The translations under genes and the position numbers were made by a program. From Candidatus Omnitrophota bacterium (GTDB taxonomy: Bacteria; Omnitrophota; Gorgyraeia; Gygaellales; UBA12090): a DNA stretch of 52,315 nucleotides. The DNA is taken from the NCBI GenBank assembly GCA_030674475.1, contig JAUSCZ010000035.1, forward strand, positions 138,682-190,996, read 5' to 3'. Shown in pieces: positions 1-52,315 of this stretch. The notes under the pieces are model-generated. The model was not told the origin of the DNA and searched no databases. It saw nothing but the letters and a program-made list of their open reading frames with translations. Numbering within the stretch: position 1 is the first letter of the stretch; each line of letters opens with the position of its first letter.

Positions 1-193
1 CGTTCCCTCCTTCTGTCGCTAGATAGGTGCTGTTTGTGGTGGTCAATTCGCTATATATCCCATACGGCGCGGGATAATAGGTTTCCAGGGTAAGACTCTC
101 ATCAGAGGCTTGAGCAGTCCGGCTGAACATAAGAGATACTACGCAAGATATCAAAACTCCAACGCCGAAGATAAAATACTCTTTTTTACGCAT
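1..193 (-). CDS. N-terminal part of a secreted protein (MRKKEYFIFGVGVLISCVVSLMFSRTAQASDESLTLETYYPAPYGIYSELTT...), truncated by window edge
   Basis: Own translation of the minus strand from ATG at 193: signal peptide followed by the ETYYPAPYGIYSEL motif. Continues past window start. Confidence 0.6.
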   Translation of the reverse strand, partial: MRKKEYFIFGVGVLISCVVSLMFSRTAQASDESLTLETYYPAPYGIYSELTTTNSTYLATEGGN

Positions 194-264
194 CACGCTT
201 CCTCCTCTTTAAGTATCTTTTTTTCCGGGCCTGTTCTGTAGTCTTCAACTATTCATACCTTAGG

Positions 265-897
265 CTAATGAATAGATTGAGAGAGCGCGGCGATTCTTGT
301 TTGCAGGACTACCTCGGGATTAACAGCGCTGGGAGGACTGGTATCCGCCGCATCCCGCCGCGCGGTTATGGCAATAGTAACCCAAAGGTTTTTATTGAGT
401 GAAGTAACTTGGGCGATAGTAAAACTGCAGCCGGAAATATTATTGGCTAAAGTCTCTGAGGCTCCCCAAGTATTACAGGCAGATTGACTTGCAGTGGTAC
501 AATATTGCCTTGTAATACGGAAATTAGGTGCTGCCTCATAACTATACCTAACCCAGGTATCATCACTAAAATCATCATACGTCGGCGCCGCGGCAGGATC
601 GAGCTGCCGAATCTCCACCCTATCATTTATCGCTGACACAATCACCCCGGGATTATTAGCGTTACCGTAGCCTCGGGAAATATCTTTAGCTATCATCTCA
701 AGTATTGGCGCGGCTTCATTCTGCACCTTGCTTTCATAATAAGTGGTATTTAAGAATTTACGGGAGACGATGTCCACCGCGGTAACAGACAAAAGAACCA
801 TACTTACCAGTATAATCGCGATAAACAATTCCACTAAGATAAGGCCCGCTTGAGAGTTTATGGAGTTCTTAGAATTAGTTAAGCTCATGGAGTTCAA
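265..897 (-). CDS. Type IV pilin-like / PilW-like minor pseudopilin
   Basis: Prepilin-like N-terminus G|LILVELFIAIILVSMVLLSV with Glu at +5, long hydrophobic helix, 210 aa. Confidence 0.7.
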   Translation of the reverse strand: MNSMSLTNSKNSINSQAGLILVELFIAIILVSMVLLSVTAVDIVSRKFLNTTYYESKVQNEAAPILEMIAKDISRGYGNANNPGVIVSAINDRVEIRQLDPAAAPTYDDFSDDTWVRYSYEAAPNFRITRQYCTTASQSACNTWGASETLANNISGCSFTIAQVTSLNKNLWVTIAITARRDAADTSPPSAVNPEVVLQTRIAALSQSIH

Positions 898-945
898 TAA
901 CCAAACTCAGGAAGGACAAAGATAGCTCCTCTGTATACCGCGCTA

Positions 946-1329
946 TCAATCCGGTTCGGTCCAATTAGCAGTTACCGATACCGGACGCAAAGCTGTATTA
1001 ACAGTATTGGTAACCGTGTAATTAAGGAGTCCACTCCAGGTACTGCTAAAAGAAAAAGGTTCTGAGTATGGCTGAGATAAATTTTCTGGAGCATAAAGCA
1101 AATTAATACCAGAGGTTGAGTTTGTCCAGGTATCCTGCCGGACATACGGCCTCAACTCTTCAAGCTTCTGACGGGCAAAATTGACCGCGGCAATCCGCCG
1201 CTTTGACCTTAGCACATAGTTTTGGGCGGCAACAAAACTGGCAAAGATTCCCGCGGCTGTGGTTAAGAGGATGAGCAGTGATACTATAACTTCAACCAGG
1301 GTAAAACCACCTTGCTTATTTTTTTCCAT
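946..1329 (-). CDS. Type IV pilin-like / PilV-GspI-like minor pseudopilin
   Basis: G|FTLVEVIVSLLILLTTAAGIFASFVAAQ prepilin motif. Start taken at internal Met (MEKNKQGG); overlaps the end of the next upstream pilin gene. Confidence 0.75.
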   Translation of the reverse strand: MEKNKQGGFTLVEVIVSLLILLTTAAGIFASFVAAQNYVLRSKRRIAAVNFARQKLEELRPYVRQDTWTNSTSGINLLYAPENLSQPYSEPFSFSSTWSGLLNYTVTNTVNTALRPVSVTANWTEPD

Positions 1330-1340
1330 AATTTTAAGGC

Positions 1341-1787
1341 TTAAGAAGGGGGGCATACGTTAGACACGCAAGAAGAGCCGCAGGTTGACGCGCAGGATAA
1401 AACTCCTGAGGCGTCAATTGACCACTGCCTGCTCCAACTTGCTGGTCCGTTCCTCGCGGCTACGGCATTAAAGTTTACTCCTCCTGAGCCGATGTCAGTG
1501 ATTGTATACTCCCAGGCGCTGGAAGATAAATCTAATTGCAAATTATTCTCAATATCACTTCTGACCACAGTGCCTGAAAAGGGATAGTAGAAACTTATTT
1601 TTGCCCGGTACATTTTTTCTCCCGCCACGATAAGGTTTAATTCTATCTGCGCTTCCTTATCAAAAGCTCTTTCTTTGGTGCGGAAAAAGCCTGGTATGGC
1701 TAAAGAAGTCAACACACCGACTATTATCAAGACTACCATTACTTCAATAATCGTAAAACCCTCATTAGGTGTTCTTTCCTGTGTCAT
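1341..1787 (-). CDS. Type IV pilin (PilE/PilA-like) with Cys-rich C-terminus
   Basis: G|FTIIEVMVVLIIVGVLTSLAIPGFFRTKERAFDKEAQIELN; C-terminal SCASTCGSSCVSNVCPPS. Confidence 0.85.
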   Translation of the reverse strand: MTQERTPNEGFTIIEVMVVLIIVGVLTSLAIPGFFRTKERAFDKEAQIELNLIVAGEKMYRAKISFYYPFSGTVVRSDIENNLQLDLSSSAWEYTITDIGSGGVNFNAVAARNGPASWSRQWSIDASGVLSCASTCGSSCVSNVCPPS

Positions 1788-1826
1788 TTAGGCAAAATTT
1801 GGAATAATAAAGGTGTTTTGGCAGAT

Positions 1827-2168
1827 CTAATAGTCAACGGTTACATTAAAGGCGCGGGTATTCTTGGGCCCGCTGCCGGGAGCTCCCCAAACCACCTTTG
1901 CCTGATAACCACCATTAAGGCCTCCCGAAGGCAGCACATCTGTCCAGGTCTCGGCACCGGAAGGAGGGCTTTTTGCCCCGGTTCTCAGTTGTTCAAAAAC
2001 ATAAGTATGCGCGGCTTCCGCGGTATAAAATGCCCTCATCCGCTTGATTTGATATTCAGCAATACGGGCCTGGTTGGTCATAAGCCCTATTACCACTGCC
2101 GCGGTAATTGATAACACTATAATAAAAATAAGAGCTATCATCAAGATTATTCCTTTTTGGTTAGCCAT
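1827..2168 (-). CDS. PilX-like pilus assembly protein
   Basis: MANQKGIILMIALIFIIVLSITAAVVIGLMTNQARIAEYQIKRMRAFYTAEAA is typical PilX N-terminus. AGGAG lies upstream of the internal ATG at 2168. The ORF track merges it with an upstream AhbB-like segment. Confidence 0.7.
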   Translation of the reverse strand: MANQKGIILMIALIFIIVLSITAAVVIGLMTNQARIAEYQIKRMRAFYTAEAAHTYVFEQLRTGAKSPPSGAETWTDVLPSGGLNGGYQAKVVWGAPGSGPKNTRAFNVTVDY

Positions 2169-2171
2169 CCT

Positions 2172-2624
2172 CTTAACTTCTCCTGATGGAAATTTTGTTA
2201 TTGCTCGCCCCTTGCAAATAAAGCTCCGCTTGTTTCTTGCCGGGTTAAATGAGGTTTTCTTTAGTTCCTTGACGGTGTTGAGCACCCTGAAATCGCGGCA
2301 GTTAAGCAGGCGCGAAAGCTCATCAATAAAAATGCTTAGCTCTTTCTTAGCCTTGGCGTGAACCATGGTGTAGAGACTGTAAGGCCAGAGCCGATGGGGC
2401 TTTCTTAAATAGATATGGCTGAGATATTCTTTTTCTTTGAGGGCCGCGCTCAGCTTATTACCCGGAGAGCTTCTTTTCCAGGCAATAAGGGCATTATGGC
2501 TAAATTGCAGTTTCTGGTGGCTGACAATCGCCCCGAAGCGACGGAGCTTTCCCGCCTTCAAATCGCGCTTTAATTTCTCTAACTCTTCTTTAGTGAAAGG
2601 CTCAGACTTTATTTCTATGTCCAT
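2172..2624 (-). pseudogene. AhbB/NirL-like (siroheme decarboxylase, AsnC-family) fragment lacking the N-terminal wing and its own stop
   Basis: KLKRDLKAGKLRRFGAIVSHQKLQFSHNALIAWK...VLNTVKELKKTS resembles AhbB/NirH-L. In-frame TAA immediately precedes the ATG. No stop before the PilX-like gene. Confidence 0.5.
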
Positions 2625-2640
2625 TTAATTTCCAGAAATC

Positions 2641-2690
2641 CCCCTCACCCTACCCTCTCCCCCGTCGGGGGAGAGGATTAAGGTGAGGGG
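2641..2690. repeat. REP-like palindrome CCCCTCACCCTACCCTCTCCCCC-GTC-GGGGGAGAGGATTAAGGTGAGGGG
   Basis: Near-perfect inverted repeat visible in sequence. Confidence 0.9.
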
Positions 2691-2722
2691 AAAATTGCGC
2701 TATTTTGAACAGCTATGATTTT

Positions 2723-3205
2723 CTAAGGTTGAAAGACAGTCTTTATTTTTATGGTCCTGATTGTGGGCAGGCTGATTATGGTTTTTATCCGGCTTTTCTC
2801 CTTGATGGCCTGGATTATCCGCTTGATTTTATTTTCGGATGGGCAGATCAAAGTAAACCAAAGATTAAACTCGGGGTCATCCCGCAGATAGTTATGGGTT
2901 ACCTCGGAGAAGCTATTAATTAGGCTCGCGGTTTGGCCTATTTTTTCCGCAGGAACGCGCATCCCCACCAGGGTCCGCTTAAATTTAAGGTTCTCGGAGC
3001 TGTGCACCGGGCCGATGCGCTTGATCAGGCCTAAGCCCTTAAGGCGCTTGGTTCTTAAAATGACATCCTCTTCGCTTAAATTCAAATCTTTGCCTATCCG
3101 TTTAAATGGCCTTAAAACCAGAGGAAATTTCTCTTGCAGGTAAAAAAGTAGTTTTTTATCTATATTGTCTATACCGATGGATTCCCGCTTTCGCGGGAAT
3201 GACAT
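2723..3205 (-). CDS. AhbA/NirD-like siroheme decarboxylase subunit (AsnC/Lrp-like fold)
   Basis: IDNIDKKLLFYLQEKFPLVLRPFKRIGKDLNLSEEDVILRTKRLKGLGLIKRIGPV...; start placed at MSFPRKRES (3205), the ORF track start is 3259. Confidence 0.65.
   Translation of the reverse strand: MSFPRKRESIGIDNIDKKLLFYLQEKFPLVLRPFKRIGKDLNLSEEDVILRTKRLKGLGLIKRIGPVHSSENLKFKRTLVGMRVPAEKIGQTASLINSFSEVTHNYLRDDPEFNLWFTLICPSENKIKRIIQAIKEKSRIKTIISLPTIRTIKIKTVFQP
3181..3200. repeat. ATTCCCGC-TTTC-GCGGGAAT palindrome (dRS3/'PRKRES'-type dispersed repeat) inside the 5' end of the AhbA-like ORF
   Basis: Perfect 8-nt arms; translated as FPRKRESI in the ORF. Confidence 0.85.
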
Positions 3206-3263
3206 TTTTAGACATTTTGCAACAGTCCCATCAAATGCTATCGAATCTTTTTTAAGCATATAA

Positions 3264-3299
3264 ATAAAAAATCCCTTCTCAGCTTTCTAAGAAAGGATT
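3264..3299 (-). terminator. Rho-independent terminator candidate after the second CuA protein
   Basis: On the minus strand: AATCCTTTCT-tagaaagctg-AGAAGGGATT followed by a T-run (TTTTTT). Confidence 0.6.
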
Positions 3300-3331
3300 G
3301 TAACATACTAAAATACTTCTGTCAACCAAGC

Positions 3332-3721
3332 CTATTCCACAATAACTTCTCCGCTCATATGCAGATGCTCGTTAGAGCACCAAACCGTGCAGAAAAACGG
3401 GAATTTTCCCCTCTTATCCGGGGTAAACTTCACCACCTCTACCTCTCCGGCTTTTATCTCTCTGGCTGAAACATTAAACTCCGGCAGGGAAAAACCGTGG
3501 CTGACCGTCTCCACATTGCGGATATAAATCTTTGCCTCTTTCCCCAAGGGAACCTTGAACTCTTTAGGATACCAGTTGCCGTTTAGAGGCGAGCGGGCAA
3601 TCAGCTCCACGGTATAAAACTTCTTACGCCTGGCGCCTTCAATAACAAAAACCCCGATAATGGTCCCCACGGTCGCCAATAACATCAGAATAACCGCTAT
3701 AGTCTCGTTTATCTTTTTCAT
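3332..3721 (-). CDS. Membrane-anchored cupredoxin with CuA-type motif (CuA protein 2)
   Basis: N-terminal TM helix; SHGF...CTVWCSNEHLHM = CxxxCxxxHxxM plus upstream His. Confidence 0.8.
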   Translation of the reverse strand: MKKINETIAVILMLLATVGTIIGVFVIEGARRKKFYTVELIARSPLNGNWYPKEFKVPLGKEAKIYIRNVETVSHGFSLPEFNVSAREIKAGEVEVVKFTPDKRGKFPFFCTVWCSNEHLHMSGEVIVE

Positions 3722-3738
3722 CTGAAAATCCCTTTACA

Positions 3739-3756
3739 GGTGCGATAAATCGCACC
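3739..3756. repeat. Perfect palindrome GGTGCGAT-AA-ATCGCACC
   Basis: 8-nt perfect arms. Confidence 0.8.
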
Positions 3757-3800
3757 GCTACGCGACACGGATGATCCAAGCTCTATTTTCATACTCATTG

Positions 3801-3820
3801 GTGCCGGCTTTTGCCGGCAT
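3801..3820. repeat. Palindrome TGCCGGC-TTTT-GCCGGCA
   Basis: 7-nt perfect arms in the NosR-like / CuA-2 gap. Confidence 0.75.
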
Positions 3821-3835
3821 GAAAGTTTAACTTCT

Positions 3836-5245
3836 TTATCCTATATACAGCCATAAAAAAGCCAAGGTCGCCAGGGTCAAGAAAATCAAAATGGGAATCC
3901 AGCCCCGTTTGGCCTGTTCCTCGGTAGGATAGGTCTGTCTGGACAGCCGCGCGCCGTAAGCAAGGGAAAACAAATAGAACACTATCAGCACCGCGCCCTG
4001 CAGGTGTCCCAACGCCCCGGTAAATACCGGAGTCCAGGGAACACTCCTGGTGCCGAAAAGGTTCCAGCCCCAGGCAAAAGGATCCGAAATAATATGTAAA
4101 ATGTAGCTTCCGTTGGGCAGGACAATCCCCACGCTAAAGGCAATCCAAACTCCTAAACCTAAAGGCACCAGGGTATAAGAAAAATTAGTGAATATCTTTT
4201 TTAAGGAAACCTCTTTTGCCCCGCTAAAAGACTTGGACAGGTAACTAAACACCAAGAATATTGCCGGGACAATCAACAGGCTGAAAGCGGTATGCAAAGA
4301 AATAAAGGTCAGATACCCCTTTAAAGAGGTGCCCCTGACCCAGTCCTTGAGAAAACCCCAGGGCCCCTGCATAGTCAGGAAAAAGACCATGGCAATCCCC
4401 AACATAATAAAGGCCTTCCAGGCCTCATCCAGACCGCGCTTTTCATCTACCAGAAGATCCACCCCCGGCGGCCGCAAATTAAAAGCCATATTATCATGAG
4501 GACAACTTTTAAAACATTCTAAACACATCCCGCAGTAGGTATTCTTAGTAAAATTAAAAGGAGTAAGCATCCAGGGACAGCCATAGCCGCATTCATTACC
4601 CACATAGCAGGTCTTGACCTTATGGTTCTTACAGATCTCCGGATCCTTCCTTCTGACCTCCGCCATGGCAAACTGGGAATATAAGCCCTGGAAGCCGGAA
4701 ACCGGGCAGACATAAAGACAGAAACTGCGCTTCTCAAAGACAAGTCCGATCAAAAAAGCCAAAAGAATTATCCCGCCTAAAAGAATAAAAGTAGCCAATG
4801 GCCGCACTGTAAAGAAGCCGGAGAAGAATGTGGTAACCAAGAAAAGTATATTCATCACCCACATATTCTTTAAGGCCTTGGGCCATTTCAGGCCTAATCC
4901 TTTTAACTTTAAACCGGTAACTACGAATAACGCCCCTCTCTGCAGCCAGTCGCTGAATACCGGAAACGGGCACATCAGACACCAGGCCCGGGAGAATATC
5001 GGTACCAGGATAAACATCAGCATTACCCACCAGAGTATCCAGACAATCATAATCCCGAAATTATAATTCCCGGCGGAAAAACCCCCAATCAAACCGGAAA
5101 TCAGGATAATCACAAAGATAAAGAGGTTAAAAATTATAGCCAGGAGGGGAAACCAACGGGACTTAAATAGATTTCTGATGAGTTTGAACTTAGTCAGCTC
5201 AAAACGCCAATTTAAATCTATTAATCCGAATAATTTATCAGCCAT
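3836..5245 (-). CDS. NosR/NapH-like multi-TM [4Fe-4S] membrane protein
   Basis: 469 aa polytopic; CLMCPFP, CLYVCPVSGFQ and NTYCGMCLECFKSCPHD cysteine clusters. Confidence 0.8.
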   Translation of the reverse strand: MADKLFGLIDLNWRFELTKFKLIRNLFKSRWFPLLAIIFNLFIFVIILISGLIGGFSAGNYNFGIMIVWILWWVMLMFILVPIFSRAWCLMCPFPVFSDWLQRGALFVVTGLKLKGLGLKWPKALKNMWVMNILFLVTTFFSGFFTVRPLATFILLGGIILLAFLIGLVFEKRSFCLYVCPVSGFQGLYSQFAMAEVRRKDPEICKNHKVKTCYVGNECGYGCPWMLTPFNFTKNTYCGMCLECFKSCPHDNMAFNLRPPGVDLLVDEKRGLDEAWKAFIMLGIAMVFFLTMQGPWGFLKDWVRGTSLKGYLTFISLHTAFSLLIVPAIFLVFSYLSKSFSGAKEVSLKKIFTNFSYTLVPLGLGVWIAFSVGIVLPNGSYILHIISDPFAWGWNLFGTRSVPWTPVFTGALGHLQGAVLIVFYLFSLAYGARLSRQTYPTEEQAKRGWIPILIFLTLATLAFLWLYIG

Positions 5246-5687
5246 TTGTCTTTCTCGCGCGATTAAGAGTAATAAGACTTCCTATGCCGATTACCAACAC
5301 TATTGCCGCGTACAGCCAAAAGCGTGAATTTGGCCCTACCACCAGATACCCCACCATATAAGGATGAAACTCCCCGCAGGTTACCGAACAGCGAAAGGTA
5401 TATCTACCCGCTTTATCCGCGATGAACTTCAGGCTGCCCTCCATCCCTGGATGGGCCGAGGTCTTTATCCCGTAACCGTCCACAAAAAACCCATGATGCA
5501 CATCCTCGCTAAGCAGACGGATTTTTACCGTATCCCCCCGGTTAACATTGATGATATTGGGAGTATAAGAAAATTTCTTGGCCTTGATCTCAAAAAACCT
5601 CTCCGCCGCCTGCGCCGATCCTGGCATAAACCATAAGCCATAAACTATAAACGAACTGATTATTAGTATATTTTTGCGTAATTTCAT
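5238..5687 (-). CDS. Secreted, C-terminally anchored cupredoxin with CuA motif, COX2-like (CuA protein 1)
   Basis: Signal peptide; DVHHGF...CSVTCGEFHPYM (CxxxCxxxHxxM); C-terminal TM. Start at second Met, just after the gamma-subunit stop. Confidence 0.8.
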   Translation of the reverse strand: MKLRKNILIISSFIVYGLWFMPGSAQAAERFFEIKAKKFSYTPNIINVNRGDTVKIRLLSEDVHHGFFVDGYGIKTSAHPGMEGSLKFIADKAGRYTFRCSVTCGEFHPYMVGYLVVGPNSRFWLYAAIVLVIGIGSLITLNRARKTNG

Positions 5688-6529
5688 TGTATATTTAATT
5701 CTACCCAATCCGATATGGACTTTCTTCCGCCCCGGTCTTCTTGTGAGCCGTTCCAGATGGCTAAGGCGGCTAATTTCTTTCCCGCGGCAAAATTTACCCC
5801 GTTCTCAGCCTCCAGGGCCTCAAGCGGCCGCTTAAGCACTATACTCCAAACCCCGTTCTCCCAAACACCCTTACCCATTACCTCCTGATTGTCTTTAGGG
5901 GTTATGGTGCCTACCCGGATAGCCAGCAAATCATTCACCGCGGATTTAGTGACGTGTTTGGATACCGGAAAAAGTTCCTGTTCCTCGAAAGGATAGTAAA
6001 AATCCACATAGGCGTTGGTCTGGGGAGATTCATTCTTCCAATATTCCCGATCCTGATTGGCCTTCCACTGCCAGATATTCACCCGGCCCAGAAAACCCAT
6101 CATAATGGTATGCGGCTGGGCCTTTTTCTCCAAAGGAAACATTATTGCCCCGGCATCAGGCCAAACCGCGGTTTCATGAAAGCGGTCTTCTGTGTTATCC
6201 GGCCAGCTTAGATAAAAGTAAATATTCTCCTTATTGTGAAAGGCCTTAAAGGTTACCTCCCCCAGCCCGGCCTTTATCTTCGGCCAGGGCAGGACAGTTA
6301 CCTGATACATCAGCTTAATTTCCTGAGGCTTGATGCCCTGCCAGAGCTCCGGAGAAATCCCCTGGGCCAGGTCTATGTCCTGGGCAATAAAAGGCACCTC
6401 CGCCAGCGGAGTTACAATCTTCTCAATCTTTACCGGTGTCCCCCTGGAATTAGTTACCCCGTAATAAATCAAACCGGCAAAGGCCGCGATCAATATAACC
6501 GCGATTAAAAAGGCAGTGGATTTTTTCAT
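5684..6529 (-). CDS. Heme-b gamma subunit of type II DMSO-reductase family (EbdC/NxrC-like), membrane anchored
   Basis: N-terminal TM; DAGAIMFPLEKKAQPHTIMMGFLGRVNIWQWKA pattern of ethylbenzene-dehydrogenase-gamma heme-binding domain; operon context. Confidence 0.75.
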   Translation of the reverse strand: MKKSTAFLIAVILIAAFAGLIYYGVTNSRGTPVKIEKIVTPLAEVPFIAQDIDLAQGISPELWQGIKPQEIKLMYQVTVLPWPKIKAGLGEVTFKAFHNKENIYFYLSWPDNTEDRFHETAVWPDAGAIMFPLEKKAQPHTIMMGFLGRVNIWQWKANQDREYWKNESPQTNAYVDFYYPFEEQELFPVSKHVTKSAVNDLLAIRVGTITPKDNQEVMGKGVWENGVWSIVLKRPLEALEAENGVNFAAGKKLAALAIWNGSQEDRGGRKSISDWVELNIQ

Positions 6530-7056
6530 TTGGCGTTAAAGAACTCCTCTTCTTGGCTCAAGAAATCAATCAATTCCGAGGCCGCGTTCTTATAAAAGGT
6601 ATTCTCCGTGGCGGCAACAATCTTTTGGGCAATAGCCTTGGCCGCCGGGCTTAAGTGTTCAGTGAAGAATTTTTTCTGGGCGTTAAGACAGATCTCCGCC
6701 TTTTCTTGAGTCGGGGCCTTAGCTTCCTTAAAAATCAAATAGTGCATAAATTCTAACTCGGCGTTCAAGGCATCCGGACGTTCGGAGTTTACCTCCACCC
6801 CAAAGGCCTTATAGAAACCGGAGATATCCGCTAAATAATTACTTCTCTGAAATTCATGTTCGCTCATATATTCCGTGCCATAGAGCCAGATGTCCTTGGC
6901 CCGGAAAAGGCGGTCGTATTCCCGAATAAGCTCTCCTTTTTCTCCAGAGGACTCCGGAAAAAAATCAAAAAAGCTTCCTTCCGGGTAAGAAAAGGCCACC
7001 GCCAAACTCTTATATTTACTTAATCTCTCTTTATTTAACTCTAATTGTGCCACCAT
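6526..7056 (-). CDS. TorD/NarJ-like molybdoenzyme maturation chaperone
   Basis: SERPDALNAELEFMHYLIFKEAKA motif, size, position after beta subunit. Confidence 0.8.
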   Translation of the reverse strand: MVAQLELNKERLSKYKSLAVAFSYPEGSFFDFFPESSGEKGELIREYDRLFRAKDIWLYGTEYMSEHEFQRSNYLADISGFYKAFGVEVNSERPDALNAELEFMHYLIFKEAKAPTQEKAEICLNAQKKFFTEHLSPAAKAIAQKIVAATENTFYKNAASELIDFLSQEEEFFNAK

Positions 7057-7068
7057 ATTTTAAGCAGT

Positions 7069-7086
7069 GGTCAGCGTCCGCTGACC
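7069..7086. repeat. Palindrome GGTCAGCG-TC-CGCTGACC
   Basis: Perfect arms; second copy at 34557-34576. Confidence 0.85.
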
Positions 7087-7097
7087 TTATATAGTAT

Positions 7098-8243
7098 TTA
7101 ACTGATGCTAATCCTATGCACATCCCTTTCCTGGTCATACTCCTTACGAATAATGATTGGCTCCTTTAAAGGCACCCGGGCTATTTCCTGGCCGTTTTCA
7201 GTATAACCTATGCAATATCCGTTATTGATATCCCCTTCCACCTTGAAAGTATAGGGTATCTGTTCAGTAGCCCCCATCAACATAAGTATCCCAATCAATT
7301 TCAAGTCCTCGTAAGCCTTTTTATACATCTCCACCGCGTTCTTGGACCCCGGGCCAAACAACTGTTTGTTAAATCCATCAGGCACATTTATCGGCGGGAT
7401 ATAATACACATTAGGCTCAGTGCCAAACTGGGGATATAAAGGCAGGGCAATCTTCTTAAAATGCACCAGATAATCTATCGGGTTATCTTCCCTGGGCTTG
7501 TCCCAGGGGTTCTTAAAACCAAACATCCGGATTCTTCCGATACAATTCACCGTGCACTGGGTCTGATTACCCTGTTCCGCCGCCGGATAGCAGGAGATGC
7601 ATTTCTCGGACTTACCGGTAAACTGCCGGAATATTGCTTTCTTGTAAGGACATCCACGGTTACACTCCTGATAGCCCCGGCAGCGATCCTGGTCAATCAA
7701 GACTATACCGTCATCTCTCTTATATATTGATTTTCTGGTGCAGGCGGCCAGACATCCGGGATAGGTGCAGTGGTTGCAAATCCTCTGCAGATAGGCCATC
7801 CAGGGCTGATGTGGAATCTTGATATATTCACCCTGCTTTACCGGCTCAGACACCTCATCCTCGCCGATATTAGGGGAAAGCCAATCCTCAACTTCGGGGG
7901 TCCAACCTAATACTTCTTCACCTGACTCAGGATGCTCAAAGATTGTCTTACCCGTGTATTTATCGCCATCCCAGGACTGGGTTCCCATCATCTCCAAGAG
8001 ACGCACATCCCAGCCTAAAGGATAAAATCCCCAGGGTTTGGTTTCCACATTATTCCACCACATATGCACCTGGCCCTTGCCGGAGGTCCAGGCGTTCTTA
8101 CAGGCCATAGTGCAGGTCTGGCAGGCAATACACTTATTGGTGTCGAAAATCCAAGCCGCCTGTTTTTGAGGCCGGGCCTCGGGATATTTATACTCCATAT
8201 GGCGTTTTAACTGCCAGTTGTAAACTTTATGCGAGGTGCTCAT
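7098..8243 (-). CDS. NxrB/NarH-like iron-sulfur beta subunit
   Basis: CIACQTCTMACKNAW; CNHCTYPGCLAAC; DRCRGYQECNRGCPYKK; EKCISCYPAAEQGNQTQCTVNCIGRIR: four Fe-S cluster signatures. Confidence 0.92.
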   Translation of the reverse strand: MSTSHKVYNWQLKRHMEYKYPEARPQKQAAWIFDTNKCIACQTCTMACKNAWTSGKGQVHMWWNNVETKPWGFYPLGWDVRLLEMMGTQSWDGDKYTGKTIFEHPESGEEVLGWTPEVEDWLSPNIGEDEVSEPVKQGEYIKIPHQPWMAYLQRICNHCTYPGCLAACTRKSIYKRDDGIVLIDQDRCRGYQECNRGCPYKKAIFRQFTGKSEKCISCYPAAEQGNQTQCTVNCIGRIRMFGFKNPWDKPREDNPIDYLVHFKKIALPLYPQFGTEPNVYYIPPINVPDGFNKQLFGPGSKNAVEMYKKAYEDLKLIGILMLMGATEQIPYTFKVEGDINNGYCIGYTENGQEIARVPLKEPIIIRKEYDQERDVHRISIS

Positions 8244-11200
8244 GATACAAATGCTCCTTTAAGGAAGTTCTTCATTGCCGCGTTCTCGTAAGTCGGCCTC
8301 AAACCCAATTTAACCGGTCTCCAGAGCTTCTCCGGGTTAATCCCGCCGTCTTCAGCCTTGGTGAATTTGACAAAGCTTTCCTTGGGCGCGCCGGTAGGAC
8401 AATGCACATCCGGGGCAAAACCCTTGCTGATTACCTGGCCTACAGTATCCTTGCGGACTAAGCTTTCGGTCATTAAGGTTGGCTTAAGCCAGCCACGGGT
8501 GCAACTCTGGTGCGAGCCGAACCTATACATTGCCTGATAGCCGGTGCGGGGGTTTCTGGCCAAGCCGTCCTTATTCTCCAGATGCCCCTGAACCGAGCCA
8601 TAAGTAGCTCCATACATATTAAACCAGGAACGGCTGACAGTTCTAGGTATGCCATAATAATACCTGGCCCGTAAGCATAGCCTAGACAAGCGGTAATTTT
8701 CACTACCCGGTATCTTTTCCCCGTGATAAGGCCGGTCCTCGGGATCAGCATCTACCCAGACATAATCCCCATCTTCAATGCCTAATTCCTTGGCATCCGC
8801 GGGATTGATATCCACATAGCCTTCGCCCACCCAAGGAGTGCGTTTATCTCTGCGGGTAGGGTCGCCAAACGGGCCGAACCAGATAGCGATAATATCCGTA
8901 TCAATAGGGGTGGTATGGGCGCCGTGGCGGTATTTAGGGGTGATATAGACATGGCTCCAGCCATCCTTGCGCAGGGGATGATTAGACTTAAGTAATTCCT
9001 CCGGAGTCATCATCACATTCCTGACCTGGCGCACATCCGTGGACAAATTATCTTTACTTAATCCGTATTGCTCCGGCTGGGCCGGTTTTATGGCCGGATG
9101 GGGTTTAGCTACAATCACATTAGGCTCAAAGATGGTCCCGTCAATCGGCTCGCGGTAAACCGGGAGATTCTCCCCGGCTTCAATAAACTCATCTTCCTCC
9201 CGGTAAAACTCCAGCCTCCCGGTCTTGGTATACCACTTCTTATTCTCATTGGCCTGCTCCCAGCCCATAATCTTAGGATAGGTGCGGCTCATCAATAAGG
9301 CCGGGATACCCTCTTTAGCATCCTTCTCTAATTCCAAGACTTTATAGCCCTTAGCCATTGAGCTGGCGCTCATAATCCTCTGCAGATAGACATCCACCCG
9401 GCCATCATCCACAAACTTCCAGAAATCCGCGAAACGATTATCGTTAAGCAGACGGGATAAGGCCTTGGCCACTCCGGAGTATATCTCCATATCCGACCTG
9501 GTATCATGCAGACGTTTCAGGGGCGTAGTCGGATACATCTGCAGGAAGGGATTGGTTACCGCAGCCGTGGCATCCGGGTATTTAAACTCGGCCCAGGAAT
9601 CCACGGGAAAAACCACATCCGCGTATTCGCAGGAAGCGGTCCACCACCAGTCGCTGACGGTGATCATATCTATCTTAGGTAAAGTGTTAATTACCATATC
9701 ATAATGGCCTTTAAGGTTGCCTAAAATAGAATTGGCATTGGCAAACATCAGAGACTTGGTCGGGGTAGGCATATGGGACTTGCCGGTAAAAAGCTTGTTG
9801 CCTATTCTTAGCGGCTGGTCGCCGTGATTGTAATAATGCGCGGACTCAAATTTAAAATACTGCCTGACCTTGGCGGGCTTAGACTCGTCTAACTCGGGAT
9901 TAAAAGGATCCTCGCTGATGTATTGGCCGATCCCGTCAAAATAGGCCACCCGGTAATTACCGGCAAAACTTCCGATATTTCCGCCGTGGGTGCCGATGTT
10001 ACGGGTAAGAGAGCAGACCAAAAAGATTGCCCTGTCCTTGAGGTCATTATTAAAGAAATGGTTCGGGCCCATCCCTACGGCGATCAGGGTTTTGCCCTTA
10101 TTTTCCGCTATCTGGCGGGCCAGACTGATTATCGCCTCTTTAGGGGCCCAGGTTATCTTGGAAACAGTCTCCGGGTCAAAATTATCCTTAATATATTGGG
10201 AAAGGATGCTGTATACAGTCCTGACCTTTAGCTTATTACCTTTGATGTCAACAACCTCATACTCATCCGCGTCCAGAACCGGTTTTACGCCCTTTTCAAC
10301 AAAATACTTCCCAACCTCATCACGGGTAACCGCTCCAAGGGCATTCTTGTCCTTATCCCAGACCACAAAACTGCCGAATTCATTCAAAAGCTCCTGAGAT
10401 ATATGCTGCTGGCCTCCCTGCTTTATGGGAGCAGGGGGTTTTTCACCCTTATTGACAATCTTAACTTCCCGGGCACCTTGCGGCGGCTTAAAATCCGCGA
10501 AGACCTCTTCCGCCCGCAGGAGCTTTAAGGTATCCATCCGGACTAAAAAGGGCAGATCAGTGGAGCTGGCAACATATTCCTCATCATAAAGTTTTTCCTG
10601 AATAATGACATTAGCCAAACCCAGAGCAAAGGCCGGGTCGCTACCGGGACGGATAATCACCACCTCGTCGGATTTGGAGGCAACCGAGGAATATTCCACG
10701 GTTACTGATATAACTTTAGCCCCCTTAACCCTGGCTTCCGTAAGCCAGTGGCCGTCGGGCATCTTGGTGGAGATCCAGTTCATACCCCAAGGAATAATCA
10801 ATTTGGAGTTCTCGGCATCTACGAGGTCAAAGTCAATAGTCTGCTGTCCGGTAACCATAGGATGCCCAGGCGGGAGGTCAGTATGCCAGGAATAATTATC
10901 CCAGCCCTTGGCTCCCACTGCCTCATCAGGAGAGAGTCCGCGAATATGGGAATCTAAGATAGCCATAGAGTTCGCCGTGCGATACATCCCCAGGAGCCGG
11001 GTTATCCCTAAGAGGGGCATGCCCCCACGAAACTTTAAAGCCTGAACCCCCGCGCCCTTCATCGCCTCAATCATCGCCGGGTCATAACCTTGTTGAGTAA
11101 GCAAGGCCTTGCCGCTGTCGCCGGAATAAGTGGTGGCGATATTGATTAAACCCTTAGCCGCGATCTCAAATATTTCATCCCAGGAAACCTTGACAAAATT

Positions 11201-11695
11201 CTCTTTACCGCGCTGGAGGTATTCTGAAGACGGCTTTCCGTCTACGCCTCGGGGGAATCCCGCCTCTACCCACTTCTTAAAGCCCTCCCGGACCATCGGG
11301 TATTTGACCCTGCGCGGGCCGTAAACCCTGCGGTTTAAAACCAATCCCTTATTGCACAACCTGGGCTCCCAACGGTGAGAAGCCTGATTGCCGTAAACAT
11401 CCTTGGCCTTGCCATAGCCGTAGCTTGGTCCGATTCTGGTAATAATATCGTTCTTGACATAGGCCCTAAGTAGGCAGTTATGGGTATCATTGGGGGCGCA
11501 GAGGAAATGAAAGGTGGAATCAAACTTAAATTGGCTGCGGTAGATTTTTTCCCAATCCCGGTTAGGATAGAACTCCAGAGGATTATCCACCTCCGGGATA
11601 AACTTTAAAGCCGCCAGCAATGGTTTGCTCGCGGCTAGACCGGCAATAGAAATTAAGGAAGCTTTTAAAAATTGCTTACGGGTAAGCTTTTTCAT
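8240..11695 (-). CDS. NxrA/NarG-type molybdopterin catalytic subunit (type II DMSO reductase family)
   Basis: 1151 aa; RDWEKIYRSQFKFDSTFHFLCAPNDTHNCLLRAYVKN; candidate Mo-ligand region NYSWHTDLPPGHPMVTG; RK-type Tat-like leader; C-terminus CPTGAPKESFVKFTKAEDGG...LWRPVKLGLRPTYE. Confidence 0.9.
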   Translation of the reverse strand: MKKLTRKQFLKASLISIAGLAASKPLLAALKFIPEVDNPLEFYPNRDWEKIYRSQFKFDSTFHFLCAPNDTHNCLLRAYVKNDIITRIGPSYGYGKAKDVYGNQASHRWEPRLCNKGLVLNRRVYGPRRVKYPMVREGFKKWVEAGFPRGVDGKPSSEYLQRGKENFVKVSWDEIFEIAAKGLINIATTYSGDSGKALLTQQGYDPAMIEAMKGAGVQALKFRGGMPLLGITRLLGMYRTANSMAILDSHIRGLSPDEAVGAKGWDNYSWHTDLPPGHPMVTGQQTIDFDLVDAENSKLIIPWGMNWISTKMPDGHWLTEARVKGAKVISVTVEYSSVASKSDEVVIIRPGSDPAFALGLANVIIQEKLYDEEYVASSTDLPFLVRMDTLKLLRAEEVFADFKPPQGAREVKIVNKGEKPPAPIKQGGQQHISQELLNEFGSFVVWDKDKNALGAVTRDEVGKYFVEKGVKPVLDADEYEVVDIKGNKLKVRTVYSILSQYIKDNFDPETVSKITWAPKEAIISLARQIAENKGKTLIAVGMGPNHFFNNDLKDRAIFLVCSLTRNIGTHGGNIGSFAGNYRVAYFDGIGQYISEDPFNPELDESKPAKVRQYFKFESAHYYNHGDQPLRIGNKLFTGKSHMPTPTKSLMFANANSILGNLKGHYDMVINTLPKIDMITVSDWWWTASCEYADVVFPVDSWAEFKYPDATAAVTNPFLQMYPTTPLKRLHDTRSDMEIYSGVAKALSRLLNDNRFADFWKFVDDGRVDVYLQRIMSASSMAKGYKVLELEKDAKEGIPALLMSRTYPKIMGWEQANENKKWYTKTGRLEFYREEDEFIEAGENLPVYREPIDGTIFEPNVIVAKPHPAIKPAQPEQYGLSKDNLSTDVRQVRNVMMTPEELLKSNHPLRKDGWSHVYITPKYRHGAHTTPIDTDIIAIWFGPFGDPTRRDKRTPWVGEGYVDINPADAKELGIEDGDYVWVDADPEDRPYHGEKIPGSENYRLSRLCLRARYYYGIPRTVSRSWFNMYGATYGSVQGHLENKDGLARNPRTGYQAMYRFGSHQSCTRGWLKPTLMTESLVRKDTVGQVISKGFAPDVHCPTGAPKESFVKFTKAEDGGINPEKLWRPVKLGLRPTYENAAMKNFLKGAFVS

Positions 11696-11697
11696 AG

Positions 11698-11758
11698 TTC
11701 GACTCGCTTTGCTTGCTCACTATGATCCTGAGCAAATGAAATGCGTCGAAGGATCATG
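11698..11758. repeat. Two adjoining stem-loop repeats in the 5' leader of the NxrA-like gene (ATAGTTCGACTCG...GCTCACTAT and ATGATCCTGAG...TCGAAGGATCAT)
   Basis: Visible inverted repeats resembling widespread TTCGACTCGCT..GGATC elements. Confidence 0.6.
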
Positions 11759-11779
11759 TTTTACTTTTAATTATTTATA

Positions 11780-11795
11780 TGTGAATATTTTCACA
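11780..11795. promoter_or_regulatory. CRP/FNR-family operator candidate TGTGA-ATATTT-TCACA upstream of the NxrA-like gene
   Basis: Exact match to the TGTGA-N6-TCACA palindrome, about 85-100 bp upstream of the ATG at 11695. Confidence 0.6.
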
Positions 11796-11871
11796 TCAAC
11801 CTGAATAAAAAAAGTAGTAAGCGCGTGAGGCTTGCCTTCTAATCATTACATAAATAATTATAGCCAAAATG

Positions 11872-11889
11872 AAAATCTTGTCAAGATTT
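11872..11889. terminator. Short hairpin AAAATCTTG-T-CAAGATTTT directly after the phosphoribosyltransferase stop
   Basis: Inverted repeat flanked by an A/T run. Confidence 0.35.
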
Positions 11890-11891
11890 TT

Positions 11892-12605
11892 TTATAATTT
11901 GTTACGCGAAGCAAGGCTCTTTCTTCTTTGGGCTTCTTCTCGAAGTATTTTTATCACCTCGACATCTTCCACCTGGAGAAACTCATTATAAAATTGGCTG
12001 ATGGCTCCAAAAAAAGCCGGCGCCCGAAGGCAGATTATTTCATCCGCGTATTCGCTTAATCTTTCTATTGTATCCGGCGGCCCTACCGGTAAAGCCGCGA
12101 TCAGCTTTTGGGGAGATTCCTGAGCCATGGTCAAAAGGGCGGACTCAATAGTAGCTCCGGTAGCCACGCCGTCATCAACCACTATCGCGGTCTTTCCTTT
12201 TAAGGAAATCTTAGGAATAATCTTACGGTATTCCAGAGCCCGAAGTTTAATCAAAGAAAGCTGTGTATTCTTTTCCTGCTCAAGATAGGCGCTGTCTACG
12301 CCAAGAGAATTCACCAGATCCTTATTACTACACGCCTTTCCTTCTTCGCCGATAGCTCCTATCGCCAGTTCCGGATTGCCCGGCGCTCCGAGTTTACGGG
12401 AAAAGACAACATCTAAAGCGCAGTTGAGCCTAAACGAAATTTCCCGGGCTATGACTATTCCTCCGCGGGGGATTCCCAGAACTACCGCGTCCTCTGCCCT
12501 TATACCTTTTAACTCCCGCCTCAGGAGCCTTCCCGCCTCACTACGATTCTGAAAAGGCTCGCTACTATGAGCGATAATTCTTATTTTTCCCATAAAAACT
12601 CCCAC
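11892..12605 (-). CDS. Phosphoribosyltransferase family protein
   Basis: AIVVDDGVATGATIESAL is a PRPP-binding loop; VVFSRKLGAPGNPELAIGAIGEEG is typical of stand-alone PRTase proteins. Confidence 0.85.
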   Translation of the reverse strand: MGVFMGKIRIIAHSSEPFQNRSEAGRLLRRELKGIRAEDAVVLGIPRGGIVIAREISFRLNCALDVVFSRKLGAPGNPELAIGAIGEEGKACSNKDLVNSLGVDSAYLEQEKNTQLSLIKLRALEYRKIIPKISLKGKTAIVVDDGVATGATIESALLTMAQESPQKLIAALPVGPPDTIERLSEYADEIICLRAPAFFGAISQFYNEFLQVEDVEVIKILREEAQRRKSLASRNKL

Positions 12606-12606
12606 A

Positions 12607-12661
12607 ATAATTAGGGACAGACACTGTTTTCTCTAAAATAATGGTGTCTGTCCTTAATTAT
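12607..12661. repeat. Inverted repeat ATAATTAGGGACAGACAC...GTGTCTGTCCTTAATTAT (18-nt arms, 1 mismatch)
   Basis: Arms compared base by base. Confidence 0.9.
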
Positions 12662-12720
12662 CTAATTATTGTTTATTTATCCAGCCGTAATGTCTATTGT
12701 CCGGGTCTGACCCCTTTACT

Positions 12721-13575
12721 TTATTCGATGGGCGGTTGCGCGTTCTGAGTAACTACAACCGCGGCCTCTGGTTTTGGGATAACCGCCTCCGGCTCTACCG
12801 GCGGCAGGACTTTAAGTTTTTCTATAGGGATATCTCTTAACTTGGAGCGCATATCCGCGATCACTTCTTCTATGCCTTCTTCCATAAGCCCAACAAAACT
12901 ATTCATATTCTTTCCCCAGTTACGATAAAGCCCCTGGATGACTATTTTTTCTTTATTTAAGTCATAAGACCACACTATCTGCGCGGTATCTATTTTCTTT
13001 AGATAAAGCGATATTCCTAATTTTTTGTAAGATGAGCCGGCCGGTAAGCCCAAACACCAAAGCGCCGGCCCCAGGAAAGAAATTCCGTAAGAATAGGTCT
13101 TTCCTTCATAAAGCGTGGAGTAGATATCGCCGCTTAAAATCAAATCCGCTTTTGATTCCAGGGGAGTATGGGTAATGATAACGCTATCAAACAAGCCGCT
13201 TTTTTTCACCCCGTCCGCGGTTATCTTCAGCAGGTTTTCGCTCATATTAAATTCAACCTCATCCTGGACATTAAACATCCGGGCCTGATCCGGACGCTCA
13301 TAGCGAATAGTGCCGTAAGGAACTAAGGGAATCAAATACTTATACACACTGCCGTAGCTTTTCGCCTCCCCCCTTTTCTCGGCAAAAGGCACGACCGCGA
13401 TATTAAGCTTGTTCATTTCTTCCCGCTGAGTGAGCTTCCCTTTTAAAACCTTATCTGAAGAAGAAACTCCTGTAGCAGTTTTAGCTATTGTCGCGCATCC
13501 GGCGAAAGAAAATAAAATCAAAAGGCATAAAGCCTTTAAATTTCCCTGAAAAAATACCTCGCGATTTTTCATCAT
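12721..13575 (-). CDS. Predicted lipoprotein of unknown function
   Basis: LCLLILFSFAGCATIAK lipobox; NIAVVPFAEKRG; C-terminal Pro/Glu-rich tail. Confidence 0.6.
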   Translation of the reverse strand: MMKNREVFFQGNLKALCLLILFSFAGCATIAKTATGVSSSDKVLKGKLTQREEMNKLNIAVVPFAEKRGEAKSYGSVYKYLIPLVPYGTIRYERPDQARMFNVQDEVEFNMSENLLKITADGVKKSGLFDSVIITHTPLESKADLILSGDIYSTLYEGKTYSYGISFLGPALWCLGLPAGSSYKKLGISLYLKKIDTAQIVWSYDLNKEKIVIQGLYRNWGKNMNSFVGLMEEGIEEVIADMRSKLRDIPIEKLKVLPPVEPEAVIPKPEAAVVVTQNAQPPIE

Positions 13576-13805
13576 TCTTCTATGTTTCCTATGGCTTGTC
13601 CGACATTCACGTTTTGGCCTTCAGGGGCAAGTATCTCAGTCAACTTTCCCGAAACCGGACTGGGTAGATTAAAAGTGGCTTTATCCGTGGTAAACTCAAC
13701 CAAATCTTCCCCTTTTTTCACCGCTTGGCCGGCCTGAAAATACCAATAGGACACTACCGCCTTGGTTATCCCTTCGCCTAATTCCGGCAATATAATCTTA
13801 GTCAT
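13572..13805 (-). CDS. Free-standing biotinyl/lipoyl-domain protein (E2-type lipoyl domain, 77 aa)
   Basis: MTKIILPELGEGITKAVVSYWYFQAGQAVKKGEDLVEFTTDKATFNLPSPVSGKL: DKA lipoylation motif and no catalytic domain. Confidence 0.88.
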   Translation of the reverse strand: MTKIILPELGEGITKAVVSYWYFQAGQAVKKGEDLVEFTTDKATFNLPSPVSGKLTEILAPEGQNVNVGQAIGNIEE

Positions 13806-13809
13806 AAAA

Positions 13810-14460
13810 TTATCCTCCGCGCGTAAAAACCTGTTTAAATTTATCGGCTAATTTTATCTTAATTTCGCTAACATTCAAATCATTAGAATGTATGAATCGC
13901 GCCATTGATGTCATTATTATATCCTGGCCGCAGGGCCTAATCAAGGAAAATAAATCTAAATTACAATTTATGTTTAAGCTTACGCCGTGATAGGCTACCC
14001 AATTCTTAACCGCGATTCCGATTGAGGCAATCTTCTTTTGCTCTACCCAGACTCCGGTTGAGCCTTCTAAGGCCGTTGCCTTGATCCGGTAATCATTAAG
14101 CAGGGATATAACCGCCTTTTCCATATTCCTTAAGAATAAACCGATATCCCTTCCCAGGTAGCGCAGGTTGAAAACCGGATAAACCACTAATTGCCCCGGC
14201 AGGTGCAAAGTTACATCTCCTCCGCGATTAGTAGCAACAACTTCAATTCCTAAAGACTTTAATTGCTCGCCAGGCTTAAGCACATTTTCTTTTTTCGCGC
14301 TTCTTCCTAAGGTAATCACCGGACTATGCTCACAGAATATCAGGACACCCTTTCTTTTTCCCGAGGCGATTTCATTTACTGAATCCTGTTGCCAAGAAAA
14401 ACCATCCTGATAAGCAATCAGGCCTAAATCCAACACCTCAAAGTCAAATCCCAAAGACAT
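13810..14460 (-). CDS. lipB: Octanoyltransferase LipB
   Basis: GRSAKKENVL, NRGGDVTLHLPGQLVVYPVFNL, KIASIGIAVKNWVAYHGVSLNIN. Start placed at Met9 because the ORF track N-terminus lies in a repeat. Confidence 0.88.
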   Translation of the reverse strand: MSLGFDFEVLDLGLIAYQDGFSWQQDSVNEIASGKRKGVLIFCEHSPVITLGRSAKKENVLKPGEQLKSLGIEVVATNRGGDVTLHLPGQLVVYPVFNLRYLGRDIGLFLRNMEKAVISLLNDYRIKATALEGSTGVWVEQKKIASIGIAVKNWVAYHGVSLNINCNLDLFSLIRPCGQDIIMTSMARFIHSNDLNVSEIKIKLADKFKQVFTRGG

Positions 14461-14467
14461 TGGTTTA

Positions 14468-14540
14468 AAAAAATAGGGACACATCCCATTTTTATGGGTC
14501 TATCATCGCTCAAGAAAAATGGGATGTGTCCCTATTTTTT
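14468..14540. repeat. Perfect 26-nt inverted repeat AAAAAATAGGGACACATCCCATTTTT / AAAAATGGGATGTGTCCCTATTTTTT with 21-nt loop
   Basis: Arms 14468-14493 and 14515-14540 are exact reverse complements. Confidence 0.95.
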
Positions 14541-15818
14541 AAGGGCTTCAGCTATCGCCTCGGAGATAGTAGGATGGGCAAAGATGGTGTCCCGGACCTG
14601 GGCTAATTTCATCCGATTATTCAAGGCTAAGGTTAGCACATGAATAAGCTCCGAGGCTTTTGGCCCGATAATTGAGGCGCCCAGCAGGAAATCGTCCTTA
14701 TCGGAGATAATCTTGACAAATCCCTCCACCTCATCCAGGACATAACTCATTCCTAAACTCCGAAAGTCAAACTTTTTAATTATTATTTCGCCAAAATTAG
14801 CGGCCGCGTCTTCTTCACTCAGGCCCACCACGGCAATCTCAGGATTGGTAAATATGGCTGAAGGCACTGCCCGGTAATTTGTTTTCTCTTTATCGGCGCC
14901 AAACATATTTTTTACCGCCAGCCGGCCTTCGTAGCTGGCTATATGGGCCAAAAGATAGCCACCGGTACAATCGCCGGCGGAATAAATATTAGGGATACTG
15001 GTCTGAAGATACTCATTAACCAAAATCCGATTGCGTTCTTTTTTGACCTCAACACTACCTAAGCAATCGCTATGAGGGGCCCGGCCTACGCAGAGTAAAA
15101 TTTTATCGTAAGCGCCAAAATCCAAAGTCGTGGCATCGGTATTCAGGGATATTTTAACCCCTTTCTTCTTTAAAATTATTTCTAATTTCTTAGCCACCTC
15201 TCTGTCTATCCCCGGCAGAAGTCCGGGAGTAAGTTCAACCACCTCAACCTGTGAGCCTAAAGAGCTGAATATCTCGGCAAACTCACAACCGATTACTCCG
15301 CCGCCGATAATCAAAAGCTTGCCTGGGACATTAGAAAGCTCTAAGGCCTCGGTACTGGAAATTATCTTTATCCCGTCAAATTTTATCTTGGGCAGTTCTA
15401 TCGGCCTTGAACCGGTAGCGATAAGTATATACTTGGCCTCTAAAACGCTTCCCTCAATCTTGACCTGATTAGGATTAATCAGCTCGGCAGGACTTTTAAA
15501 GAAATCAATTTTCCGGGATTTCAGACGAAATTCCAGGCCGCTTCTTAACTGGGAGTTTATTTCTTTTACCCTTTGATTAAGGCGGATTAAGTCTATATCT
15601 ATCTGGCTGCAATTTATTCCGAATTTTCCGGATTTTTTGAATTGGGAAAATAGCTTAGTGGTGTTAAGGATGGTTTTAGTGGGAATACAGCCGTAATTCA
15701 GACAGGTGCCGCCTAAAAGGTCTCTATCTATCAACGCGGCTTTAAAGCCTTTTTGCGAGGCGTATTCAGCCGCGCTGAAACCCGCCCAGCCGGCGCCGAT
15801 TACTATTAAATCATACAT
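14532..15818 (-). CDS. lpd: Dihydrolipoyl dehydrogenase
   Basis: GGTCLNYGCIPTK redox motif; two GxGxxG nucleotide-binding sites; HAHPT-like C-terminus (FAHPTISE). Confidence 0.92.
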   Translation of the reverse strand: MYDLIVIGAGWAGFSAAEYASQKGFKAALIDRDLLGGTCLNYGCIPTKTILNTTKLFSQFKKSGKFGINCSQIDIDLIRLNQRVKEINSQLRSGLEFRLKSRKIDFFKSPAELINPNQVKIEGSVLEAKYILIATGSRPIELPKIKFDGIKIISSTEALELSNVPGKLLIIGGGVIGCEFAEIFSSLGSQVEVVELTPGLLPGIDREVAKKLEIILKKKGVKISLNTDATTLDFGAYDKILLCVGRAPHSDCLGSVEVKKERNRILVNEYLQTSIPNIYSAGDCTGGYLLAHIASYEGRLAVKNMFGADKEKTNYRAVPSAIFTNPEIAVVGLSEEDAAANFGEIIIKKFDFRSLGMSYVLDEVEGFVKIISDKDDFLLGASIIGPKASELIHVLTLALNNRMKLAQVRDTIFAHPTISEAIAEALKK

Positions 15819-16734
15819 TGAGACTGGCCAGTTGACCGCGAATAGATTCCGCTGAATCTAATAATTGTTTTTTCTCGTGCTCACTCAACTCTATTTCAAT
15901 TACCTCTTCTATGCCTTGTTTTCCTACTCTGGCCGGGACTCCCAGATACAAATCTTTTATAGTATACTGTCCATCTAAATAAGCGCATACTCCAAGGACG
16001 CGCTTTTGATCCTTAGTTATTGCCTCGATGATATCGCAGGCGGCGGCGGCCGGGCCGTAATAAGCGCTGCCTGAACCCAGATGGGCTACAATAGAAGCTC
16101 CTCTTTCCACTGTTTCCCGGGCCAATTTGGCAATTATCCCCTCACCGACAAGCCGCCCTATCCGCACCCCCGAAACCTGGGTTTGATTAGGCGCGGGCAC
16201 CATAGCCTGTCCGTGGCTTCCGATCACCACCGCCTCAATACTGGTAACCGGCACTTTCAACTCCTCGTGAATAAGGTTAGCGAATCTGGCCGAATCCAGG
16301 CTTACCCCCATTCCAAATACCTGGTTTTTAGGAAATCCGGTTATCCTGGCAGTCAGGCAAGTCATTAAGTCTACCGGATTAGTTATCACCAAAACTATTT
16401 TTCCAGAAGCGTATTCCTTGATTTTCAAAGAAATATCCTTAATAATCTCGGAATTCTTTTTTAAAAGGTCATCCCGGCTCATTCCCGGTTTGCGGGCCAG
16501 GCCGGCAGTAAGAACAATTATATCCCTGTCCTTTAAAAGAGAAAAGTCTTCGCTTCCTTTAATAACGCAGTCCTGCTTTAACACGCTGGCGCAATCTTCT
16601 AAATCCAGGGCCTTTCCCTTGGCCAGCCCCTTTACCACATCCAAAAGTAACACATCAACCGGGCCTTCTTTAATCAAAAACGCCGCTATCTGGCCGCCGA
16701 CATTCCCGGCTCCGATTATCGCAATCTTTTGCAT
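15811..16734 (-). CDS. mdh: Malate dehydrogenase (LDH-like type)
   Basis: IIGAGNVGG; TAGLARKPGMSRDDLL; VITNPVD; VIGSHGQAMVP. Confidence 0.9.
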   Translation of the reverse strand: MQKIAIIGAGNVGGQIAAFLIKEGPVDVLLLDVVKGLAKGKALDLEDCASVLKQDCVIKGSEDFSLLKDRDIIVLTAGLARKPGMSRDDLLKKNSEIIKDISLKIKEYASGKIVLVITNPVDLMTCLTARITGFPKNQVFGMGVSLDSARFANLIHEELKVPVTSIEAVVIGSHGQAMVPAPNQTQVSGVRIGRLVGEGIIAKLARETVERGASIVAHLGSGSAYYGPAAAACDIIEAITKDQKRVLGVCAYLDGQYTIKDLYLGVPARVGKQGIEEVIEIELSEHEKKQLLDSAESIRGQLASLNV

Positions 16735-17798
16735 ATCGCCTCAGCCATTTCCCGGGTGCCCACTGCCGTGGGGTCATCCCGGCGCTCTTTTAAGTCATAA
16801 GTTACAAATTTGCCCTGGGCGATCACCTGGCGCGTGGCTTCCTCCAGCCGGGCGGCCGCTTTTTCTTCCCCCAGGTATCTAAGCATCAAGACCCCGGAGA
16901 GGATCATTGCCGTGGGGTTAACCTTATTCAGTCCGGCATATTTTGGGGCCGAGCCGTGCACGGCCTCAAAACAGGCGATACCTTTTCCGATATTAGCTCC
17001 CGGGGCAATACCCAAGCCTCCGATTAGACCGGCGCAAAGGTCAGAAATTATGTCCCCGTAAAGATTAGGTAAAACCAGGAGATCAAAATCCTCAGGATTT
17101 TTGACTAACTGCATAGAGAGATTATCCACCAGGCAATCATTAAATTCAATTTTACCGGCGTATTCTTTAGCTATTTTTCTGGCGATAGCTAAGAATAATC
17201 CATCGCTAAACTTCATAATATTGGCCTTATGTACCGCGGTTACTTTCTTGCGCTTATTTTTTAAGGCGTAATCAAAGGCGAATTTTACCACGCGCTTAGT
17301 GGCGGTTATTGAAATAGGTTTAATGGATATCGCGGAACATTTCAGTATTTTCTTAGGTTGAAGCTTATGCAGGACATCTATAAGCTTTAGAGTCTCTTTC
17401 TTTCCCTGCTCAAACTCAATTCCGGCGTAAAGGTCTTCCGTATTCTCCCGGACTATCACCAAATCAATATTGGAATACCGGGATTTGACGCCCGGGATAG
17501 ACTTGGCCGGACGAAGACAGGCAAAAAGATTTAGCTCCTGGCGCAGGGCCACATTAACCGAGCGAAAGCCTGTCCCAATAGGGGTAATAATCGGCCCTTT
17601 TAGGGCAATTTTGTTTTTACGGACGGATTTTAAAACATAATCCGGTAAAGGGGTGCCGAATTCTTTAATCGCCAGGCTTCCGGCGATAACCTCTTCCCAT
17701 TCAAACTTTATCCCGGTTGCCTCCAGACATTGCCTGGCCGCTCTCGCCACCTCCGGGCCTATTCCATCTCCGGGAATCAGGGTTATTTTATATGGCAT
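16716..17798 (-). CDS. NAD-type isocitrate dehydrogenase (isocitrate/isopropylmalate dehydrogenase family)
   Basis: PGDGIGPEV; RENTEDLYAGIEFE; NLYGDIISDLCAGLIGGLGIAPGANIG; EAVHGSAPKYAG. Confidence 0.88.
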   Translation of the reverse strand: MPYKITLIPGDGIGPEVARAARQCLEATGIKFEWEEVIAGSLAIKEFGTPLPDYVLKSVRKNKIALKGPIITPIGTGFRSVNVALRQELNLFACLRPAKSIPGVKSRYSNIDLVIVRENTEDLYAGIEFEQGKKETLKLIDVLHKLQPKKILKCSAISIKPISITATKRVVKFAFDYALKNKRKKVTAVHKANIMKFSDGLFLAIARKIAKEYAGKIEFNDCLVDNLSMQLVKNPEDFDLLVLPNLYGDIISDLCAGLIGGLGIAPGANIGKGIACFEAVHGSAPKYAGLNKVNPTAMILSGVLMLRYLGEEKAAARLEEATRQVIAQGKFVTYDLKERRDDPTAVGTREMAEAICKRLR

Positions 17799-17842
17799 AT
17801 CATTTATGAATATCGAATAACGAACAAGGAATAATGAATCTC

Positions 17843-17876
17843 GTAGTAGGGGCGGGTTCGAACCCGCCCCTACTAC
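17843..17876. repeat. 34-bp perfect palindrome GTAGTAGGGGCGGGTTCGAACCCGCCCCTACTAC
   Basis: Exact self-reverse-complement. Confidence 0.95.
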
Positions 17877-17891
17877 ACGCTGACCACTACT

Positions 17892-18395
17892 TTATAACTC
17901 TAACTTTCCCTGATGTTTCTTAAGGTGGCGGACAATTCCTCCGTCGGCGAGCAATTTCTGCATCACCGGGGATAGCGGCTGTAGTGTAAGTGTAAGTTTT
18001 TGGCTCATATCTTCGAGAAGAGAATTATCTAAATCAATAAGAAGCGCGTCTTTTTCTTTTATCTTGGAGGTATCCGCCTGGATAAGGGGAAGCCCGATGT
18101 TAAAACCGTTACGATAAAAAATCCGGGCAAAGGACTTAGCCACCACGCACACGATTCCCGATTCCTTGATAACCAAAGGAGCCTGCTCACGGGATGAACC
18201 CATCCCGAAATTCTCACCGGCCACGATTACGGAAAGGCCGGGTTTTAATTTCTGGGGGAACTCGGGGTCAATATCCTCCATAATATGCTTGGCCAATTCC
18301 TTCACATCGGTAATGGAAAACTTATACCTGCCCGAGATTATAAAATCGGTGTTGATATTATCACCCAATAAAACCGCCTCGCCCTGTATCTTCAT
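17892..18395 (-). CDS. Aconitase/3-isopropylmalate dehydratase small-subunit-like (LeuD family)
   Basis: GDNINTDFIISGRY; GENFGMGSSREQAP; SFARIFYRNGFNIGLP. Confidence 0.88.
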   Translation of the reverse strand: MKIQGEAVLLGDNINTDFIISGRYKFSITDVKELAKHIMEDIDPEFPQKLKPGLSVIVAGENFGMGSSREQAPLVIKESGIVCVVAKSFARIFYRNGFNIGLPLIQADTSKIKEKDALLIDLDNSLLEDMSQKLTLTLQPLSPVMQKLLADGGIVRHLKKHQGKLEL

Positions 18396-18530
18396 ATTCT
18401 CTCGCTATCTTTAGAAATTCTTTGCGTCTTTGCAACCGCTGAAACGCTGAATTAATAGGATAAATTACTCTGCGCCTCAGCGGAAACATTTATTTTCAAA
18501 AAACATTCTGCGTTCTCTGCGATTCCGCGG

Positions 18531-19577
18531 TTACAAATTCCTGAATTCATCCGGATGTTTGGCCTTCTCTAAAGCCACCTCTAAGCTAATCTGGTTATTC
18601 TGAAACAACTCCTTAAGCGACTTATCCATAGTCTTCATCCCAAACTGCGCTCCGGTCTGCATCAAGGTGGGGATTTGCTCAATCTCCTGTTCACGGATTA
18701 AATTGCGGATACCCGGAGTTGCCACCATAATCTCAGTTGCCATCACCCTGCCTTTACCGCTGATATGGGGAAGCAGAAGTTGAGAAAGTACCGCCTGAAG
18801 GCAATCGGCAAGCTGTAATTTTATCTGGGTTTGCTGATTAGCGGGAAAAACATCAATAATCCTCTGGATGGTCTGCGGGGCATTCGGAGTATGCAAAGTA
18901 GCTAAAACCAAATGCCCGGTCTCTGCCGCGGTAAGGGCGGTAGAAATAGTTTCCAAATCCCGCATCTCACCCACGATGATGACATTAGGGTCCTCACGCA
19001 GGGAATGGCGCAGGGCGCTGGCAAAAGACTTGGTATCCGAAAAAATCTCGCGTTGTTTAATAATGCTTTTTTTATTACTGTGGAGAAATTCTATCGGGTC
19101 TTCAATAGATATAATCAAAGCCTCTTTCTCCCGATTGATTAAATCCACCATCGCGGCTAAAGTAGTTGTCTTACCTACACCGGTTGGGCCGGTAACCAAA
19201 ACCAATCCATTAGGCTTACGCGCCAGGGTCTCATAGATTGGCGGAAGCCTCAAACTTTCGAAAGTAGGGATGACCAGAGGGATTCTCCTTAAGGCCGCTT
19301 CCACTGAACCCCTTTGCATATGCACATTCACCCGAAAACGGTCCAAATCAGGCAGGGCCAGAGAAAAATCCAGCTCCAGCTCCCGCTCAAACTCCGTCTT
19401 CTGCATATCAGTAAGCACGCTGTAAATAAGCCGCTTAAGATCATCCTTGGACAACGGTTCTCCGCTGGTTCTCCGCAAAGCTCCGTCAATGCGTAATAGA
19501 GGCGGCTCATTCTCGGTAAAATGCAGATCAGAAGCCTTTTTTTCTATAACTAACTTTAAAAGTTCCCGGATTTCCAT
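18531..19577 (-). CDS. pilT: Type IV pilus retraction ATPase PilT
   Basis: ASDLHF; GPTGVGKTTTLA Walker A; HSLREDPNVIIVGEMRDLETISTALTAAETGHLVLATLHT. Confidence 0.95.
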   Translation of the reverse strand: MEIRELLKLVIEKKASDLHFTENEPPLLRIDGALRRTSGEPLSKDDLKRLIYSVLTDMQKTEFERELELDFSLALPDLDRFRVNVHMQRGSVEAALRRIPLVIPTFESLRLPPIYETLARKPNGLVLVTGPTGVGKTTTLAAMVDLINREKEALIISIEDPIEFLHSNKKSIIKQREIFSDTKSFASALRHSLREDPNVIIVGEMRDLETISTALTAAETGHLVLATLHTPNAPQTIQRIIDVFPANQQTQIKLQLADCLQAVLSQLLLPHISGKGRVMATEIMVATPGIRNLIREQEIEQIPTLMQTGAQFGMKTMDKSLKELFQNNQISLEVALEKAKHPDEFRNL

Positions 19578-19607
19578 AGCTCTTCTCCTATGTCAAAAAT
19601 AGTGTTT

Positions 19608-19670
19608 CGTTTACCGTGTGCCGTGTACCGTTCACCGTATCGGTAAACGGTTAGCGGTTAACGGTAAACG
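19608..19670. repeat. Mirrored 7-nt repeat hairpin: (CGTTTAC CGTGTGC CGTGTAC CGTTCAC CG)/(CG GTAAACG GTTAGCG GTTAACG GTAAACG)
   Basis: Four 7-nt units per arm, opposite orientations. Confidence 0.9.
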
Positions 19671-19695
19671 CAGCATTCATCAGTGCTCATCTGTG

Positions 19696-20952
19696 TTATT
19701 TGAGATATTTCCTGGGATCAGCAATTTTGCCTTCGATAGCCGAAGCCGCTACTGTGGCCGGTGACCCAAGGTAAATAAAGGCTTTAGGATTACCCATCCG
19801 GCCTAGAAAATTACGGTTGGCCGTGGAAATAACCACCTCTCCATCCGCGGGCACGCCTTGATGCGTTCCCACGCAGGGCCCGCATCCCGGATTAAGCACC
19901 ACTGCCCCGGCATCAATAAAAACCTCCAGGTATCCCCGCTTTAAAGCCTCTATATATATTTCCCGGGAAGCCGGGGCAACTACCAGCTTAATTCCTTTCC
20001 CTACCTTTCTTCCTTTTAATATTTTTGCCGCTATCTCTAAATCTTCCAGCCGGCCATTGGTACAGGTTCCGATAAAGGCCTCATTAATAGCCGTGCCTTT
20101 AACCTCTTCAACTCTGGCGTAATTATCCACACTATGCGGCCTAGCCACGCCGGGAACCATCTTAGAGGCGTCGTATTCCTTCACCAGGCAATAGTGAGCG
20201 TTTTTGTCCGCGGAGTATATCTTATATTTCTTATTGGTCCTTTTACTTAACCACTTCTTCACCTTATCGTCAACCGGGGTAAAGCCGCACTTTGCCCCTA
20301 ATTCCACCACCATATTACAGATAGTAAATCTGCCTTCTAAGCTTAAAGAATCTATTGTCTGGCCGTAAAATTCTAAGGCCATATAGGTGGCTCCGTTAGC
20401 AGTCAAGTCTCCGGCAATATGCAAAATTAAATCTTTGGCTAATACCCCTCGAGGAAGCCTGCCGTTAACTATTATCTTGGCGGTCCGGGGCACTTTAAAC
20501 CAGTTTTTCCCGGTAGCTAAGGCTATTGCCAAATCAGTTGAGCCTACCCCGGTAGCTAAGGCTCCTAAAGCCCCGTAAGTGCAGGTGTGCGAATCCGCGC
20601 CCAAAACCAGATACCCGGGAAGGATATGGCCTTGCTCAGGAATTACCTGATGACATATTCCACAGTTTATATCGTATAAATGAACACCCTGCTCTCGGGC
20701 GAAATCGCGCATCTTCTTCTGCACAGTCGAAGCGCCCTGATTAGGGGCCGGTGAATTATGGTCAATCACCATGCAAAATTTCTTTTTATCAAAAACCTTG
20801 TCTACCCCAAGCTCCTTAATCCGGTCAATAATAATAGAGCTGGTACCGTCCTGGCCAAAACAAAAATCTACTTTACAAACAGCAAAATCATCGCTTTTAA
20901 GATCGTATCCGGCGCGCGCGCTTAAGATTTTTTCGGCAATTGTTTTATCCAT
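19696..20952 (-). CDS. Aconitase-family large subunit (LeuC/homoaconitase-type, 418 aa)
   Basis: VIDHNSPAP; GADSHTCTYGALGALATGVGSTD; IGTCTNGRLEDLE; NPGCGPCVGTHQGVPADGE (Fe-S ligands). Confidence 0.9.
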   Translation of the reverse strand: MDKTIAEKILSARAGYDLKSDDFAVCKVDFCFGQDGTSSIIIDRIKELGVDKVFDKKKFCMVIDHNSPAPNQGASTVQKKMRDFAREQGVHLYDINCGICHQVIPEQGHILPGYLVLGADSHTCTYGALGALATGVGSTDLAIALATGKNWFKVPRTAKIIVNGRLPRGVLAKDLILHIAGDLTANGATYMALEFYGQTIDSLSLEGRFTICNMVVELGAKCGFTPVDDKVKKWLSKRTNKKYKIYSADKNAHYCLVKEYDASKMVPGVARPHSVDNYARVEEVKGTAINEAFIGTCTNGRLEDLEIAAKILKGRKVGKGIKLVVAPASREIYIEALKRGYLEVFIDAGAVVLNPGCGPCVGTHQGVPADGEVVISTANRNFLGRMGNPKAFIYLGSPATVAASAIEGKIADPRKYLK

Positions 20953-21013
20953 TTCAACGAGTTCCCTTTTTCATCAAGCGAGTTGAACCCGCCAACGCTT
21001 TGTGGCGGGTAAA

Positions 21014-22177
21014 TCATATCTTCTTTAACCAGCTTTCCAGTTTATCTATTCCTTTTTTGATGGTATCTAAATTCAAGGCAAAGCTCAAACGGATATACTC
21101 ATCACAGCCAAAGCCATCCCCGGGGATCACCGCCACCTGAGCCTCATTCAAAAGGCGCGTTGAGAAATCCTGGGATTTGAGGCCGGTTTTGGAGATATCG
21201 CAGAAAAGATAAAACGCCCCCGCGGGGCGGACATAACTTAAAGAAGGGATTTTATCTATCCGGCTGATCAGGTAATCCCGCCTCACCTGAAATTCCTCGC
21301 GCATCTTTTTGGTCCATTCATCCGGATAAGTCAAGGCCGAAAGAGCGGCCTTTTGCGAGATTGAACAAGGGTTAGAGGTAGAATGATCCTGAAGATTTTT
21401 CACCGCCTCTGCCAGTTCAAGCGGCCCGGCGAAATAACCGATACGCCAGCCGGTCATCGAATAGGCCTTAGATACGCCGTTTACGGTAAAGGCGCGCTTA
21501 TAGATTTCGCTATTCAGACTAGCGATTGAGATATGCTTCAAGCCGTCATATATTAATTTTTCGTATATCTCATCAGAGATAACATATATATTACGCGCGA
21601 CGCACAAGTCAGCGATATCCTCCAACTCCTGGCGATCATAGACCGCTCCGGTCGGATTAGAGGGGCTGTTAAGAATCAGCAGTTTTGTTTGCGCGCGCAG
21701 GGCTTCTTTGATTTCCTTAGCGGTAATCTTGAAAGAATTTTCTTTCCTTCCTTGAATAAAGCGGCTTACCCCGCCGGCAAGCTTAACCATTTCCGGATAG
21801 CTCACCCAGTAAGGCAGGCCCATGATAACTTCATCACCTTCATTAATAAGCGCCAATATGATATTGAACAGGCAGTGCTTGGCCCCCGAGCACACAATAA
21901 TCTGCTCCGGAGAATACTGAAGATTATTTTCTTTCTTGAATTTTTCCTGGATGGCTTTCTTTAATTCTGGCGTGCCGGTAGAAGGGGTATATTTGGTAAA
22001 TCCGCTTCGAATAGCCTCAATAGCTGAGGCCTTAATAAAATCCGGGGTGTCAAAATCAGGTTCACCCGCGCCAAAACTCACCACATCTAAACCTTCCAGA
22101 CGCAGTTTATTGGCTAAAGCGGTAATCCGTAAGGTGGAGGAAGGACTCAAATCTTTAACTCTATTGGAAAGAAACAT
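21014..22177 (-). CDS. Class I aminotransferase (aspartate aminotransferase-like)
   Basis: SFGAGEPDFDTPDFIK; NSPSNPTGAVY; SKAYSMTGWRIGY PLP-lysine motif. Confidence 0.92.
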   Translation of the reverse strand: MFLSNRVKDLSPSSTLRITALANKLRLEGLDVVSFGAGEPDFDTPDFIKASAIEAIRSGFTKYTPSTGTPELKKAIQEKFKKENNLQYSPEQIIVCSGAKHCLFNIILALINEGDEVIMGLPYWVSYPEMVKLAGGVSRFIQGRKENSFKITAKEIKEALRAQTKLLILNSPSNPTGAVYDRQELEDIADLCVARNIYVISDEIYEKLIYDGLKHISIASLNSEIYKRAFTVNGVSKAYSMTGWRIGYFAGPLELAEAVKNLQDHSTSNPCSISQKAALSALTYPDEWTKKMREEFQVRRDYLISRIDKIPSLSYVRPAGAFYLFCDISKTGLKSQDFSTRLLNEAQVAVIPGDGFGCDEYIRLSFALNLDTIKKGIDKLESWLKKI

Positions 22178-22186
22178 TATAAAAAA

Positions 22187-22255
22187 TAGTTTATAGCTGA
22201 TAGCTTACGGTTGATAGCAATAAAAACAAACTATAAACTATAAACTATAAACTAT
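22187..22255. repeat. Mirrored heptamer element: TAGTTTA TAGCTGA TAGCTTA CGGTTGA TAGC ... (AACTATA)x3 AACTATT
   Basis: 7-nt periodicity in both arms, abuts the rplQ stop codon. Confidence 0.85.
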
Positions 22256-22791
22256 TAAAGGGAGTCTCTTTCTTTCTTAAAGAAACCGCGCAGGCCTCCG
22301 AAGAATTTCTTAGAAGGTTCTTTTTTCTCGGGCGCTTTGGGTTTTTCTTCAACTTTATGGGCATGCGGCTTTTCTTCAGGATGCGCCGGATGCGGCAAAG
22401 ATACCGCTGAGTGCTTTTGTTTTTTCGGCTTAACTGATTTCTCGGTAAGCTCTAAAATAGCCATCTGCGCGCCGTCTCCCCGGCGAGAACCTAATTTCAA
22501 AACCCGGGTATAACCGCTGTTTTTATCCTTGAATAAAGACGCGGTCTCGGTAAATAGCCGCTTGACCAATTTGTGGTCGCAAAGCGTCTTATAGGCCTGA
22601 CGCCTGGCGGCAAGTGTTTGACTTTTAGCCAAGGTTATCAAATGCTCAACTATAGAGGCGGCAGCCTTAGCCTTATCATGGGTAGTCTTTATAGACTGAT
22701 TTATGATTAGGGCGCGAGCCATGGAATTAAGGGTAGCTTTTCTATAACTGCTGAATCTTCCAAAACGATTAGTTTTTATTTTATGTCGCAT
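22255..22791 (-). CDS. rplQ: Ribosomal protein L17 with about 60-aa Lys/Pro/His-rich C-terminal extension
   Basis: MRHKIKTNRFGRFSSYRKATLNSMARALIINQSIKTTHDKAKAA; extension KPKKQKHSAVSLPHPAHPEEKPHAHKVEEKPKAPEKK... Confidence 0.93.
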   Translation of the reverse strand: MRHKIKTNRFGRFSSYRKATLNSMARALIINQSIKTTHDKAKAAASIVEHLITLAKSQTLAARRQAYKTLCDHKLVKRLFTETASLFKDKNSGYTRVLKLGSRRGDGAQMAILELTEKSVKPKKQKHSAVSLPHPAHPEEKPHAHKVEEKPKAPEKKEPSKKFFGGLRGFFKKERDSL

Positions 22792-22811
22792 ACGCCCTCG
22801 CTTTGCTCGGG

Positions 22812-22850
22812 AGTAACCAGAGGCCAGATTTTTTCTGGTTATTGGTTACT
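22812..22850. repeat. AGTAACC/GGTTACT heptamer hairpin, 2+2 units
   Basis: AGTAACC AGAGGCC AG ATTTTTT CT GGTTATT GGTTACT. Confidence 0.9.
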
Positions 22851-23838
22851 TCTGTTTTAACTTCTTCAAATCAATCTTCATCCCCATGCTAAGACCCATG
22901 CCGGCAAGCAGTTCCTTAACCTCAGTTAAAGATTTCCTTCCGAAATTACGCAGAGACAACATTTCATCTTCGGTCTTCTTAACCAAATCAGAAATTAACT
23001 TAATCCCTTCCTCCCTAAAACAGTTGGATGATCTCACTGAAAGCTCTAATTCTGAGATAGGAAGCCTTAACTTCTCATAGAAGGAAATTTCCTCAGAGCT
23101 CATCTGCGGCTCTTCCTCTATCTCTTCTTCGGGAAGTTTACCGAATCCCACAAACACATCCAGATGTCTTTGCAGGATATTCGAGGCGTAAAGAAGGGCA
23201 TCTTTAGGATTCATCGCCCCATTAGTCCAAATCTCCAGGATTAAACGATCGTAATCAGTCCTCTGGCCGACGCGGGTATTTTCAGTAGAGAAAGCTACCT
23301 TGATTACGGGGCTAAATATGGAATCAATGGCGATAACTCCGATGGGTTGATCTTCTTTCTTATTTAATTCCGCGGAATAATAACCCCTGCCCTTAGCCAC
23401 TTCCATTTCCAACGAAAAATCTACATCGCGGGTCAAAGCGGCGATATGCAGATCACGGTTAATTACCTCTATAGTCTCATCGGTTTCTATATCTTTGGCG
23501 GTTATATTCCCCTTCTTGTTCTTCTTGATGCTGATCGTCTTGGGAGTCTTTGAATTAGAACGAAGCACCAGCCTCTTGATGTTTAATATAATCTCCGTCA
23601 CATCTTCGGCGACTCCCGGGATAACGGTAAACTCATGCTGAACCTGGGCAAATCTGACGCTGGTAACCGCCGCTCCTTCTATAGAAGACAGAAGCATTCT
23701 TCTTAAAGAATTTCCTAAGGTAACTCCGTATCCTCTCTCAAAAGGCTCGGCGCTGAATTTACCGTAAGTATTAGTATAGGTAGACTCATCGCACTCAAGC
23801 CTTTTGGGCATCTGGAAATCTCTCCATTTAATTCCCAT
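22846..23838 (-). CDS. rpoA: RNA polymerase alpha subunit
   Basis: FERGYGVTLGNSLRRMLLSSIEGAAVTSVR; C-terminal domain LRNFGRKSLTEVKELL. Confidence 0.96.
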   Translation of the reverse strand: MGIKWRDFQMPKRLECDESTYTNTYGKFSAEPFERGYGVTLGNSLRRMLLSSIEGAAVTSVRFAQVQHEFTVIPGVAEDVTEIILNIKRLVLRSNSKTPKTISIKKNKKGNITAKDIETDETIEVINRDLHIAALTRDVDFSLEMEVAKGRGYYSAELNKKEDQPIGVIAIDSIFSPVIKVAFSTENTRVGQRTDYDRLILEIWTNGAMNPKDALLYASNILQRHLDVFVGFGKLPEEEIEEEPQMSSEEISFYEKLRLPISELELSVRSSNCFREEGIKLISDLVKKTEDEMLSLRNFGRKSLTEVKELLAGMGLSMGMKIDLKKLKQK

Positions 23839-23867
23839 ATCTTTACTCCTCGCTTTTTGTAATTTTA

Positions 23868-24503
23868 TTACTTAGAATATAACTCCACTATCAGCTGTTC
23901 TTCAATCGGCATACGGATGTCTTCTTTCTCCGGAAGCCGCAATACCTTGGCGGAAAACTTTTCCCCATCCACGCCAAGCCAGGCAGGCCTGGAGCGCTCA
24001 GCGGCGATTTTCAAATTCTGGCGTAAAATTTCCAACCCTTTTGATTTGGCCTTAATCTCTATCTCATCGCCGCTTTTAATCGAATAAGAAGGCACGGTAA
24101 CCCTCTGACGATTAACTTTTGTCCAGCCATGGGATACCATTTGCCGGGCCTGATCCCGGGAAAGAGCAAAACCCGCCTGATACAACACATTGTCTAAACG
24201 TCTTTCCAGAAGCTGTAAAAGTATCTTTCCGGTAATACCCTTAGTCCGGGAAGCAATGCTGAAATAACGTTTAAACTGTTTTTCCAGCACCCCATACATT
24301 CTTTTCACCTTCTGCTTTTCCCTTAACTGCACGCCGTAGTTGGAAAGCTTGCCCCCCCTTTTTCCTCCGGCGCCATGCTGGCCGGGAGCATAAGCCCTTC
24401 TACTAAGAGCGCATTTTTCAGTATAGCAGCGCGTTCCTTTAAGAAACAGCTTCAACCCTTCCCTGCGACACAATCTGCAATCCGCACCTGTATATCTTGC
24501 CAT
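23868..24503 (-). CDS. rpsD: Ribosomal protein S4
   Basis: [50 protein letters not shown]. Confidence 0.96.
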
Positions 24504-24508
24504 GAATA

Positions 24509-24898
24509 TTATACTCTCCTCTTCTTTTTAGGACGGCACCCGTTATGGGGCATAGGCGTAGTATCTTTAATTAAAGTTATATTTAATCCGGCTGCCTGCA
24601 ATGCCCTAATCGCGGATTCTCTTCCTGAACCCGGACCCTTAACATAAACCTCCAAGTCCTTCATTCCGACATCCCTGGCCTTCTTGGCGGCATCGGTAGC
24701 GGCTATCTGGGCCGCGAAAGGAGTGGCCTTTTTAGAACCGCTGAATCCCACTATCCCGGGGGTAGACCACACCAAAACATTACCCTGCTTATCTGTAATA
24801 CTGATAATGGTGTTATTAAAGCTTGCCAATATATACGCCACTCCCTGAGTGATTCCCCTGGCTATCTTCTTTTTTCTTGCCTTATCTTTTGTTGCCAT
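24509..24898 (-). CDS. rpsK: Ribosomal protein S11
   Basis: [43 protein letters not shown]. Confidence 0.96.
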
Positions 24899-24951
24899 TT
24901 TACCTCACTTTATTCTGGCGATTAACTATAAACTATAAACTAATTATAAGC

Positions 24952-25356
24952 TTATTTGGCCTTGGCCGCCCTTGGTTCTTCTTTTTTCTTTACTGCCGAG
25001 TGTCCGCCTTTACGCGGACCCTTGCGGGTGCGAGCGTTGGTCTTGGTTCGCTGCCCTCTTACCGGAAGGCCTTTCTTATGCCTCAGGCCTCTCCAGGATC
25101 CGATATCCATCAAACGTTTGATATTGGCGGAAATCTCGCGGCGCAAATCTCCTTCAACCTTATATCCGCTTTTCTGAATATAATTATTGATCCTGGAAAC
25201 CTCCTCTTCCGTCAAATCCTTAGTCCGCTTATTGATGTCTATGTTAACTTCTTTCAAAATCTTATTTGACAATGCCCTTCCAATGCCAAAAAGATACATA
25301 AGGGCAATTTCAACGCGTTTTTCCTTAGGTAGGTCTACTCCTAGAATTCTGGCCAT
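24952..25356 (-). CDS. rpsM: Ribosomal protein S13
   Basis: [51 protein letters not shown]. Confidence 0.96.
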
Positions 25357-25369
25357 TTTACCTCACTCC

Positions 25370-25456
25370 GTTCGGTAGATTACAGAGAACAGTTTACAGA
25401 GAACAGAAAGATAATTCTCATTACTATAAACCATAAACTATCAACTATAAGCTAAC
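25370..25456. repeat. Hybrid heptamer element in the rpmJ-rpsM junction (ACAGAGA/ACAGTTT units then AACTATA-like units)
   Basis: gattacagagaacagtttacagagaacag ... ctataaaccataaactatcaactata. Confidence 0.75.
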
Positions 25457-25570
25457 TTATCCCTGTCTCTGTTTATGTTTAGGATTAGTGCAGATAACCC
25501 TTACTACTCCGCATCGCTTAATTATTTTACAGCGGTCGCAAATTCTCTTTACTGAAGATTTTACTTTCAC
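25457..25570 (-). CDS. rpmJ: Ribosomal protein L36 (GTG start; absent from the ORF track)
   Basis: Own translation: [37 protein letters not shown]. Confidence 0.93.
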
Positions 25571-25650
25571 TGCGCACTTCCTTTTCTAATTAGTTCTTAC
25601 TGAAAAAACCATCAAGAATTTAGTTTCCAGGATTTTTCAGTGGAAACTAA

Positions 25651-25869
25651 TCATTTCACCCTAAAAGTTATCCTGCCTTTGGTTAAATCGTAAGGTGATA
25701 ATTCCATTTTTACTTTATCACCGGGAAGAATCCGAATAAAGTGCATCCGCATCTTACCTGAGACATGGGCTAAAACAACATGGCCATTTTCCAATTCCAC
25801 TCTAAACATCGCGTTCGGCAAAGATTCTTTTACTACCCCCTCAACCTCAATCGCTTCTTCTTTGGCCAT
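25651..25869 (-). CDS. infA: Translation initiation factor IF-1
   Basis: [60 protein letters not shown]. Confidence 0.96.
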
Positions 25870-25884
25870 TTTACGTTTTACGGA

Positions 25885-26631
25885 TTAAACCTTAGTCAAT
25901 ATTTCAGGGCCGGCGGCGGTAATCGCCACAGTATGCTCAAAATGAGCGGATTCTAAGCCGTCTTTAGCCAGCGCGGTCCAGCCATTTTCGCTGATTCTCA
26001 CCTGCCAACTGCCGGCGTTAACCATCGGCTCAATCGCTAAAACCATGCCTTCCCGCAGTAGAGGTCCACTATGAGGCTGGCCAAAATTAGGAACCTCAGG
26101 AGGCTCATGCATATCCCTGCCAATACCATGTCCCACGAAATCCCTCACCACGGAAAACCCCTGCGATTCTACATAACTCTGTATGGCCCAGGAAATATCA
26201 AAAAGGCGATTATTCACTTTGGCCTCACGAATGCCCAGCTCCAGGGCCTTTTTCGTTGCCTCTATAAGGCGCCTGGCGCGTCCGCTGATATTGCCTATAG
26301 CAAAGGTAAAGGCGTAATCTGAAAAAAAACCGTTAAGACTGATACCTATATCCAGTTTAAGCAGGTCGCCATCCTTCAGGCATCTGCCCGAAGGTATACC
26401 ATGAACCACTTCTTCATTGAGCGAAGCGCACACACTCGCCGGAAAACCGCGATATCCCTTAAATGCCGGAAGCGCGCCCTCTCTAAGAATCAGCTCCTCG
26501 GCAATCTTATCAATTTCTTCGGTAGATATTCCGGTTTTAATTTTACCGCGTATCTTGTCAACTATCCTGGCCAGCAATACCCCGGCCTCCCGCATTGCCT
26601 TAAGCTCATAAGCTGATTTCGCAGGAATCAT
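25885..26631 (-). CDS. map: Methionine aminopeptidase type I
   Basis: KLDIGISLNGFFSDYAFTF; VGHGIGRDMHEPPEVPNFG; EPMV. Confidence 0.95.
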   Translation of the reverse strand: MIPAKSAYELKAMREAGVLLARIVDKIRGKIKTGISTEEIDKIAEELILREGALPAFKGYRGFPASVCASLNEEVVHGIPSGRCLKDGDLLKLDIGISLNGFFSDYAFTFAIGNISGRARRLIEATKKALELGIREAKVNNRLFDISWAIQSYVESQGFSVVRDFVGHGIGRDMHEPPEVPNFGQPHSGPLLREGMVLAIEPMVNAGSWQVRISENGWTALAKDGLESAHFEHTVAITAAGPEILTKV

Positions 26632-27274
26632 TTACCTTTAAAAATTTTAATATGCCTGCTATTACTTTGTCCGCCTCATTATCCGCGGATATATGAAGCA
26701 ACTTACCCTTATGAGAATAATAAGCCACAACCGGAGCTGTCAGCCGCTCATACACCTGGAGCCGGTTTTTTATAGTCGCTTCACTGTCATCAGGGCGCTG
26801 GTAAAGCTCCCCGCCACAGGCGTCACAGACGCCTTGTTTATTAGAGGGCGCGTTAATCAAATGGTAAACCGCCTGACAACTTTTGCATATCCTGCGCCCG
26901 GTAAGGCGTTTAATAATAGTATTCTCGCTTGTTTCTAAGTATATAACCGAATAATCCAACAAACCATTACTATTAAAAAACTCATCCAGAGACTCTGCCT
27001 GGGCAAGATTGCGGGGAAAGCCGTCTAGGATAAATCCTTCTTTTGTATCATCACAAGACAACCGCTCCCGGGCCATCCTGGTTACCAGATTATCCGGAAC
27101 CAACTCGCCGCGCTCCACATATTTAGCCGCCTCCTGCCCTAAAGAAGTATTGGTCTTAATCGCCTCTCGCAGGATATCCCCTGTGGATATATGAACTATC
27201 TTTAATCTTTGGCTTAAAGTTTTCGCCTGGGTGCCCTTACCCGCGCCCGGCGGCCCCAGAAGGATGATTATCAT
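26606..27274 (-). CDS. adk: Adenylate kinase (long form with Cys4 lid)
   Basis: LLGPPGAGKGTQAK; GRRICKSCQAVYH...CDACGGELYQRPDDSE. Confidence 0.95.
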   Translation of the reverse strand: MIIILLGPPGAGKGTQAKTLSQRLKIVHISTGDILREAIKTNTSLGQEAAKYVERGELVPDNLVTRMARERLSCDDTKEGFILDGFPRNLAQAESLDEFFNSNGLLDYSVIYLETSENTIIKRLTGRRICKSCQAVYHLINAPSNKQGVCDACGGELYQRPDDSEATIKNRLQVYERLTAPVVAYYSHKGKLLHISADNEADKVIAGILKFLKVNDSCEISL

Positions 27275-27303
27275 TATAGTACACCGTTAAATTAGTTTTT
27301 GAG

Positions 27304-27378
27304 CAATAGAGCATTAGACCGCAATTGAGCTTTTGCTTGTCTATTGTTCTATTGTCTATTGCTCAATTGCTCTGCGCG
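27304..27378. repeat. Copy A of 75-bp direct repeat flanking secY
   Basis: 73/75 identical by eye to 28780-28854. Confidence 0.9.
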
Positions 27379-27409
27379 CTGTCTATTAAAAATTAATTTA
27401 ACAGCGCGC
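27374..27409. repeat. Hairpin GCGCGCTGT-(N18)-ACAGCGCGC touching the secY stop codon
   Basis: 9-nt perfect arms. Confidence 0.8.
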
Positions 27410-28749
27410 TACCGTCGGCCATGAATACGTCCGCTCTTGATAAAACCTTCGTAGTTACGCATCAAAAGCTGAGATTCAATCTGCTTAAGGGTGTCCAGCA
27501 TTACTCCGACCACAATAAGAATACCTGTTCCGCCGAAGAATGAAGCAACTAAATAAGGAACTTTGAGGGTAGCCATTACGAAATCCGGCAAAATAGCAAT
27601 AACCGCGATAAATATCGCTCCGGCTAAAGTAATCCTGGTCATTACAAAATCCAGAAACTCCGTAGTGGGCGATCCCGGCCTGATCCCGGGGATAAAACCA
27701 CCGTATTTTTTTAAATTATCCGAGATATCTTTGGGATTAAAAACAATAGCCGTGTAAAAATAGCAAAAGAAGATTATCAAAAGAGCGTACATTATGGTAT
27801 AGACTATATGCCCGCGCATAAGGAAATTAGACATTCTCTGGAATGCCGGATTGGGAATGAAAGAAGCCAGAGTTGCCGGAAACATAATAATAGATTGGGC
27901 AAAGATGATCGCGATAACCCCTGAGGTGTCTACCTTTAGAGGTATGTAGGTTGACTGTCCGCCAAAGACCTTTCTTCCCACCACTCGTCTGGCATATTGC
28001 ACCGGAATCTTACGCTGGCCCTGAGTAACAAAGATAACCGCCAAAACCACAAATACCAGCAAAGCCGCCATAACCACCAGAGTCGCCGGATGAAGCTGAC
28101 GGGTTTTAGGTGAAACATACATAATTAACTGCTGAACAGCCGCTGGGATGCTCGAAATAATCCCGGCGGTAATAATCAAAGAAATCCCGTTGCCGATACC
28201 CCTTTCCTGGACCTGCTCGCCTAACCACATAATAAAAATAGTGCCGGTAGTCAGGGTAATCACGGTAATGAATCTAAAGCCTAATCCCGGGTCAGTCACA
28301 ATACTTAAGCCCTCTAAAAGCCTTCCCGGATGCTCCAGCCATAAGGCGATAAAATATGACTGAATTATGGCCAGGCCCACCGTGGCATAACGGGTATACT
28401 GATTTATCTTTTGATGTCCGGCTCTTCCTTCTTTAGAAATTTTTTCCAGGGCCGGAATAACCGCGGTTAAGAGCTGAATTATAATCGAACTGGAGATATA
28501 AGGCATTATCCCCAGGGCGAAGATAGTCAATTTTTCCAAAGAACCCCCGGAAAACATATTCATAATGCCTAAGATTGACCCGCCCTGGCTTTTGGCAATT
28601 TGGGCAAAGAACTCAGCTAAGGCCTGAGAATCAATTCCGGGAACAGGGATAAAGCCGCCTACGCGGTAAACCGCTATTAAGGCCAAGGTAATTATAACCT
28701 TGTGTTTTAAATCCTGAATCTTAAATATATTCTTAAAAGCTCCCAGCAT
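27409..28749 (-). CDS. secY: Preprotein translocase subunit SecY
   Basis: 10-TM protein; VGGFIPVPGIDSQAL; GERGIGNGISLII-like QERGIGNGISLIITAGI. Confidence 0.96.
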   Translation of the reverse strand: MLGAFKNIFKIQDLKHKVIITLALIAVYRVGGFIPVPGIDSQALAEFFAQIAKSQGGSILGIMNMFSGGSLEKLTIFALGIMPYISSSIIIQLLTAVIPALEKISKEGRAGHQKINQYTRYATVGLAIIQSYFIALWLEHPGRLLEGLSIVTDPGLGFRFITVITLTTGTIFIMWLGEQVQERGIGNGISLIITAGIISSIPAAVQQLIMYVSPKTRQLHPATLVVMAALLVFVVLAVIFVTQGQRKIPVQYARRVVGRKVFGGQSTYIPLKVDTSGVIAIIFAQSIIMFPATLASFIPNPAFQRMSNFLMRGHIVYTIMYALLIIFFCYFYTAIVFNPKDISDNLKKYGGFIPGIRPGSPTTEFLDFVMTRITLAGAIFIAVIAILPDFVMATLKVPYLVASFFGGTGILIVVGVMLDTLKQIESQLLMRNYEGFIKSGRIHGRR

Positions 28750-28779
28750 TGTGAGTTATTGAGTTTGTGAACAATAGAA

Positions 28780-28854
28780 CAATAGAGCATTAGACCGCAA
28801 TTGAGCTTTTGTTTGTCTATTGTTCTATTGTCTATTGCTCAATTGCTCTGTGCG
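28780..28854. repeat. Copy B of 75-bp direct repeat flanking secY
   Basis: See copy A. Confidence 0.9.
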
Positions 28855-28896
28855 TCGGTCAGACTTCGTCGCCCAGACGAGCTGTCTTATTAAAAA

Positions 28897-29337
28897 TTAA
28901 ATTAACAGCGCACTCCCGCCGGCCTTTTTTATTCTTTCACCGGCACCCTTAGAAAACTTATGGGCCTTGACCGTCAAAGGATGAGTTAAATCACCATCCC
29001 CCAGTATCTTTACCAAACCCATGGCATCTTCTATTAAACCACTCTTGAGTAGTGAGTCCGCGTCTACAATCGAATCTTTGGGAAATCTATTTAAGCTATT
29101 GATATTTACTATCTGATAGTTATTTCTTTTACGATGGTTGAAACCCCTTTTGGGAATCCTGCGAATCAAGGGAGATTGGCCTCCCTCAAATCCAAGATAA
29201 AAATCCCTTCCCGAACGAGACCTTTGCCCTTTATGGCCGCGAGTTGAAGTTTTTCCGTGTCCTGAGCCCGGGCCGCGGCCTACCAGTTTTTTTCTTTTTT
29301 TAGCGCCTTTTACTGATATTAGTGCGTTTAAAGCCAT
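28897..29337 (-). CDS. rplO: Ribosomal protein L15
   Basis: [46 protein letters not shown]. Confidence 0.95.
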
Positions 29338-29344
29338 TTTCCCT

Positions 29345-29456
29345 CACTTCCTGCCTGCTCAGCAGGCAGGCGTTCGGAAGATTACAGATTACAGATAACA
29401 GATAAAATAATTCTTTATTACTGTTCTCTATCAACTATCAACTATCAACTATCACC
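29345..29456. repeat. Hybrid heptamer element in the rpsE-rplO junction with embedded CCTGCCTG-CTCAG-CAGGCAGG palindrome
   Basis: attacagattacagataacagat ... ctatcaactatcaactatcaactatc. Confidence 0.8.
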
Positions 29457-29953
29457 TGTTCTTTTGTTTCAACAGCCTTTTGGATATTTACGGCTTCATC
29501 GACCTTTATTAACTGCCTAAGCCCCTCGACCGTAGCTTTCACCACATTTATAGGATTATTGGACTTAAGGGATTTAGCCAGGATATCTCTTATGCCCACA
29601 GCCTCACAGACCGCCCTGACTGAACCAGCGGCAATAACTCCGGTCCCTTCGGAGGCGGGTTTCAACAAAACCTTGGCCGCTCCATAATGTCCCATCACTT
29701 CATGGGGAATACTCGTGCCTTTGAGATTAATCTTAAAGAGGTTCTTCTTGGCGTGATACAGGCCTTTACGTATGGCATCGGCCACCTCATTAGCCTTACC
29801 TAAGGCATAGCCTACGCGCCCCTTAACCGGATCACCCAGCACTATCAGGGCGCTAAAAGACATTTTCTTGCCTCCCTTGGTAACCTTGGTGATACGGTTA
29901 ATGCTGATAACCTTTTCCACAAACTCCGAAGCTTCTTTTCTTTTGTAATCCAT
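29438..29953 (-). CDS. rpsE: Ribosomal protein S5
   Basis: [59 protein letters not shown]. Confidence 0.95.
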
Positions 29954-29955
29954 GC

Positions 29956-30318
29956 TTAAAAAACTAACCCTCCTTTACGCAAAGCCTCGGCAATGGCTTT
30001 GACTCTTCCATGATAGGCATAACCGCATCTGTCAAAGATAATCTCTTGGATGCCTTTTTTTACCGCTAAGGCGGCAAAGGCTTCACCTAATGCTTGCGCC
30101 GCCTTAATATTGCCTCCGAAAGATTTTTTTTCCTTCACCTCTTTAGCCAACGTGGATAAAGATAAAATAGTAACGGACTTAACGTCATCCACAAGCTGAG
30201 CCTGCATATTCTTTAGACTGCGATGCACGCAAAGCCGAGGGCGATCTGATACTCCGCGCAGTTTCTTCCTTATTCTTTTATGGCGGGCTGTTCTTTTTGT
30301 TTCTTTAGTCTTTGGCAT
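29956..30318 (-). CDS. rplR: Ribosomal protein L18
   Basis: [34 protein letters not shown]. Confidence 0.95.
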
Positions 30319-30359
30319 TTTCTTTCTACGCTAATTTAATAATTCGCGTTAATTCGTGT

Positions 30360-30899
30360 TTATTTCGTTGTGGATTTTCCGACCTTTCTACGCACTATCT
30401 CACCCTGATAGCGGATACCTTTTCCTTTATAAGGCTCGGGAGGATATACCCTGCGTATCTGAGCTGCCGTCTCGCCAACCCTCTGCTTATCAATACCTCT
30501 GACAACAATCTGGGTTGGTTTTGGCGTCTCAATCTTAATATCCGCGGGGATGGGAAAACTAACCGGATGAGAGAAACCCATGATTAAAGTCAAAATATTA
30601 CCCACGCTCGCCGCGCGAAAACCCACGCCTTGAATTTCCAATTCTTTGGTATAACCGGCGGATACGCCGGTAACCATATTGGCGATAATACTGCGCGTCA
30701 GGCCATGTAAAGATTTATCTTCAATGCTGTTTGAAGGAGATTTTATCAGGACCTGGCCGTCTTTGACTTCACAGCTTATCCTTCCGGGAAGCTTAAATTT
30801 AAGCTTTCCCTTCTGGGCCTCCACAGAAACCTCACCGTCAACTACGGTAACCTTAACCCCTGGTACTGCTGTTATTATTTTTTTTCCAATCCGTGACAT
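30360..30899 (-). CDS. rplF: Ribosomal protein L6
   Basis: MSRIGKKIITAVPGVKV; YPPEPYKGKGIRYQGEIVRRKVGK. Confidence 0.96.
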   Translation of the reverse strand: MSRIGKKIITAVPGVKVTVVDGEVSVEAQKGKLKFKLPGRISCEVKDGQVLIKSPSNSIEDKSLHGLTRSIIANMVTGVSAGYTKELEIQGVGFRAASVGNILTLIMGFSHPVSFPIPADIKIETPKPTQIVVRGIDKQRVGETAAQIRRVYPPEPYKGKGIRYQGEIVRRKVGKSTTK

Positions 30900-30908
30900 A
30901 ATTTACCC

Positions 30909-31310
30909 TTACCATACATAACAAATAACTTCTCCGCCTAATTTTTGCTTTCTGGCCTCTTTATCAATCATTAAACCGCGGGATGTGGAAATTATCGCCC
31001 GGCCAAACCCTCTTAACACAAAAGGTATTTTGGAGGCATTAGCGTAAACCCTTAAACCCGGGCGGGAAACCCTCTTTAAACCTTTCACCAGCGGTTTCTT
31101 ATCAGAGTTATACTTTAAATACACTTTGATTTTTTTAGCCGCGCTCAGTGCCGCCTGCTCTTTAAAATTTTCAATATATCCCTCGGCCTTTAATATCTCT
31201 AAAATAGCCCTGTTTATCTTGGATGCCGTAGCTATCGTGGAATCTTTACGCGCCATTACCGCGTTGCGAATCACGGTCAACATATCTGCTATTGGATCTG
31301 TACTTGCCAT
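30909..31310 (-). CDS. rpsH: Ribosomal protein S8
   Basis: DPIADMLTVIRNA; STSRGLMIDKEARKQKLGGEVICYVW. Confidence 0.96.
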   Translation of the reverse strand: MASTDPIADMLTVIRNAVMARKDSTIATASKINRAILEILKAEGYIENFKEQAALSAAKKIKVYLKYNSDKKPLVKGLKRVSRPGLRVYANASKIPFVLRGFGRAIISTSRGLMIDKEARKQKLGGEVICYVW

Positions 31311-31352
31311 TTTACCTCGCTTCTTGCCTGCCGGGGTGAATGATTAACCGGT

Positions 31353-31538
31353 TCACCAACTTGCTTTCTTTACCCCCGGAATCAACCCCTTCCAAACCAT
31401 TTCCCTAAAACATATCCTGCACAACTGAAATCTTTGAAGATAGCCGCCTGAACGGCCGCAGACATAACAACGGTTGTATTTACGGGTTGAGAATTTTGCC
31501 GGCCGCTTCCATCTTGCTATTTGTGATTGTTTTGCCAT
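31353..31538 (-). CDS. rpsN: Ribosomal protein S14, zinc (type Z)
   Basis: 61 aa, [24 protein letters not shown] zinc ligands. Confidence 0.96.
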
Positions 31539-31558
31539 TTACCCTCGCTTCGTTCGGG

Positions 31559-31625
31559 AGTAACCAGAGGCCAGTTGCCAGAGACCAGATTTTTTCTGGT
31601 TACTGGTTACCGGTTACTGGTTACT
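31559..31625. repeat. AGTAACC/GGTTACT heptamer hairpin, 4+4 units
   Basis: AGTAACC AGAGGCC AGTTGCC AGAGACC AG ATTTTTT CT GGTTACT GGTTACC GGTTACT GGTTACT. Confidence 0.95.
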
Positions 31626-31629
31626 TTTA

Positions 31630-32178
31630 TTATGTCTTAGCCTGAAAAGGCATACCGAATAATTTCAATAACTCGTATGCCTCTTTATTATTCCGAGCGC
31701 TGGTTACTATAGTAATATCCATACCCTGAACCCGGGGAAGCCTATCTATATCTATCTCCGGAAATACGCTTTGATCTTTTAATCCCATGCTATAATTGCC
31801 CTGCTGGTCAAAAGAATTTGCCGGAATGCCTCTAAAATCTCTGATTCGAGGCAAGGTAGCGTTAATTAACCTATCCAGAAATTCATACATCATCCTGTTT
31901 CTTAAAGTTACCTTGCAGCCGACAGGCACACCCTCTCTGGTCTTAAAATTAGCAATCGCGGCCTTGGCAACGCGCCTAATAGGCTTTTGCCCGGTAATCA
32001 TAGCCAGCTCCTCCTGGGCCTTATCCAGGATTTTAACATCAGCAATCGCCTCCCCCACGCCCATATTAACTACCACTTTTTTGATCGCCGGAACCTGCAT
32101 CGGGCTTTTATATCCGAATTTCTCCCGCATCTGGGGCACGATTTCTTTACGGTATTTTTCTAATAAATTAGGTATCAT
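31630..32178 (-). CDS. rplE: Ribosomal protein L5
   Basis: KKVVVNMGVGEA; FLDRLINATLPRIRDFRG; MDITIVTSARNNKEAYELLKLFGMPF. Confidence 0.96.
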   Translation of the reverse strand: MIPNLLEKYRKEIVPQMREKFGYKSPMQVPAIKKVVVNMGVGEAIADVKILDKAQEELAMITGQKPIRRVAKAAIANFKTREGVPVGCKVTLRNRMMYEFLDRLINATLPRIRDFRGIPANSFDQQGNYSMGLKDQSVFPEIDIDRLPRVQGMDITIVTSARNNKEAYELLKLFGMPFQAKT

Positions 32179-32486
32179 ATATTTTGTTTACACCTTTTAC
32201 AAATTCTCGATTTAGTAGTATCCTTATTTATATTAACACCTATTCTCACCGGGCGGTTGCAATTTTTACAAAAAGGCATAACATTGGAAACAGAAACCGG
32301 CCTCTCGATCTGGATAATCCCACCCTTCTGGTTCTCCTGAGTCCTGCGCACATGCTTCTTCGCCAGGTTTATTCCTTCAACTAAAACCCGGCACTCCTGG
32401 GTAAAAACGCGGATAATCTTACCTGTCTTACCCTTGTCTTTCCCGGAAGTTACCATCACAATGTCGTTCTTTTTTATTCTTAACAT
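32175..32486 (-). CDS. rplX: Ribosomal protein L24
   Basis: KNDIVMVTSGKDKGKTGKIIRV; RICKRC. Confidence 0.95.
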   Translation of the reverse strand: MLRIKKNDIVMVTSGKDKGKTGKIIRVFTQECRVLVEGINLAKKHVRRTQENQKGGIIQIERPVSVSNVMPFCKNCNRPVRIGVNINKDTTKSRICKRCKQNI

Positions 32487-32506
32487 CTACCCTCACTCCG
32501 TTCGGG

Positions 32507-32579
32507 AGAAACCAGAGGCCAGTTGCCAGAGGCCAGATTTTACTGGTTACTGGTTACTGGTTACTGGTTACTGGTTACT
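32507..32579. repeat. AGTAACC/GGTTACT heptamer hairpin, 4+5 units
   Basis: AGAAACC AGAGGCC AGTTGCC AGAGGCC AG ATTTTA CT (GGTTACT)x5. Confidence 0.95.
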
Positions 32580-32948
32580 TTAAATGACTTCGGGGGCTAA
32601 AGAAACAATCTTCATAAAATTTCTATCCCGCAATTCCCTGGCTACCGGTCCGAAAACGCGGGTGCCTCTGGGATTACCTTGAACATCCACAATCACCGCG
32701 GCATTGCGGTCAAACCTTAAATAAGAACCATCCGGACGCTTTATCGCTTTGACGGTTCTGACAATAACCGCCTTGGCCTTTTCACCTTTTTTTACGGCGG
32801 CATTCGGCGCGGATTCTTTAATATTGACCGTAATCACATCGGCAATATTGGCAAAGCGGCAATTCTTCCTACCGGTCACGCCTATCATTGATGCCTTTTT
32901 AGCGCCGGTATTATCCGCGACATCCAAAATTGTCTTCATGTATATCAT
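32580..32948 (-). CDS. rplN: Ribosomal protein L14
   Basis: [46 protein letters not shown]. Confidence 0.96.
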
Positions 32949-33202
32949 AGCTTCGCCTTTTCAATTATCTCAACCAATCGCCAGCGTTTTTCTTTAGACA
33001 GCGGACGGCTTTCGATAATCCTTACCTTGTCGCCGATTTTAGCGCTGTTATTCTCGTCGTGGGCCTTGAGCTTCGCGTATCTTTTAATAATTTTTTTATA
33101 CAGCGGATGCTTGGTCGTTCTTTCAGTTTTAACCACAATAGTCTTTTTCATTTTATCACTGACTACCGTTCCCACTCTTATCTTTCTTCTGTTTTCAGCC
33201 AT
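32945..33202 (-). CDS. rpsQ: Ribosomal protein S17
   Basis: [40 protein letters not shown]. Confidence 0.96.
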
Positions 33203-33235
33203 GTCTTTTTGAGTTATAAGTTAAATTACAATTTC

Positions 33236-33427
33236 TTACGATTTACGAATCTGTCTTATCGCGGTCTTTATCCTGGCAACATCTTTCTTGATTAAAGAAA
33301 AGTTATGCGGTTTTTCCACCCTCCCGCTATAACGTTGGTAGTTTAATTTATAAAGCTCTTCCTTCAAGGCTTTTTCTTTTTCTATTAATTCCTGCTGGCC
33401 TAAGCTTGATAAATCTTTATATTTCAT
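33236..33427 (-). CDS. rpmC: Ribosomal protein L29
   Basis: LYKLNYQRYSGRVEKPHNFSLIKKDVARIKTAIRQ. Confidence 0.94.
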   Translation of the reverse strand: MKYKDLSSLGQQELIEKEKALKEELYKLNYQRYSGRVEKPHNFSLIKKDVARIKTAIRQIRKS

Positions 33428-33841
33428 CTAATGGGCCCTTTTAATAAGTTTTACCGGAAACGGCAATTTATAGGCGCACATCCTGAAAGCTTCATGGGCA
33501 ATAGCCTCAGGCACCCCGCCTAACTCAACCAGGATTCTGCCTCTTTTAACTACCGCCACCCAATGATCGAGATCGCCTTTGCCTTTTCCCTGACGGGTTT
33601 CCGCCGGTTTCTTGGTAACTGATTTATGCGGGAAAACCCTCAGCCACATCTTGCCGCCGCCATGCAGCCTCCTGGCTAAAACTACGCGAATAGCCTCAAG
33701 CTGATTATTTTTCAACCAGCCGTTCCCCAGGGCCTTTAAACCAAACTCACCAAAATTAAGTTCTGACCCCCGGGTAGATACGCCATCCCGAGCGCCTCTT
33801 TGAGTCTTGCGGAATTTTACTCTCTTAGGCATTAACAGCAT
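33428..33841 (-). CDS. rplP: Ribosomal protein L16
   Basis: MLLMPKRVKFRKTQRG; GKGKGDLDHWVAVVKRGRILVELGG. Confidence 0.96.
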   Translation of the reverse strand: MLLMPKRVKFRKTQRGARDGVSTRGSELNFGEFGLKALGNGWLKNNQLEAIRVVLARRLHGGGKMWLRVFPHKSVTKKPAETRQGKGKGDLDHWVAVVKRGRILVELGGVPEAIAHEAFRMCAYKLPFPVKLIKRAH

Positions 33842-34535
33842 TTTTAACCACCTCGGTATCTCGTTTTAATTCTTCTGTTTTAGGAATAATCGGCTTAACT
33901 TTGGAAGGAATAAATACCTCTCCCTTATATATCCAAACCTTAACTCCGATAAGCCCGTAAGTTGTAAGAGACTCGCTAAATCCATAATCAATCTCTGCCC
34001 TTAAAGTGGAAAGCGGCAATTTACCCTGCCTATACCCCTCGGTTCTGGCAATCTCTGCTCCTCCGAGCCGGCCTGAAGCTGAAATCTTAATACCCTTTGC
34101 CCCCGCTCCCAGGGCCTGCTCAATCGCCCTCTTCATCGCCCGGCGAAACGCGATTCTTTTCTCAAGCTGGAGAGCTACATTCTCAGAAACCAGCTGAGCG
34201 TCAATAGCGGGATTTTTTACTTCAATTATATCAATGGCTATTTCCTGTTTAATCAAAGCTAATAAATCCTGGCGCAGCCTTTCAATGTCCTGCCCATGCC
34301 TGCCGATAATTAATCCCGGCCGCGCGGAATGTATCTTTACCTTAAGTTTATCTGAAAGCCTTTCAATTATAATTTTGGAAATAGAGGCCTGCTTAAAACG
34401 CTTCTTTATAAGTTTACGGATTTCATAATCCTGCTGGATAAATTTAGGATAATCCCGCTTCTTAGCAAACCAAATACTACGCCAATTTTCAATATAACCT
34501 ATTCTTAATAATAACGGACTTACTTTATGTCCCAC
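33825..34535 (-). CDS. rpsC: Ribosomal protein S3
   Basis: GLIIGRHGQDIERLRQDL; GGAEIARTEGYRQGKLPLSTLRAEIDYG. Confidence 0.96.
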   Translation of the reverse strand: MGHKVSPLLLRIGYIENWRSIWFAKKRDYPKFIQQDYEIRKLIKKRFKQASISKIIIERLSDKLKVKIHSARPGLIIGRHGQDIERLRQDLLALIKQEIAIDIIEVKNPAIDAQLVSENVALQLEKRIAFRRAMKRAIEQALGAGAKGIKISASGRLGGAEIARTEGYRQGKLPLSTLRAEIDYGFSESLTTYGLIGVKVWIYKGEVFIPSKVKPIIPKTEELKRDTEVVKNAVNA

Positions 34536-34556
34536 TTTATCCTCACCTTCCTGTGG

Positions 34557-34576
34557 GGGTCAGCGTCCGCTGACCC
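34557..34576. repeat. Palindrome GGGTCAGCG-TC-CGCTGACCC (second copy of 7069-7086)
   Basis: Perfect 9-nt arms. Confidence 0.85.
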
Positions 34577-34607
34577 TTCGATATCGTTGCCTTACGGCAA
34601 CCGCTGC

Positions 34608-34943
34608 TTACTTAGCTTTAAGGTCTAACTCTATATTAATATGGCTGGTGCGCTTGAGTATCTTTGATGCCCGGCCAAAAGCCGCCGCCTTAAATCTCTT
34701 CCACATCGGACCCGCGTCAGCGTTAATTTTAGAGATATACAGCTGTTCCGGAGAAAAACCCTTAACCTTGGCGTTAGCCGCCGCTGATTTTAAAACCTTT
34801 TGAATGTATCCCTTGGCGCGTTTACCAATGTTAAGCAAAATTCCTTCGGCCTCTATCACGCTCTTTCCCCGCACGCAATCCATTACCTCTCTGAGGCGGC
34901 TGGGCGATATCCTTATAAATTTAGCGCTTGCTTTTACTAACAT
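34608..34943 (-). CDS. rplV: Ribosomal protein L22
   Basis: AKFIRISPSRLREVMDCVRGKSVIEAEGIL; ADAGPMWKRFKAAAFGRAS. Confidence 0.95.
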   Translation of the reverse strand: MLVKASAKFIRISPSRLREVMDCVRGKSVIEAEGILLNIGKRAKGYIQKVLKSAAANAKVKGFSPEQLYISKINADAGPMWKRFKAAAFGRASKILKRTSHINIELDLKAK

Positions 34944-34944
34944 T

Positions 34945-35232
34945 TTAGGTCTTTTCCGCGGCCTTTTTGGCCTTTACGCCGCCATGCTTCCTGAAAATTC
35001 TGCTGGGAGCAAACTCTCCTAATTTGTGTCCTACCATATTCTCCACGATAAATACCGGAATATGCCTTCTTCCGTCGTGCACAGCAATAGTTAAACCCAC
35101 AAAATCCGGGCTTATGGTAGAACGCCTGGACCAAGTCTTAATCGGCAGGCGCGAACCGCTGGACCTTATTTTCTCTACCTTCTTTAATAGCTTTAGGTCT
35201 ATATATGGACCTTTTTTTAATGATCTCGGCAT
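34945..35232 (-). CDS. rpsS: Ribosomal protein S19
   Basis: [48 protein letters not shown]. Confidence 0.96.
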
Positions 35233-35317
35233 ATTACCCTCACTTCCTGCCTGCCGGTAGGCAGGCGTTCAGGAGATTACAGATTACAGATAACGAATAA
35301 CGGATTACAATATGAAA

Positions 35318-36151
35318 TTATTTTCTTTTTTTGGCGATAAATTTATTTGAATACTTGTTTTTATTACGGGTTTTGAAACCTTTTGTTGGTTTGCCCCAGG
35401 GAGTAACCGGATGAGGATTTCCTTGGCCGGATTTACCTTCACCGCCGCCATGCGGATGGTCAACCGGATTCATTGCCAAACCCCTGACAGTAGGCCGTAT
35501 TCCCAACCACCGGCTTCTGCCTGCCTTACCTATGACTAAAGACTCATGATCTATATTAGAAACCTGCCCGATAGTAGCCCGGCAGTCTAAATTAATAAAC
35601 CTTACCTCTCCGGAAGGAAGCCTCACCTGGGCCATATCGCCTTCTTTTGCCGTAATGTTGGCCAAGTTGCCAGCGCTTCTGACTATCTGGCCGCCTTTCC
35701 CTTTGGCAAGCTCCAGATTATGAATAGGAACCCCCAGAGGAATATGCCTTAAAGAAAGGCAATTACCCGGCTTTATTTCTATATCCGGTTTATAAGAACT
35801 TACAACCTTATCTCCAACCTTTGTTTCTAAGGGAGCGATACAATAACTTTTTCGGTGATCCGGATATTCAATTAACATTATTCTGCTTGAACGGTTAGGA
35901 TCATACTCGATAGTTAGAACCGTAGCGAATTCATCAAGCCGGCCGCGCTTGAAATCAATCAAACGATACATCCGCTTATGGCCGCCGCCGTGATGCCGAA
36001 CAGTTATCCTGCCGTAGACATTTCTTCCTCCGCTTTTCTTCAGCGGCCTTAACAACGGCTTATATGGCTCATCCGTGGTCAGTTCTTTAAAATCTGAAGT
36101 ATGCGTCCACCTTAAACTCGGTGTGGTCGGCTTATGTTTTTTTATACCCAT
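35318..36151 (-). CDS. rplB: Ribosomal protein L2
   Basis: [50 protein letters not shown]. Confidence 0.96.
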
Positions 36152-36156
36152 TGCAT

Positions 36157-36252
36157 TATAATGACAAAGGACAAAATTCAAATGACAAAAACCTTCGTTT
36201 CGGTATTGGTGCTTTGAAATTATTTTGAATTTTGCGCTTTGACATTTGAATT
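36157..36252. repeat. Mirrored CAAA/TTTG heptamer element upstream of rplB
   Basis: tgacaaaggacaaaattcaaatgacaaaa ... tttgaaattattttgaattttgcgctttgacatttgaat (CAAAnnn / TTTGnnn units). Confidence 0.8.
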
Positions 36253-36254
36253 TA

Positions 36255-36539
36255 TTAGGTGGTTTCTATTTTATTGCCTTCTTTTAAGGTAACTAACGCG
36301 GTCTTCTTATCCGGCTCGTATCCGGCCTCCCGGCGCACTACCCGCAACTTTCCAGGAGATATCAGCGTGTTAACTGAAGAAACCTTAACCTTGTAAATTT
36401 CCTCAACCGCTTTTCTTATTTGAACCTTATTCGCTCTTTTATCGACGAGGAATAAATATTTTCTCGCCGGTTCTAACTGAGTTGATTTCTCTGTGCGCAA
36501 CAAAGTTTTAATTATATCATACGAATTAGTATTTGTCAT
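36255..36539 (-). CDS. rplW: Ribosomal protein L23
   Basis: [52 protein letters not shown]; start moved to internal Met. Confidence 0.92.
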
Positions 36540-36550
36540 CATTTTTTTAA

Positions 36551-37210
36551 TTATTTTTCTAACCGCTTGCTTAATAACCCTAAAGACTCTTTTGAGAAAA
36601 TAATCTTTCCGGCTCTTAGACAATCGAGCGCGTTCAGGCCTTCTGCTAAGGCCGACTCTACATCCGTCATATTCTTAATCGCGAGCTTCAGGTTATGATC
36701 GGCTCTCGGCAAAACCAAAAGGGTTTTTGCTTTTATATTAAGATTGTCCAATATATTTTTTATCTCTTTGGTTTTGGGCTTTGCTATTTCTAGTTTTTCC
36801 AAGACTAAGATATCGCCGTTTAGGCTTTTTTCATTCAAGACTGAACGCAAAGCGGCATTCTTAAGTTTTGCCGATAGAGTATAATGAAAATCTTTCGGGT
36901 GCGGACCAAAGACAACTCCTCCGTGCCGCCATAGGGGTGAGCGGATTGAGCCGGCCCTGGCCCGGCCTGTTCCCTTCTGTTTCCAGGGCTTTTTTCCGCC
37001 GCCTGAAACTTCACCGATTGTCTTAGTCGAGGCCAACCCGCATCTTTGATTGGCCAGATACATCGTGACGGCTTGCGATACTGCCGCGGACTTAAGCGGA
37101 CCATTAAAAATTGAAGGAAACTCTTCAATCTTTTTACCCTGCATATCATACACTACTAAGGTTTCTGATATGTCTTTTTTGTCTTTGGATTGTCCTTTTG
37201 ATTTTTGCAT
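36551..37210 (-). CDS. rplD: Ribosomal protein L4
   Basis: GKKPWKQKGTGRARAGSIRSPLWRHGGVVFGPHPKDF. Confidence 0.96.
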   Translation of the reverse strand: MQKSKGQSKDKKDISETLVVYDMQGKKIEEFPSIFNGPLKSAAVSQAVTMYLANQRCGLASTKTIGEVSGGGKKPWKQKGTGRARAGSIRSPLWRHGGVVFGPHPKDFHYTLSAKLKNAALRSVLNEKSLNGDILVLEKLEIAKPKTKEIKNILDNLNIKAKTLLVLPRADHNLKLAIKNMTDVESALAEGLNALDCLRAGKIIFSKESLGLLSKRLEK

Positions 37211-37269
37211 TTTGATTTTTTATACCACACTACGTTGGCGGAGTGCGCCAATTTTTGTGGTGAGAGTTT

Positions 37270-37968
37270 TTATTTTTTAGCCGCGGCCTGCTTCTTGGCG
37301 TCTTTCTTTCCCGCCTCAGCCTTCTGTTCGGCAATTATAGGCTTAATTACCTGACGCTTATGTTTAGTGGTCTTACGGATGACCAAATAATTATTTTTAG
37401 GCCCCGGCACAGCTCCCTTTACTGCCAAGAGATTATTCACGCTGTCTACCTTTGCCACCTTAAGACCAAAAACAGTAACCTTATCATTCCCCATATGCCC
37501 CGGCATATGATGCCCTTTGAAGACCCTTCCCGGAGTAGTGCTGGAGCCGATTGAACCTACCCGGCGGTGACTGGTTGAGCCATGGGTCTTAGGCCCGCCT
37601 TGCCAATGCCAGCGCTTCATCCCGCCCTGAAAACCCTTACCGATGGAAACCCCAATAACATCTACTTTCTCACCAAAAGTAAACATGTCTACCTTCAGCT
37701 CTCCTCCTAAAGTATACTCTTGACCGGACAGCCTGGGAACTTCTTTCAACATCCTGCGCGGACTTACTCCCGCTTTTTTATAGATACCTAACACCGGCTT
37801 AGTTAAATATTTTTCTTTAACCTCATCAAAGCCTATCTGAATATTCCTATCCTTAATTGCCACAATCGGACATGGCCCGGCCTCAATTACCGTAACCGGA
37901 GTTAACTTTCCCGACTCATCGTAAATTTGAGTCATCCCTATTTTTTTACCAATAATATAATTAGACAT
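37270..37968 (-). CDS. rplC: Ribosomal protein L3
   Basis: IIGKKIGMTQIYDESGKLTPVTVIEAGPCPI; GGPKTHGSTSHRRVGSIGSSTTPGRVFKGHHMPGHMG. Confidence 0.96.
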   Translation of the reverse strand: MSNYIIGKKIGMTQIYDESGKLTPVTVIEAGPCPIVAIKDRNIQIGFDEVKEKYLTKPVLGIYKKAGVSPRRMLKEVPRLSGQEYTLGGELKVDMFTFGEKVDVIGVSIGKGFQGGMKRWHWQGGPKTHGSTSHRRVGSIGSSTTPGRVFKGHHMPGHMGNDKVTVFGLKVAKVDSVNNLLAVKGAVPGPKNNYLVIRKTTKHKRQVIKPIIAEQKAEAGKKDAKKQAAAKK

Positions 37969-38064
37969 TTTTCGGACACGGATGCGCGCGGATATTCTTA
38001 CCCGGATTAGCACAGATATCCTACCCGTGCCTATCCGTTTTCTTTATCCGTGTTTCTCCGCGTG

Positions 38065-38364
38065 TTATTTGATTTCCACATCCACGCCTGCCGGAAGATT
38101 GAGCTTACGCAAAGCGTCGATTGTCTTGGCGGTCGGCTCATTCAATTCCATAAGGCGCTTATGGGTAATTAAATAAAACTGCTCCCTGGATTTTTTATCA
38201 ATGACCGGCGAACGATTCACCGTGTAGATCTCGCGCTTAACCGGAAGAGGAATAGGCCCGGAAACCTTTGCTCCTGTTCTCTTGCCGGTTTCCACTATCT
38301 CTGCCACTGCCTGATCTAATAAGCGGTGATCGTAGGCCTTCAATTTTATACGAATTTTTTGCAT
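38065..38364 (-). CDS. rpsJ: Ribosomal protein S10
   Basis: [38 protein letters not shown]. Confidence 0.96.
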
Positions 38365-38464
38365 TCTCTTTTTTTAGGCGCGGATTTCCGCGAATCAATA
38401 CCCGCTCCTACCTGACGAACAAACAGGAATATTCGCGAATAAAAATTAGCGTGAAGTACGCGTT

Positions 38465-39667
38465 TTACTTTATAATCTCCGAAACAACTCCCGCGCCGAC
38501 GGTATGACCGCCCTCGCGTATAGCAAAACGGGATTCTTTTTCCATGGCAATCGGTATTATCAACTCCACCTCAAGCAGAATATTATCCCCGGGCATAACC
38601 ATTTCCACGCCCTCGGGAAGATGACAGTCCCCGGTAACGTCCGTAGTCCGGAAGTAAAACTGCGGACGGTATCCTTTAAAAAACGGGGTATGTCTTCCGC
38701 CTTCTTCCTTAGACAAAATATAAATCTGGGCCTTGAATTTGGTGTGCGGAGTAATTGAGCCCGGAACCGCCAAAACCATCCCTCGCTCTAAGGTTTGCTT
38801 ATCCACGCCTCGTAAGAGAAGCCCGACATTATCCCCGGCCAGACCCTCATCCAGAAGCTTACGGAACATCTCAATCCCGGTAACCACGGTTTTTCCCACC
38901 TCAGGCCTTAAGCCCACGATATCCACGCTCTCGTTAAGCTTGACCTTACCGCGCTCTATTCTTCCGGTGCCGACCGTGCCGCGGCCTTCAATAGAGAACA
39001 CGTCTTCAATCGCCATCAGGAACGGCTTATCCAAGTCTCTCTTGGGAAGCGGAATAAAAGAATCCACGGCCTGCATTAACTCTAATATAGGCTTACAATT
39101 CGGACAGTCATCCTTAGCGCAGGCGCAGTTCATCGCGTTCAATGCCGAGCCTTTTATGATGGGGGTTTTATCTCCGGGAAAATTGTATTTGGTGAGCAGG
39201 TCCCTGACCTCCATCTCAACCAGCTCAATCAATTCCTTATCCTCAACCATATCCACCTTATTCAAGAATACCACCATTGAGGGAACATTCACCTGACGGG
39301 CCAATAGGATATGCTCTCTGGTCTGGGGCATCGGGCCGTCAGCCGCGGAAACCACTAATATCGCTCCATCCATCTGGGCCGCGCCGGTAATCATATTCTT
39401 GATATAATCAGCGTGCCCGGGACAATCAATATGGGCGTAGTGACGGTTTTCAGTTTGATACTCCACGTGGGAAATATTAATAGTAACCCCTCTTTCCCTT
39501 TCCTCAGGGGCATTATCAATGCTGTCATAGGCCCTGGCCTCGGCAAAACCTTTTTTATGCAAAACACAAGTGATTGCTGAAGTCAGGGTAGTTTTTCCAT
39601 GGTCTACATGACCGATGGTTCCGATATTTACATGTGGTTTTGATCTTACAAATTTTTCTTTAGCCAT
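38465..39667 (-). CDS. tuf: Elongation factor Tu with Cys4 insertion in the G domain
   Basis: [57 protein letters not shown]; insertion [13 protein letters not shown]. Confidence 0.97.
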
Positions 39668-39698
39668 ATTTAACTCCTTCCGTATTTAGACTTATTGT

Positions 39699-41795
39699 TT
39701 ATACGCCAAACCTTTGGACAGCGACACCTCTTTCAGTTATCTTCTGCGCTATATGTGAAGGCACCTCGTGATAAAAGGAGGGCTCCATCGAATAACTCGC
39801 TCTCCCCTGGGTCATAGAGCGGATAATCGTGGCATAATTAAATATCTCCGCCAAAGGAACGGTGCACCTGATAATTCTGGCATTGGCACGCTGACCCAAA
39901 GAAACTATTTTTGCCCGGCGTGAATTCAAGTCACCAATAATAGTGCCCATAAATTCTTCCGGAACAATAACCTCCATATCCATAATCGGCTCTAGCAAAA
40001 TAGAAGAGGCCTTTCTCATGCCGTCGCTGAAAGCGATAGAACCGGCCATCTGAAAGGACAGCTCGGAGGAATCCACATCATGATATGAGCCGTCAATTAA
40101 AGTAACGGCCACATCCGTAACCGGATATCCGGCTAAAATCCCGGTCTTGGCGCTGGCCATAACCCCATTCCTGACTGCTGGAATATATTCCCGGGGGATT
40201 ACTCCGCCCTTAAGCTTATCTTCAAAAGTTACCCCCGCTCCGGGAGTTTCCTGCGGCTGCATTTCTAAAACACAATGTCCGTATTGCCCGCGGCCTCCCG
40301 ACTGCTGAACAAACTTACCGGTTGAAATAATCTTCTTGGTCAGGGTTTCTTTATAGGCAACCTGGGGCTGTCCCACCAGGGCCAGCACGTTGAATTCCCT
40401 CTGCATCCGGTCTATGATAATATCCAGATGTAATTGCCCCATCCCCGACATTATGGTTTGCCCGGTTTCATGATTATACTTGACTTTCAGAGAGGGGTCC
40501 TCATCCATCAGCTTCCTTAAGGCCATACCCATCTTTTCCTGGTCGGATTTGGTTTTTGGCTCAACCGCCTGAGAAATAACCGGCTCAGGAAAATGCATCG
40601 CTTCCAACACTATCTGGTCTTTCTCATCACAGAGGGTATCTCCAGTCTTGGTGTCTTTAAGCCCTACCAGGGCGCAGATGTCTCCGGTTGCCACACTATC
40701 AACAATCTCCTGTTTATTGGCGTGCATTAAAACTATTTTGGTTACTCTTTCTCTTTCCCGCTTGCTGGAATTATAGATATAGGTTCCGGCCTTTAACATC
40801 CCGGAATAAACCCGCACAAAATTAAGCTTACCCACATAGGGGTCAGAAGCAACCTTAAAAGAAAAACCGCAGAAAGGGGCATCGTCACTCACTAAACGCT
40901 CTTCGTATTGGTCGGTTGCCGGATCTATACCTTTGATATTCACCCGGTCCGAAGGAGCCGGCAAATAAGCGCACACCGCGTCTAACAAAGGCTGAACGCC
41001 TTTATTTTTAAAAGAAGCGCCGCAAAACACCGGAACGAAAGCATTATTAACAACCTGCCGGCGAATAGCCTTTTTAATTATATCCTTGGCAGGATATTTA
41101 TTCTCTACATAATACCGCATTATTTCTTCGTCAGCCTCAGCCAGATGCTCAATCAATTTACCTTGCGCCTCTTTTACGCCTGCCCTTAATTCCTCAGGCA
41201 CATCTAAGATACTATACTCTTTTCCTATCTGGTCATCATACAAATAAAGCTTATCCTCAATTATATCTACCATTCCCTTCAGGTTATCTTCGATGCCATA
41301 AGGAATCTGCACTGCCGCGGCATTCGCCCCCAAGCGATCATGTATCTGTTTTACGGTTTCGCTCACGCTTGAGCCGGGCCGGTCCATTTTATTCACAAAG
41401 CATATTCGCGGCACGCCGTATCTATCCGCCTGGCGCCACACTGTTTCGGATTGCGGCTCAACGCCGTTTACGCCGTCAAATAAGACTACCGCCCCGTCTA
41501 AAACCTTGAGTGATCTTTCAACCTCAATAGTAAAATCCACGTGTCCCGGAGTATCAATAATGTTGATCCGGCAGTCCTGCCAAAAACAAGTAGTGCAGGC
41601 CGAGGTAATGGTAATGCCCCGCTCCTGCTCCTGAGGCATCCAATCCATAATCGCGGTCCCCTCATGAACCTCGCCAATTTTATAGGTTTTACCGGTATAA
41701 AACAGAATGCGCTCAGTAGTGGTAGTTTTACCGGCGTCTATATGGGCAACTATCCCGATATTTCTTATTTTATCTAAAGTAAATTGTCTTTGCAT
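39699..41795 (-). CDS. fusA: Elongation factor G
   Basis: [49 protein letters not shown]; 698 aa. Confidence 0.97.
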
Positions 41796-41837
41796 TTTTT
41801 TATGCGGATTACCTTGCTATCCGCGTTCATCCGTGTT

Positions 41838-42308
41838 CTACCAGCGGAAATGGGCGTAAGCCTTATTGGACTCGGCCATCTTATGCATATCATCACGCTT
41901 TTTTATCGCCGAACCTTCACCCTTATAAGCTGAAACCAACTCATCGGCCAACCTGTCAACCATAGCCTTGCCTTTTTTATTTCTGGCAAAGTCTCTTAAC
42001 CAGCGCATTGATATTGATGTTCCCCTATCCTGACGCACCTCAATAGGAACCTGATACGTGGCTCCACCCACCCGGCGCGGCTTCACTTCCAAGCGCGGCC
42101 TGACATTATCTATGGCCTTATGAAAAAGTTTAAGCGCGTCCTGGTCATTAAGCTTCTGCCTCATTATCTCAAAGGCGCCATAGACTATTCTCTCGGCAAT
42201 CGATTTCTTACCTCTGGTCATCACCATATTGACAAATTTAGTAACCGTCTTACTATTATACTTGGGGTCTAAACTAATTTCTCTTTCCGGGGCTTTTCTT
42301 CTTCTCAT
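41838..42308 (-). CDS. rpsG: Ribosomal protein S7
   Basis: RRRKAPEREISLDPKYNSKTVTKFVNMVMTRGKKS; YAHFRW. Confidence 0.96.
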   Translation of the reverse strand: MRRRKAPEREISLDPKYNSKTVTKFVNMVMTRGKKSIAERIVYGAFEIMRQKLNDQDALKLFHKAIDNVRPRLEVKPRRVGGATYQVPIEVRQDRGTSISMRWLRDFARNKKGKAMVDRLADELVSAYKGEGSAIKKRDDMHKMAESNKAYAHFRW

Positions 42309-42387
42309 GAATCCTCTCGTTCCTAATTAAAAATGTTTTTAAATAATTTTTTACATTTCTTTTGAACTTTGATATTTGCTATTTGAT

Positions 42388-42789
42388 TTACTTAGTTTTA
42401 GCCGCTCCTGAAGCGGCTTCCTTAGGTCTCTTAGCGCCGTATTTTGAGCGTGATTTTCTCCTGTTTTGCACACCGGCAGTATCCAAAGTACCCCGGACAA
42501 TATGATACCTTACGCCGGGCAAATCCTTAACCCTGCCGCCCCTGACCAAAACTATGGAATGTTCCTGTAAATTATGTCCTTCGCCGGGAATATAAGAAGT
42601 AACCTCGATACCGGTGGTGAGACGGGTCCGGGCAATCTTACGTAAAGCTGAATTGGGTTTCTTGGGAGTCATGGTCTTCACCTGAAGGCACACACCTCTT
42701 CGCTGAGGACAATTTTTAAGCGCCGGAGATTTAGATTTTTTTATCTTTTTGATTCGTCCAAGCCTGATAAGCTGAGAGATTGTGGGCAT
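42388..42789 (-). CDS. rpsL: Ribosomal protein S12
   Basis: [72 protein letters not shown]. Confidence 0.97.
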
Positions 42790-42881
42790 TTTTTATCCTT
42801 AATTTGTAGGAACAGAACAATGTTCTGTCCTTGCGTTAGCTTCCGCCGGAGGCGGACCCGCCTTCGGCGGAGAAAGCTGAT

Positions 42882-45800
42882 CTAAACCGCCGCGCCGTGC
42901 GGCTCTTCCTTTACCGCTTTAGCTTCCTTAACTACCTCAATATTTTGATGTATCTTCAATCCAGTTCCCGCGGGAATAAGATGACCTACTATGACATTCT
43001 CTTTCAAACCTAGAAGATTATCCTTCTTGCCGGAAGCCGCCGCCTCAGTGAGCACCCGGGTAGTCTCCTGAAAACTGGCGGCTGAGATAAAACTTTCGGT
43101 AGTCAGTGAGGCCTTGGTGATTCCCAAAAGAAGCGGGGTTGCCGAAGCTGACTTCGCGCCTTTTTTAGCCACCCGGGAATTCTCCCTCAGGAACTTAATT
43201 TTGTCTATATGCTGGCCAGAGAGAAAATTCGTATCTCCGGCGTCTTCTATACGCACTTTCTTGAGCATCTGCCGGATAATTACTTCTATATGTTTGTCGT
43301 TGATACGCACACCCTGGAGACGATACACCTCCTGAATTTCATTGACTAAATATTCCTGTAAAACTTTATCTCCGGAAACCCGCAATATATCCTGCAAAAC
43401 CACCGGCCCATCAGTGAGTTGCTGGCCCGCGCTGACCCGGTCGCCCTTATACACATTTGGATGTTTGCCGTGGGGGATAGCGTATTCGCGTTTCATGCCG
43501 GTTGAACTTCTCACCACAATCTCTCTTTGGTTTTTCTTGCTCTCGCTAAATTCCACAAAACCGTCTATTTCGCTGATTACCGCCGGGTCCTTAGGCCTGC
43601 GGGCTTCAAACAACTCCGCTACCCGGGGAAGACCTCCGGTGATATCGCGCGTCTTTCCGGAAACCCGGGGAATCTTGGCCACCAGCTCACCCGCCTCCGC
43701 GGTCTCGCCGTCCTTAACCATAATGTGCGCGCCTATCGGCAGAGGATATATACCCAAAACCTCGTCCTTGGAATCAAGAATGATGATCTGAGGATGATAT
43801 TCAGTTTTATGTTCAACCACTACGCGCTCAGTAACTCCGGTAACCGGATTGAGTTCCTCGCGCATGGTCTTGCCTTCTCCCATATCCTCAAATTTAACCC
43901 TGCCTTTTACTTCAGTAAGTATTGGTGAAGTGTAGGGGTCCCAGCGGACAAAAACCTCTCCCTTGTTTACCTCTTTACCTTCAGCAATACTGATAAACGC
44001 GCCCTGAGGTACGGAATACCGCTCTAATTCCCTGCCTTGCTCATTATTAACGCTTATCGCGCCGTTACGGTTTAAAACTATAAATTCCTTATCTTTATGG
44101 ACTACCCTTAAATTATGATATTTAACACTGCCTTTGTTTTTGGCTTTCAGTGAAGATTGCTCTACCACGCGCGATGCCGTCCCTCCGATATGAAAAGTCC
44201 TCATGGTCAACTGGGTTCCCGGCTCGCCGATACTTTGAGCGGCAATTACTCCCACCGCCTCACCTATTTCCACTAATCTTCCGGTAGCCAGGCTCCTGCC
44301 GTAACATTTGGCGCAGACTCCCCGTTCAGACTCGCAGGTCAAGACGCTGCGGATACGGATTTTTTCAATGCCTAAGCGCTCAATCATATCCGCCTTTTCT
44401 TCAGTAACCTCGCTTCCGGCGTCCACCACAGTCTCATCAGTAATAATATCTACTACATTATCCAAAGCCGTTCTTCCCGCGATACGATCCTTCAAGGAAA
44501 CCACCATCTCATCGCCCTCGGCAATCGAAGCCAGGGTTATCCCGTTAAGGGTGCCGCAATCTATCTCATTTATAATAACTTCCTGAGCCACATCTACCAG
44601 CCTGCGGGTTAGATAACCGGCATCAGCGGTCTTTAAAGCCGTATCCGCCAGACCTTTTCTGGCTCCATGGGTAGAGATAAAATATTCCAAAACTGTTAAT
44701 CCTTCGCGGAAATTAGCGGTTATCGGATTCTCGATAATCTCACCCGAAGGCTTGGCCATAAGCCCGCGCATTCCGGCCAGCTGTCTGATCTGTAAGCGCG
44801 AGCCTCTGGCCCCGGAATCAGCCATCATAAATATGGGATTGAACGGCTCCATTTCCTTAAAAAGAAGTTCAGAAATCCTGTCGGTAGTATGAGTCCAGAT
44901 ATCTATGACCTTATTATATCTTTCACCATCGGTAATGATGCCCTTACGGTATTGCCCGTCAACCTTGGCCACCTCCAGCATAACCTCTTTCAGGATTTCG
45001 CCTTTTGCCTGAGGGACTTTCAAATCATCAATGGAAATAGACATTCCGCCCAGTGTCGCGTATTCAAAGCCTAATGTCTTAAGCCTGTCTAAAAGCTTGA
45101 TCGTTTCCATATGTCCGAATCTTTTGTAACAATCCGCCACCACCTGCCCTATACGGTTTTTATTCATTTCTAAATTAACAAAACCAAAACCGCCAGGTAA
45201 TGTATCATTAAAGATAACCCTTCCCACCGTGGTCTCGATTATCTGTTTTTCTTCAATCAATTGAGTTTGAGCTAAGTCAAACACCGAGCTGATTCTCACC
45301 TTTATCCTGGCATTTAAATCTACGGCATCATCACTGTGAGCCGTCAAAACCTCATCGCAGGAAGAGAATATCTTTCCTTCTCCTTTGGCGTGGGGCTTTT
45401 CTTTGGTCAGGTAACAGCAGCCCAAAACAATATCCTGGGTAGGACTGAGAATCGGACGTCCGTCAGCGGGAGAAAAAACATTGTTTACCGAAAGCATCAG
45501 CAGTTTAGTCTCAGCCTGAGCCTCTAAAGACAGCGGCACATGCACCGCCATCTGATCTCCGTCAAAATCCGCGTTAAAAGCGGTGCACACCAAAGGATGT
45601 ATCTTGATGGCTTTTCCTTCAATAAGAACCGGCTGAAAGGCCTGTATGCTCAAACGGTGCAGAGTAGGAGCGCGATTTAACATCACCGGATGGTCTTTAA
45701 TCACTTCATCTAAAATATCCCAGACTTCTATCTTGGCTCTTTCCACCATCCTTTTAGCGCCTTTAATGCTATGAACAAAACCTTTTTCCCGGAGCTTCTT

Positions 45801-46919
45801 GATGATAAACGGCTCAAAGAGTTCTAAGGCCATCTGTTTGGGCAGGCCGCACTCGTTCATCTTCAACTCCGGCCCGACCACAATAACCGATCGCCCGGAA
45901 TAATCCACCCGTTTTCCCAGGAGATTCTGGCGGAAACGGCCTTGTTTTCCTTTGAGCATATCCGATAATGATTTTAAGGGCCGGCTGCTTGCCCCCATAA
46001 CCGCCCGGCCGTGCCTTCCGTTATCCAAAAGGGCGTCCACCGCCTCCTGAAGCATCCTCTTTTCATTGCGGATAATTATCTCCGGGGCATTTAATTCCAT
46101 CAGTTTCTTGAGACGGTTATTACGGTTAATTACCCTGCGGTATAGATCATTCAAATCCGAAGTGGCGAATCTTCCGCCGTCAAGAGGAACCAGAGGACGC
46201 AGATCCGGAGGAATAACCGGAAGGACCTCTAAGACCATCCACTCCGCCTTATTACCGGAGTTTTTAATATCCTCAACTAATTTTAGAATCTTGGTAGTCT
46301 TGCGGTTAGAAGGAGTGTCTTTGCCCTCACCTAAACTCTTGCGCATTTTGACGCAAAGTTCATCAAGGTCAGCTTCTTTGAGCATGTCCCGGATTGCCTC
46401 CGCGCCTATCTTAGCCTTAAAACTAGTGCCGTATTTTTCTACACAGGCCTGGTATTTTTCTTCACTAAGTAATTCTCTTTTCTTTAAAGGTGTATCCTGA
46501 GGGTCAATAACCACATATTCTTCATAATAGATTACCTTTTCCAGATCCCTCAAGCCTAAGCCTAATATAGCGGATAAACGGCTGGGCACCGCTTTAAAAA
46601 ACCAAATATGAGTAACCGGGCAAGCCAGCTCAATATGGCCCATCCTCTCACGCCTGACCGAAGAACGATCAATAGTTACCCCGCATCTATCGCAGGTAAT
46701 ACTTTTAAACTTTATCCCCTTATATTTTCCGCAGTTACACTCCCAGTCTTTCACCGGGCCGAATATCTTTTCACAAAAAAGTCCGCCCTTCTCAGGTTTA
46801 AGGGTACGATAGTTTATAGTCTCGGCCTTCCTAATCTCACCCTTTGACCAAGAGTGAATTACCTGGGGTGAAGCTATTTTAATTGTTATAGAATCAAAAT
46901 TAACTATTTCTTGTGCCAT
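42882..46919 (-). CDS. rpoC: RNA polymerase beta' subunit
   Basis: [37 protein letters not shown]; 1345 aa. Confidence 0.98.
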
Positions 46920-46972
46920 TCATCCTCGCTTTGCTCGGATAGATTACAGATTACAGAGAAAACATTTTACTG

Positions 46973-49900
46973 TTATTTGTGCTCTTTAGAGACCTGGGTT
47001 TTTATGTCTAAGGCCAGGCCTTGCAATTCTTTTATTAGGACGTTGAAAGATTCCGGAGTGCTGGGATCAAGCCTCTGTTCACCCTTAACTATATTTTCAT
47101 AAATACGGGTTCGGCCCTTGACATCATCAGACTTTACCGTAAGCATTTCCTGGAGGGTATAGGCCGCGCCATAGGCCTCCAGGGCCCAGACTTCCATTTC
47201 ACCAAATCTTTGTCCGCCAAACTGGGCTTTTCCGCCTAAAGGCTGTTGAGTAACCAAAGAATATGGGCCTATTGAACGGGCATGGATCTTTTCATCAACC
47301 ATATGGTTTAATTTCATCATATAGATATAGCCTACGGTTGCCTTCTGAGAAAAAGGTAGCCCGTTATAACCGTCATACAACTGAATCTTGCCATCCTCAG
47401 GAAGGCCGGCCTTTTTAAGCATCTCTTTTATCTCGCTTTCGGCGGCGCCGTCAAAGACCGGACTGGATACTTTTATCCCCAGGGCCTTAGCCGCCCAGCC
47501 TAAATGAGTTTCTAATATCTGGCCCACATTCATCCGCGAAGGCACACCCAAAGGATTAAGCACTATCTCCACCGGAGTGCCATCCGCCAGGAATGGCATA
47601 TCTTCTTCGGGAAGTATTCGGGCGAGCACGCCTTTATTGCCGTGGCGCCCAGCAAGCTTATCTCCTACTGCCAGCTTTCTCTTGATGGCGACATACACGA
47701 CTACCCGCTTAAGAACTCCCGGAGGAAGCTCATCTCCGCGGTGAACCTTTTCAATTTCCTGTTCCTGCTCAGTCAACAATTCCTTGATCTGCTCCTCGAA
47801 AGAGGTAGTTAAGGCAATCGCCTCCTCATTGGAGCTATAATCAATACGATCTAATTTATTTTTATCCACTCCCAAAAACTTACTCAGACGGAGAATTTTT
47901 TCTTCTTCCACAAATTCTACTTCCTGTTTATAGTAAGCCTTGATCTCGCGGATTTTGGCCAATTCCTGCTTCTTTTCTTCCTTAGATTTCCTGCCCCGGT
48001 CTTTACGTTGGAAGACATGAACATCCACCACCACGCCTTCCACTCCCGGGGGAACCACTAATGAAGTATCCCGGACATCCCCGGCCTTCTCGCCGAATAT
48101 CGCCCTTAAAAGGCGCTCTTCAGAGGAAAGTTCGGACTCAGTCTTAGGGGTAACCCTGCCCGCCAGTATGCCGCCGGGATGCACCTCCGCGCCGACGCGA
48201 ATAATTCCGTCCTTATCCAGGTCTTTAAGGCTTTCTTCAGAAACATTAGGGATATCCCGGCTAATCTCTTCGTTTCCTAATCGGGTCTCGGTTGCCTCAA
48301 TTTGGAATTCTTCAACATGGATAGAGGTAAAGATATCTTCTTTAGAAATTTTCTCGGAAATAAGAATAGCGTCCTCAAAGTTATAACCGCGCCAGGGCAT
48401 AAAGGCAACCAAAAGATTTTTGCCTAAAGCCAACTCTCCCTGGTCAGTGCTCATTCCATCGGCAATAGCCTGGCCCTTTTCTATCTTTTCCCCTAATTTA
48501 ACCAGCGGCCTTTGATTTATACAAGTATCGGCATTGGAGCGCTGAAATTTCTTCAGCTTATAAGTGTTCTTTCCTACAGTAATGCTTGAGCCGTCAAAGG
48601 CGCTAACCTTGCCTTCTTCCTTAGCCACTACCACCGCTCCGGAATCAATCGCTACCTTATATTCCATATCCGTAGCCACCAGAGGAGATTCGGTAATCAT
48701 CAAGGGAACAGCCTGTCTCTGCATATTTGAACCCATCAGCGCGCGGTTGGCATCATCATGTTCTAGGAATGGTATTAACGCGGCGGCTACCGAAACTAAC
48801 TGTTTAGGGCTGACATCCATATACTCCACTTTCTTAGGGTCAGCCTTGGGGAAGTCGCCTTTAAGGCGGCAGGAAACCCCTTTCTCCTGGAAATGTCCGT
48901 CAGGGCCAACAACCGCGTTGGCCTGAGCAACAAGCTTATTCTCTTCAATATCAGCGGTCAAATATTCAATCTTGCGGGTAACTTTACCGTCTTCAACCTT
49001 ACGGTAAGGAGTCTCCAGCAACCCTAAATCATTTACCTGGGCAAAAGTGCTTAGAGAAGCGATTAAACCGATATTCGGTCCTTCAGGAGTCTCTACGGGA
49101 CAGACCCTTCCGTAATGCGAAGAGTGAATATCCCTAACCTCAAAACCCGCTCTTTCCCGGGAAAGGCCTCCCGGCCCAAGAGCGGAAAGCCTGCGCTTAT
49201 GAGTCATCTCAGCCAAAGGATTCACCTGATCCATAAACTGAGAAAGTTGGGAACGTCCGAAGAAATCCTTGATCTGGTTAGATAAAAGTTTGGAATTTAT
49301 CAAATGATGCAGGCTCAAGGTATGAAATTCGGACAAGACCGCCAGGCGCTCCCGGATAGATTTTTCTAAACGGGTCAAACCTATGCGCACCTGGTTTTGA
49401 ACCAGTTCACCGACACTCTTGACGCGCCTGTTTCCTAAATGGTCAATATCGTCAATCTGTCCGATTCCCTCTCTTAATTTTATTAAGTATTCAATTACTT
49501 TAATTACTGTGGGGGCGTCAAGTATCCGCTTATCCAGAGAAATATTAATGCCGAGTTTACGATTTAAGATGAACCTGCCGGCGCGGGAGAGGTCATAACG
49601 GCGGGGGTCAAAAAATAGCCGATAGAAAAGATTTTCCGCCGCTTCGGGAGTTATTGGTTCAGCCGGGCGCATCTTGCGGTAGAAATCAGCTAAGGCTTCT
49701 TCTTTATTTTTAGTATAATCTTTCTTCAGGGTATTGAGAATCTGCGGGTAAGGTTTGGAACCAAAGGCGTTTAAAATATCTTCATCGGTAGAATAACCGA
49801 TAATCCGTAAAATCTGGGTCACCGGAAAATTACGGCGATGGTCCACATAAGCCAGGATCACTTCGGAAATATCATACTTAAACTCAAGCCAGGCCCCATG

Positions 49901-50389
49901 ATACGGAATTACCCGGCCATGGAATATTTTTTTCCCGGTAGGATGCATCTCCTCTTCAAAGGAAACACCCGGCGAACGTTGAAGCTGAGAAACCACCACC
50001 CTCTCATCGCCGTTAATAATAAAGGTCCCGGTATCGGTCATTAGAGGAATTTCTCCGAAATACGACTCCTGCTCTTTAATTTCTCCGGGGCTGACCAGCT
50101 TGAATCGGACCTTCAGGGGAGCGGCATAGCTCATTGAACGCCGGCGGCATTCATCCACATCGTACTTTGGTTTTCCTAAATTGTAGCCGATAAAATCAAG
50201 GCGCACCTGACGGTCAAAACTTTCCACAGGAAAAATCTCGTTAAAAACTTCCTGCAGGCCGATATTCTTACGCTGTGAAGGAGACACTTCTATCTGCAGA
50301 AATTCAGCGTAAGACAAACGCTGGATATCCAACAGATGCGGCATATTATAGACTTCTTTGATTTTGGCGAAATTTTTACGTTCTGACAT
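46973..50389 (-). CDS. rpoB: RNA polymerase beta subunit
   Basis: 1138 aa; [38 protein letters not shown]. Confidence 0.98.
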
Positions 50390-50409
50390 TTACCCTCGTT
50401 TCACTCGGG

Positions 50410-50476
50410 AGAAACCAGAGGCCAGTTGCCAGATGCCAGATTTTTTCTGGTTACTGGTTACTGGTTTCTGGTTACT
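50410..50476. repeat. AGTAACC/GGTTACT heptamer hairpin, 4+4 units
   Basis: AGAAACC AGAGGCC AGTTGCC AGATGCC AG ATTTTTT CT GGTTACT GGTTACT GGTTTCT GGTTACT. Confidence 0.95.
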
Positions 50477-50852
50477 TTAACTCTACCGTCGCTCCAGCGG
50501 CCTCTAGCTTTTTCTTTATTTCTTCGGCTTCCGCCTTGGGGAGGCCGTCCTTAACTGTTTTAGGGGCGCCGTCAACTAAATCCTTGGCCTCTTTTAGTCC
50601 TAAGCTAGTGATAGTGCGCACTTCTTTAATAACCGCGATCTTATTCGCTCCGGATGAAATTAACACTACGGAAAAAGCGGTCTTTTCTTCAACCGCCGCG
50701 GCAGGGGCCGCTGTGCCGCCGGCCGCGCCAACAGCCACTTGCGCCATCTGGCCTGAAACCCCAAATTTATCCTGAAGCTCTTTGACTAAATCAGCAAGCT
50801 CCAGCACATTCATTCCTTCAATTGACTTAATTACATCATCTTTAACAGCCAT
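50472..50852 (-). CDS. rplL: Ribosomal protein L7/L12
   Basis: [49 protein letters not shown]. Confidence 0.97.
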
Positions 50853-50891
50853 TTCAAAACCTCCTGTTATTTAGTTAACGCTGAATAACCC

Positions 50892-50967
50892 GTCATTGCG
50901 AGCCCCGAAGGGGTGAAGCAATCCCACTTTTAAGATTGCTTCGGTCGCTTCGCTCCCTCGCAATGAC
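50892..50967. repeat. Imperfect palindromic REP element GTCATTGCGAGCCCCGAAGGGGTGAAGCAATCCC...GATTGCTTCGGTCGCTTCGCTCCCTCGCAATGAC
   Basis: Terminal 11-nt arms GTCATTGCGAG/CTCGCAATGAC plus inner GAAGCAATC/GATTGCTTC. Confidence 0.9.
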
Positions 50968-50994
50968 ACAAAAATGGGGGTTTTTCAATGTAAA

Positions 50995-51522
50995 CTATTT
51001 ATCTTTTTTCTTTTCTTTTATCTGATTAAGCACGATCACTAATTTATTTAAAACGCCCCCAAGGGTAAAAACCAAACCTGCCAGCGGAGACTTCAGGGCG
51101 GATACCACCTGGGCTATCAATACCTCTTTAGAGGGAAGCTTAGCTATATTTTCAATATCTTTCTGCTTAAACAGGCTTCCCTTATAATAAGCCCCCTTCA
51201 AGATGAGTTTCTCGTTCTCTTTGGCAAATTTATAAAGGATTTTTGAAACAACGGCAATATCATTATCGCTAAAGACCAGGGCCGCCGGCCCCTCAAAAAG
51301 TCCGTCTAAGCCATCAATCTTAGAATCTTTAAGGGCTATCTTCATCAGGCTGTTTTTGGAAACAAAGAGCCTGGATTTCCCATCCCTGAGCGCGATTCTC
51401 AGCTGGCTCATTCTAAAGCTGTCCAGCCCTAAATATTGAACCACAAAAAGGCTGTCAGATTCACTGATATCCTTCTTTAATCTGTTAACAGCCGCGTTAC
51501 GAAAAAAACTGCCTAATTTCAT
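50995..51522 (-). CDS. rplJ: Ribosomal protein L10
   Basis: SLFVVQYLGLDSFRMSQLRIALRDGKSRLFVSKNSLMKIAL; start at internal Met overlapping the rplA stop by 4 nt. Confidence 0.93.
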   Translation of the reverse strand: MKLGSFFRNAAVNRLKKDISESDSLFVVQYLGLDSFRMSQLRIALRDGKSRLFVSKNSLMKIALKDSKIDGLDGLFEGPAALVFSDNDIAVVSKILYKFAKENEKLILKGAYYKGSLFKQKDIENIAKLPSKEVLIAQVVSALKSPLAGLVFTLGGVLNKLVIVLNQIKEKKKDK

Positions 51523-52202
51523 AGGGTAAGCCTTACTCCCGGGCTCATACTGCAAGAAAGAAAAATAGACTTAATAAAATTTCCCTTGACTGTCCCCGGC
51601 CTTGACTGGGTAATGACCTCAATAACCTTGGAGGCATTCTCAAGAAGCTGCGTCTCGCTAAAGCTAATCTTTCCCGCGGGCGCCTGGATTCCCGATTGCT
51701 TATCTACTTTAAATTCTACCCTGCCGCCCCTGATCGCTTTAACCGCCTGAGCGACATTAACAGTTACGGTTCCGGTTTTGGGGCTGGGCATCAGGCCTTT
51801 TGGCCCCAAAATTTTTCCTAAGCGGCTTAAATCTTTCATCATATCCGGGGTAGCCACCGCGGCGTCAAAATCAAGAAAACCGGCAGCCACCTTATCAATA
51901 AGTTCACTGCCTCCCACGAAATCCGCCCCTGAAGCCTTGGCCTCTTTTTCCTGTTCGCCTTTACAGAAAACAGCCACGCGCACCGTCTTTCCCGTGCCAT
52001 GGGGAAGGCTCACCGTGCCCCGGACGAGCTGATCTGATTTCTTAGGGTCAACATTGACGTAAAAATTCAAATCAACCGTCTGGTCAAATTTGGTTGAGGG
52101 AAATTTCTTTAAAATAGCAATTGCCTCTTTAAGGCCGTAGGATTTATCTGCGTCAAAAAGTTTTAAGGCCTCTTCATATCTTTTGCTTCTTTTTTTTGAC
52201 AT
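51519..52202 (-). CDS. rplA: Ribosomal protein L1
   Basis: FDQTVDLNFYVNVDPKKSDQLVRGTVSLPHGTGKTVRVAVF; LGKILGPKGLMPSPKTGTV. Confidence 0.96.
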   Translation of the reverse strand: MSKKRSKRYEEALKLFDADKSYGLKEAIAILKKFPSTKFDQTVDLNFYVNVDPKKSDQLVRGTVSLPHGTGKTVRVAVFCKGEQEKEAKASGADFVGGSELIDKVAAGFLDFDAAVATPDMMKDLSRLGKILGPKGLMPSPKTGTVTVNVAQAVKAIRGGRVEFKVDKQSGIQAPAGKISFSETQLLENASKVIEVITQSRPGTVKGNFIKSIFLSCSMSPGVRLTL

Positions 52203-52315
52203 TTATCCCTCAACCGCGATGCCCATGCTTCTGGCCGTGCCCGCGATTACCTTGAACGCCTGTTTTAAATCGGTGCAATTCAAGTCTTTTAATTTTAGAT
52301 TAACTATTTCTTCCA
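52203..52315 (-). CDS. rplK: Ribosomal protein L11, C-terminal end (partial)
   Basis: Own translation: [36 protein letters not shown]. Confidence 0.9.

Follow-up and report, generated by a model that had tools for sequence, protein, structure and literature searches.

An NXR-clade molybdoenzyme operon with a conserved CuA/4Fe-4S membrane module in an Omnitrophota bacterium

The analysed window (52,315 nt) originates from the genome of an Omnitrophota bacterium (2.19 Mb, 42 contigs, 92% complete), relatives of which are known from Hainich groundwater. Seven co-directional genes on the minus strand, located between positions 3332 and 11695, encode a molybdoenzyme core, two CuA proteins and a membrane protein. 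They are listed here in the direction of transcription together with the flanking features.

11857..11884, minus strand: candidate operon promoter TTGACA-16-TATAAT preceding alpha, 12/12 positions of the sigma-70 consensus (consensus match only)
8240..11695, minus strand: alpha, molybdopterin catalytic subunit of the NXR clade, 1151 aa (PF00384)
11474..11500, minus strand: C66-x3-D70-x3-C74 of alpha, NXR-type FS0 [4Fe-4S] ligands with the substrate-side Asn69, assigned by conservation
7098..8243, minus strand: beta, four-cluster Fe-S subunit, 381 aa (PF13247; TIGR03478, E 3e-70)
6526..7056, minus strand: delta, TorD/NarJ-like assembly chaperone, 176 aa (PF02613, TIGR03482)
5684..6529, minus strand: gamma, haem-b subunit with an N-terminal hydrophobic segment, 281 aa (PF09459, TIGR03477)
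5238..5687, minus strand: CuA1, signal-like N terminus, CuA domain and C-terminal hydrophobic segment, 149 aa from the ATG at 5687 (PF00116 (COX2)/PF13473)
5355..5390, minus strand: CuA1 ligand motif CSVTCGEFHPYM, kept in 47/47 homologues
3836..5245, minus strand: polytopic 4Fe-4S membrane protein with NosR/NapH-like membrane motifs, 469 aa, about 9 TM helices (PF12801)
4502..4633, minus strand: ferredoxin-type Cys set C205-C248 of the membrane protein, two 4Fe-4S sites, predicted cytoplasmic (conservation and AF2 model)
4013..4084, minus strand: Trp-rich loop of the membrane protein, residues 388-411, strongly conserved, predicted periplasmic (conservation; topology from AF2 helices and loop charge)
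3332..3721, minus strand: CuA2, N-terminally anchored CuA protein, 129 aa (PF13473)
3356..3391, minus strand: CuA2 ligand motif CTVWCSNEHLHM, kept in 42/46 homologues
3270..3299, minus strand: candidate terminator, 13-pair stem
2723..3259, minus strand: associated gene for an AhbA/NirDL-type sirohaem decarboxylase subunit (haem b synthesis; PF17805, PF22451)
1827..2624, minus strand: ORF with an AhbB-like N-terminal part (PF17805 at 41-122) and, in frame, a PilX-type pilus segment (PF14341 at 157-205)

The initial annotation had described a collinear, mostly overlapping seven-gene operon, and all of these ORFs were recovered with confirmed coordinates. Overlaps occur between alpha/beta, delta/gamma, gamma/CuA1 and CuA1/membrane protein; gaps of 41 nt and 114 nt separate beta from delta and the membrane protein from CuA2. 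The terminator that had been placed at 3264-3299 corresponds to a stem at 3299-3270 followed by a T-rich tail. A motif scan of the seven ORFs revealed no CxxCH in any of the proteins (0/7), in agreement with the earlier reading that a cytochrome c gene is missing from the operon. A homologue of the AhbA/NirDL-type gene also adjoins the operon at four further loci (L022, L023, L024, L026). The AhbB-like and PilX-type parts are separate ORFs in L022.

The best solved relative of alpha is the Kuenenia NXR-A (7b04), which is matched over the full length (residues 2-1149) with an E-value of 8.2e-276. Other type II enzymes score considerably lower (PcrA 8.6e-60, NarG about 1e-44), and by this sequence comparison alpha is far nearer to Kuenenia NXR-A than to Pcr, Nar or Ebd. 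The FS0 motif CAPNDTHNC is identical in 23/23 aligned alphas covering the site; in Kuenenia NXR the FS0 ligands are C67, D71, C75 and C115, and N70 is the substrate Asn (PMC8387239). The Asp ligand to molybdenum (D273 in WHTDLPPGH) is invariant among the aligned alphas. In alpha, LTRKQFLK is a candidate Tat motif of the R-K variant; the homologue in L035 has ITRREFLK. In gamma, M144 and K270 are among the residues invariant in 29 homologues and align with NXR-C of 7b04, whose haem b is held by Met155 and Lys305 (PMC8387239); they are likely to be the haem ligands. Family matches together with the NXR-A and NXR-C alignments thus bear out the NXR-type alpha/beta/gamma plan with TorD-like chaperone. 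Judged from sequence, the operon appears to encode an NXR-clade nitrate/nitrite molybdoenzyme, whereby the substrate is deduced.

Both small proteins contain the full CuA ligand set H..CxxxCxxxHxxM, as the initial annotation had proposed from their sequences. CuA1 finds its best PDB match in the CuA domain of cytochrome c oxidase subunit 2 (E about 4e-12), and CuA2 matches NosZ CuA domains and nitrosocyanin. The ligand set is absent from four of the 46 CuA2 homologues, two of which are ORFs cut by a contig end. A role of the CuA proteins as oxidase parts was rejected, the genome (about 92% complete) having no haem-copper oxidase match.

The membrane protein has 11 invariant or near-invariant Cys among 69 homologues and is modelled by AF2 with a mean pLDDT of 91.3. 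No PDB relative was found, neither by sequence profile nor by fold. Two Cys-Pro motifs are present besides the ferredoxin-type set, C-x2-C-P (C89, C92) and C-x3-C-P (C176, C180). In the model all Fe-S ligands are predicted to be cytoplasmic, and the Trp-rich loop is a candidate docking face for CuA. Haem b in this protein was ruled out, as none of the His is conserved among the 69 homologues. These two properties leave unexplained how electrons would cross to CuA, which counts against the explanation preferred below.

The label NosR/NapH-like given initially holds for a polytopic 4Fe-4S membrane protein as such but, by the features compared, not for membership in either family. NosR serves the CuA centre of the periplasmic enzyme NosZ (PMC5928378), a role comparable to the one considered here. 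In contrast to NosR/NosZ, the operon lacks NosZ, CuA resides on separate small proteins and the membrane protein has five extra C-terminal TM helices. An FMN domain is absent as well, since PF12801 is the sole family match and the AF2 model contains no periplasmic domain. NosR has two CX3CP motifs plus two 4Fe-4S motifs; here the first Cys-Pro motif is C-x2-C-P instead of C-x3-C-P, the second is C-x3-C-P, and the ferredoxin-type Cys set is present. With NapH, the menaquinol dehydrogenase part of Nap, it shares membrane helices with paired Cys-Pro motifs, ferredoxin-type Cys and service to a periplasmic nitrate enzyme. It differs by its length and topology, by no NCBIfam match at E<=0.001 and by the absence of NapG, NapF and NapA partners (neither napG nor napA was found in the operon).

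Linkage was surveyed starting from alpha in 384 Omnitrophota genomes. The CuA/membrane protein module is present in 9/9 evaluable loci with an alpha of >=65% identity and in 0/9 NXR-like loci at greater distance; in most of the latter the gamma-type subunits carry c-type haem (CxxCH) motifs. Three alphas with 54-59% identity have no adjacent module; one of them is accompanied by a six-CxxCH ORF instead. The gene set recurs in Planctomycetota, Acidobacteriota, Lentisphaerota and Candidatus Hakubella. Hence the CuA-membrane protein-CuA order beside other NXR-like operons, whose absence the initial annotation would have taken as a sign of chance adjacency, is conserved across phyla. In the neighbours scanned for distant 36-47% homologues, a NosZ context was not seen; CuA-dihaem proteins, a rubrerythrin-like protein, NtrC-type regulators and Rieske/Mo or multicopper proteins were found.

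Gene fusions connect the module to the enzyme. CuA1 is fused to gamma in Planctomycetota (L047-L051, L053, L054, L065) and to the membrane protein in several lineages (L036, L042, L058, L059, L060, L063, L064, L066 and others), with at least 8 changes on the tree. Because CuA1 is fused to each of them in different lineages, it probably sits between gamma and the membrane protein. Alpha and the membrane protein yield incongruent trees, and in a genome of the same family (G003) the alpha is 82% and the membrane protein 58% identical. The pairing was therefore kept through replacement.

Kuenenia NXR-ABC and the periplasmic NXRs of Nitrospina and Nitrospira share with the operon the full-length alpha homology, the Asp-ligated FS0, the beta chain, an EbdC-like haem-b gamma with Met/Lys and the TorD-like chaperone, whereas Nitrospinota alphas are only about 38-41% identical to the one described here. 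For Kuenenia, Nitrospira and Nitrospina copper carriers of NXR have been proposed, and the conserved NXR gene set comprises two cupredoxin-like proteins as well as cytochromes c and a bd-like oxidase (PMC3578206). A canonical NXR was not found in the order of the Brocadiaceae-labelled genome, and reference NXRs were taken from Nitrospinota instead; the one complete Nitrospinota locus examined (L191) has no CuA/4Fe-4S module beside nxrA. The Nitrotoga/Hydrogenobacter NXR-NAR sister clade likewise comprises exported type II enzymes that are comparably distant from Kuenenia NXR, some being putative nitrate reducers (PMC6050957). The Nitrotoga locus is set apart by its description, which names only NxrA, NxrB, NxrC and a chaperone. 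Ethylbenzene dehydrogenase and the selenate, chlorate and perchlorate reductases follow the same alpha-beta-gamma-chaperone plan, but their alpha is much more distant; soluble cytochromes c are the partners described for selenate reductase (PMC3578206).

The respiratory context was judged from family searches and the stretches read. Haem-copper and bd oxidase families gave no match in the genome, an absence that is not certain at a genome completeness of about 92%. For menaquinone synthesis the genome encodes MenA and a men-like cluster. Complex I-type genes are present as well, but the stretch read has no NuoEFG-like ones. Outside the operon there are CcsB/CcsA-type genes, and one ORF contains a CxxCH motif; going by these genes, the organism is not free of cytochrome c.

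The gene content, the cofactor ligands, the linkage, the fusions and the lack of a detectable haem-copper or bd oxidase are observed. We consider it fairly probable that they reflect an exported NXR-clade alpha-beta-gamma nitrate/nitrite enzyme that has its own wiring module based on copper. At the membrane, the polytopic 4Fe-4S protein would collect electrons, most likely from menaquinol, a donor compatible with the genome, and pass them to the two membrane-anchored periplasmic CuA proteins. CuA1 would be the carrier touching the haem b of gamma, from where electrons would continue via the beta Fe-S chain and the Asp-ligated FS0 to molybdenum, reducing nitrate to nitrite. CuA2 may be a second CuA site on this path, perhaps between membrane protein and CuA1, or may serve a second partner. 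The lack of a detectable oxidase favours nitrate reduction. The substrate, the direction and the donor are inferred, as are the positions of the two CuA sites along the path and the formation of a complex. Besides the electron crossing mentioned above, the three alphas at 54-59% identity without adjacent module, the flavoprotein-linked relatives of the membrane protein described next and the cytochrome c-related genes elsewhere in the genome speak against this explanation.

A donor on the cytoplasmic side is a possible, though clearly less probable, variant. The Fe-S domain of the membrane protein would take electrons from ferredoxin or a reduced flavoprotein and pass them across to CuA without quinol, which is consistent with its predicted cytoplasmic location. 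Moreover, in a homologue (P0001 in G028) encoded between two CuA proteins, the Fe-S domain (C205-C248 region) is interrupted by a flavoprotein domain of the GltD-like NAD(P)H type. On a Methanoperedens-labelled contig, CuA1 and the membrane protein are separated by an F420 FrhB/FdhB-type protein, and multihaem cytochromes lie next to them. However, the operon at 3332-11695 has no flavoprotein gene, menaquinone synthesis is encoded, and published work assigned quinol as the NapH donor (cited in PMC5928378).

Electrons might also flow in the opposite direction, from nitrite via gamma and CuA to the membrane protein. Such a nitrite oxidase is suggested by the closest solved relative, a nitrite oxidoreductase working both ways (PMC8387239), and by the related Nitrotoga enzyme, which oxidises nitrite (PMC6050957). 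The missing oxidase matches argue against it. Nitrite electrons (about +0.42 V) moreover cannot reduce menaquinone without energy input. This direction is thus unlikely here but could still hold in other host phyla.

It is quite improbable that the copper and Fe-S proteins are assembly factors for copper or haem delivery instead of electron carriers. Membrane Fe-S proteins with copper-handling roles do exist (CcoG type), and sirohaem decarboxylase genes adjoin the operon. An electron path agrees better with the complete CuA ligand sets, with the stable fusions that join CuA1 to the haem-b subunit or the membrane protein, and with the sister operons, where haem-c gamma subunits are found in exchange. 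An assembly artefact, conceivable for a draft assembly, and chance adjacency are negligible possibilities, because many independent assemblies representing several phyla share the gene order, and cross-phylum synteny with gene fusions rules chance adjacency out.

Returning to the proposed copper-wired nitrate/nitrite enzyme, we found no description of a CuA/4Fe-4S module with an NXR-type enzyme in the open-licence literature, to which the search was confined. The operon is real and conserved, and cupredoxins near NXR genes have already been noted; even for known nitrite oxidisers the link between NXR and the membrane is not settled (PMC3578206). The package kept across many phyla suggests an undescribed way of wiring an NXR-type enzyme to the membrane, involving a membrane redox protein family without solved relative. 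As a rather far-fetched extension, this protein could be the founder of a widespread respiratory conduit that links menaquinone and periplasmic CuA to Fe-S/flavin chemistry in the cytoplasm. In the most extreme form, it would split the electrons of menaquinol: one would reach nitrate by way of high-potential CuA, and the second would enter cytoplasmic Fe-S of low potential (supplying NAD(P)H or F420 in flavin-bearing relatives). If true, copper would form the high-potential arm of a quinol-based bifurcation.

When found in uncultured bacteria, NXR-like genes are commonly taken as markers of nitrite oxidation or nitrate respiration. One NXR-type clade, present in several phyla, carries a copper/iron-sulfur connector of its own, and sister operons of the same phylum have haem-c gamma subunits instead, so that wiring by copper and by haem can readily be compared on one catalytic core. 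The module also provides a marker separating these two groups of NXR-like genes in metagenomes.

All seven genes are located on the minus strand (window 3332-11695) exactly where the initial annotation had placed them. According to Pfam and NCBIfam they encode a molybdopterin subunit (alpha), a four-cluster Fe-S subunit (beta), a NarJ/TorD-type chaperone (delta), an ethylbenzene-dehydrogenase-type haem-b gamma subunit, a COX2-type cupredoxin (CuA1), a polytopic 4Fe-4S membrane protein and a second cupredoxin (CuA2). The last three are termed the module. None of the seven proteins carries a CxxCH motif, in line with the earlier observation that no cytochrome c gene is evident here. A perfect sigma-70 match upstream of alpha and the previously proposed terminator, a stem with T-rich tail 3' of CuA2, are consensus matches only.

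Two AhbA/AhbB-type sirohaem decarboxylase genes follow immediately (window 1827-3259). They stay beside the operon in several relatives and possibly supply haem b to gamma. A promoter-like TTGACA-17-TACAAT with TG extension (window 3325-3297) lies just ahead of the terminator-like stem and of the AhbA-type gene; a separate haem-synthesis transcript may start here. The reading frame of the second decarboxylase ORF continues into a PilX-type pilus segment; in locus L022 this segment is a separate ORF.

Over its full length alpha matches Kuenenia NXR-A (E 8e-276), with perchlorate reductase (E 8.6e-60), NarG and EbdA far behind. Features reported for Kuenenia NXR (PMC8387239) recur in it: Asp as one of the FS0 ligands (C66-x3-D70-x3-C74), an Asn on the substrate side and the Asp bound to Mo. 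All are invariant among alphas covering those positions. Likewise, M144 and K270 of gamma are invariant in the homologue alignment and align with NXR-C, in which Met and Lys ligate the haem b.

Both small proteins show a complete CuA ligand set, kept in 47/47 and 42/46 homologues. Among 69 homologues of the membrane protein, 11 Cys are invariant or nearly so and no His is conserved. A confident structure prediction (mean pLDDT 91.3, pTM 0.90) gives four helices followed by a Cys-rich domain and then another five helices. Based on loop charges, a GltD-type insertion and the CuA1 fusion (see below), the Fe-S domain is seemingly cytoplasmic; the Trp-rich loop 388-411, which is strongly conserved, seemingly faces outward. 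Neither profile nor fold search returned a solved relative. The label "NosR/NapH-like" holds in part: as working analogies NosR and NapH come closest (PMC5928378), but the protein lacks the FMN domain of NosR, does not match the NapH model and has no nap gene partners in the operon.

A membrane-protein-led scan of 84,980 genomes yielded 79 loci. Loci with genes ordered alpha-beta-delta-gamma-CuA1-membrane protein-CuA2, in some cases fused, occur in Omnitrophota, Planctomycetota, Acidobacteriota, Lentisphaerota and Candidatus Hakubella, as well as in MAGs labelled Spirochaetes and Undinarchaeales, whereby several MAG labels may be wrong. The recurrence beside other NXR-like operons that the initial annotation had proposed to look for is found across several phyla. 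Because this search favours loci with the module, the fair test was a survey led by alpha. It detected an alpha homologue in 27 of 384 Omnitrophota genomes. Among the loci read out, the module is present in 9/9 evaluable loci with alpha identity of at least 65% (two further ones, cut by the contig end after beta or delta, are outside the nine) vs 0/9 more distant NXR-like loci, seven of which have CxxCH-bearing gamma-type subunits. The Fisher p of 4e-5 overstates independence, as the groups are largely two clades. Taken together, the operon with its module is real and strongly conserved.

Further arrangements were observed. A second Omnitrophota NXR-like clade (L146-L153), with alpha identities of 43-45%, falls together with Nitrospinota NXR in the tree and has c-haem motifs in gamma-type subunits instead of the CuA module. 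Plasmid 2 of the cultured haloarchaeon Natronococcus occultus SP4 (L138:14001-17362) encodes an NXR-like alpha (50% identical) with beta and chaperone beside it and without CuA module; this alpha is absent as a gene from the PLSDB table. Among distant membrane-protein homologues (L068-L110, 36-44%), many adjoin genes for CuA and CuA-dihaem proteins; their hosts are Acidobacteria, FCPU426, Planctomycetes and Desulfobacterota. On the archaea-labelled contig of the Candidatus Hecatella orcuttiae MAG (L110:9291-17517), CuA, membrane Fe-S protein and CuA are followed by an NXR-like alpha-beta-chaperone set of a deep clade, and no gamma homologue was detected close by.

In Planctomycetota CuA1 is fused behind gamma (EB_dh and COX2 in a single protein), in several lineages in front of the membrane protein. 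Both fusions seemingly place CuA1 between the gamma haem b and the membrane protein. On the membrane-protein tree the fusion state requires at least 8 changes, and this tree disagrees with the alpha tree. A same-family genome has an alpha 82% identical vs a membrane protein of only 58%, of the fused type. The planctomycete locus L047 pairs an alpha from the deep 47% clade with a planctomycete-type module. Individual parts were therefore exchanged without loss of the partnership.

Two relatives argue for a cytoplasmic electron donor. In genome G028 a second CuA-flanked membrane-protein homologue has its Fe-S domain interrupted by a GltD-like flavoprotein domain:

L025:2148-4976, membrane-protein homologue, GltD-like domain of NAD(P)H-type flavoproteins within the ferredoxin domain
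L025:1642-2148 and 4985-5455, flanking CuA-type genes

A CcsA-type gene follows this cluster. A Methanoperedens-labelled contig harbours an F420 FrhB/FdhB-type gene inside the module; there (L061:8502-11869) CuA1, the F420 protein, membrane Fe-S protein and CuA2 precede multihaem cytochromes. Menaquinol would be the simplest donor. In the inferred mechanism of the operon, electrons would have to pass from clusters predicted to be cytoplasmic to the CuA outside.

NXR homologues are known from diverse aquifer taxa (PMC9562985), as is a wider NXR/NAR sister clade including Nitrotoga (PMC6050957). Two cupredoxin-like proteins belong to an NXR gene set conserved among Kuenenia, Nitrospira and Nitrospina, for whose NXR copper carriers were already suggested (PMC3578206). 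No description of two CuA proteins together with a 4Fe-4S membrane protein, or of their fusions, was found in the open-licence literature.

The host genome encodes MenA inside a men-like cluster (L156) and complex I-type genes (L155; the stretch read contains no NuoEFG-like genes), whereby men/nuo assignments other than MenA and the 49 kDa subunit derive from gene order and sequence reading. CcsB/CcsA-type genes have one CxxCH ORF close by (L154). A second Mo-enzyme (L029) is accompanied by an NrfD-type partner, whose family was assigned on the homologue in L035. Such a cluster lies near the CuA module in several relatives (L034, L035, L037, L059) and on another contig in the host (L029 = G000:C19). 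Haem-copper and bd oxidase families gave no match in the host genome (~92% complete). This gene content, with no oxidase match, makes nitrate reduction more likely than nitrite oxidation in the host organism.
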